DNA of 41,501 bases from Thermofilaceae archaeon (GTDB taxonomy: Archaea > Thermoproteota > Thermoprotei > Thermofilales > Thermofilaceae), in NCBI GenBank assembly GCA_026986905.1, contig JALSNQ010000009.1, forward strand, positions 1 through 41,501, written 5' to 3'. How positions within the stretch are numbered: position 1 is the first letter of the stretch; each line of letters starts with the position of its first letter. A program made the position numbers and the translations under genes. Positions 1 through 41,501 of the stretch are shown here, piece by piece. Under the pieces are notes generated by a model. The model was not told the origin of the DNA. It did not search any database and saw only the letters and a list, made by a program, of their open reading frames with translations.

Positions 1-10
1 CTAGTCGTAT

Positions 11-667
11 ATTCTTCAGGAAAGCAATCTCGCGCATGCAATAGAGGAGGCCAAGAAGAAGGCGAAAAAGAGGAGGTTCCGCCAGAGCGTGGAGATGATA
101 GTAGTCTTGAAGGACGTGGACGTGAAGCAGCCCCAGAACAGGCTTAACGTTGCCGTCCCTCTTCCGCACCCGCCGCCCGGAAAGGAGGCTAAGGTGGCGG
201 TATTCGCCACAGGGGACTTGGCTCTCAGGGCCAAGGAGGCGGGCGCTGACGCGGTTCTAGGGAGGGAGGACGTAGAGAAACTTGGTGGAGACAAAAAAGC
301 TGCAAAGAAGCTGGCGAAGGGCTATGACTTCTTCCTAGCCGGAACCGACTTGATGCCTCTGATAGGCCGTTACCTTGGAAGGTACCTTGGGCCTAGGGGT
401 AAGATGCCTCAGCCAGTGCCCCCCAACGCGCCGATCGAGGCGTTCCTGCAGAGGTTCCGCCGTTCTGTTAGGATTAGGGTGAGAAACGAGCCCCAGATAA
501 TGGTTAGGATCGGAACCGAGGATCAGCCCACCGAAGAGCTTGTTGAAAACGCTAAGGCTGTGCTGAAGGAGATCCTCAGGAAGTTTCAGCCGTCGCAGAT
601 TGCTCGGATATACTTTAAGCTTACAATGGGGCCTGCTGTACCCGTGGAGAAGAAGGGTGGTAAGTGA
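11..667 (+). CDS. rpl1: 50S ribosomal protein L1 (5' end uncertain; canonical-start ORF begins at GTG 89)
   Basis: Translation ...AIEEAKKKAKKRRFRQSVEMIVVLKDVDVKQPQNRLN... and GPRGKMPQPVPPNAP are L1-like; homology-like residues extend in frame upstream of GTG 89 to about nt 11, just after a TAG at 2-4. Confidence 0.9.
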   Translation: MLQESNLAHAIEEAKKKAKKRRFRQSVEMIVVLKDVDVKQPQNRLNVAVPLPHPPPGKEAKVAVFATGDLALRAKEAGADAVLGREDVEKLGGDKKAAKKLAKGYDFFLAGTDLMPLIGRYLGRYLGPRGKMPQPVPPNAPIEAFLQRFRRSVRIRVRNEPQIMVRIGTEDQPTEELVENAKAVLKEILRKFQPSQIARIYFKLTMGPAVPVEKKGGK

Positions 668-1560
668 TGCAGGTGTTCCAGAGGGAGTTTAAGAGGCACA
701 AGCCCATACCGGAGAGGAAGATCCGTGCCGTCCAGGAGCTTAAAGAGTATATCTCCTCCCACAAGTACTTCATGGTTGCGAGCATATATGGTATAACGGC
801 TCCTGTTCTCCACGAGACGCGTGCACTGCTAAGGGAACGTGGTACCCTGCTGAAGGTTGTTAAAAACAGGCTCTTCCATAGAGCTGTACAGGAGCTAGGT
901 AAAGATGTGCCTGGCTTAGAGGAGGTTCTTACAGGGCAGAACGCCGTGATATTCACCGATGAAAACCCCTTCGAAGTCGTGATATATCTAGACAAACAGA
1001 AAATCTATAGGGAGGCAAAAGCCGGCGACGTCGCTACGAGCGAGATAGTTGTTCCATCGGGGAATACCGGTATACCCCCCGGCCCCACGATCAGCCTATT
1101 CAACAAGTTGAAGATCCCCATGAGGATACAGGAGGGAAGCATATGGGTGACTAAGGACACTGTTGTCGCGAAGCCCGGCGACGTGATCTCCCAGGAACTG
1201 GCCGAGCTATTGGCTAAGCTCGGGATTAAGCCTATTGAGAGCAAACTCAGCATAAAGGCGATCTACCTCGACGGGAGGCTCGTGAAACCCGAGGAAGTAG
1301 AGTTTGGCCACGACCTGTTCAGCCAGAGGGTCGCGGAGGCGTACAGGGAGGCGTTCAACCTTGCCGTGAACGCGGCGTTGCCCATACCAGAAGCACTAGA
1401 GATGGCGGTGCGGAAGGCCCACATGGAGGCGTTGTCGCTGGCCGTAAACGCGGGCATCCTAGCTAAGGAGACTGTGGGCATGGTGCTGGCGAAGGCTGAG
1501 GCGGAGGCTCAGGCCCTCTACAGGATCCTTAAGGAGAAGGTTCCTGAACTCGGCGAGTAA
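667..1560 (+). CDS. rpl10: 50S ribosomal protein L10 / acidic stalk protein P0
   Basis: ATG overlaps the L1 stop (TGATG); sequence KYFMVASIYGITAPVLHETRALLRERGTLLKVVKNRLFHRA, PTISLFNKLKIPMRIQEGSIWV typical of archaeal P0. Confidence 0.93.
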   Translation: MQVFQREFKRHKPIPERKIRAVQELKEYISSHKYFMVASIYGITAPVLHETRALLRERGTLLKVVKNRLFHRAVQELGKDVPGLEEVLTGQNAVIFTDENPFEVVIYLDKQKIYREAKAGDVATSEIVVPSGNTGIPPGPTISLFNKLKIPMRIQEGSIWVTKDTVVAKPGDVISQELAELLAKLGIKPIESKLSIKAIYLDGRLVKPEEVEFGHDLFSQRVAEAYREAFNLAVNAALPIPEALEMAVRKAHMEALSLAVNAGILAKETVGMVLAKAEAEAQALYRILKEKVPELGE

Positions 1561-1567
1561 TCGTCTC

Positions 1568-1577
1568 TATTTTTTTG
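1568..1577 (+). terminator. putative U-tract terminator after the L10 gene
   Basis: ctatttttttgg directly after the rpl10 stop; archaeal termination commonly uses U-tracts. Confidence 0.4.
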
Positions 1578-1633
1578 GCTCCGCTACTAGTAAAACATAA
1601 TTTTGTTCCCCGTGTCTACTGCAGCGAGTAGCT

Positions 1634-4363
1634 ATGCAGGAGGAATTCATTGATCTACCTTTCTTTAAGGAAGGCGGGTGGATAAAGAGGAAATGCCCCG
1701 TCTGCGGCCGGGTCTTCTGGACGCTAAACCCCGAGAGGAAGGTCTGCGGAGATCAGCCGTGCGAGGAGTATGGATTTATAGGGAAGCGGCTTGGACGCGG
1801 CGTGGAGAGCCTAGGCGAGGTCAGGAGGCGTTTTATAGAGTTTTTTGAGAAGAACGGGCATACTCCTATACGCAGGTACCCCGTCGTGGCTAGGTGGCGC
1901 GACGACGTGTACCTCGTCGGCGCGTCTATATACGATTTTCAACCCTGGGTTACCGAAGGCCTCGTCGAGCCGCCGGCTAACCCCCTCGTGATTTCTCAGC
2001 CTAGTATACGTTTAACGGATGTAGACAACGTGGGTAGGACAGGGCGCCACCTTACCGGCTTCGAGATGATGGCGCATCACGCGTTCAACGTGAGGGGTCA
2101 AAGGGTCTACTGGGCGAACGAAACAGTAGAGTATGCTTACAGGCTTTTCACAGAGGTCTACGGCATCCCGCCTGAGGAGATAACGTTCGTGTTTGACATG
2201 TGGAGCGGCGGGGGGAACGCGGGCGAAGACTATGAGGTTCTTGTGAGGGGGCTGGAGCTTGCAACGCTAGTTTTCATGCACTACAAGACTGTGGAGGGTC
2301 GCCTCGTGCCTATCGAGAACAAAATCGTTGACACGGGGTATGGGTTGGAGAGGATATACTGGTTCCTACAGGGGTCGACAAGCGTCTATGAGGCGGTTTT
2401 TCCCGGTATAATTGAGTGGCTGCGCCGCGAAGCTGGCCTGGAGCCCCTGCCCGCTGATTTAAGAGTCGCCCTGGCGAAGCGTAGCGGGAGGCTTGACTTT
2501 AAAAAGCCTCTTGAGGCGATGAAGGTATTCGAAGAGATTTCGTCTGAGGTCGGGATGGATGTGGATGAGGTTTCGAGGCTTCTAAGGCCTTTTGAGTCTA
2601 TCTATGCGCTGGCCGACCATAGCAGAACTATAATGTGGATGATAGGCGACGGCGTCGTGCCTTCAAATACCGGGTCCGGCTATCTCGCAAGGCTGCTAAT
2701 TAGGAGGAGTATGCGGCACCTGCGCCGGCTAGGCTTGGAGATAGGGCTTGTGGATGTAGTTTCTAGGCAGCTGGAAGAGTGGAGGAGTGATTTCCCGGAG
2801 TATTGGGAGATCCGCGACGAGATACTTGACATAGTCGCGTATGAGGAGGAGAAGTATAGGGAGACTCTCTCCAGGGGCTCGAAGATTGTGGACAACCTGT
2901 TATCTAGGTATAAGAGGAGGGGGGAGATACCTGGCGAGGAGCTCGTCAAGCTCTATGAGAGTCACGGTGTTCCGCCGGACCTGGTCGAGGAGAAGGCGTC
3001 TTCCCTGGGGGTACGCGTAGACACGACGGGGTTCTACTCAAAGCTGGCTGAGCTGAAAGAGAAAAGCGGTAGAGAGGCCATAAAGCCCGAGGAGTGGAAG
3101 CTACCCCCCGAGTACGCCTCCCGGTTCCCGGAGACGAGGAAGCTCTACTATGAGAACGAGAAACTTTTCAGGTTCAAGGCGCGGGTAATCGGGGTCGTAG
3201 AGGGAAAATATGTGGTCTTGGATGCTACAGCCTTCTACCCCGAGGGGGGAGGCCAGCTGTCAGACAAGGGCTTAATCAGACATGGCGGCGGCGAGTGCGA
3301 GGTTTCCTATGTGTTCAGGGTGGGGGGCGTCGTCTTCCACGAGTGTAGAGGCCCGCTCCCCAGCCAGGGAGAAGAGGTTGAGGGTCTCGTAGACTCCGAG
3401 AGAAGGCTTACTCTGATGAGGCATCATACCTCGACGCACGTAGTGCTGGGCGCTTTGCGCAGGGTTCTGGGTAGGCATGTGTGGCAGGCTGGTGCCCAGA
3501 AGACCCTTGACTACGTGAGGTTCGACTTTACGCACCACAGGCCCATCACGGAGGAGCAGGCGCGTAAGATAGAGGAGCTGGCCAACAGGGTTGTCATGGA
3601 GAATAGGCGGGTAAAAAAGGCGTTTATGAGTAGAACGGAGGCGGAGAAGCGTTACGGATTCTCCCTCTACCAGGGCGGCGTGGTTCCGGAGAAAATACTC
3701 CGTGTGGTCGAGATTGAGGGGTGGGATGCAGAGGCGTGCGGCGGTACGCACTGCGACTATACCGGGGAAATAGGCGTTATAAAGATCGTCGGCTTTGACA
3801 AGATCCAGGACGGCGTGTTTAGGGTTATCTTTAAAGCGGGGGTTCCGGCTGTCAGGTATATCCAGGAGATCGATTCTAGGCTCAAGCGCGTGGCGAGGCT
3901 TCTCGACGCCCCATTGGAGGAGGTCGACCTCCGCGTAGCCAAGGAGCTTGAGGAGAAGAAGAGGCTTCAGGACGAGCTTAAACGTCTCGAGAATATAAGG
4001 CTTTTGGGAGAGGCCGAGAGGCTTGCCGCAAAGGCTGTGGAGGTCTCAGGGGTCAAGCTCGTGGCCGGGGTAGTTGATGAAGAGAAGCTTCGCGACCTAG
4101 CCTTAGAGACAGCTAGGAGGATCGGCGACGGGGTTGTTGTGCTGGCGAACCCTAAGGGGAGAATAGTGGTGAAAGTCTCCGGCGGGGCGCTCAAGAAGAT
4201 CGACGCCAGAGAGCTGGGACGGCGTATTACCGAGAAGCTTGGAGGGAGGGGCGGAGGTGTAAGCGACCTCTTTCAGGGGAAGATAGCTAGCGTGGAGGGA
4301 GTCGCGGAAGCCGCCGGGGAGGTGCTTGGTAGGCTTGCTGAGAAGGATAAGGGTCGAGCCTAG
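1634..4363 (+). CDS. alaS: alanyl-tRNA synthetase
   Basis: 909 aa; class II catalytic core plus editing-domain motifs (RHHTSTHVVLGALRRVLG, CGGTHCDYTGEIGVIKI). Confidence 0.97.
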   Translation: MQEEFIDLPFFKEGGWIKRKCPVCGRVFWTLNPERKVCGDQPCEEYGFIGKRLGRGVESLGEVRRRFIEFFEKNGHTPIRRYPVVARWRDDVYLVGASIYDFQPWVTEGLVEPPANPLVISQPSIRLTDVDNVGRTGRHLTGFEMMAHHAFNVRGQRVYWANETVEYAYRLFTEVYGIPPEEITFVFDMWSGGGNAGEDYEVLVRGLELATLVFMHYKTVEGRLVPIENKIVDTGYGLERIYWFLQGSTSVYEAVFPGIIEWLRREAGLEPLPADLRVALAKRSGRLDFKKPLEAMKVFEEISSEVGMDVDEVSRLLRPFESIYALADHSRTIMWMIGDGVVPSNTGSGYLARLLIRRSMRHLRRLGLEIGLVDVVSRQLEEWRSDFPEYWEIRDEILDIVAYEEEKYRETLSRGSKIVDNLLSRYKRRGEIPGEELVKLYESHGVPPDLVEEKASSLGVRVDTTGFYSKLAELKEKSGREAIKPEEWKLPPEYASRFPETRKLYYENEKLFRFKARVIGVVEGKYVVLDATAFYPEGGGQLSDKGLIRHGGGECEVSYVFRVGGVVFHECRGPLPSQGEEVEGLVDSERRLTLMRHHTSTHVVLGALRRVLGRHVWQAGAQKTLDYVRFDFTHHRPITEEQARKIEELANRVVMENRRVKKAFMSRTEAEKRYGFSLYQGGVVPEKILRVVEIEGWDAEACGGTHCDYTGEIGVIKIVGFDKIQDGVFRVIFKAGVPAVRYIQEIDSRLKRVARLLDAPLEEVDLRVAKELEEKKRLQDELKRLENIRLLGEAERLAAKAVEVSGVKLVAGVVDEEKLRDLALETARRIGDGVVVLANPKGRIVVKVSGGALKKIDARELGRRITEKLGGRGGGVSDLFQGKIASVEGVAEAAGEVLGRLAEKDKGRA

Positions 4364-5039
4364 AAGGGAGCTCTACGAGGCTGCGCGGGATTTTTTCTAC
4401 CTCCTGGAGAGGGGGTATGGTAGGAAGACGTCGCTAGACATGGTTTCTTCCCGCTGGCTTCTCTCGAGGTATGAGCGTCTCCTTCTCTACAGGTCCCTTT
4501 ACCCTACAAGCGTCTCCGGGGCGCGGATTAGGAAGAGGCTTTCGCCGTCGGCCCTAAAGGGCAGGGTCGTTGTGGTTGACGGCTTCAACGTGGTAAGCAC
4601 CGTGGCCTCTGCGATGATAGGCGACACCCTTGTCGAGGGCAACGATGGCTTTATACGGGACCTGGCGGCTACGGTCAGAAAGGTGAAGGCGGCGCCCCCC
4701 TACTTTTCCTCTCTAGCAGTGGCTGCCTCTCTTTTATCCCGGTTGGGGCCCAGCAGGCAAATCTGGGTGTTCGACTCCCAGATAAGTAGAAGCGCGGAGT
4801 TCTTGTCCGCCGCCAGGCTGTACGGAGAGGCTATTCTTTCGAAAAACGCCGATAAGGAGGTGGCCACCCTTTCCCGCACCCTGAAGGGGGTGGCGGCGTC
4901 CAGCGACTCCGTGATAATAGACATGGTTGAAGAATGCTTTGATCTCGGCGGCGAGGCCGCCAGAGCCGTTGCGCCCGAGAACATCGTCACGCTGAGATCC
5001 GTGCTGGAGAATATTTTTGGATGCCTTTCCCGCATATAG
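4326..5039 (+). CDS. DUF434-family protein with a possible PIN/NYN-like nuclease fold
   Basis: KGRVVVVDGFNVVSTVASAM...WVFDSQISRSAEF...SKNADKEVATL...SSDSVIID resembles DUF434 proteins; overlaps the alaS 3' end. Confidence 0.7.
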   Translation: MVGLLRRIRVEPRRELYEAARDFFYLLERGYGRKTSLDMVSSRWLLSRYERLLLYRSLYPTSVSGARIRKRLSPSALKGRVVVVDGFNVVSTVASAMIGDTLVEGNDGFIRDLAATVRKVKAAPPYFSSLAVAASLLSRLGPSRQIWVFDSQISRSAEFLSAARLYGEAILSKNADKEVATLSRTLKGVAASSDSVIIDMVEECFDLGGEAARAVAPENIVTLRSVLENIFGCLSRI

Positions 5040-5062
5040 GCTGGTGGAGACTTGTGCGGAGG

Positions 5063-5413
5063 ATGGGGAGTAGAGATCTGCGCCGTCTAACGAAGAGAAT
5101 GGGACTTAATATAAACGAGCTACAGGGAGTGGAGGAGGTGGTCATACGCTTCCCGGACAAGGAGATAGTCATTAAGAACCCCTCTGTGTCGGTCATAGAG
5201 GTGCGTGGAGGCGGGAGGATGTACAACATAGCGGGCGAGGAGGAGGAGAGGCCTCGCACGGCGGAAGAAGAGGAGACAAAGGTGGAGATAAGCGAGGAGG
5301 ACGTACAGCTGGTTGCAGCCCAGGCGGGCGTTACGCCCGAAGAGGCCCGTAGGGCACTTGAAGAAGCTGGCGGTGACCTCGCAAAGGCTATAATGCTCTT
5401 GTCGACGAGGTAA
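5063..5413 (+). CDS. nac: nascent polypeptide-associated complex protein (alpha NAC)
   Basis: MGSRDLRRLTKRMGLNINELQGVEEVVIRFPDKEIVIKNPSV plus C-terminal UBA-like helix (VAAQAGVTPEEARRALEEAGGDLAKAIMLL). Confidence 0.93.
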   Translation: MGSRDLRRLTKRMGLNINELQGVEEVVIRFPDKEIVIKNPSVSVIEVRGGGRMYNIAGEEEERPRTAEEEETKVEISEEDVQLVAAQAGVTPEEARRALEEAGGDLAKAIMLLSTR

Positions 5414-5424
5414 GGGGCGGGGTC

Positions 5425-6003
5425 TTGCTGGGCAAATACAAGAAGGCATTGGAGCGCCGCTTCCTAGGGGTGGCGCGGGCCGCTGCAGCCACACGGCTAA
5501 GCCCCAACGTGATAACGTTTTCCGGCCTGGTTTTCGGCGTGGCCGGGCTCTACATGCTAGCCGCATACTCCTCGCTGACTCTTTTTCTGCTAGGGTGCGC
5601 TGCTATGGGGTTGATGGACATGCTGGACGGCCTCGTGGCCCGCTATACGGGTAGTGCGTCGAGGTTTGGGGCGTTCCTGGACTCGACCGTTGATAGGGCC
5701 GAGGACGCTCTGATATCGGCGGGCTTCATGTACGCTGGGCTACTTTCTCCCGGAGAAGTGCTCCTCCTACTCACCGGGATGTTCCTTATAAGCTACACAA
5801 GGGCTAGGGCGGAGTCCCTCGGCGTGTCCATGTCGGGAGTCGGGTTTGCAGAGCGGCCGGAGCGTATACTTCTGGCCCTGCTTTCACTTATACTCGCCTT
5901 CGTGAGTTTAGGGGCGGCGAGAGCCGTGGCGTGGCTCCTCATCGTGGTAGTGTATCTCACGGTTGCCCAGCGTATACACTATGCCGCTAAGATGCTGAGG
6001 TGA
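5425..6003 (+). CDS. CDP-alcohol phosphatidyltransferase (archaetidylinositol-phosphate synthase-like)
   Basis: CDP-alcohol phosphotransferase motif DMLDGLVARYTGSASRFGAFLDSTVDR in a multi-TM protein. Confidence 0.9.
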   Translation: MLGKYKKALERRFLGVARAAAATRLSPNVITFSGLVFGVAGLYMLAAYSSLTLFLLGCAAMGLMDMLDGLVARYTGSASRFGAFLDSTVDRAEDALISAGFMYAGLLSPGEVLLLLTGMFLISYTRARAESLGVSMSGVGFAERPERILLALLSLILAFVSLGAARAVAWLLIVVVYLTVAQRIHYAAKMLR

Positions 6004-6008
6004 AGTGC

Positions 6009-7067
6009 ATGGTAGTCGAGATAGATGGCTCGATGGGTGAGGGGGGAGGCCAGCTGCTCAGGTACAGCGCAGCCATTTCCGCCATAACCGGCGTCCCAGT
6101 GAGGATCTACAATATAAGGGCTAAGAGAGCAAACCCCGGGCTCAGGCCCCAGCACTACGCGGCGTTGAGTTTCCTGGCACGCCTAGTCGACGCCGAGACT
6201 AGGGGGCTTAGGGTCGGCTCCACGGAGGTCTACTTTAGGCCGAGAAGAAGACCCCAAAGTGGGGTTTTTACCGTCGATATAGGTACGGCTGGCAGCGTCA
6301 CGCTCTTCCTGCAAGCGGTGACGCCTGTTCTGCTCGCCGCGTCCGGCCCCGTCACTCTAAGGGTGAGCGGTGGGACAAGCGTTAAGTGGAGCCCGCCCTT
6401 CCCCTACTTCGAGGAGGTGCTGGTTCCCCTCTTCAGGCTGTGGGGAGCTAGGGTGAAGGCTAGACTCGTAAGGAGGGGTTTCTACCCCGTGGGAGGAGGG
6501 CTTGTGGAGGTGTCTGCAGAGCCTTCTTTTCCACTTTCCCCGTTTAGGCTGGAGACGAGGGTTGTTTACCAGGCGGTCGGCGGCGTCAGCTACGTAGGTA
6601 ACCTGCCGTGCAGCATAGCTGAGAGGCAGAAGAGGGCTGCCGAGGGCTTCCTGAGGGAAAAGGGGCTGAGAAATATAGATATCCGAGTTGACTGCCGCAC
6701 GCCGGCCCGTGGGAGGGGAACGGGCATAGTGCTCTGGGCTAGGAAGGGCGAAGCCGTGATAGGCGGTGACTCCCTCGGTGAGCGGGGAAAGCCTGCCGAA
6801 AAGGTCGGCGGGGAAGCTGCCGTAAAGCTGTACGGGCCTCTCAGACGCGGCGTGCCGGTCGACCCCCACGCGTCCGATAACCTTGTAATATACATGGCGC
6901 TGGCGGGAGGTGTGTCTAGAATACTTACTTCCGAGCTCACTTCCCACGCTGAGACCGCGTTAAGGCTTTGCTCGATGATCGCCGGCGCCAAGTATAGGGT
7001 GGACAGGAGCGAGAAGGGCGATGCCGTGCTGATAGAGGTTGAGGGCGCCGGTCTACGGCCTAGATAA
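6009..7067 (+). CDS. rtcA: RNA 3'-terminal phosphate cyclase
   Basis: MVVEIDGSMGEGGGQLLRYSAAISAITGVPVRIYNIRAKRANPGLRPQH is the RtcA N-terminal signature. Confidence 0.95.
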   Translation: MVVEIDGSMGEGGGQLLRYSAAISAITGVPVRIYNIRAKRANPGLRPQHYAALSFLARLVDAETRGLRVGSTEVYFRPRRRPQSGVFTVDIGTAGSVTLFLQAVTPVLLAASGPVTLRVSGGTSVKWSPPFPYFEEVLVPLFRLWGARVKARLVRRGFYPVGGGLVEVSAEPSFPLSPFRLETRVVYQAVGGVSYVGNLPCSIAERQKRAAEGFLREKGLRNIDIRVDCRTPARGRGTGIVLWARKGEAVIGGDSLGERGKPAEKVGGEAAVKLYGPLRRGVPVDPHASDNLVIYMALAGGVSRILTSELTSHAETALRLCSMIAGAKYRVDRSEKGDAVLIEVEGAGLRPR

Positions 7068-7874
7068 TCTTAGCTTCACGCCGGGGCGTAGACCGTAACG
7101 TTTAGCCGCGCTGCCCCTATTCACGGCTATCTCTAGTTTGCGGCAGCTATTGAATAAAAGCAGTGTATCTCCTGCCTCTATGTATGCGAAGCTTTGCCTA
7201 ACAGGCGCGGTGAAGGTGGTTCCGCGGCCCGTAGCGGGGTCGCTTATTTCGATCCTCAGCTCGCCGTAGTCCTCTAGGCCTGCCTCGGCTAAATGACGCC
7301 TCTCGATACTGGTGGCAGCGTTCCCGAAGCGGTCCACGTGTACTATAGAACCGTATACGTAGCCGTCGCCTGTGCTCGGCGGTTCCACGCCGGTCTCTAC
7401 GAGCCTCTCCACGGGGGGCCCGGAAGCGGCCGGAGAAGCGCCGCAGGCTATGCGTGCAGCAGCCGGTGCGAACACGTCGCGTCCATGGAATGTGCCGCTA
7501 CTCTTCCACCATTTAAACTCCTCCCTCTCTATGCTCCATGCGTGGAAGGGGGCGTCACGGCGAAGAGCGGGTACAAGTACCCCGTTGTCTGGCCCCACGA
7601 AGAGATACCTCTTGCCTCTGGCGACTACAGCTTTTCTCTCAGTGCCGACACCGGGATCCACGACAACCAGGAAGACTGTTCCTCTGGGGAACTCCTCGAG
7701 GCAGCATTCGAGGATATATGAGGCTTCGAGTATAGACCACGGCGGAACGTCGTGCGTGATGTCTATAATCTCAGCGCTGGGACAAAGAGTCTTGATGACC
7801 CCCTTCATGGCTCCAACATAGTAGTCGCTGTATCCGAAATCTGTTATAACGGCTATCAGCGGGCGACTATACAT
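7053..7874 (-). CDS. DUF62 family S-adenosyl-L-methionine hydrolase (adenosine-forming)
   Basis: MYSRPLIAVITDFGYSDYYVGAMKGVIKTLCPSAEIIDITHDVPPWSILEASYILE, VDPGVGTERKAV and GPDNGVL are family motifs; internal ATG at 7874 chosen as start. Confidence 0.92.
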   Translation of the reverse strand: MYSRPLIAVITDFGYSDYYVGAMKGVIKTLCPSAEIIDITHDVPPWSILEASYILECCLEEFPRGTVFLVVVDPGVGTERKAVVARGKRYLFVGPDNGVLVPALRRDAPFHAWSIEREEFKWWKSSGTFHGRDVFAPAAARIACGASPAASGPPVERLVETGVEPPSTGDGYVYGSIVHVDRFGNAATSIERRHLAEAGLEDYGELRIEISDPATGRGTTFTAPVRQSFAYIEAGDTLLLFNSCRKLEIAVNRGSAAKRYGLRPGVKLRLSRP

Positions 7875-7917
7875 CACCAGGCTTATGAGCGGGGAGATAT
7901 TTTTCATCACCGGAGCC

Positions 7918-8463
7918 ATGCCGCCCATAAGGTTCACGCTGATGCTCTACAGTAGAACGGTGAGTGTAGCGGCTGCCGGGCTAGAGGGCGCCAGCTATGA
8001 GGAGGCAGTGGAGGCGGCCAAAAATTTTAGGGATAGTGATTCGTGGATGACGATAACTGGATCCAGCGAGTTAGTTTCGGATCAAAGGCATCTCGCCACC
8101 GCGGTTCTCTACGCCGCGTCTGCGGCTATAACCGGCAAAATGGTTTCACGCTACCCGGAAATAGAGCTACTGCTCTACCTGTTTGGGACGAGAAATATCG
8201 GAGAGGCGCTCGACGAGGCGAGGAGGAGGGGCGAAAAGGTGGGGGCAGTCGCGGTGTCTATAGGGGGAGACGCCGAGGCCGTTCTTAGGCGCGTCGCGGG
8301 GCGCCTAGGCGCTAGGCTTACCGCCCCGGAAATAGGTGGCTGGATGGAAGCCTATAGGAGGTATCTGGCCGCCTTGTACCCGGATTTTCCCGGCCAGCTA
8401 TCCGCTGAGACTATTCTCAAGCTGCTTAGAGCCCGCGCCGCTCTTGTGAGGCTCTCCGTCTAG
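7918..8463 (+). CDS. cgi121: KEOPS complex subunit Cgi121-like (start uncertain, 7885-7942)
   Basis: LVSDQRHLATAVLYAASAAITGKMVSRYPEIELLLYLFGTRNIGEALDEA matches the Cgi121 pattern. Confidence 0.83.
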   Translation: MPPIRFTLMLYSRTVSVAAAGLEGASYEEAVEAAKNFRDSDSWMTITGSSELVSDQRHLATAVLYAASAAITGKMVSRYPEIELLLYLFGTRNIGEALDEARRRGEKVGAVAVSIGGDAEAVLRRVAGRLGARLTAPEIGGWMEAYRRYLAALYPDFPGQLSAETILKLLRARAALVRLSV

Positions 8464-9004
8464 CTATGCGTCTCAGTTTCTCGACAGATACTATGAGGCT
8501 TGGAGGTATAACTGAGAGCCCGGCCCTTTCTCCAATTATCTCCACAACTATCACTTTATCAGGCTCACCCAGGTTTACCTTGTTGCTAAGCCTGGAGGCT
8601 ATCGCATCTATCACCTCGTCGCGCTGCAGCGTGCTAAGCCGTATCCTGGCTTCAACCTTGTAGGTGTCCTCGGGCCTCATTTTTTCGCCTGCCAGTCTTA
8701 CAGCTGCTTCCGCTATTTCCCCGAGCTCGGCGTTAACTACCGTGTGGATCGGCACTAGTTTCAGCAGGTAGCGGAACGTCCACGGGTTCTTGAGTATGGC
8801 TTCACGCGCATTCGCCGCGAATTCTTCAGGGTCTATGCTTGTCCTAGCGACTATTAGGGATGGAAGACCTGTCTTGCTTGCCTCGAGCCTGCGGTCACCT
8901 ATTTCCTTCGCGAAGAACCAGAGTTCCGATATGCAGTCGTTTTCTCTTTTCCGGTAAGTCGCTGCTACGAGGTTGAACTCCTTTAACAAGCATAACCCCC
9001 GCAA
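8426..9004 (-). CDS. THUMP-domain protein (Tan1/tRNA acetyltransferase-adaptor-like)
   Basis: FNLVAATYRKRENDCISELWFFAKEIGD...WTFRYLLKLVPIHTVV...YKVEARIRLSTLQRDEVIDAIASRLSNKVNLGEPDKVIVVEIIGERAGLSVIPP is a stand-alone THUMP protein. TTG start. Confidence 0.85.
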   Translation of the reverse strand: MRGLCLLKEFNLVAATYRKRENDCISELWFFAKEIGDRRLEASKTGLPSLIVARTSIDPEEFAANAREAILKNPWTFRYLLKLVPIHTVVNAELGEIAEAAVRLAGEKMRPEDTYKVEARIRLSTLQRDEVIDAIASRLSNKVNLGEPDKVIVVEIIGERAGLSVIPPSLIVSVEKLRRIARRRASQERRGL

Positions 9005-9111
9005 TAGGTGCTCTACGGGGTTTTAGGTGTTTCTCAACAGGCGGTTTTTCTAGGCCTATTCGGGGAAAATTATATATGCTGGTTTCTCTCACAAAAAGAG
9101 ACCCTTGAAGG

Positions 9112-9402
9112 GTGAACAACATGAAGTTTTGTCCTAAATGCGGGGGCGTTATGATTCCTAAACGCGAAAAGAACGGCCTATATCTTGTATGCACAAATTG
9201 TGGGTACAAGGTCAAGGTGAAGAAGGAGGAGGGGTATAAGGAGAAGGAGCACATATCGGAGGACGTTAGAAGCAGGGTGGCCGTGGTGGATCTCGGTGGA
9301 CGCAGAGGGCTCACCGAGGAGGAGAGAGCTCAGCTAAAAGAAGAGTTCTACGAGGTTTTTCTCGAGACGATGGCTGGAGAAGAGGAGTCCGGGGAAGAGT
9401 AG
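9112..9402 (+). CDS. single zinc-ribbon TFS/RpoM-like protein
   Basis: MKFCPKCGGVMIPKREKNGLYLVCTNCGYKVKVKKEEG resembles the TFS/RPB9 N-terminal zinc ribbon; TATA-like attatatatgc at about 9068. Confidence 0.82.
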   Translation: MNNMKFCPKCGGVMIPKREKNGLYLVCTNCGYKVKVKKEEGYKEKEHISEDVRSRVAVVDLGGRRGLTEEERAQLKEEFYEVFLETMAGEEESGEE

Positions 9403-9450
9403 CCCGGGTAACCTCTATATTTCTCCCCCTCCCCTCCAGAGGGGGATTTA

Positions 9451-11262
9451 ATGCGAGTAGCGGTAGTCGACCAGTCCCTGTGTAGGCCCTCTAAATGCGG
9501 GCACGAGTGTATACGCTTCTGCCCTATAAACAGGGGTGGGGCTAAATGCGTATGGCTCGACGAGGAGACAGGCAAGGCGAGGATCTCCGAGCAGCTATGC
9601 GTGGGGTGCGGCATATGCGTGAAGAAGTGCCCCTTCCACGCGATAAGCATAGTAAATCTCCCAGAGAAGCTTAAGAAGGATCTCGTACACAGGTACGGGC
9701 CAAACGCCTTTGAACTCTTTAAGCTACCCATCCCCAAGGAGGGTAAAGTCCTCGGCATAATAGGGGGCAACGGTATTGGAAAATCGACCTCGCTCAGGAT
9801 ACTTTCGGGGAAGCTTAAACCAAATCTTGGACGCTACGACAACCCCCCGGACTGGGATGAGATAATAAGGTTCTTCAGGGGGTCGGAGCTCCAACCCTAT
9901 TTCGAGAAAATAAGCAGGGGGGAGATGAGGGCTTTTCTCAAGCCGCAGGCCGTAGACAAGCTGCCCCGGGTCCTCAAAGGAGAAGTGGGCGCCCTGTTAT
10001 CGCGTATCGACGAGCGCGGAGTGCTCGACGAGGTGAGAGAGAAGCTGGCGCTGGGTAATATCTGGGGCCGCGATGTAAGGAAGCTTAGTGGAGGCGAGCT
10101 TCAGAAGGTTGCAATAGCGGCCGTGATGCTGCGTGACGCTGATGTCTACCTTTTCGACGAGCCGGCAAGCTACCTCGACATACGTGAAAGGCTTAGGGCC
10201 GCAAAGGCTATAAGAAGCCTGGCGGGGCCCGGGCGATACGTGGTAGTTGTTGAGCACGACTTGGCTGTGCTGGATTACGTCTCGGATCTGGTCTCTATAC
10301 TCTACGGAGAGCCGGGGGTATACGGTATTTCCAGCCTTCCACGGGGCGTCAGGGCTGGAATAAACGCGTACATCGAGGGCTATCTTAGGGAGGAGAACGT
10401 CAGGATCAGGGATTACAGGATAGAGTTCTATGCGAGGCCGCCCCCGCACGAGTGGAGGCCGGAGAGCGTGATGTTTAGATGGAGTGACCTGAGGAAAAGG
10501 CTTGGCTCCTTTTCGCTTACCGTTGAGGGGGGCGAGATACATAGGGGCGAGGTAATAGGCATACTTGGGCCTAACGGCATAGGAAAGACGACCTTTGTCA
10601 AAATGCTTGCGGGGGTGCTTGAACCCGATGAGGGCTGGGTTGAAGGGCTTGGAGAGGTGGAGCTGAGCTATAAGCCGCAGTTCCTCGGAGACATAGACTT
10701 CCAGGGCACGGTTGCAGACCTCTTTGATACCCTCCAGGTAGACACGTCGTCAAGCTTCGTCCAAGCCGAGCTCTTCAGGCCTCTCAGGATAGAGCCCCTC
10801 ATGAACCGTTATGTCTCCGAGCTCAGCGGCGGCGAGATGCAGCGGGTAGTGGTGGCTGCTGCGCTGGGTAGGGATGCTGACCTCTACCTTCTCGACGAGC
10901 CCATGGCGTACCTCGACGTTGAGCAGCGCTATGCTGTTGCACGTGTAATTAAGAGGCTTACCTCTGAGAGAAACGTGGCGACGTTTGTCGTCGAGCACGA
11001 CATAGTGGCCATGGATTTCCTGGCGACCACGTTAATGGTCTTCAGGGGGGAGCCCGGCGTTAGGGGTGAGGGAAGCAGCCCGGTCGACATGAGGAGCGGG
11101 ATGAACGAGTTTCTACGCGAGCTCGGTGTCACGTTCAGGCGCGACCCACATACCAAGAGGCCGCGTATAAACAAGGAGGGCAGCTGGCTCGACAGGTATC
11201 AGAAGGAGGTTTTAAAGGAGTACTACTACGTCGTGGAGGAGAAGGGCGAAGAGGAGGAGTAA
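9451..11262 (+). CDS. abce1: ribosome-recycling ATPase ABCE1 (RNase L inhibitor homolog)
   Basis: N-terminal Fe-S domain (CRPSKCGHECIRFCP...CVGCGICVKKCPFHAI) followed by two ABC domains with LSGGELQKVAIA and LSGGEMQRVVVA. Confidence 0.97.
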   Translation: MRVAVVDQSLCRPSKCGHECIRFCPINRGGAKCVWLDEETGKARISEQLCVGCGICVKKCPFHAISIVNLPEKLKKDLVHRYGPNAFELFKLPIPKEGKVLGIIGGNGIGKSTSLRILSGKLKPNLGRYDNPPDWDEIIRFFRGSELQPYFEKISRGEMRAFLKPQAVDKLPRVLKGEVGALLSRIDERGVLDEVREKLALGNIWGRDVRKLSGGELQKVAIAAVMLRDADVYLFDEPASYLDIRERLRAAKAIRSLAGPGRYVVVVEHDLAVLDYVSDLVSILYGEPGVYGISSLPRGVRAGINAYIEGYLREENVRIRDYRIEFYARPPPHEWRPESVMFRWSDLRKRLGSFSLTVEGGEIHRGEVIGILGPNGIGKTTFVKMLAGVLEPDEGWVEGLGEVELSYKPQFLGDIDFQGTVADLFDTLQVDTSSSFVQAELFRPLRIEPLMNRYVSELSGGEMQRVVVAAALGRDADLYLLDEPMAYLDVEQRYAVARVIKRLTSERNVATFVVEHDIVAMDFLATTLMVFRGEPGVRGEGSSPVDMRSGMNEFLRELGVTFRRDPHTKRPRINKEGSWLDRYQKEVLKEYYYVVEEKGEEEE

Positions 11263-11345
11263 GGCGCCCCTTCTACGCGTAAAACTTTTTTGTATCCGAT
11301 ATTCTTCAATAGTGCACCCCCAGAGCTACATGGAGGTGTGCTGAA

Positions 11346-11624
11346 ATGTCAGAGGAGGTAGGTGTCATCTACGTTGGGAACAAGCCAGTGAGCAGCTACG
11401 TGCTAGCGGCAGTGACCCAGTTCACCGCTGGCGCCAAGAAGGTGGTACTCAAGGCGAGGGGAAGGGCTATTTCCCGCGCCGTCGACGCGGCTGAGCTTGT
11501 AAGGCGCTTCCTAGGCGACAAGGTCAAGTATGAGAAAATAGAGATCGGCAGCGAGAAGGTCGGAGAACCCGGCAAGGAGAGGACGGTCTCTACAATAGAG
11601 ATAGTGCTCGCTAAGGCGGAATAA
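11346..11624 (+). CDS. albA: chromatin protein Alba
   Basis: VIYVGNKPVSSYVLAAVTQFTAGAKKVVLKARGRAISRAVDAAELVRRF; ggaggtg Shine-Dalgarno-like site upstream. Confidence 0.96.
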   Translation: MSEEVGVIYVGNKPVSSYVLAAVTQFTAGAKKVVLKARGRAISRAVDAAELVRRFLGDKVKYEKIEIGSEKVGEPGKERTVSTIEIVLAKAE

Positions 11625-11683
11625 GCGCTATAGGTGCAGGGTTTTTTATACGTCCAAGGTTTTTCTAGCCGTCACCGATATCA

Positions 11684-11697
11684 GGGGGGCAGCCCCC
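11684..11697 (+). promoter_or_regulatory. GC hairpin in the 5' leader of the GH57 gene
   Basis: ggggggcagccccc, 5-bp G:C stem, 26 nt before ATG 11723 and downstream of TATA-like ttttttata at about 11643. Confidence 0.4.
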
Positions 11698-11722
11698 ACA
11701 CATTTCTTAGCAGTGGTTTAAC

Positions 11723-13546
11723 ATGAGGATCGAGCCTAGAGTTGACGACGTTATATTACTGGAGGGGCGGAAGTATACCTTCTCGTTCAAGCTAGTAAAT
11801 GATTCAAGGGAGACACTGCGCGGTGTGCCCTCCCTAAGCGTCATAGTCGAGGAGAAGCCGAGGGTTTACGTGGTGTTCGAGGAAGTTGAACTGGGGCCTG
11901 GTGCCGAAAAACTGCTTTCAGCCACCACTAGAATACCGCCCGGCACGGGGGAGGGGGTCATTGAGATAATCTTCGAGGAGGAAGGCAAAGTTTTGGCAAA
12001 GGAACAGTTGCCGATACTTGTCGTGAGTGACGGCGAAGAGATATACGTCTCCTTTGTATGGCACCACCACCAGGCGCCGCAGTACTATCCTAGCGGCGAA
12101 TACAAGGATCCCTGGCCGTTTCTCCACGTGTACAGGGGAAGCTTCTACGCGTTCGAAGGGGGCCCCTACAGGGTACACCTAGCCATACATGATAAGCACC
12201 CTGCCTTCCGGGATACAGACCACCTTTCACCGTCTCTCTTGGAGCAGTGGGAGAAGGCGGTTGCAGAGGGCTACACCTACAACGGCGAGAGGGTCGAGCC
12301 GAGCGACCAGCGCGTAAAGTCTGTCGCCGAGACCCTCGAGGGATACAGGAGGCTTGTCTCGGAGGGTAGGATAGAGCCCCTAGGCAGCTTGTATGCGCAC
12401 ACCATCCAGGGCTTTCTACTGAGAAGATCCAGGGAACTCGGCATGGAGCGCCTTGTGAAGAGCCTCCTATTATGGGAGCTCAAGCTGGGTCTCAGAACCG
12501 TGGAGCGCGTGCTGGGTAGGAGGCCATGGGGGGTGTGGACGCCCGAGATGTTCTGGGACATGGATCTCGTAAACCTCTACGCCGAGGCGGGTGCGAGGTA
12601 CACTGTTCTGTGCCAGCAACACTTCGAAAGGGCTGGCGGGGAAAAGGGGACCATTTATGAGCCCTACTACGTTGAGGACGTCTTTACGGGGAACAAGGTG
12701 GTGGTGTTTTTCAGGGATATACGGCTTAGCGACTGGCTGAGTTTTGAGGTGAATTTTCCCGACGAGAAGGAAGCCGACCTCGCGGCGCGTCGATTTGTAA
12801 TAGAGCTTGCTAAGCGGAGGCATGTAAGGCCGGGGGGAATAGTCGTCGTAGCGTTGGACGGGGAGAACTGGATGATAATCCCCCAGTATAAGAGGTATGC
12901 TCCCTACTTTCTCTACCGGATTATAACCTTTATTGAAAGAAGCAGTATAATAAAATCGACAACCCTTGGAAGCTACCTCTCTTCTAGGAAGCCGCAGGCT
13001 ACACTATACTTTGTCCCCTATGGATCCTGGATAGGGTTGTCGGATAAGCAGTGGACCGGCGGGGTGAAAGACGAGACCTGGAATTACGTGTTGGAGAAGT
13101 TAAAGTGGGTTGAAGGGCTCTACGACGCGCTAGAAGAGGTTGTAGACGAGCTACTGGAAAAAGAGGAAAGCCCACTCTACATGGCTTTTAAAGCTGCAGC
13201 GATATCGCTTGACAGCGACTTCTACTGGTATGGGGAGGATGAACGGGAGCGCGACTTCGTGAAGAAGTGGGCCGATGAGGCCGAGAGAATAGCTCGCCGC
13301 ATACTAGAGATGATCTCTATAGAGCCCGTCGGCGAGAGCGACGACCACGTGCTGCTGCGGATAAAAAACGGCACAGAATACCGTATAAAGCTCCGGTTGG
13401 AGGTTAGGGACAAGGACTATTCTAGCAGGCACATCGTCAGAATCGACCCAGGCGCGGTGAGGGAGATAAGCGTCTATGCCCCGGAGAAGGGTTCCTCGAT
13501 CGTCGTCGGCGCCGGCAAGATAGTCCTGTTTTCAAAGGAGAGGTGA
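11723..13546 (+). CDS. glycoside hydrolase family 57 protein (alpha-amylase/glucanotransferase-type)
   Basis: VSFVWHHHQAPQYYPSGEYKDPWPFLHVYRGSF, GVWTPEMFWDMDLV, VVALDGENWMI; N-terminal beta-rich extension. Confidence 0.92.
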   Translation: MRIEPRVDDVILLEGRKYTFSFKLVNDSRETLRGVPSLSVIVEEKPRVYVVFEEVELGPGAEKLLSATTRIPPGTGEGVIEIIFEEEGKVLAKEQLPILVVSDGEEIYVSFVWHHHQAPQYYPSGEYKDPWPFLHVYRGSFYAFEGGPYRVHLAIHDKHPAFRDTDHLSPSLLEQWEKAVAEGYTYNGERVEPSDQRVKSVAETLEGYRRLVSEGRIEPLGSLYAHTIQGFLLRRSRELGMERLVKSLLLWELKLGLRTVERVLGRRPWGVWTPEMFWDMDLVNLYAEAGARYTVLCQQHFERAGGEKGTIYEPYYVEDVFTGNKVVVFFRDIRLSDWLSFEVNFPDEKEADLAARRFVIELAKRRHVRPGGIVVVALDGENWMIIPQYKRYAPYFLYRIITFIERSSIIKSTTLGSYLSSRKPQATLYFVPYGSWIGLSDKQWTGGVKDETWNYVLEKLKWVEGLYDALEEVVDELLEKEESPLYMAFKAAAISLDSDFYWYGEDERERDFVKKWADEAERIARRILEMISIEPVGESDDHVLLRIKNGTEYRIKLRLEVRDKDYSSRHIVRIDPGAVREISVYAPEKGSSIVVGAGKIVLFSKER

Positions 13547-13583
13547 GGCCTAGTCGCCTTTTTTAGAGATCCCCGTTTCTAAT

Positions 13584-14960
13584 ATGGTGATGGACGAGCT
13601 AACCGAGAATGCACGGATGACCGCGCTGACGCTGGTGCTCGAAGGTATACGTGCCGCCGACCCCTACAAGGCGGTTCTCAGCTCCCTTAAGGGGGGTAAC
13701 GGCGTAATCGTGGTGGGGAACCACAGGATAGAGTATAAGGGCTCAGTGTACGTTGTGGGCGCAGGCAAGGCTACGGGGGGAATGGCGAAGGCCGCCGAGG
13801 AGGTTCTTGGAGACGCTATTGCGGGCGGCGTTATCTCCGTTCCCGAGGAGCTCGCCGGATCAGTGTCCCATGAACTTAAAAAGATAGAGGTTGTGGGCGC
13901 CACTCACCCCAGGGCTTCCGAAAAAAGCGTGGAAGCCGGTAAAAGGATAGTGGAGGTGGCTAGGAGAGCCAGCGAAGGGGACGTGGTATTGGCGTTGATT
14001 TCCGGGGGAGGAAGCGCTTTAATGGAGTACCCCGCCGAGGGGGTCGGTATCGACGATATAGGAAGCATAAGCATAGAGCTCATGAAAGCCGGGGCCGATA
14101 TATTCGAGCTGAACACCGTTAGAAAACACCTTTCCAAGATAAAGGGAGGCTGGCTTGCAAAACACGCCTATCCGGCGCATGTAGTCGCCCTCATGATCTC
14201 CGACGTTGTGGGGGACCGTATGGATACGATAGCCTCCGGCCCCACAGTGCCCGACCCCACGACATTTGCCGATGCAAAAAAGATTTTAGAGAAGAGAGGG
14301 CTGTGGGCCTCTTCCCCCGAGGCAGTGAGGAGTTACATTGAGAGGGGGGTGAGGGGGGAAGCACCTGAAACCCCAAAGCCGGGCGACCCGGTCTTCGAAA
14401 GGGTCTTCAACAAAATAGTTGCAAGCAACATTATCTCGCTGAGATCCATGGCGGAGAAGGCTGCCGGGCTCGGGTATAGGACAATAATATTGACCTCCAT
14501 GCTGGAGGGCGAGGCAAGAGAGGTGGGTAAGGTAGCGGCATCTATAGCACGCGAAGCCATAAGAAGCGGCTTGCCCGCGCAGCCGCCCCTCGTGGTCCTA
14601 GCCGGCGGAGAGACCACGGTGACTGTAAGGGGCAACGGTGTAGGGGGCAGGAACCAGGAGTTAGCTCTCTCCGCGGCCATCAAGATAAAGGGGCTAAAAG
14701 GGGTCGCTATAGCCTCCGTTGGAAGCGACGGCCGGGACGGCCCCACCGACGCAGCTGGGGCCGTCGTCGATGGCTACACTTGCGCTAAGGCTGAGGAAAA
14801 AGGCCTCGACCCCCTCTCGTTCCTCGAAAACAATGATAGCTACACGTTCTTCTCCAAGGTGGGCGGGCACGTGAAGACGGGGTACACGGGCACCAACGTG
14901 AACGATTTCCTGATTATAGTTGTCGAGGGAGAAGCGGGGAACAAAAATAGGGAAAAATAA
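13584..14960 (+). CDS. gck: glycerate 2-kinase, MOFRL family
   Basis: YVVGAGKATGGMAKAAEEVLG, ALISGGGSALMEYPAEGV, VLAGGETTVTVRGNGVGGRNQELALSAAI, SVGSDGRDGPTDAAGAVVDG. Confidence 0.94.
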   Translation: MVMDELTENARMTALTLVLEGIRAADPYKAVLSSLKGGNGVIVVGNHRIEYKGSVYVVGAGKATGGMAKAAEEVLGDAIAGGVISVPEELAGSVSHELKKIEVVGATHPRASEKSVEAGKRIVEVARRASEGDVVLALISGGGSALMEYPAEGVGIDDIGSISIELMKAGADIFELNTVRKHLSKIKGGWLAKHAYPAHVVALMISDVVGDRMDTIASGPTVPDPTTFADAKKILEKRGLWASSPEAVRSYIERGVRGEAPETPKPGDPVFERVFNKIVASNIISLRSMAEKAAGLGYRTIILTSMLEGEAREVGKVAASIAREAIRSGLPAQPPLVVLAGGETTVTVRGNGVGGRNQELALSAAIKIKGLKGVAIASVGSDGRDGPTDAAGAVVDGYTCAKAEEKGLDPLSFLENNDSYTFFSKVGGHVKTGYTGTNVNDFLIIVVEGEAGNKNREK

Positions 14961-15001
14961 ATACCTGTTTTTCTGCTAAGCGGGGCACGTTGCCCCCGGT
15001 T

Positions 15002-15412
15002 TTAATAGAATCTTCTCCTGCGGGGACGCCAGGAGGATTCGACCTGCTTCTCCGAGATGTTGTTTTCCGTGTTTACATCCTGTATTTCCTCGTTAGCGGG
15101 CTCTATGGAGCCGTAGCGGCCCGTGCTCAGCCTCATACTGCCTCTGTAGACGCTTACGTAGCCGTTTTTGAGGGTAACTGTCTCACCTTCGTGCTCCTTC
15201 ATTTTCTCGATATTGTCGTCCCATGCCGAGAATATCATGGTCCCAGTCTCGTCTCCAACTAGTACGTCGGCTACGCGGTGCTCTGAGCTGTCTTTCCTAG
15301 AGATCACGCTCCTCTCCTCACCAACGTTGAGAACCTTAAACGTGACTTCGAAGCGCCTTGTAGAAGGCGTTATATCTGCTATCTTAACCTTTTTTAGTTC
15401 TCTCTCACTCAT
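15002..15412 (-). CDS. ssb: single-stranded DNA-binding protein (OB fold, crenarchaeal SSB type)
   Basis: MSERELKKVKIADITPSTRRFEVTFKVLNVGEERSV...HRVADVLVGDETGTMIFSAWDDNIEKMKEHEGETVTLKNGYVSVYRGSMRLSTGRYGSIEP; TATA-like GTATTTAAAC on the minus strand near 15468. Confidence 0.9.
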   Translation of the reverse strand: MSERELKKVKIADITPSTRRFEVTFKVLNVGEERSVISRKDSSEHRVADVLVGDETGTMIFSAWDDNIEKMKEHEGETVTLKNGYVSVYRGSMRLSTGRYGSIEPANEEIQDVNTENNISEKQVESSWRPRRRRFY

Positions 15413-15527
15413 CCAGTTCGCTTCACACCATCTACTAGGTGCTTGTGATAGACCAAGTTCACCGTTTAAATACTTAGCGCTCGCCGGCATAACGCTCTAA
15501 TACTCCCCGCGGTAGGATAGCCGGGTT

Positions 15528-18209
15528 ATGCGTGGAGGCCCTATACGTTTCGCTGAGAAGGAGTATACCAAGGAGGACGTGCTACGCGTACTGGACCCCC
15601 TGGTAGCCGAGTGGTTCTCCTCAAAGTTTAGGGATCTTACGCCTCCTCAGAGGCTCGCGCTGATACCTATACATGAGGGGCGCAATGTACTCGTGTCAAG
15701 CCCAACTGGGACCGGTAAGACTCTCACAGCCTTCCTCATAATCCTAAGCGAGCTCTTCGCCATGGCCAGGAGGGGGGAGCTGGAAGACACCGTATACGCG
15801 GTTTACGTGTCGCCCCTCAGGGCCCTCAACAACGACATATACAGGAACCTCGAGGAGCCCCTAAGGGAAATCTACGAGCTGGCCGAGAAGAAGGGTGTCG
15901 AGGCTCCAAGGATAAGGCACGCCGTGCGTACCGGCGATACGCCTCAGAGCGCTAGGCAGAGGATGCTGCGTAAACCGCCTCACATCCTTATTACGACTCC
16001 GGAGACGTTGGCCATAATCCTGGTTGCCCCGAAGTTTAGGGAGAAGCTGAGGAGTGTGCGATGGGTGATAGTAGATGAGATACACAGCCTGGCCGAGAAT
16101 AAACGTGGAGTCCACCTAACCCTCTCACTTGAACGACTGAGGGAACTCGTTGGGAGAGACTTCGTCAGGATAGGCCTATCCGCGACCATTAACCCGCTGG
16201 AGGAGGTCGCCAAGTTTCTCGTAGGCTTCGACGATGAGGGGAAGCCTAGGGAGTGCGCCGTGGTCGATGCAAGGTACGCTAAAAAGAAGAGGCTACGGGT
16301 GGTCTCACCGGTAGAAGATTTGATACATACACCTGCGCAGGAGGTCACGAGAAGGATGTACGAGCTGATCTACGATATAGTCGTCAAGAACAGGACTACG
16401 TTGATCTTCACGAATACTAGGAGCGGTACAGAGAGGGTCGTGTTCCACCTTAAGACGCTGGCCAGGGAGCGGGGAGACCTGAGGGAAGACCAGATAGCAG
16501 CCCACCACAGCAGCCTTTCGAGGGGGGTTAGGCTTGACGTTGAAGAGAAGTTGAAGAGGGGCGAGCTCCGGGCTATCGTGAGCAGCACAAGCTTGGAGCT
16601 GGGCATAGACATAGGCTACATCGACGTAGTGGTTCAGCTCGGGTCGCCCAAGTCCGTTACACGCTGCCTTCAGAGGGTGGGGAGGAGCGGACACAGGCTT
16701 CACGAGGTAAGCAAGGGGATCATGGTGTGCGCCGACAGGGACGACCTAGTGGAGGTAGCGGTGATGATAAGGGAAGCCTACAGGCACCACCTAGACAGGG
16801 TGCATATACCCCGCAACGCCCTGGACGTGTTGGCCCAGCACATAGTCGGCATGAGCATAGAGAGCAAGTGGAAGGCGAGGGACGCCTATAGGGTTGTCAG
16901 AAGGAGCTACTGTTACCGCGAGCTCCCGTGGGAGGACTTCCACAATCTCCTCGTGTACCTCAGCGGGGGCTATAAGGAGCTTGAAGGCCACAAGGTTTAC
17001 GGTAAAATATGGTACGACCCCGAGGAGGGTGTATTCGGGAGAAGAGGGAAGTACGCCAGGGTTATCTACTCGCTTAACATAGGCACTATTCCCGACGAGG
17101 TTAGCGTGAAGGTGTTCACGGTAGAGGGAAAATACGTGGGAAACATCGAGGAGGAGTTCTTGGAGCGTCTAGCTCCGGGCGACCGCTTCGTACTTGGGGG
17201 GAAGGTGTACGAGTTTGTAAAATCCAAGGGCATGAAGGCGTATGTGAAGCCAGCCTTTGAGCAGCGCCCCACTATCCCCAGCTGGTTCAGTGAGATGCTC
17301 CCGCTGAGCTACGACCTAGCGGTAAAGATAGGAGGTTTCAGGCGAATGGCGGCTGAGTGGATAGCCAGGGGGGAGTCCGAGAGGCTTGAACGCTATATCT
17401 CGAGGGAGTGTAGGGCTGACGAGCGCTCCTCAAAGGCTATAAGAGGCTACCTAGAGGAAGAGTACTATTTCCTTAAGAGCCTGGGCGTCGACGAGTATCC
17501 GAGCGACCGTGTTATACTAGTCGAATACTACGTCGACGAGGCCGGGCGTACACACCAAGTTTTCCACACCCTGTTTGGTAGGAGGACGAATGACGCCCTC
17601 TCGAGGGCTCTCGGCTACCTAGCCTCGAAGGCCTCTATGAGCAACATAGGAGTAGCTGTCCACGACAACGGCTTCGCTCTCATATATCCACCCGGGGTTA
17701 AGCCGTCGGTGAAACTGGAGGATCTCAGGTCTGGAGAGCTGAGGGACGTGCTGAAGAGGGCTATCATAAACACGGAGCTCATGAAGAGGAGGTTCAGGCA
17801 TGTAGCGGTTAGGAGCCTCATGATCCTGCGGAACTATAAGGGGCACGAGATAAGCGTTGGCAGACAGCAGACAAGCGCGGCTACCCTGCTAAGGGTCGTT
17901 AAGAGGTGGGAGGACTTCCCGGTTTTAAAGGAAACATTCAGGGAGATACTTGAAGACTACATGGACGTGGAGCACGCAGAGGAGGTTCTAAGGAGGATCG
18001 AGGAAGGCAGGATAAGGGTTGTTGAACTGGAGCCTCAGCGTGTACCGAGCCCGTTTGCCTACAACATCGTACTGGAGGGACTAAGCGACATAGTACTCAT
18101 GGAGGACAGGCGGGCTTTGATACAGAGATTCCACGACATGGTTATGGCCAGGATAAAGAAGATGGGGATTAGCGGTCTCCCCGAAGCCTCTCCAGGAAGA
18201 GCTGCTTAA
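15528..18209 (+). CDS. lhr: Lhr-like ATP-dependent helicase
   Basis: VSSPTGTGKTLTAFL, VDEIHSLAENKRG, SATINPLEEVAKFLVG, SSTSLELGIDIGYIDVVVQLGSPKSVTRCLQRVGRSGH. Confidence 0.95.
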   Translation: MRGGPIRFAEKEYTKEDVLRVLDPLVAEWFSSKFRDLTPPQRLALIPIHEGRNVLVSSPTGTGKTLTAFLIILSELFAMARRGELEDTVYAVYVSPLRALNNDIYRNLEEPLREIYELAEKKGVEAPRIRHAVRTGDTPQSARQRMLRKPPHILITTPETLAIILVAPKFREKLRSVRWVIVDEIHSLAENKRGVHLTLSLERLRELVGRDFVRIGLSATINPLEEVAKFLVGFDDEGKPRECAVVDARYAKKKRLRVVSPVEDLIHTPAQEVTRRMYELIYDIVVKNRTTLIFTNTRSGTERVVFHLKTLARERGDLREDQIAAHHSSLSRGVRLDVEEKLKRGELRAIVSSTSLELGIDIGYIDVVVQLGSPKSVTRCLQRVGRSGHRLHEVSKGIMVCADRDDLVEVAVMIREAYRHHLDRVHIPRNALDVLAQHIVGMSIESKWKARDAYRVVRRSYCYRELPWEDFHNLLVYLSGGYKELEGHKVYGKIWYDPEEGVFGRRGKYARVIYSLNIGTIPDEVSVKVFTVEGKYVGNIEEEFLERLAPGDRFVLGGKVYEFVKSKGMKAYVKPAFEQRPTIPSWFSEMLPLSYDLAVKIGGFRRMAAEWIARGESERLERYISRECRADERSSKAIRGYLEEEYYFLKSLGVDEYPSDRVILVEYYVDEAGRTHQVFHTLFGRRTNDALSRALGYLASKASMSNIGVAVHDNGFALIYPPGVKPSVKLEDLRSGELRDVLKRAIINTELMKRRFRHVAVRSLMILRNYKGHEISVGRQQTSAATLLRVVKRWEDFPVLKETFREILEDYMDVEHAEEVLRRIEEGRIRVVELEPQRVPSPFAYNIVLEGLSDIVLMEDRRALIQRFHDMVMARIKKMGISGLPEASPGRAA

Positions 18210-19095
18210 ACTCCTCCCCTCTCACGCCCGACGCCACTTTTATCCCCCTCTTTTTTATCCATGGCCGCCTCTCGACCAGCGTCGTCCCGCGAGCCTTACC
18301 GCACAGCGCCACTTCGACGCCGTGTTCTTCGAACCCGAAGAGCTCCTCGGAGACGGCGGCCGCTACCGCCAGAGGGTCGTGGAGCCTCATGAGGGGGTCG
18401 CCGACTCTCTCCACGTAGAACTTGGAAACATGGTATGCGAGCGTGCAGGCTGGGCTCCCGCAGGATTTAAGGGCCTCAATGTCCTCAAGGCTGAGCCCCG
18501 TGGAGGGATCCATCGTCACGTCAAGGCCTATAGCGTAGGTGTTGAGGCCGCTTTCAAACACTATCTCAGCCGCCTCTGGGTCTTGCCACACGTTAAACTC
18601 CGCGGTGGGCGAAGCGTTCCCAAAGCCGTACCTCGTCAGTCCGTACGCGCCGCCCATCATGTAGTGCTTCTCGACGTAGTCTACAAGGTCCGGGTACGTG
18701 CTTACCGCTAACGCGAGGTTCGTCAGGGGGCCTGTAGTGACGACCACGATGCTCCCATGCTCTTTAGCCAACCTATACATCATGTGGGCGGCGGATTCGC
18801 GCTCAACCCTGCCGCCCGAGAGGCCGAGGCCGGCAAGCCCGTCTTCACCGTGGACCCACTCGGCTGTTCTAAGCTTTCCAATGAGGGGCTTCCGGGCACC
18901 CGGATATACGGGTACGTCGTCTCTACCCGCTATGTGCAGCACTGCTGCGCTGTTCCTAGCTGTTTTCTCCAGGTGCACGTTTCCCGCTACAGCCGTGACC
19001 GCTAGAAGCTCCAATTCTGGCGAATAGGCGGCTAGGAGTATTGCAAGCGCGTCGTCGATGCCCGTGTCCACGTCGAGTATCGTGGGCTTACCCAT
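18169..19095 (-). CDS. inosine-uridine-type nucleoside hydrolase
   Basis: MGKPTILDVDTGIDDALAILLAAYSPELELLAVTAVAGNV (DTDxGxDDA-type motif), TGPLTNLALAV, MMGGAYG...NASPTAEFNVWQDPEAAEIVF. Confidence 0.95.
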   Translation of the reverse strand: MGKPTILDVDTGIDDALAILLAAYSPELELLAVTAVAGNVHLEKTARNSAAVLHIAGRDDVPVYPGARKPLIGKLRTAEWVHGEDGLAGLGLSGGRVERESAAHMMYRLAKEHGSIVVVTTGPLTNLALAVSTYPDLVDYVEKHYMMGGAYGLTRYGFGNASPTAEFNVWQDPEAAEIVFESGLNTYAIGLDVTMDPSTGLSLEDIEALKSCGSPACTLAYHVSKFYVERVGDPLMRLHDPLAVAAAVSEELFGFEEHGVEVALCGKARGTTLVERRPWIKKRGIKVASGVRGEEFKQLFLERLRGDR

Positions 19096-20011
19096 GGGCT
19101 CTCACCAGGCTCTCCACCTCACTCCTATACGGGAGGCCGCTTATAGCCCCCTTCCTGGTAACCTTCACGGCAGCCGCGGCGGCCGCAAAGACGAGCCGTT
19201 CCTCCAACCCCATGCCCTCAACTAGGCCTACCGTGTAAGCCGCAGAAAAGGCGTCGCCAGCAGCCACGGCGTCGACTGCCTCCACGTGAAACGCCTCTAC
19301 CCACACAGGCCCCTCGCCGCTACTGCAAGCGGCCGCCCCCATGTCGCCCATAGTTACAACGGCCTCTCCAAACCTGCGGGCCGCGGCGCACGCCGCCTCC
19401 TCCGCGCTACGCCTATCCTCAACTACGAGCCCGAGAAGGCTGGACGCCTCTACCCTATTCATTATGGCGACGTCTACAAGGGAGTCGAACTTCCCGGGAA
19501 GAGGCCTGTACGGCGCAGTGTTGAGAATCCTCTTTAACCCCCTTCTCCCAGCCAGCTCGAAGGCGTAGGCAACAGTCTCTACCGGTATTTCAAGCTGCGA
19601 TAGCACCGCGCCGTAGTCCTCAAGTCTCCCTGCAGCCCTAGAGAAGTCCTCCTTGGATACACGCGCGTCAGTACCCGGATACACAGCTATAACGTTTTCA
19701 CCCTCCCCAGCCACCATGATGAGCGCGATACCCGTAGACTCCTCCTCGTCCACCACGACACCGCTCACGTCTACACCATTGCCCCTAAGGGTCTCCAATA
19801 AGCGGCGACCGTTGTCGTCGGCGCCAACCCTAGATATGAAGAGCGTAGGCGCCCCGAGCCTAGCCGCAGCGACGGCCTGGTTGGCGCCCTTCCCCCCGGG
19901 GCTTATCTTCAGGCCCTTTCCCATCAACGTTTCTCCGGGGCTAGGGAGCCTGTCCAGGTAGATAGTGTAGTCCACGTGTGCGCTCCCCAAGACAACTACT
20001 CCGGCGCCCAT
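19088..20011 (-). CDS. rbsK: ribokinase-type PfkB family sugar kinase
   Basis: VVVLGSAHVDYTIYLDRLPSPGETLMGKGLKISPGGKGANQAVAAARLGA and VDAVAAGDAFSAAYTVGLVEG. Confidence 0.92.
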   Translation of the reverse strand: MGAGVVVLGSAHVDYTIYLDRLPSPGETLMGKGLKISPGGKGANQAVAAARLGAPTLFISRVGADDNGRRLLETLRGNGVDVSGVVVDEEESTGIALIMVAGEGENVIAVYPGTDARVSKEDFSRAAGRLEDYGAVLSQLEIPVETVAYAFELAGRRGLKRILNTAPYRPLPGKFDSLVDVAIMNRVEASSLLGLVVEDRRSAEEAACAAARRFGEAVVTMGDMGAAACSSGEGPVWVEAFHVEAVDAVAAGDAFSAAYTVGLVEGMGLEERLVFAAAAAAVKVTRKGAISGLPYRSEVESLVRAHG

Positions 20012-20051
20012 AGTGTTTACAGAAACACCCTGTTTACGCTAGGCCATGAAT

Positions 20052-20597
20052 TTAACTCAGCCTCCCCAGACGGTTTTCAACCTCCACGGCTATCCACCTT
20101 GCCACGCTTATCGTCAGCACGGCGTGTACGATGTTGAACACCGCCGTGAGGATGAAGAGGGCCGCCACGCCGCCCATCCACGACACCATGCGCGCAGCGT
20201 ATGAGAGGAATTGTGGAAACAGCACGTAGAGGTAAACATAGTTGGCCACGGTCATGGCCGCAGCTCTAGCCAGAGAGCCCCAGGCCACCTGCCCGGCAAG
20301 GCTTTTAGCGAGCAACATGCCGGCAAACATTGACAACACCGCCGCTAGCTTCATAGACGCGGAGAAGGGGTCGCTGCCCCTTATCACTAGGCCGGCGAAA
20401 TGTATAAGAGCGGCCCATGCGCCGTAGCGCGGCCCACAGAGGTAAAACGCCACGGTGTCGGTGACCTCCGCGGCGTCAAACTTCAGGTACGGTAGAGGAG
20501 GAAAGGGGGCCTCGGCGTGCACCACGCTCAACACGATGGAAGCGCCTCCTAGGAGAGATGCCAGTATACCCCTCCAATACTCCCGTTTCACGTACAC
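20052..20597 (-). CDS. ECF-transporter S-component-like membrane protein (RibU-like family)
   Basis: About 181 aa hydrophobic protein with PYLKFDAAEVTDTVAFYLCGPRYGAWAALIHFAGLVIRG, similar to RibU-like substrate-binding subunits. Confidence 0.7.
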   Translation of the reverse strand: MYVKREYWRGILASLLGGASIVLSVVHAEAPFPPLPYLKFDAAEVTDTVAFYLCGPRYGAWAALIHFAGLVIRGSDPFSASMKLAAVLSMFAGMLLAKSLAGQVAWGSLARAAAMTVANYVYLYVLFPQFLSYAARMVSWMGGVAALFILTAVFNIVHAVLTISVARWIAVEVENRLGRLS

Positions 20598-20628
20598 AGG
20601 GAAATCAAGCCTGGGACGAACTTAACCG

Positions 20629-21906
20629 TTACCGCTTCTCCATAACTGCCGTGAAGAAGCCTATCGTCCCGTGAAGGTGGGGATACAGCCTCTGCCCCTC
20701 CACGCCTATAGCCGGAACCCCTATAAACGGCTCGGGCGTAATCGCTGAGAGGCCGAGCTCCTCCACGGCTCTTCTCACGTTTTCCTCATTTTCTTCAACG
20801 GTCAGCGTACACGTAGAGTATATAACCCTACCTCCTCGACGGAGTATCCTGTAAGCAGACGCGAGCAGCTCCCATTGGAGCCTACTATACTTTTCCACAT
20901 AGCCTGGCGTAACCCAAAGCCTCATTTCCGGGCTAACGCCCAGCCTGCCGAGACTGCTGCAATCAGGGTCCAATATCACCCCATCGACCTCCCTTAGAGG
21001 CGGAAGCCTCGAATCCGAAGAGACGAAGTCCACGGCAACCCGGATCCTTTTAGCCAGGTTGCGCGCCGCCAGCAGCCTCCTATACTTTATGTCTACGCCG
21101 ACTCCGTACCCGCTACGGGAAGCTACATGGGAAATCTTTACGCCCGGCGCAGCCGTCAAGTCGATGTATACGCCCTTGAACCCTGTTAGATGGGGAACGA
21201 GACTGCTTGCCTTCTCCTGGATTACGAACAACCCCCTCCTGTACTCTGGGGTCCTTGCAAGCCCCCTTCCAGCGTCGACCCTTACAACGTCGTCCAAGTC
21301 TCTGTCCGGCGACGCCGAGAATCCCCTCTTCCTAAGGGCGCTCACCACCTCCTCTCTAAGGGAGGCGTCGACCACCCTTATCCACGAGGGTTGACGCCTA
21401 TTAAATGCCTTAAAAAGCCTATACGCCTCCCTGCCGAGGAGTTTTAGGAGGTACCCAGCAACCCATGTAGGCAAGCTGTACTCGACAGCCACCCTTTCGA
21501 CGCCGCTATATTGTCTGAGTATACTCTTTACAGGCACCGCCTTTACGGAGACGATGTCACTCCACTCTATCCTTACACCGAGCCTCTTAGCCGCCTTGAT
21601 AACGGCCAGGAGCCTGTCCTTACCCACGTCTCTGAACTTCGCCTCGTATATTATGCTCCTCAATAGGGCCCTCCTCCAATAGCTCATAGTGGTTACGTCT
21701 ACGTCGAATACATGGAGCGCGTACGAGTCGATTATACGGTACCTTCTAAGTAGACCGAGAAGGTATGCTCTCACAAGCCCCCTTATCGGTTCAAGCTCGG
21801 GGTGGGAGGAAAAATACTCTTCCATGACGTGCCTCAACGATAGACGCGACTCTTCGACCCTTGAAAGCACCTCGGCCGCCACTATCTCTACGAGTTTCCC
21901 GTTCAT
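20629..21906 (-). CDS. RNA m5C methyltransferase, NOL1/NOP2/Sun (RsmB-like) family
   Basis: YIDLTAAPGVKISHVASRSGYGVGVDIKYRRLLAARNLAKR, DGVILDPDCSSLGRLG, GGRVIYSTCTLTVEENEENV. Confidence 0.9.
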   Translation of the reverse strand: MNGKLVEIVAAEVLSRVEESRLSLRHVMEEYFSSHPELEPIRGLVRAYLLGLLRRYRIIDSYALHVFDVDVTTMSYWRRALLRSIIYEAKFRDVGKDRLLAVIKAAKRLGVRIEWSDIVSVKAVPVKSILRQYSGVERVAVEYSLPTWVAGYLLKLLGREAYRLFKAFNRRQPSWIRVVDASLREEVVSALRKRGFSASPDRDLDDVVRVDAGRGLARTPEYRRGLFVIQEKASSLVPHLTGFKGVYIDLTAAPGVKISHVASRSGYGVGVDIKYRRLLAARNLAKRIRVAVDFVSSDSRLPPLREVDGVILDPDCSSLGRLGVSPEMRLWVTPGYVEKYSRLQWELLASAYRILRRGGRVIYSTCTLTVEENEENVRRAVEELGLSAITPEPFIGVPAIGVEGQRLYPHLHGTIGFFTAVMEKR

Positions 21907-22550
21907 CTACCACTACACCCACACTTATAGAGCAGGTAGGCGAGGCTTGCAGCGGAGGCGAATATAAACGCCTGGACGGAGGAAAAATCCGCCACGTAGA
22001 GCAGCGCGACTACGTTAAACACTGAGTGCACGATATAGGCTTGGAGAAGCCCCCGCCTCTTATAGACTTCGTAGAAGAAACACCCGAGCATGAAGTAGGC
22101 CGGCACGAAGAGCATCGAAGACACGAGATAGACAGGGCTTCTAAAAGATATGTGGAAGAGCGAGAAGAGCAGCGCTGTTACCGGCTCCCCGTATTCGTCC
22201 ATAACGAACCTGAAGAACGACTCCTCCACCAGCGCGGCGGCTATAGCGGCTATGTAGGGCACGGGCTGGGGCGCCGGGGCTAGGGTGGCCGTGAAGGCAA
22301 GGAAAGCGTGAGGGATGAGCGCGAACATAGCGTCACCGACTACTTCTCGCAGGCTTGCAGCGGGCCACTTGTAGGCGGCGAGCTTCGGCGTCGAAGACAC
22401 CGCGAGAAGCGCGTAAGCCGCCGGGGGGTTACCTGAGCCCGCTAGGATGAAGGCGGCCACATACGAGGCCAAGACGTAGTAGTTTTTCCCGGTTCTCCCA
22501 GCCTCTAACAGGTTTACAGTCCCGTCGAAAAGGCTGCTATTTTTCTTCAT
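21903..22550 (-). CDS. CPBP-family intramembrane protein (CAAX protease-like)
   Basis: EESFFRF (EExxxR), LFSLFHISF and YIVHSVFN in a multi-TM protein. Confidence 0.8.
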   Translation of the reverse strand: MKKNSSLFDGTVNLLEAGRTGKNYYVLASYVAAFILAGSGNPPAAYALLAVSSTPKLAAYKWPAASLREVVGDAMFALIPHAFLAFTATLAPAPQPVPYIAAIAAALVEESFFRFVMDEYGEPVTALLFSLFHISFRSPVYLVSSMLFVPAYFMLGCFFYEVYKRRGLLQAYIVHSVFNVVALLYVADFSSVQAFIFASAASLAYLLYKCGCSGR

Positions 22551-22674
22551 CAATGTTCCTAGATACACTCGACTTTTCTACACAATTAATGTGTCGGGCC
22601 ATGTTGTATTTTTAGCGCCTAGGCAGCTCTACATGGATATCTTTATGCGCAAGGTATTTGTAGGGTTATAAAGG

Positions 22675-22688
22675 CTGCAATCCTGCAG
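22675..22688. promoter_or_regulatory. candidate operator palindrome CTGCA-AATCC-type (CTGCAatccTGCAG) at the GDPD promoter
   Basis: Perfect 5-bp inverted repeat, 4-nt spacer, between TATA-like gttataaag (22665-22673) and ATG 22689. Confidence 0.35.
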
Positions 22689-23489
22689 ATGATGAGTCCC
22701 ATAGAGCCCCCACCCTATGTCCCCTTCAAAGTGGTTGCCCATAGGGGGAGGGGCGGAAGGTATCCGGGCAACACGCTGAAAGCCATAGAGGAGGCTATAG
22801 GGCTGGGCGTCGACTTCGTCGAGGTCGACGTACGGCGGTCGCGGGACGGGAAACTCGTTCTATGGCACGACGACACGCTAGAGAAGCTCATCCGCAAGCC
22901 GCTAGACGTGAGCCAGGAGGAGTACTCTGTGCTCAAGAGGTACGATGTAGGCATGGGGGAGCATATACCTCTCTTCGAGGAAGCGTTGGACCTTATGAAG
23001 GGCAAGGTGGGCGTGCTCGTCGACGTCAAAAAGCCCGGCTACGAGGAGGAGATCTACGACGTTATGAGGAAGAAGGGCATGGCCGAGGACGCGATCTTCT
23101 CGGGAGACAACAGGGCGCTTGTTAAGCTAAAGGAGATAGACCCCAAGTTGGCGATAGCTTATACCCTCTACGCAGCGGATCCGCGCAGCCTCTTCGAAGC
23201 GAAAAAGCTTGGCGCCATGTTCGTCAACTTTAAGTTCCCTACAGTGACCCTCGACATAGTCGCCAAAGCCCACGAGATGGGGCTCGGCGTAATAGTATGG
23301 GTGGTGAATTCCCCCGGAGACTTGGTTAAATACGCCAGGTACCAGGTGGACGTCATAACCACAGATACCCCTAGGGAGGCATTGGAGCTGCGGAAGAAGC
23401 TCACGGAGCAGCCGCTGTCCCCCGGCACAACTACAAGTTTCCCCTCACGGGCCTTTAGGCCTATGAGGAGGAGAAGGCTTGCCTCATAA
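22689..23489 (+). CDS. glycerophosphodiester phosphodiesterase (GDPD)
   Basis: VVAHRGRGGRYPGNTLKAIEEAIGLGVDFVEVDVRRSRDGKLVLWHDDTLEKL. Confidence 0.95.
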   Translation: MMSPIEPPPYVPFKVVAHRGRGGRYPGNTLKAIEEAIGLGVDFVEVDVRRSRDGKLVLWHDDTLEKLIRKPLDVSQEEYSVLKRYDVGMGEHIPLFEEALDLMKGKVGVLVDVKKPGYEEEIYDVMRKKGMAEDAIFSGDNRALVKLKEIDPKLAIAYTLYAADPRSLFEAKKLGAMFVNFKFPTVTLDIVAKAHEMGLGVIVWVVNSPGDLVKYARYQVDVITTDTPREALELRKKLTEQPLSPGTTTSFPSRAFRPMRRRRLAS

Positions 23490-23514
23490 AAATATCCCTT
23501 AGATTAGCGGTTTT

Positions 23515-24807
23515 TTACGCTGATTTGTCGGCTTCCCCCTCACGGGAAAGCTTCTCGACGAGCTCCTTAGCGTAGTTGAACTTTATTTTCCCCTCCCTAA
23601 TCATTATCTCCGCGACCTTATCCACAAGCTCACCCGTGGCTCCAGCCATCACAGCTATGTTCCTCGCGTGGAGCTTCATGTGCCCCTTCTGGATGCCCTC
23701 AGTCGCCAACGCCCGTAGAGCCGCAAAGTTCTGGGCCAGGCCTACAGCCCCCATAACTTCGGCTAGCTCCTGCGCGGTCTTCACGCCGAGGATCTTCAAC
23801 GCTATCTTAGCTATCGGGTGAACCTTTGTTGCCCCGCCGATTATACCCACGGCCATAGGCATCTCGAGGCTGCCCACCAAGTTTCCATCCTCGTCTTTCT
23901 CCCACGTCGAGAGTGGCAGGTAACGCCCGGTTCTAGCCGCGTACGCGTGTGCGCCGGCTTCGATGGCTCTATGATCCTGTGCGGTGGCTAGGGCCACCGC
24001 TATGACGCCGTTCATAATGCCCTTGTTGTGCGTGGCGGCCCTGTATGGATCCGCGGCCGCAAACGCCCACGCGTTAACTATGCCGTCGACAACCTCTTCG
24101 CCGCCTATGTCCTCCTTGTAGACTTTGACCCAGGATCTCACCAGCCGCTTATCGGCTAGGTTCGATATTATTCTGAGGAGGGTCTTGCCGCCAGTGATCT
24201 TCTCTATTAGTGGGGAGACGGCTTCAGCCATGGTGTTTACCGCGTTAGCGCCCATGGCGTCCTTCACGTCGACTATGAGGTGGACTATTATCATGGGCCC
24301 CTTCGGGCTTTCCACGACCCTCGCCTCCACATCCTTGGCGCCGCCGCCCAGCTTCACGAGTACGGGATCCTGCTCGTTTGCCTGCGCGAGTATTTCGTCC
24401 TTCGCGTCCAGTATGAGCATCCTCTTGTACCAGGGGTCTTTGACGCCGAGAACCTGTATCTGGCCTATCATGTACGGCCCAGTCGTCTTAGACTTTATCC
24501 CGCCGTCTCTCCTCATAACCTTGGCCGCGTTGCTGGCGGCCGCGACGACGCTAGACTCCTCTATAACCATGGGGACGAGGTAGTCTTTGCCGTTTATCAG
24601 GAAGTTAGCCGCTACCGCGAAGGGGTAGGCCATTGTCCCGATAACGTTCTCTATCATTATGTCGGCCGTCTTGAGGTCGAGGTTCCCCTCCTTGAGTAGA
24701 AGGCTCTTCTCCTCCTCGGTTAAACCGGCGAACTCCGCGACCTTCTCCAGCCGCGTCTTTATGTCTAGCTTGTAGAAGCCTGGTATCCTACTTGTCTTCT
24801 CCGACAT
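23515..24807 (-). CDS. hmgA: hydroxymethylglutaryl-CoA reductase, class II (degradative-type)
   Basis: IENVIGTMAYPFAVAANFLINGKDYLVPMVIEESSVVAAASNAAK, DAMGANAVNTMAEAV, AATHNKGIMNGVIAVALATAQDHRAIEAGAHAYAAR. Confidence 0.93.
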   Translation of the reverse strand: MSEKTSRIPGFYKLDIKTRLEKVAEFAGLTEEEKSLLLKEGNLDLKTADIMIENVIGTMAYPFAVAANFLINGKDYLVPMVIEESSVVAAASNAAKVMRRDGGIKSKTTGPYMIGQIQVLGVKDPWYKRMLILDAKDEILAQANEQDPVLVKLGGGAKDVEARVVESPKGPMIIVHLIVDVKDAMGANAVNTMAEAVSPLIEKITGGKTLLRIISNLADKRLVRSWVKVYKEDIGGEEVVDGIVNAWAFAAADPYRAATHNKGIMNGVIAVALATAQDHRAIEAGAHAYAARTGRYLPLSTWEKDEDGNLVGSLEMPMAVGIIGGATKVHPIAKIALKILGVKTAQELAEVMGAVGLAQNFAALRALATEGIQKGHMKLHARNIAVMAGATGELVDKVAEIMIREGKIKFNYAKELVEKLSREGEADKSA

Positions 24808-24937
24808 CACACCTCTAATCCTGCAACTGGTTAATAACATTGCCTCGAGGCACAGCAGAATTAGCCTGGCGTCGAAACACTCTGGACTCCGCGGCCCCCA
24901 TAGATATAGATAAAATCACAGCCGACGATTAGACACT

Positions 24938-25477
24938 GTGGGTAGTCATAAAAGAATAGGCCGTTTCGAGACAATGGCCCTTCTCCAGGCCGCGAGATAT
25001 TATGTATTAACCGGTGACCTAGAGAAAGCCCTGTCCTTCGGCCTCAACAGGGCAATATTCTATGCGTGGGCGAAAAAGTACGGCCACGCAGTAGCGGCCT
25101 CCAGGGGCAGGCGCGGCGGCGTAGAGAAGGTGGAGGAAGAGGGGAGGCCCGTCGTGTACGTGGGGGACGAGAAGGCTTTCCTGGGCCCCTCCGGCTACTT
25201 CCTCATCGGCGGCAAGGAGCAGACGCCCCGGGACTTTGAACGAACCGTGGCGTCCAAGATAAACGCCGTCGTCCCCTTCGAGAAGGCGTGGAGGGCTGCT
25301 GTAGAGTACGTAAAGAGGTTTAGCCGGGAAAAACTGCTCAGCCAGCAGGCCTTCTACGAGGAGGTCTACAAGCCTGTGAGAGATAGCTTTATCGAAGCAG
25401 TAGTCGAGGGTAAGAGGGGAACCTTGGAGCGCTTCCTCAACATGCAGGAAAAGGAGAGGTCGAACGATGCAGGCTGA
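24938..25477 (+). CDS. conserved-looking protein of unknown function, overlapping the antiporter gene
   Basis: 179-aa ORF with coding-like composition, 11-bp overlap with the next ORF; no family recognised. Confidence 0.75.
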   Translation: MGSHKRIGRFETMALLQAARYYVLTGDLEKALSFGLNRAIFYAWAKKYGHAVAASRGRRGGVEKVEEEGRPVVYVGDEKAFLGPSGYFLIGGKEQTPRDFERTVASKINAVVPFEKAWRAAVEYVKRFSREKLLSQQAFYEEVYKPVRDSFIEAVVEGKRGTLERFLNMQEKERSNDAG

Positions 25478-27197
25478 GGGCGTTGCTCTTATACACGGCT
25501 TAGGGCCCCTAATACACCTCGCATTAGCCACCATACTCGCCCTAGTCTACATCAGGTACAAGGCGGTAGCGATCCTGCCGGCGATAATGATAAGTTCCCT
25601 CATAGGCGTGTTCCTCGGCTTAGAGATACACCCATTTATAGCCGGCATATCGGGCTTCGCCGCCGCCCTCATAGTCTTCATCGCCGGGCTCGAACTGAAG
25701 CCCGAGTTTATAAGGAGAAACAAGGAGCGCGTGCTCATAATGTTCTTCTTCGAGGCCACAATGTTCCTTACAACGTTCTACCTGCTCACATTCTTTCTGC
25801 CCTTCCAGCTGGCCGTGACGATAGCCGCTATAATGGTTGCTTCAAACGAGGCCTTCGTCATAGACATTGGGCGCTACGGCGACCGGGAACTCGCGCAGTA
25901 CGGCATAACAATCTCCGTGCTGGAGGACGCGATGGCGGTGTTTCTACTCTCAATAGGCTTCTTCGCGTCGCCCGGCGTGGGGGTTAAGGAGACCGACATC
26001 GCGTTGATATTCTCCGTCATAGTGTTGCTGATTCCCCTGCTCTACCTGCTCAGCGGCCCCTTCGACCGCTTCATAGACAGGATCGAGAGGCTCGACGCGA
26101 AGGTTCTGCTATCCATACTCTACCTCTCGATACTTATAGCGATAGCCGAGATACTGAAGATACCGGAGGCAATTACGGTGTTTATCGGGGCGGTGAGCCT
26201 CTCTCTCAGGGAGTACGATCCAGACGCGTTTAAGGCGATGGAGAGCTACTTCGTCCTAGCGCTCGTGGGCTTCGTCGCCTCCCTCCCCTATACTCTTAAG
26301 GGCTCCGTTGCGGAGCTCGCAGAGCCCTTCACGCTCCTCGTCATAGTCTTAACGGGGGTCGCCTTAGCCGTCATAGCCTTCATCCTCCGCTTCGTGATGC
26401 TGCTCTTCTCCTCCACCCTAGCCGGGCTGAGAATAGGTAGAGCGGCGGAGCTCGCGGTGAGTCTGGCCAACACCGGGGAGTTCGGCCTAATAGTCCTTGC
26501 CGCCCTAATAGGTGGGAGGGGCGTGATACCGCCCTGGCTGGCGCTGGCGGCGATGGTCGCGTACAGCGTAAACTTGACAATGGTAAGCTACCTGGTAAAG
26601 AACATCGAGAGGGCCACGGGCTTCCTGCTTTCACGGTGGAGGTTTTTCTGGAACTTCATGGCTAGGATAAGTGAAGGCGCGGACGAGTTCGTCCACTACG
26701 CTTCACGCGACGTGACGCTTAAGAGGGATATCCTCGGCCTCAGTGCGATGCTGGTGGTCGACTATATCTCGCTTTTCATCCAGAGGGTTCTCACGAACGA
26801 GTTTGTAACATACATTATGAGCATAGTAGTTGTATCCTCGTTTGTCGTTGCAATACAGAAGTTCTACCACGGCTTCAGCCACGGCTTAGAGAGCTACCAG
26901 AAGCACAGCAAGAGATACATTTCAGCCTTCATGATGCTGATACGCTTCCTGATACTCTACGTAATAGTAGCCCCCATGATAAGCTTCCTCTCCGTAGAGC
27001 TTCAGGCCTATAAGCTAGCGTTAAAGCTGGATCACCCGTTGAGCATCTACCTAATCCTATTATCCATCTACGGCCTCTCCTACCTAACCGACAAGATCGG
27101 CGAACTCTTCATCAAGGAGCCGGGGCGGAGGCTTCGCGTAGAAGAAGCCGGGGAGGGCAAAAAAGCGGAGATATCCCTGCCCGCACAGGAGCCCTAG
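25467..27197 (+). CDS. Kef/CPA2-type cation:proton antiporter with extra C-terminal membrane region
   Basis: VFIAGLELKPEFIRRNKERV, ASNEAFVIDIGRYGDRELAQYGITISVLEDAMAVFLLS, LANTGEFGLIVLAALIGGRGVIPPW. Confidence 0.9.
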   Translation: MQAEGVALIHGLGPLIHLALATILALVYIRYKAVAILPAIMISSLIGVFLGLEIHPFIAGISGFAAALIVFIAGLELKPEFIRRNKERVLIMFFFEATMFLTTFYLLTFFLPFQLAVTIAAIMVASNEAFVIDIGRYGDRELAQYGITISVLEDAMAVFLLSIGFFASPGVGVKETDIALIFSVIVLLIPLLYLLSGPFDRFIDRIERLDAKVLLSILYLSILIAIAEILKIPEAITVFIGAVSLSLREYDPDAFKAMESYFVLALVGFVASLPYTLKGSVAELAEPFTLLVIVLTGVALAVIAFILRFVMLLFSSTLAGLRIGRAAELAVSLANTGEFGLIVLAALIGGRGVIPPWLALAAMVAYSVNLTMVSYLVKNIERATGFLLSRWRFFWNFMARISEGADEFVHYASRDVTLKRDILGLSAMLVVDYISLFIQRVLTNEFVTYIMSIVVVSSFVVAIQKFYHGFSHGLESYQKHSKRYISAFMMLIRFLILYVIVAPMISFLSVELQAYKLALKLDHPLSIYLILLSIYGLSYLTDKIGELFIKEPGRRLRVEEAGEGKKAEISLPAQEP

Positions 27198-28429
27198 AAG
27201 TTCATCATCCCCTCCACTTTCCCGAGCACCTCAAGCAGCCTCTCAACCTCCTCCACGGTGTTATAGAGGTAAAAGCTGGCCCGGACAGCCCCGCTCTCAC
27301 CGCCAAGTTTCTTCATGAGCGGCGCCGCACAGAAGAGGCCGCTACGCACCGCTATGGCCTCATCGCTGAGAAGAGCCGCGAGGTCGTGAGGGGCCATGCC
27401 CCTCAGGTTGAACGTCACGATGCCGCTCCGTTCATCGGGGTCTTCCGGGCCATAGATAACCGCGTTCAGATCCCTCAAGCCCTCCAGGAGCGCCTCAACG
27501 AGCTTCTTCTCGTGGGCCTCCACGTTCCCGGGACCCACCCTGGAGAGATAGCGCACCGCCTCTGCTAGCCCCACGGCGCCGGCCACGTTGGGCGTGCCGG
27601 CCTCGAACCTGTGGGGAGGCTTAGTCCACAGCGGCTCTACGTCTCCGTTGATCTCCACGTCCCTGACAGTGCCTCCGCCGACGAAGGGTGGGGCAAGCTT
27701 CTCTAGCACATCGCTCCTGACGTAGAGCCCCCCTATACCCATGGGCCCCATCATCTTGTGGCCCGAGAAGGCTAGGAAGTCCGCGCCTATTTCGCCGACT
27801 CTTACAGGGAGGTGCGGGACAGACTGCGCCCCGTCTACGAGGCAGAGCGCTCCCTTCTCGTGGGCCACCCTGCATATCTCGGCTACCGGGTTCACCACGC
27901 CGGTAACGTTAGACACGTGGGATACAGCTACTACCGCGGTGTTCTCGTCAACCATTTTTTCTAGCTCGTCCATAAGCAGTCTCCCTTTGCCGTCTACGCC
28001 CGCGAGCCTCAGCTCCGCCCCCGAGGCGGCCGCTACCCGGTACCAGGGCAGTAGGTTGCTGTGGTGCTCCATGAGGCTTGTAACTATGTTCTTGCCTCTA
28101 TCGAGGAGGCCTGAGGCCAGCAGCGAGTAGGCCGCGAGGTTTATCGAGTTTGTAGTGTTTGAGGTGAAAATGAGCTCCTCGGGGCGTGCTCCTATGAAGC
28201 CGGCTACTACGCGCCGCGCCTCCTCGTAGGCGTTCGTTGCAGCCAGGGCTAGATCGTATATGCCGCGTCCCACGTTTGCGTATTTTTTCTCGTAGAACTC
28301 TTTGACTGCCCGTATCACGGGGTAGGGCTTCTGGGTTGTAGCCGCGTTGTCAAGGTATACGAGGCTCTTGCCGTGGAAGGTGAGCGATAAGGCTGGAAAA
28401 TCCCCTCTAAGCTTGCCTGGATCCAGCAT
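27194..28429 (-). CDS. sufS: cysteine desulfurase, SufS type
   Basis: YLDNAATTQKPYPVIRAVKEFYEKKYANVGRGIYDLA, TSLMEHHSNLLPW, FLAFSGHKMMGPMGIGGLYV, VRSGLFCAAPLM. Confidence 0.96.
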   Translation of the reverse strand: MLDPGKLRGDFPALSLTFHGKSLVYLDNAATTQKPYPVIRAVKEFYEKKYANVGRGIYDLALAATNAYEEARRVVAGFIGARPEELIFTSNTTNSINLAAYSLLASGLLDRGKNIVTSLMEHHSNLLPWYRVAAASGAELRLAGVDGKGRLLMDELEKMVDENTAVVAVSHVSNVTGVVNPVAEICRVAHEKGALCLVDGAQSVPHLPVRVGEIGADFLAFSGHKMMGPMGIGGLYVRSDVLEKLAPPFVGGGTVRDVEINGDVEPLWTKPPHRFEAGTPNVAGAVGLAEAVRYLSRVGPGNVEAHEKKLVEALLEGLRDLNAVIYGPEDPDERSGIVTFNLRGMAPHDLAALLSDEAIAVRSGLFCAAPLMKKLGGESGAVRASFYLYNTVEEVERLLEVLGKVEGMMNF

Positions 28430-28534
28430 TTTCTATCAGCATATAGGCTGGGCGCGTGGCTTAACCATTTATCGCCTATGGATAGCCTTTATTTTCATCG
28501 CCGGCGTGGTGAATCGATATTAAGGCGTGGTGTC

Positions 28535-30097
28535 ATGGGTATGGATGGTGGAGGGGGAAATGGAGCGCCAATTTTAGAAACCGTGTATCTCCCGCCGCGG
28601 CAGAAGCGTATAGTGGACCTTGTACTGGGCGGCGTACACGATGTCGACGCTATCGCCGACTCCTTGGGTGTTAAGCGCGAAGACCTCATGAGGGATATCG
28701 AGGAGCTCAGGGCTAGGGGGCTTCTAGTAGTTGAGAGGAGGAAGCACGCGGTGCTCTCCCCCACAGAGGAGGGTAGACGTTACCTGGAGGAGGGGCTGCC
28801 GGAGGAACGCGTGTTAAAGGTGCTCTCGGAGAAGAATAGCGTTGAGAGGAGCCGCCTGCCCGAAGAGGCGGCGAGGATAGGCGTGAAGATTTCTCCCCGG
28901 GAGGCGGGTATAGGTCTTGCCCAGCTGGCTAGGGCTGGGGCCGTCAGGTTTGAGGGGGACAAGGCCGTACTCGTGGATAGTAGCGCTGGAGAGGAGGCGG
29001 TGGGGAAGGTGCGTGAGGCACTCTCCAGGATAGCCGCGGGTGAGACTATAGGAGAAGACGAGGCGCGCGTACTCAGGCGTAGAAAACTAGCCGCGAAGCG
29101 CGAGTATACCAGGATAGAGGTGAGGCCCACCGAGCTGCTCGGCTTCCTGCAGGAACGCGGCTTGCTGCGCGAGGGGAAGGTCATAACGATTCTGACTCCC
29201 GAGGACATTGAGAGCGGCGCTTGGAGGGAGGCATATTTTAAGCCCTTCGACCTCTCAGTGGAGCCCCCCAGGGCTGGATACGGGAGAAAGCACCCCTACC
29301 TCGAGTTTCTAGACTGGATTAGGGAGATCCTCGTAGCTATGGGGTTTGAGGAGATGAAAGGCCCCCACGTGGAACTCGAGCTCTGGAACTTCGACGCACT
29401 CTTCCAGGCCCAGGATCATCCTGCCCGCGAGATACACGACACTTATTTCGTCAAGGGGAGGCCTAAGGGCCGCTTCGACGACCACGAGTACATGGAGAGG
29501 GTGTCTAGGACTCACATGGACGGGTGGGAGACGGGGTCTAGGGGCTGGGGCTACCGCTGGGACCCTGAGAGGGCCCTGCGCCTCGTCCTAAGGACGCAGA
29601 CCACGGCAGTGTCCATGCGTACGATATACGAGAGGGGGCCAGGCGAGTACATGTGCTTCTCCCTCGATAGGGTTTTCCGGCCGGAAAACCTTGACGCTAA
29701 GCACAGCATGGAGTTCTACCAGCTCGAAGGCATAATTGTAGGCAGGAGAGTCACGTTTAGGCACCTACTAGGCTTCTTCGAAGAGATGGCGAGGAGGCTT
29801 GGGCTAGGGGAAGTCAAGGTTAAGCCGGCCTACTTCCCCTTCACAGAGCCCAGCGTGGAGGGCTTCATAAGGCACCCCCACCTGGGCTGGATAGAGGTTT
29901 TCCCCGGGGGCATGTTCAGGCCGGAGGTGATCGAGCCCCTAGGCCTGAAGGGCTACAACGTCGCAGCCTGGGGTATAGGGGTGGATAGGATCGCGATGAC
30001 GGTCTTGGGGATAGACGATATCAGGCTGCTCTTCACCCAGGACGTGGAGTGGATAAGGAGGCAGCCGCGCCCCCTCATCAAGGAGATGCTGAGGTGA
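28535..30097 (+). CDS. pheS: phenylalanyl-tRNA synthetase alpha subunit
   Basis: HPYLEFLDWIREILVAMGFEEMKGPHVELELWNFDALFQAQDHPAREIHDTYF, GWGYRW, LEGIIVGRRVTFRHLLG; N-terminal winged-helix region. Confidence 0.97.
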   Translation: MGMDGGGGNGAPILETVYLPPRQKRIVDLVLGGVHDVDAIADSLGVKREDLMRDIEELRARGLLVVERRKHAVLSPTEEGRRYLEEGLPEERVLKVLSEKNSVERSRLPEEAARIGVKISPREAGIGLAQLARAGAVRFEGDKAVLVDSSAGEEAVGKVREALSRIAAGETIGEDEARVLRRRKLAAKREYTRIEVRPTELLGFLQERGLLREGKVITILTPEDIESGAWREAYFKPFDLSVEPPRAGYGRKHPYLEFLDWIREILVAMGFEEMKGPHVELELWNFDALFQAQDHPAREIHDTYFVKGRPKGRFDDHEYMERVSRTHMDGWETGSRGWGYRWDPERALRLVLRTQTTAVSMRTIYERGPGEYMCFSLDRVFRPENLDAKHSMEFYQLEGIIVGRRVTFRHLLGFFEEMARRLGLGEVKVKPAYFPFTEPSVEGFIRHPHLGWIEVFPGGMFRPEVIEPLGLKGYNVAAWGIGVDRIAMTVLGIDDIRLLFTQDVEWIRRQPRPLIKEMLR

Positions 30098-30103
30098 TGG
30101 GAG

Positions 30104-31771
30104 ATGCCGGTTATAAGCGTGAAGTGGTGGGATCTAGAGAGGCTCATGGGACGCGAGCTGACGAGGGGGGAGATAGAGGACTCCCTCCCCCGCGTTAAGT
30201 GTGAACTAGAGGAGATAGAGGGGGACGAGATATGGTACGAGGCGACGCACGACAGGCCTGACCTATACTCCGCCGAGGGCCTCTCGATAGCGTTAAAGGG
30301 CCTCCTGGGGGTGGAGGAGGGCCTCCCCACATATAGGGTCTCCGGCCGCGTCGTGGAGGCGTTCGCCGAGGGGCCGGCTTACAGGCCCTACGCCTTATTC
30401 GCGGTAGTCCGGGGGGTAGACCTGGACGACGAGGCGATAAGGCAGCTCATGCAGCTCCAGGAGAAGATCCACGTCACCTATGGTAGGGATAGGCGGAAGG
30501 TGTCTATAGGCCTCTACGACATGAGGGGGATAAAGTTCCCAGTGAGGTATACGCGCGTCTCCCCCGACTCTGTCCGCTTCAAGCCCCTGGACATGGACGA
30601 GGAGATGACGCCCAGCGAGGTCTTGGAGAGGCACCCCACGGGCGTGAAGTACAGGCACCTCGTGGAGGGGAGAGCCGAGGTGCCCCTGATCGTCGACGCC
30701 GAGGGCAAAGTGGTAAGTTTCCCACCTATAATAAACAGCGAGGAGTTCCGCGTAACAGAGTCCACCACTGATATCTTGATAGACGTGACCTCAACGGATC
30801 TGGAGGCGGCGCGCCGCGTACTCGCGATCGTTGCGACGGCGACGTACGTTAGGGGAAAGGAGATAGGAAGGGTTCTCGTGCATGGGCCGTGGGGGGAGGA
30901 GGAGAGCCCCCGCCTAGAGCCGGACGCTATACTCTACGACCCCTCTCTCTCCAGCAGGATCCTGGGCGTAGACCTCGGGCTAGAGGAGACTGCGAGGCTC
31001 CTATCCAGGATGAGGATGGAGGCCGTCCCCCGCGGATCCCTACTGGAGGTGCGTTTCCCCTACTATAGGACGGACATACTCCACCCCGTCGATATCGTGG
31101 AGGAGGTTGCCATGGCCTACGGCTATGACCGGCTTTCCCCACTCATCATGAGGCCGCTGCATCCGGGCAGGGAGGCGGGCATAGAGGTCTTCACCAGGAG
31201 TCTAAGGGAGACCCTCGTGGGGATGGGCTTCATAGAGGTCAACAACTACATGTTCACAAACACTAACACGCTCTTTACGAAGATGGGCCTACACGGTAAG
31301 GCTATAGAGGTGGAAAACCCCAAGCACGAGGCGTACCACGCGCTGAGAACATGGATAACACCACAGCTCCTAGAAACCCTGGCCAGGAGCAAGCACGCCG
31401 GCTATCCCTTGAAAATATTCGAGGCCGGGGACGTCGTACTACCGGACGACCGCGAGGCCAACCTCGCGAGGGAGGAGCGCCACCTAGCCTACGCGGTAGC
31501 CGGCAGGGGGGTTACGCTGACAGACGCGCTGGCGCACCTGAGATCCCTCGTGGAGCTCTACGGTCTAAAAATGAGCCTTGAACCGCTAGAGCATCCAAGC
31601 CTTATACCCGGCAGGGCGGCCAGGATAATCATCGCCGGCGAGGAGGCAGGCTTCGTGGGGGAGATCCACCCGAGGGTTCTGACGGAGTTCAGCCTCACGA
31701 TCCCCGTCGTGGTGGCGGAGATAAACGTTGATGTACTCAGGAGAGCCTTCCTATCCCGGGGTTCGAGGTGA
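30104..31771 (+). CDS. pheT: phenylalanyl-tRNA synthetase beta subunit
   Basis: MPVISVKWWDLERLMGRELTRGEIEDSLPRVKCELEEI...THDRPDLYSAEGLSIALKGLLG; PYYRTDILHPVDIVEEVAMAYGYD. Confidence 0.97.
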   Translation: MPVISVKWWDLERLMGRELTRGEIEDSLPRVKCELEEIEGDEIWYEATHDRPDLYSAEGLSIALKGLLGVEEGLPTYRVSGRVVEAFAEGPAYRPYALFAVVRGVDLDDEAIRQLMQLQEKIHVTYGRDRRKVSIGLYDMRGIKFPVRYTRVSPDSVRFKPLDMDEEMTPSEVLERHPTGVKYRHLVEGRAEVPLIVDAEGKVVSFPPIINSEEFRVTESTTDILIDVTSTDLEAARRVLAIVATATYVRGKEIGRVLVHGPWGEEESPRLEPDAILYDPSLSSRILGVDLGLEETARLLSRMRMEAVPRGSLLEVRFPYYRTDILHPVDIVEEVAMAYGYDRLSPLIMRPLHPGREAGIEVFTRSLRETLVGMGFIEVNNYMFTNTNTLFTKMGLHGKAIEVENPKHEAYHALRTWITPQLLETLARSKHAGYPLKIFEAGDVVLPDDREANLAREERHLAYAVAGRGVTLTDALAHLRSLVELYGLKMSLEPLEHPSLIPGRAARIIIAGEEAGFVGEIHPRVLTEFSLTIPVVVAEINVDVLRRAFLSRGSR

Positions 31772-32472
31772 AGCTACTACTAGTCGACCTCTGGGGGACG
31801 GTTTTTTACCCAAACATCTCCATGGAGGAATTCTGGAGGCAGAGGGCGGGCGTGCTTCAACGGGAACTATCCCGGCTAGGCTACGCGTACAGTCTAGGCG
31901 ACGTCTACTCTGCCTGCAAACGCGGCAGGAGCCTTGTCGACAGGATACGGCGGGCCACGCTGCGCGAGGTGACTGTGGAGGGGGAGGTGGCCGCTATACT
32001 CCACCTGCTGGGCGTGGAGGAGGGGCCTACGAGAACGATGGTTGAGGGCTACCTCGCGCCATACGTTGACTACGCGGTAAAGGCTCCGCACGTGGAGCAG
32101 CTCTTGCAGGGCGCGAGAGATAACGGTTACACTGTCTCGGTGGCGAGCAACACTATGAGCTGGAGGCACGCCGTTAGAGTGTTAAAGCGGCTAGGCCTGC
32201 TGGGCCTCTTCGACGCGCATTTCTACTCAGACGTGGTGGGGTGGAGGAAGCCCAGCACCTCCTTCTACAGGCACGTGCTCGCTACGCTCCGGGCGGAGCC
32301 CGAGGAGACTGTTATCATAGGCGATGAGGAAGCCGACATAGCTGCCGGAAAGCTCGGCGTAAAGACTATACTCTACGAGGGGTTCCACAGCTACGAGGGG
32401 TCGCTGAAGCCCTCTGCCAGGGTGAAGGACCACCTAGAGGCACTCCGCTTCCTCGAGGGGCTGCGCCTATGA
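31768..32472 (+). CDS. HAD-superfamily hydrolase
   Basis: KLLLVDLWGTVFYP, SVASNTMSWRH, GWRKPSTSFYRHVL, IIGDEEADIAAGKLGVKTI. Confidence 0.87.
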   Translation: MKLLLVDLWGTVFYPNISMEEFWRQRAGVLQRELSRLGYAYSLGDVYSACKRGRSLVDRIRRATLREVTVEGEVAAILHLLGVEEGPTRTMVEGYLAPYVDYAVKAPHVEQLLQGARDNGYTVSVASNTMSWRHAVRVLKRLGLLGLFDAHFYSDVVGWRKPSTSFYRHVLATLRAEPEETVIIGDEEADIAAGKLGVKTILYEGFHSYEGSLKPSARVKDHLEALRFLEGLRL

Positions 32473-33011
32473 GCGTCCTCCTGAGAGCCTTCTACTCACT
32501 TATACCCCACAGCTACTACGACTGGCCGCTCTCCCACCTTCCAGGGGGAGAGGTCGTCGTCGACATGGGGGCAGGGCCCGGCATACTTGCCTCGCGGCTC
32601 CAGGCTCTCTACAGCTACGTGGTCGCAGTGGATATCGACGAGGGGCTCATAAGGATGCATAGTATCCCTGGGGGAGACAGGGTTATAGGCTCGGCGTGCA
32701 TGCCGCCGCTACGCGGGAGCTCTGCGGACGCGGTGGTGTTCCACGACGCGCTCCACCACCTAGAGGAGCCGGAAAGAGGAATAGAGGAGGCCTGCTCCCT
32801 ATTGAAGCCAGGAGGCCTGCTAGCCGTGTTCGACTTCGACCTCTCCAAGCTGTCGGTAAAAGCGCTTAGACTGATGGAAAGGCTCCTAGGGTTTCCAGCA
32901 AACTTTCTCGACCGCCACACGCTTGTGAGGCTTGTAGAAAGGTGCGGTAGACGGGTGGATGTCCGCGAGGGGCCTTTCGGCTCCCTGGCAGTTCTCGCCG
33001 CTAAGGATTAG
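32469..33011 (+). CDS. class I SAM-dependent methyltransferase (type 11)
   Basis: VVVDMGAGPGILASRLQALYSYVVAVDIDEGLI...ADAVVFHDALHHLEEPERGIEEACSLLKPGGLLAVFDFD. Confidence 0.9.
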   Translation: MSVLLRAFYSLIPHSYYDWPLSHLPGGEVVVDMGAGPGILASRLQALYSYVVAVDIDEGLIRMHSIPGGDRVIGSACMPPLRGSSADAVVFHDALHHLEEPERGIEEACSLLKPGGLLAVFDFDLSKLSVKALRLMERLLGFPANFLDRHTLVRLVERCGRRVDVREGPFGSLAVLAAKD

Positions 33012-33019
33012 CGTGTGGT

Positions 33020-33260
33020 ATTGCAATAATTACGTGGTGAGGCTCTATTTTTGGTTTTCATCATGGTGTGGGCGGGGCTCATGTAAAACCGGAAGTATCG
33101 TATAAGATATCTATGTTTGAAAGAGCATTGAATTTTTATACAGAACATTGTTAAAATACCATTATATATATTAATTTAATGTGAAGTATTCCTAAATGAA
33201 ATGTGCCTAATAATTGTTAATTCGGGAAAGACGATAGTCAATATTACAAAATTTCGTGGA
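33020..33260. other. AT-rich intergenic island
   Basis: Strong shift to A/T (for example ttaaaataccattatatatattaatttaatgtg) between GC-rich genes; no convincing ORF. Confidence 0.7.
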
Positions 33261-33325
33261 TATGCCCCTCATAGCATACGTCACGGCCCCACCGGCCAAG
33301 ATAATGCAGGTGCAGGAGGGTCAAC

Positions 33326-34351
33326 ATGAGGGCGAACATTATTAGGTACCCTATAATCGCCTCGGCCGTCCTCATAGCGGTACTGGCGATACTCTCCCTG
33401 GTTACGAGAACAAACACGGGCAGTGCCCCTCCAGGAAACCTGCCAAGCACGGCGAGCGCCCCCATGGGGCAAACGGTCAAGGGGGGCTCGATGTACCTAG
33501 AGTTCCTAGAGAAGTGCAACAGGCACGGCGCTATACGCGTTAAGACGCTTACGCTCAAGTACAGATTCGGGCCGGCGCACAGTCCGCTCATCTTCGAGTA
33601 TAATGGCCGCGACTACGTGGGCGACACCGACAAAGCCTCACTGCTGGTCAAGGTGCAGAAGCGTGGCGGCGAGTACCTGGTAGACTTCGAATACGTGTAC
33701 GAGGGGGAGGCCCAGCAGCCCACGGGCAACGCCACAAACAAGTGGGTAAGCGTAAAACTAAGCGTCCACAGGATGCTCCACACAGTTTACAGGCCTGGCG
33801 AAGGATTCTTCCTGCCGAACGGCACCAGGCTGGGCGCCCTCTTCCCCCTATTCGTTGCCGGTGACCGCGTACCTCTAAGCGTGGTCTGGGCTAAGCCGGG
33901 AGGAGACTATAAGCTGTCTAACGTGAAGGAAGCCGCGGCGAGGAGGATCTCGGTGACGGTCTTCGACTTGGACAGGAAGCTCGCCGTAGAGATCAACGGG
34001 AGCAGGGTCGCAAGGATGGCGTCACTGGAGACGCTCCGCAACACGAGCGCGGTCTACGAGTACGCGAGGCTAACTAGGAGGCTGAGGGAGCTGAGTGGCT
34101 GCAGGATAGCGGCTATAGCCCACTACGACGCGGAGGGGCCGGAGAGGCTGTACGTGGACGTTGACTACCCGACGGGGCTGCCGGTCTTCTTGATAATGGA
34201 TGGCGCGGCCAGGTATAGGCCTGGCGGAGAATACTATCGGAACGGGGTAAAAATGAGCAGCATGCCCGCTTCTGAGCTGGCCGTCCTATTTAAGCTACGC
34301 TCCGTAGAGATAGCGCTTCAGCTAGAGGAAGTGGCTTATACGAGGGGTTAA
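33326..34351 (+). CDS. orphan exported/membrane-anchored protein
   Basis: N-terminal hydrophobic segment IIRYPIIASAVLIAVLAILSLV followed by a Ser/Pro linker and a ~290-aa soluble domain; no family recognised. Confidence 0.8.
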   Translation: MRANIIRYPIIASAVLIAVLAILSLVTRTNTGSAPPGNLPSTASAPMGQTVKGGSMYLEFLEKCNRHGAIRVKTLTLKYRFGPAHSPLIFEYNGRDYVGDTDKASLLVKVQKRGGEYLVDFEYVYEGEAQQPTGNATNKWVSVKLSVHRMLHTVYRPGEGFFLPNGTRLGALFPLFVAGDRVPLSVVWAKPGGDYKLSNVKEAAARRISVTVFDLDRKLAVEINGSRVARMASLETLRNTSAVYEYARLTRRLRELSGCRIAAIAHYDAEGPERLYVDVDYPTGLPVFLIMDGAARYRPGGEYYRNGVKMSSMPASELAVLFKLRSVEIALQLEEVAYTRG

Positions 34352-34357
34352 CCGTTT

Positions 34358-35638
34358 CTAATATTTTTCATCATCAATTTTTCTTTTCGATTCCCGCTGC
34401 ATAGCGAGGTAGTCGGTTATACGTTTCTGCCCCCTGAGCAGGGCGTAGACGCGGCTCCCCCTCAGCAGCTCCTCGGCGGGTAGAATCGTGAGCTCATCCA
34501 GTATTTTGACGGCCTCCTCGATGCTCCGCGGCTTCAAGGGTTTCCGCCGCAGCGCGTTGCGTATACTCTCCCTTATCTGCCAGGAGCCGACGGGGGCATA
34601 GTAGCTGGGGGTAACCTCCCTTACAACTATCGCGGCCGCCTGTCTGCGCCGCTCCTCTAAAGCTTCGAGGAGTGGTAGCCTTATGGCGTAGTAGCCCCCG
34701 TCCATGTCGTTAGCCTTCCCGTCCCAGTACTCGTAGACCCTGTATATGTAGGGCTTCTCGCCCCTCATCCATACGCTGTGGGGGAGCCACACCTCTACCA
34801 TCTCGAGGCTCCACTGGGCGGGGGCTAGGAGTATAGTATACCTGTTCCCCAGGTATTCCACGTGGTACACCTCGTATCCCGGGATCTCGGGGTAGCCCCT
34901 AACCCTCCGCAAGAGCGTGTCCGAGACCGTCTTGTCCACAGCCGTTATCGCCCACCTGGTAGGCACTAGACGGGGGCTTCGGCCCAGAAGCGCCGCTGAG
35001 AGAACCCTCTGGAGATAGTAGACGTCGTAGCCGTGGAGATAGAGCTCCACGACGGCGGCCCTAGCCGGCACCTTCTCCTCGATAACCGCGTCCACCCTAC
35101 GCGGTATAGCGGGGTTCTCGGAGATCCTTATCTCCTCCACCTCCCCCCTCAGGCCTATAGGCTTCAGCATGGGGTCGAGCAGGGGGCTAGGACGGGGAGG
35201 CTTCCTAAACCTAACCTCACTGTAGACAGGCTTCGAGGACAGGGCGGCTTCACGTATCGCCTCGGCGATCCTGCCAGAGGGCCTCCTCGCGTCCATGCGG
35301 GCCGCTGAGTGTACAAGCGAGGTGCGCAGGCGTATAATATCCTCCAGCGTTAGCCTCCCCCACCACTCACGGGGGTTTTCGTAGCGTTCAGGGGCCTCTG
35401 CGCCCGGGGCTATATTCGGCCCGGCGCTAACACTAGGATACCCGCGTTCCCCTACCAGTATGGAGGGCGGCGTCGGCGAGTAGATCTCCCTTCTACCGGC
35501 GATCTCGGCAGAGACCCTCAACTGCTGCGCTGCCCTTAGGAGCAGCGGGCACCGGGGGAGGCCGCATAGCCTCCTTACCCCCTTGCACCGGGCGCAGAGG
35601 CTGGGAGTGATGCGTGTAAGGGGCGTGGCCTGCACCAA
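34358..35638 (-). CDS. nreA: archaeal DNA repair protein NreA-like
   Basis: CARCKGVRRLCGLPRCPLL, SPTPPSILVGERGYPSVSAGPNIAP, ENPREWWGRLTLEDIIRLRTSLVHS, plus a PIP-like motif near the C terminus. Confidence 0.9.
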   Translation of the reverse strand: MVQATPLTRITPSLCARCKGVRRLCGLPRCPLLLRAAQQLRVSAEIAGRREIYSPTPPSILVGERGYPSVSAGPNIAPGAEAPERYENPREWWGRLTLEDIIRLRTSLVHSAARMDARRPSGRIAEAIREAALSSKPVYSEVRFRKPPRPSPLLDPMLKPIGLRGEVEEIRISENPAIPRRVDAVIEEKVPARAAVVELYLHGYDVYYLQRVLSAALLGRSPRLVPTRWAITAVDKTVSDTLLRRVRGYPEIPGYEVYHVEYLGNRYTILLAPAQWSLEMVEVWLPHSVWMRGEKPYIYRVYEYWDGKANDMDGGYYAIRLPLLEALEERRRQAAAIVVREVTPSYYAPVGSWQIRESIRNALRRKPLKPRSIEEAVKILDELTILPAEELLRGSRVYALLRGQKRITDYLAMQRESKRKIDDEKY

Positions 35639-35669
35639 TATTTAACGCCGGCGGCTGCGCTTATATAGG
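35637..35669. promoter_or_regulatory. interlocked divergent promoters for nreA (-) and kptA (+)
   Basis: 33-35 bp between starts; atatttaa (35638-35645) on + and CCTATATAAG (minus, 35669-35660), each ~25-30 nt before its own start codon. Confidence 0.45.
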
Positions 35670-35670
35670 C

Positions 35671-36342
35671 GTGGCTCCCCCCGCCGCGAAGCCGATATAT
35701 AGGTGCAGGGTGTGCGGCCGCTACATCGAGGAGCCAGTGCACTGCGGTAAGCCGGCAGAGCTCATCCTGGATCCGGCCAGGAGGGTCAGGCTGAGCAGGC
35801 TCATGAGCGGCCTGCTGCGCCACTTTCCCTGGGAGGCCGGCCTAAGCCTCGACGAGGAGGGCTTCGTAGAGGTTGGAGAACTATACAGGGCTATCAGGTA
35901 CAGGTGGCCCCGGGGAGGATACGGGTGGCTTAGGCCCGAACACGTGCTCGCGGTAGCACTGCTGGACCCAAAGGGGCGCTTCGAGCTGAAAGGAGACCTT
36001 ATCAGGGCCAGGTATGGCCACAGCGTCGAAGTAAGACCACAGTACCAGCGCGTAGTAGTCGACGGCACGCTCTACCATGGGACATGGGAGGGCGCCGTGC
36101 CGGCCATACTCAGGGAGGGGCTTAAACCAATGAAGAGGCTATACGTGCACCTCACCTCCTCTCTACGAGACGCCTGGCGGAGAGGGGCCTCCAGGGGCCG
36201 CCCGGTAGTACTCGTAGTGGACGCGGCGGCGCTATCAAGGGAAAAAGAGGTCTACAGGGCCGGGCCCACCGTATACCTCGTGGACGAGGTTCCGCCACGC
36301 TTCATACTAAAGGTGCTGCGGAGACGCGGCCGTGAAGGCTAG
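35671..36342 (+). CDS. kptA: RNA 2'-phosphotransferase with N-terminal zinc ribbon
   Basis: YRCRVCGRYIEEPVHCGKPAELILDPARRVRLSRLMSGLLRHFPWEAGLSLDEEGFVEVGELYRAI...YHGTWEGAVPAILREGLKPMKRLYVHLT. Confidence 0.93.
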   Translation: MAPPAAKPIYRCRVCGRYIEEPVHCGKPAELILDPARRVRLSRLMSGLLRHFPWEAGLSLDEEGFVEVGELYRAIRYRWPRGGYGWLRPEHVLAVALLDPKGRFELKGDLIRARYGHSVEVRPQYQRVVVDGTLYHGTWEGAVPAILREGLKPMKRLYVHLTSSLRDAWRRGASRGRPVVLVVDAAALSREKEVYRAGPTVYLVDEVPPRFILKVLRRRGREG

Positions 36343-37172
36343 AGGTATGCGGAGTAGTGCTTGGATATAAGCTCCCAGTCCTCCCTAGAGAGGCGCCACC
36401 CCATAGCGCCCACGTTCTCCTCCACGTGCTCTATCCTCGAGGCCTTGGGTATAGTGACCACGGGGTCGATGCATATCTGCCAGTTCAACGCCACCTGGGC
36501 AGCGGTCTTGCCGTATTTCTCCCCCACCTCCGCCAGGAAGGGCTCCCTCGCCAGCCTGCCCTTCTCCAGCGGCGTGTACGCCATGTACATCATGCCGTTA
36601 CGCGCGGCATAGGGTATCACGGTGCGCTCGTCGCGCCTATACATCAGGCTGTGCCTGTTCTGTATGGCCGCTATGTCCGTCTTGCTGAGGCACGAGCGCG
36701 CCTCCTCTATAGCCTCGACCCCGAAGTTGCTCAGGCCTATAAAGCGGACAATACCCATGTCTATTAGCTTCTCCATGGCCCTCATGGTCTCGCATATAGG
36801 CACGTCGGCGGGCGCGTGGAGAAGGTAGAGGTCTATGTAAGTCCCCAGCCTGTTGGCGCTCGCCCTAGCAGCCTTCTCGACCTCGTCGGCCGCCGCATGT
36901 GTAGGCCACAGCTTCGTCACTATGAATAGCTCGTCCCTCGGAAACCCCTCTATGGCCCTGGCTACAAGCTCCTCCGCGTGCCCGGCACCGTACATCTCGG
37001 CGGTATCTATCAGCGTCGCGCCAAGCTCTATCCCCCTACGCAGGGCGGCGACCGCCTCTTCGTCACGGCTAGTGTCACGCGTCCAGAAGCCTCCGCCCAT
37101 ACCCCACGTGCCGAGGCCCAGTGAAGACACTTTTTCTCCCATAACCGGGAAATACTTCTTGTCCTCCGGCAT
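36339..37172 (-). CDS. aldo/keto reductase
   Basis: SLGLGTWGMGGGFW, GIELGATLIDTAEMYGAGHAEELVARAI, LYLLHAPADVPICETMRAMEKLIDMGIVRFIGLSNFG. Confidence 0.95.
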   Translation of the reverse strand: MPEDKKYFPVMGEKVSSLGLGTWGMGGGFWTRDTSRDEEAVAALRRGIELGATLIDTAEMYGAGHAEELVARAIEGFPRDELFIVTKLWPTHAAADEVEKAARASANRLGTYIDLYLLHAPADVPICETMRAMEKLIDMGIVRFIGLSNFGVEAIEEARSCLSKTDIAAIQNRHSLMYRRDERTVIPYAARNGMMYMAYTPLEKGRLAREPFLAEVGEKYGKTAAQVALNWQICIDPVVTIPKASRIEHVEENVGAMGWRLSREDWELISKHYSAYL

Positions 37173-37275
37173 TCCAGGTATTTTACCCGTAGGGGGGTTA
37201 TTATACTAAGAGTGTACGGGCTCGGGGTCAGCATTTCTCCAATACTTTTCCGAGACACTAGGCTATACGGGTCTC

Positions 37276-38679
37276 ATGCCTCTAAAAAAGGACATAGCGA
37301 CGCTCAACCCCCACAGCAACATCGCAGTAGCCACGCTGTGGACGATGAAAGACGTGGTGGTCAAGCGTCTAGGCGGCGCCGCCGGCAAGGTGAACACTGT
37401 AGGCACGCTCTACACTAGGCGCGGCATAAACTACCTCCTACAGACACTGGGAGAGCACACAGAGATAGACACACTCATAGTCTTCGGCTCAGACCTCTCC
37501 GGCAGCGGGGAGGCACTGGTAAGGCTCTTCACCAGGGGCGAGGCCGACGGGTTCAGGCTCGCATGGCCCATCGAGACTATAAGGCCTATACTGGAGAGGG
37601 TCAGGCTCATAGACCTCAGGGACGCGTTCAAGGCAGGCGACTGGGACGCCCTGCGCAGGGCCGTGGAGGAGAACTACCGCCCAGCCGGCCCCCGGGACGC
37701 CCCACTCCACCTGGAGATCGTGGAGCCCGAGGGCGTCGAGAGCTGGCCCATACAGCTCTCTGGCCACCTGGTCTTCGAGTACAGCCTCTTCAGGGCGTGG
37801 GTCAAGGTCGTGGACGCGGCGATGCGGCTCGGGTACGTGAAGGAGACAGAGTACGGCGAGCGGCAGAAACAGCTCCTCAACGTAGTCGTGACCCTCAAGA
37901 CGCCCCGGGAGCCCTCGCTGGAGAGGAGGTTTACCCGCTACATCCCAGCCGACGAGTTCAAGAGACACGTGGACAGCCTCCTCACCCCCGAGAGGCCCCG
38001 GGGGACGTCCTACACCTACGGTGAGAGGCTCAGGGCGCACCCAGCCGCCGGCGACCAGCTACAACTCCTCATAGACAAGCTGGCCTCCTCCCCCTCCACC
38101 AGGAGGGCCGTGGCCGTGACCTGGCTCCACGGCGTAGACGGCAGCTCGGAGAACCCGCCCTGCCTCCTGCTCATACAAGGGGACGTCACAGGGGGCCGCT
38201 ACAACCACACAGCCTACTTCAGGAGCCACGACCTCTACAGGGGGTGGCCCCTAAACGCCTACGGCCAGCTAGTCCTAGCCCACCGCATAGCCGCCGCGCT
38301 CAGGGACAAGGGCCTAGACGTGGAGCCGGGCTTCATAACGATAATAAGCGGGGCCGCCCACGTCTACGAGCACGACTGGGGGGATGCGGCCCGCCTCCTG
38401 GAAGAAGAGGCCCGCGCGGCGCACGCAGCCTTCGTGCCAGACCCCCGCGGCAACTTCCACGTATACGTCGAGGGAGGCGGAGTAGTGGTGGAGCACAGAG
38501 ACCCGCTCGACAGGCTCGCGGCGAGATACGTGGTGAGGGATCCGAGGAGGCTCGCGGAGAGGCTGGGGCTCGACAGCCTCCTCTCTATGCCGAGCCACGC
38601 GGCCTATCTCGCTAGAGAGGTGACAAGGGCCTGGATGAGCCTCCGCATCGGGAAGGAATATGTACAGGACAAGGTATAA
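37276..38679 (+). CDS. thymidylate synthase-like protein with N-terminal MtrA/DUF4346-like domain
   Basis: C-terminal ENPPCLLLIQGDV...YFRSHDLYRGWPLNAYGQ...ISGAAHVYEHDW matches ThyA-fold motifs; N-terminal NPHSNIAVATLW...VGTLYTRRGINYLLQTLGEHTEIDTLIVFGSDLSGSGEALVRLF. Confidence 0.85.
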   Translation: MPLKKDIATLNPHSNIAVATLWTMKDVVVKRLGGAAGKVNTVGTLYTRRGINYLLQTLGEHTEIDTLIVFGSDLSGSGEALVRLFTRGEADGFRLAWPIETIRPILERVRLIDLRDAFKAGDWDALRRAVEENYRPAGPRDAPLHLEIVEPEGVESWPIQLSGHLVFEYSLFRAWVKVVDAAMRLGYVKETEYGERQKQLLNVVVTLKTPREPSLERRFTRYIPADEFKRHVDSLLTPERPRGTSYTYGERLRAHPAAGDQLQLLIDKLASSPSTRRAVAVTWLHGVDGSSENPPCLLLIQGDVTGGRYNHTAYFRSHDLYRGWPLNAYGQLVLAHRIAAALRDKGLDVEPGFITIISGAAHVYEHDWGDAARLLEEEARAAHAAFVPDPRGNFHVYVEGGGVVVEHRDPLDRLAARYVVRDPRRLAERLGLDSLLSMPSHAAYLAREVTRAWMSLRIGKEYVQDKV

Positions 38680-38689
38680 TGTTCCGCTT

Positions 38690-38984
38690 CATCTAAAAGG
38701 CGGCCTATGCTGCACCCAGTTTTTACACTACTTTTTTGAATGAATATAGGGAGTTTTGCTGTGTATGGGGCTTTATGTCCACGCAGTCCCTACTCTATAA
38801 GTAATTTTTCATTACATCTGTTTTATTAATGATATCAATAGAATAGTATTGAATAATTACTAAATAAAAGTATAGTTTTTAGTAAAAGAAAGAAATAAAA
38901 AGCACTAAACAGGTTATCTACCTGGACTCGAACGTAGTAGTCAAAAACGCGAATCTAGAAAAACCACGTAAAAAATAAAACGAA
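38690..38984. other. AT-rich intergenic island upstream of tRNA-Ala
   Basis: About 300 bp of A/T-rich non-coding sequence in a GC-rich context. Confidence 0.65.
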
Positions 38985-39061
38985 GGGCCGGTAGCTCAGG
39001 CTGGGAGAGCGTCCGGTTGGCATCCGGGAGGTCGGGGGTTCAAGTCCCCCCCGGTCCACCA
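38985..39061 (+). tRNA. tRNA-Ala (anticodon GGC), CCA encoded, no intron
   Basis: gggccgg acceptor pairs with ccggtcc; anticodon arm TCCGG-TTGGCAT-CCGGG; T arm GGGGG-TTCAAGT-CCCCC; discriminator A plus CCA. Confidence 0.95.
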
Positions 39062-39182
39062 TTTTGTGGTTTTGGGCGAAGTTTGCGGATGCTTCAACAA
39101 ATGCGTTTTTGTAACTAAGGTCTGTGGAATGTCCCGCTGAGGCGAGTTAATGTTGCCGGCGCCCGGTGTATCGTTTGTCTTG

Positions 39183-39854
39183 TTATTTTGGCGTGTGGAG
39201 GTTTTTGAGGCTGTTTCTAGATGGCTCGTGTGATGCGAATTTTAGGGCTTTTTTCCTCAGTTTATCGGCGATGGCTAGGTATTCTTTTTCAGTAATTTCA
39301 CGATATATAGGTTTGTTTTCTCTCTTTAGGCCGATTTTTACGTATATTTTTCCCTTCTTTTCGGCGAACATTGTACAATAATGGAGCATGCAGTTGACGG
39401 GTTTCATGTACCCTTTTTCCTGTAGGGCGCATTTGGCCGTCTCTGTATCTAGGAAGACGCATCTCCCAGCTGTGTCTGTGTCGAGGAGCAGGATCTCCAA
39501 TTCGCCGTAGCGTTTTGTGGGTATACTCTTTCGGGGTAGCTTGTCCCTGTAATAGGGTGGCAGTTCGTGGGGGAAGGCGAATGCGGCGCTGTTCCTGGCG
39601 CAGCAGAGTCCGCAGGCGGGGCATAGCATGCGGAAGCTTTCTTCTAGTACCGCTCCCTGTATCTCTTGGAAGGCCCAGGAGTGGCGGGGGCTCGGCGCTG
39701 GCATATTGAATACTGGGAGTAGCCTGCCGGTTCCCGGGTGGTAGTATACGCCTATAAAGTTTTTCTTGTAGTGGCTTGCGGCGTATAGTGCCGCGTAGGC
39801 TTGGGAGGCCTTTTTGGCGTTTTTTAGTGCGTATAGGTGAGGCATTTTTATCAT
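39183..39854 (-). CDS. YkgJ-family (CxxCxxCC) putative metal-chelating protein
   Basis: CPACGLCCARNSAAF...CVFLDTETAKCALQEKGYMKPVNCMLHYC. Confidence 0.8.
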   Translation of the reverse strand: MIKMPHLYALKNAKKASQAYAALYAASHYKKNFIGVYYHPGTGRLLPVFNMPAPSPRHSWAFQEIQGAVLEESFRMLCPACGLCCARNSAAFAFPHELPPYYRDKLPRKSIPTKRYGELEILLLDTDTAGRCVFLDTETAKCALQEKGYMKPVNCMLHYCTMFAEKKGKIYVKIGLKRENKPIYREITEKEYLAIADKLRKKALKFASHEPSRNSLKNLHTPK

Positions 39855-39956
39855 CGGCGGCTATTTTCTGTCCGTCAAAGATTCTGTTTTATGTTACTGG
39901 GGGTTGGGGCGGGGAATGTTAATATCGGTTTTCCCTAGACTCTATATGAGTCTTAC

Positions 39957-40217
39957 ATGCGTGTGGACCTTATTGTGGTCGCGCGTATACTTGACGCTCT
40001 CCACGAGGAGGGGCGGATGAAGAAAACTAGGCTGCAGCTATATAGTAGGCTAAATTATCCTGCTTTTAAGAGGTATCTTGAATGGCTTGTTGAAAGAGGC
40101 CTTGTGAGGGTTGCTAGGGAGAAGGACGGCGAGTACGTGGAGCTTACGGAGAGGGGTAGGAGTAGCTATGAGACGCTAGTCGTGTGGGTCAAGCGTTACG
40201 TTGGAGAAAAGCTCTAG
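39957..40217 (+). CDS. small winged-helix DNA-binding protein
   Basis: LDALHEEGRMKKTRLQLYSRLNYPAFKRYLEWLVERGLVRVAREKDGEYVELTERGRS. Confidence 0.8.
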   Translation: MRVDLIVVARILDALHEEGRMKKTRLQLYSRLNYPAFKRYLEWLVERGLVRVAREKDGEYVELTERGRSSYETLVVWVKRYVGEKL

Positions 40218-40349
40218 GCCTTTTCCTACTCCGGGGACGCTGTTTCGTGCTTCCCGGTGTAGCGTTTCTGGTGGTTCGCCTAGTGCCCGGTGTAGTTGAT
40301 AGGTTCCCCGTGTCTAATATATGTAAGATATAATTTATATATGGGTTGT

Positions 40350-40360
40350 GTGATTATCAC
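40350..40360. promoter_or_regulatory. candidate ArsR operator, perfect palindrome GTGAT-T-ATCAC
   Basis: 12 bp upstream of ATG 40372, just downstream of TATA-like tataatttatatat (40329-40342), so near the predicted TSS. Confidence 0.5.
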
Positions 40361-40371
40361 TTGATGGCTGA

Positions 40372-40677
40372 ATGGGAGCTAGAGATGAGCTCAAAAAGCT
40401 TGCAGAGGTGTTGCAGGTGCTCGCGAACCCCGTGAGGCTTGAGATATTGGCGCTGCTCTCCGTAAGGCCCCGCTACGCCTACGAGCTTTCAAAGAAGCTT
40501 AAACTCTCGTATCCCCTGGTACATCTCCACCTGAGGGTTCTAGAGAAGGCGGGGCTCGTGGAGAGTACCTACGTTCCAGGGCCCAGGACTAAGAGGGTGT
40601 ATAGGGTGAAGAACTTTGTAGTCGAGATATCGCCTGAGAGGATGCGTGAGCTGGGTGAAGGCCTTGAAGGCGAGTAG
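40372..40677 (+). CDS. ArsR-like winged-helix transcriptional regulator
   Basis: LAEVLQVLANPVRLEILALLSVRPRYAYELSKKLKLSYPLVHLHLRVLEKAGLVESTYVPGPRTKRVYRV. Confidence 0.9.
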   Translation: MGARDELKKLAEVLQVLANPVRLEILALLSVRPRYAYELSKKLKLSYPLVHLHLRVLEKAGLVESTYVPGPRTKRVYRVKNFVVEISPERMRELGEGLEGE

Positions 40678-41014
40678 CGTTGTGATTGGGATCATAGGGA
40701 TCGCCGCAGGCCTCGCATTGATGGTGTATCTCCCATACCAGGTTATCGAGAAGGTCTCGGCGAAGCAGCTGGATCCCGTCTTTGGCGCAGTGGTCATTCT
40801 CTTGCTGCTATTAGCTGGCGGTGTTTTGAGCTTCTTCACGCTTGTCCTTCCTATACTGGAGTTTATGGGTGAGGAGGAGGGAGGCGAGGAGGAGGTGGAG
40901 GAGAAGCTTACAATGTACCGGGCGAGGCAGAGGGCTATGCTGGAGGAGCTTGATGAGATAGAGAGGACGCTGGAGGAGATACGGGACATATTGAAGAAGG
41001 GGATGGGGGAATGA
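40646..41014 (+). CDS. small membrane protein with C-terminal coiled coil
   Basis: Two hydrophobic segments (VVIGIIGIAAGLALMVYLPY; VFGAVVILLLLLAGGVLSFFTLVLPILEF), acidic linker, then RARQRAMLEELDEIERTLEEIRDILKKGMGE; overlaps the upstream and downstream genes. Confidence 0.83.
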   Translation: MSWVKALKASSVVIGIIGIAAGLALMVYLPYQVIEKVSAKQLDPVFGAVVILLLLLAGGVLSFFTLVLPILEFMGEEEGGEEEVEEKLTMYRARQRAMLEELDEIERTLEEIRDILKKGMGE

Positions 41015-41139
41015 GCGGGGAACTCAAGTACGCGGACTTGTCTGATGAAGAGGTTGAAGAGCTTATACTCAAGAGGCTCCGGGAAATAAAGGAGCTTCTC
41101 AGGGAGATAAGGGACATCTTCAAGGAGGTGGAGTCTTGA
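41011..41139 (+). CDS. 42-aa coiled-coil microprotein (not in ORF track)
   Basis: My translation: MSGELKYADLSDEEVEELILKRLREIKELLREIRDIFKEVES*; ATGA overlap with the upstream stop and TGATG overlap with the downstream start. Confidence 0.8.
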   Translation: MSGELKYADLSDEEVEELILKRLREIKELLREIRDIFKEVES

Positions 41140-41501
41140 TGGCCGACAAGTTCGACAAGTACATGAAGGCTTTGAAGGGCGGGGCCTCCCCGGTAGAGGG
41201 GGATGAGGTCTCTATTGCCGGGGCCGGCGTAATCCAGGGAGGCACGTACAAGGTCGTGAAGGCCAGTGGCAGCCTGAAGGTGCAGGGGCCTATGAGGGCC
41301 CGGGAGTTTAGGGTGGCAGGCAGTGCAAGGGTTGAGGGAGACCTTACGGCCGACCTAGTCAAGGTGAGCGGGGCCATAAGGGTTGAGGGGTCGCTTAGGG
41401 GGGACACGGTGAAGATTTCTGGCTCCGCTAAGGTTTCCGGCGTGGTGGCCGGCGGCCTTGTCTCCGTGGCGGGTGGTTTGAAATCGGGCGGCGTTGAGGC
41501 C
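41139..41501 (+). CDS. bactofilin-like / polymer-forming beta-solenoid protein, truncated by the window end (not in ORF track)
   Basis: My translation shows ~17-aa repeats: VKASGSLKVQGPMRAREF / RVAGSARVEGDLTADLV / KVSGAIRVEGSLRGDTV / KISGSAKVSGVVAGGLV. Confidence 0.8.
   Translation, partial: MADKFDKYMKALKGGASPVEGDEVSIAGAGVIQGGTYKVVKASGSLKVQGPMRAREFRVAGSARVEGDLTADLVKVSGAIRVEGSLRGDTVKISGSAKVSGVVAGGLVSVAGGLKSGGVEA

Follow-up and report, generated by a model that had tools for sequence, protein, structure and literature searches.

The end of a 41,501-nucleotide stretch of DNA from a Thermofilaceae archaeon (the window) carries four small genes that raise a simple question: do they form a conserved unit and, if so, what does that unit do? 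The original prediction, drawn from the sequence of the window, described four ORFs overlapping stop-to-start and read them as a single translationally coupled archaeal unit. Both parts held: the ORFs were found again at 40372-40677, 40646-41014, 41011-41139 and 41139-window end, and translational coupling is supported.

Organization of the cassette

The membrane-protein and microprotein genes overlap by 4 nt, and the microprotein and solenoid genes by 1 nt. Alignment with relatives makes a GTG at 40655 the more likely start of the membrane protein, giving a 23-nt overlap with the regulator gene. The features of the cassette are listed below.

40334..40342, + strand: TATA box (TTTATATAT), starting 38 nt 5' of the ArsR ATG
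40350..40360, + strand: GTGATTATCAC, 11 bp, perfectly palindromic and located where transcription is expected to begin; a candidate operator (from sequence)
40372..40677, + strand: ArsR-family winged-helix regulator, 101 aa, no cysteine (Pfam HTH_5 E=5.8e-13; nearest solved relative 2p4w)
40655..41014, + strand: membrane protein with two hydrophobic helices and a coiled-coil tail (YRARQRAMLEELDEIERTLEEIRDILKKGMGE), the tail probably cytoplasmic (start by alignment; longest ORF from 40646)
41011..41139, + strand: 42-aa microprotein MSGELKYADLSDEEVEELILKRLREIKELLREIRDIFKEVES (alignment A1 of 15 relatives)
41139..41501, + strand: 5' part (121 codons) of a bactofilin-like beta-solenoid gene, continuing on contig C15 to 230 aa
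41139..41180, + strand: conserved N-terminal motif of the solenoid (MADKFDKYMKALKG), common to nearly all fourth genes

A small winged-helix ORF directly 5' of the cassette (39957-40217, + strand; HTH_45, E=9.5e-11) is a separate regulator gene.

The assembly that includes the window measures 690 kb and is 57% complete; the window is its contig C9, whose end cuts the solenoid gene. Contig C15 of the same assembly overlaps C9 by 344 bases (window 41158-41501) with four mismatches, at 41181, 41292, 41357 and 41375, a pattern that suggests strain variation, and the two contigs can be joined at the overlap. The join is supported by a sister genome (G001, locus L035), which has an intact 229/230-aa solenoid homologue in the same position. 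Extension past 41501, proposed at the outset as a check, thus completes the solenoid on C15 to 230 aa, from MADKFDKYMKALKG to a C-terminal VKGEVVRR and stop codon.

Conservation of the gene order

A sweep of 398 Thermoproteota genomes recovered the membrane protein in 34 and the microprotein in 33. Every genome with the microprotein also has the membrane protein (33 of the 34 have both), the two genes adjoin, and there is essentially one cassette copy per genome. Close relatives among the matches listed come from Thermofilaceae/Thermofilales and from other Thermoproteota. The original prediction had staked itself on the four-gene order being kept in related genomes; the order of regulator, membrane protein, microprotein and solenoid is complete in about 30 loci from 12 families, with nearly all gene junctions falling between -26 and +22 nt. 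This conservation is far above chance.

The exceptions are loci cut by the end of a contig and a small number of decayed copies (L120, L122 and L133). At L122 (genome G335, 5408-6100, - strand), the regulator and membrane protein form one 230-aa ORF with a truncated ABC permease upstream; the locus is probably a decaying copy, and L120, from the same genus, also appears decayed. Long ORFs resembling a regulator-membrane protein fusion in families f9/f13 were discarded, as they are mostly a second reading frame, leaving L122 as the only true single ORF. It was not used as a Rosetta-stone argument because its cassette looks degenerate, with neither microprotein nor solenoid. L133 (genome G013, 5598-5744) has three apparently intact genes next to a truncated solenoid ORF of 48 aa, whose N-terminal motif is degenerate; the solenoid alone may have been lost here.

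The regulator and its putative operator

The first gene had been called an ArsR regulator, and this identity is firm: the protein matches Pfam HTH_5, the ArsR/SmtB winged helix, with 48.9 bits against a cut-off of 22. It stays below the cut-off of NCBIfam NF033788 (45.7 versus 55). The regulators of the window and of most relatives contain no cysteine and hence none of the metal-binding cysteines, which argues against thiol or metal sensing of the classical kind. The nearest solved relative is the ArsR-family structure 2p4w (E=4.8e-15), which we take to be Pyrococcus Phr. The likeness to this archaeal heat-shock regulator (NCBIfam NF053602) is that of an archaeal ArsR-type protein with the closest solved winged helix. 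The differences are in size and score, as 2p4w has 202 residues, about twice the length of the 101-aa window protein, with a further C-terminal part, and the window regulator reaches 44 bits against the NF053602 cut-off of 320.

Where a locus has retained a promoter of its own, the TATA element of the window usually recurs 32-52 nt 5' of the regulator gene. In two lineages, f2 and f9/f13, the TATA box at the operon promoter is followed by a palindrome, TATCARTWWWWNYTGATR, which stands before the regulator gene in f2 and before the ABC ATPase gene, the first of the operon, in f9/f13. When 10 genomes of these lineages were searched throughout, 8 had a perfectly matching site at the operon, which in six of them is the sole perfect site, where about 0.1-0.5 sites per genome are expected by chance. 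Since the consensus was drawn from these promoters, the informative observations are its occurrence in two lineages, its position before different genes and its near-uniqueness in each genome. Together these are good evidence that TATCARTWWWWNYTGATR is an operator dedicated to the operon and placed at its head; the natural inference would be that the operon is controlled by its own ArsR-type product. The palindrome also fits the earlier idea that the cassette is under ArsR control.

Elsewhere, the other extra perfect sites lie inside or near ordinary genes. A second promoter and operator in genome G055 (L143, C4 around 30962) are followed by the relic of a truncated ABC ATPase and then by an MFS gene, an arrangement that looks like promoter capture; this MFS protein is unrelated to those near L121/L123.

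Four Thermofilaceae genomes, that of the window (G000) included, were searched for the operator consensus and gave no match. The window has GTGATTATCAC in the same place relative to the TATA box as the palindrome of its relatives. It differs from the consensus and could be an operator or could have occurred by chance. Candidate target sites of the regulator are TATCAGTTTTAACTGATG and window positions 40320-40372. An inverted repeat around the Thermofilaceae TATA box (ATATGTAAG...TTTATATAT) was rejected, being inseparable from ordinary TATA/BRE composition.

The membrane protein and the microprotein

Neither the membrane protein nor the microprotein matches a Pfam or NCBIfam family above cut-off. 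The second gene had been described as a membrane protein with a coiled coil, and its relatives bear this out: every full-length one has two TM segments, followed by a charged, helical tail with the nearly invariant motif Y-x-ARQ-x-AML-E-x-LD...IRD-x-L. All 12 invariant residues of the alignment are within this tail motif.

The microprotein is 39–50 aa long in loci with the conserved order, keeps seven invariant residues in alignment A1 and is predicted to form an amphipathic helix (p=0.0002). Over 23 residues, its C-terminus shares 48% identity with the membrane-protein tail (hhalign P=9.7e-9), which makes a soluble paralogue of the tail the best interpretation of the microprotein. Such homology would fit the 'linker' role that had been proposed for it.

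The bactofilin-like solenoid

Bactofilins are studied as shape cytoskeletons. The fourth gene had been likened to this family on the basis of a repeat of ~17 aa; the repeat is real, and the likeness is supported at the level of sequence. The strongest periodic lags are 33/34 and 17, a result that none of 2000 shuffles reaches. While the truncated piece in the window scores 24.7 bits against Pfam Bactofilin (PF04519), below the cut-off of 27.9, the nearly whole protein scores 36.9 (44.2 in the sister genome) and full-length cassette solenoids range from 36.9 to 50 bits. Profile searches of PDB sequences rank two bactofilins at the top, 6ria (E=2.7e-4) and then 2n3d (E=7.5e-4). The solenoid is thus a bactofilin by the sequence criterion. 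Its scores against Toastrack models are below cut-off (DUF4097, 18.6 versus 22.9 bits; DUF2807, 18.2 versus 24.2). The AF2 model is all-beta, with a pLDDT of 90. The phenylalanine of the bactofilin polymer interface (TtBac F105) aligns with a non-aromatic residue here, in a repeat register that is uncertain.

In the Thermoproteales-like families f9/f13, the fourth protein is shorter and divergent, has no Pfam Bactofilin match and retains the same start (MAEKFDRYYEYF). Its AF2 model has an all-beta repeat body with a pLDDT of about 97 and an N-terminal helix of low confidence. Foldseek searches of the PDB with both AF2 models gave no significant solved match, the non-significant ones being mostly beta-helices. 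For the window protein, a right-handed triangular beta-helix like that of 6ria and 2n3d is a candidate fold. Between the two solenoid groups, hhalign aligns no more than the last repeats, so the evidence for homology of the divergent fourth genes is their position, their N-terminal motif and their predicted fold. This [K/L][F/L/M]xxYE-like motif opens nearly every fourth gene, the divergent ones included, and is predicted to be helical, at low pLDDT, in both models. Its retention across otherwise diverged solenoids suggests that the N-terminal segment may be a docking element. Stand-alone bactofilin-like solenoids of 224-391 aa (L047, L050 and L041) occur without a cassette in Thermofilaceae and one other family.

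An ABC-2 exporter in the neighborhood

Genes for a DrrAB-like ABC-2 exporter flank the cassette in 7 of the 12 cassette-bearing families. In f9/f13, an ABC ATPase and an ABC-2 permease immediately precede the regulator; in f2, f15, f42, f49 and one f1 genus, ABC genes immediately follow the solenoid. The permease is seen at L046, L049, L126, L127 and L128 and in f9/f13; at L043 (a contig end) and L125, only the ATPase is seen. Those neighbor sequences that were tested combine ABC_tran with ABC-2 membrane families, some having a DrrA-type C-terminal domain; of three permeases compared with Pfam, that of L117 passes the cut-off, that of L127 falls just below and that of L049 has no match.

Sampled genomes encode 19-65 ABC ATPases each, so chance adjacency is expected at roughly 4-7% per family, and adjacency in seven of 12 families has a P of about 5e-6 or less. 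More than one origin is probable for the association, because either side of the cassette is used and the ATPases clearly differ. ABC_tran paired with an ABC-2 permease, as in a DrrAB-like operon, is found in families of relatives and not in the window, where no ABC exporter adjoins the cassette; the same is true of most Thermofilaceae cassettes. This recurrent neighbor, absent from the original prediction, suggests that the output of the cassette is export or efflux.

Proposed working and alternative explanations

The reading that we put forward, at about even confidence, is that the cassette is a self-regulated operon module of Thermoproteota that would build a platform of proteins at the inner surface of the cell membrane, tied functionally to an ABC-2 (DrrAB-like) exporter. 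The ArsR-type protein would repress the operon by binding the palindrome at the transcription start. The two-helix membrane protein would display its coiled-coil tail in the cytoplasm, where the microprotein may pair with it, and the resulting coiled-coil patch could hold the solenoid through the conserved N-terminal helix. As a sub-membrane scaffold or oligomer, the solenoid would then position or gate the exporter and/or inform the regulator of membrane or toxicant stress. Since the Thermofilaceae cassette is mostly apart from ABC operons, it would act there on an exporter encoded elsewhere, or alone.

A more novel and more tentative version, which we favor somewhat less than even, is an undescribed archaeal form of envelope-stress or efflux control in which a bactofilin-family solenoid would be the sensor/scaffold, tethered by the hairpin protein and a heteromeric coiled coil with the microprotein, and would regulate both a repressor of the ArsR type and an ABC-2 exporter. 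The complex, the filaments and the stress signal in these proposals are all inferred.

The bactofilin match raises the alternative of a bona fide archaeal cytoskeleton for cell shape, anchored by the membrane protein and the microprotein, with incidental ABC neighbors. The Pfam score and the top PDB sequence matches are what such a protein would give, halofilins show that archaeal bactofilins are able to shape cells (PMC12186497), and bactofilin N-termini bind membranes (PMC12364344). However, exporter adjacency on both sides in seven of 12 families is unexpected by chance, a dedicated repressor with an operon-specific operator would be unusual for a housekeeping role, and the Thermoproteales-like solenoid is short and fails Pfam, making the cytoskeletal explanation unlikely. 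Taking the exporter at face value leads instead to an ordinary efflux operon, in which the toxicant being exported is sensed directly by the ArsR protein, and the three small proteins serve the ABC-2 exporter as assembly or activity subunits, with no signalling or scaffold role. The DrrAB-like ABC genes do share the operon, and Pyrococcus offers a precedent in TFB-RF1, which regulates both an ABC exporter and an operon with a membrane protein (PMC5937170). Yet most Thermofilaceae cassettes persist without adjoining ABC genes, and the clearly different ABC ATPases at two positions make it unlikely that the small proteins co-evolve as subunits of one exporter; we regard this explanation as rather improbable.

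Small overlapping genes with a likely autoregulator also recall toxin-antitoxin or anti-phage defence units, and PADLOC matches the regulator to Csa3. The PADLOC matches cover the winged-helix part of Csa3-type proteins and include no other cassette protein; moreover, the cassette is essentially single-copy in each genome, with no mobile-element context in the loci read, so that a defence role is very unlikely. Finally, the lack of a Pfam or NCBIfam family above cut-off for the microprotein and membrane protein might indicate chance ORFs or a functionless lineage-specific oddity. This notion is scarcely credible and is refuted by the strong conservation of all four proteins across families and classes, in which the same residues are held.

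Comparison with known systems

No description of the cassette was found in the literature searched, in which the combination of regulator, membrane protein, microprotein and bactofilin is probably undescribed. The flanking ABC-2 exporter and the palindrome at the operon promoter are new in this analysis.

The cassette solenoid shares with bactofilins (PF04519; TtBac 6ria, Caulobacter BacA 2n3d and the halofilins HalA/HalB) a Pfam-level sequence family, ~17-aa solenoid repeats, the absence of a signal peptide or TM segment and a short N-terminal helical or amphipathic segment. What sets it apart is its place in a conserved operon of four genes (the others encode a regulator, a two-helix membrane protein and a microprotein), the link to an ABC-2 exporter, the N-terminal motif [KL][FLM]xxYE and a fourth gene that is very divergent in Thermoproteales-like genomes.

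In regulatory logic, the cassette resembles TFB-RF1/PF1089 and the PF1011-PF1012 ABC exporter of Pyrococcus furiosus, where a regulator controls its own membrane-protein operon and also a multidrug-type ABC exporter via a palindrome near the promoter (PMC5937170). In contrast, TFB-RF1 is an activator, its palindrome TCTGAANTTCAGA is upstream of the BRE, PF1089 has four TM segments, and neither a microprotein nor a solenoid is reported (PMC5937170).

The best functional comparison, by analogy, may be the bacterial Toastrack module. According to the available portion of a survey (PMC11237479), PSP/Lia-type modules with Toastrack domains (DUF4097/DUF2154/DUF2807) are proposed sub-membrane signalling platforms that, like the cassette in its proposed form, combine a cytoplasmic beta-solenoid at the membrane with operonic TM proteins and a winged-helix regulator, and also include short helical SHOCT-like pieces and sometimes ABC transporters. 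The same portion mentions occasional transfers to Euryarchaeota and gives no account of this cassette. The cassette is no Toastrack module by membership, because its solenoid is of the bactofilin type, with weak DUF4097/DUF2807 scores below cut-off. PspC, LiaI-LiaF-TM, SHOCT and histidine kinase were not found in the cassette, and the membrane protein has no PspC or LiaI-LiaF-TM Pfam match. If the proposed working is true, bactofilin-type solenoids would gain a signalling or transport role in Archaea, a defined archaeal microprotein would have a predicted partner, and Thermoproteota would possess a counterpart to the bacterial Lia/PSP-type modules.
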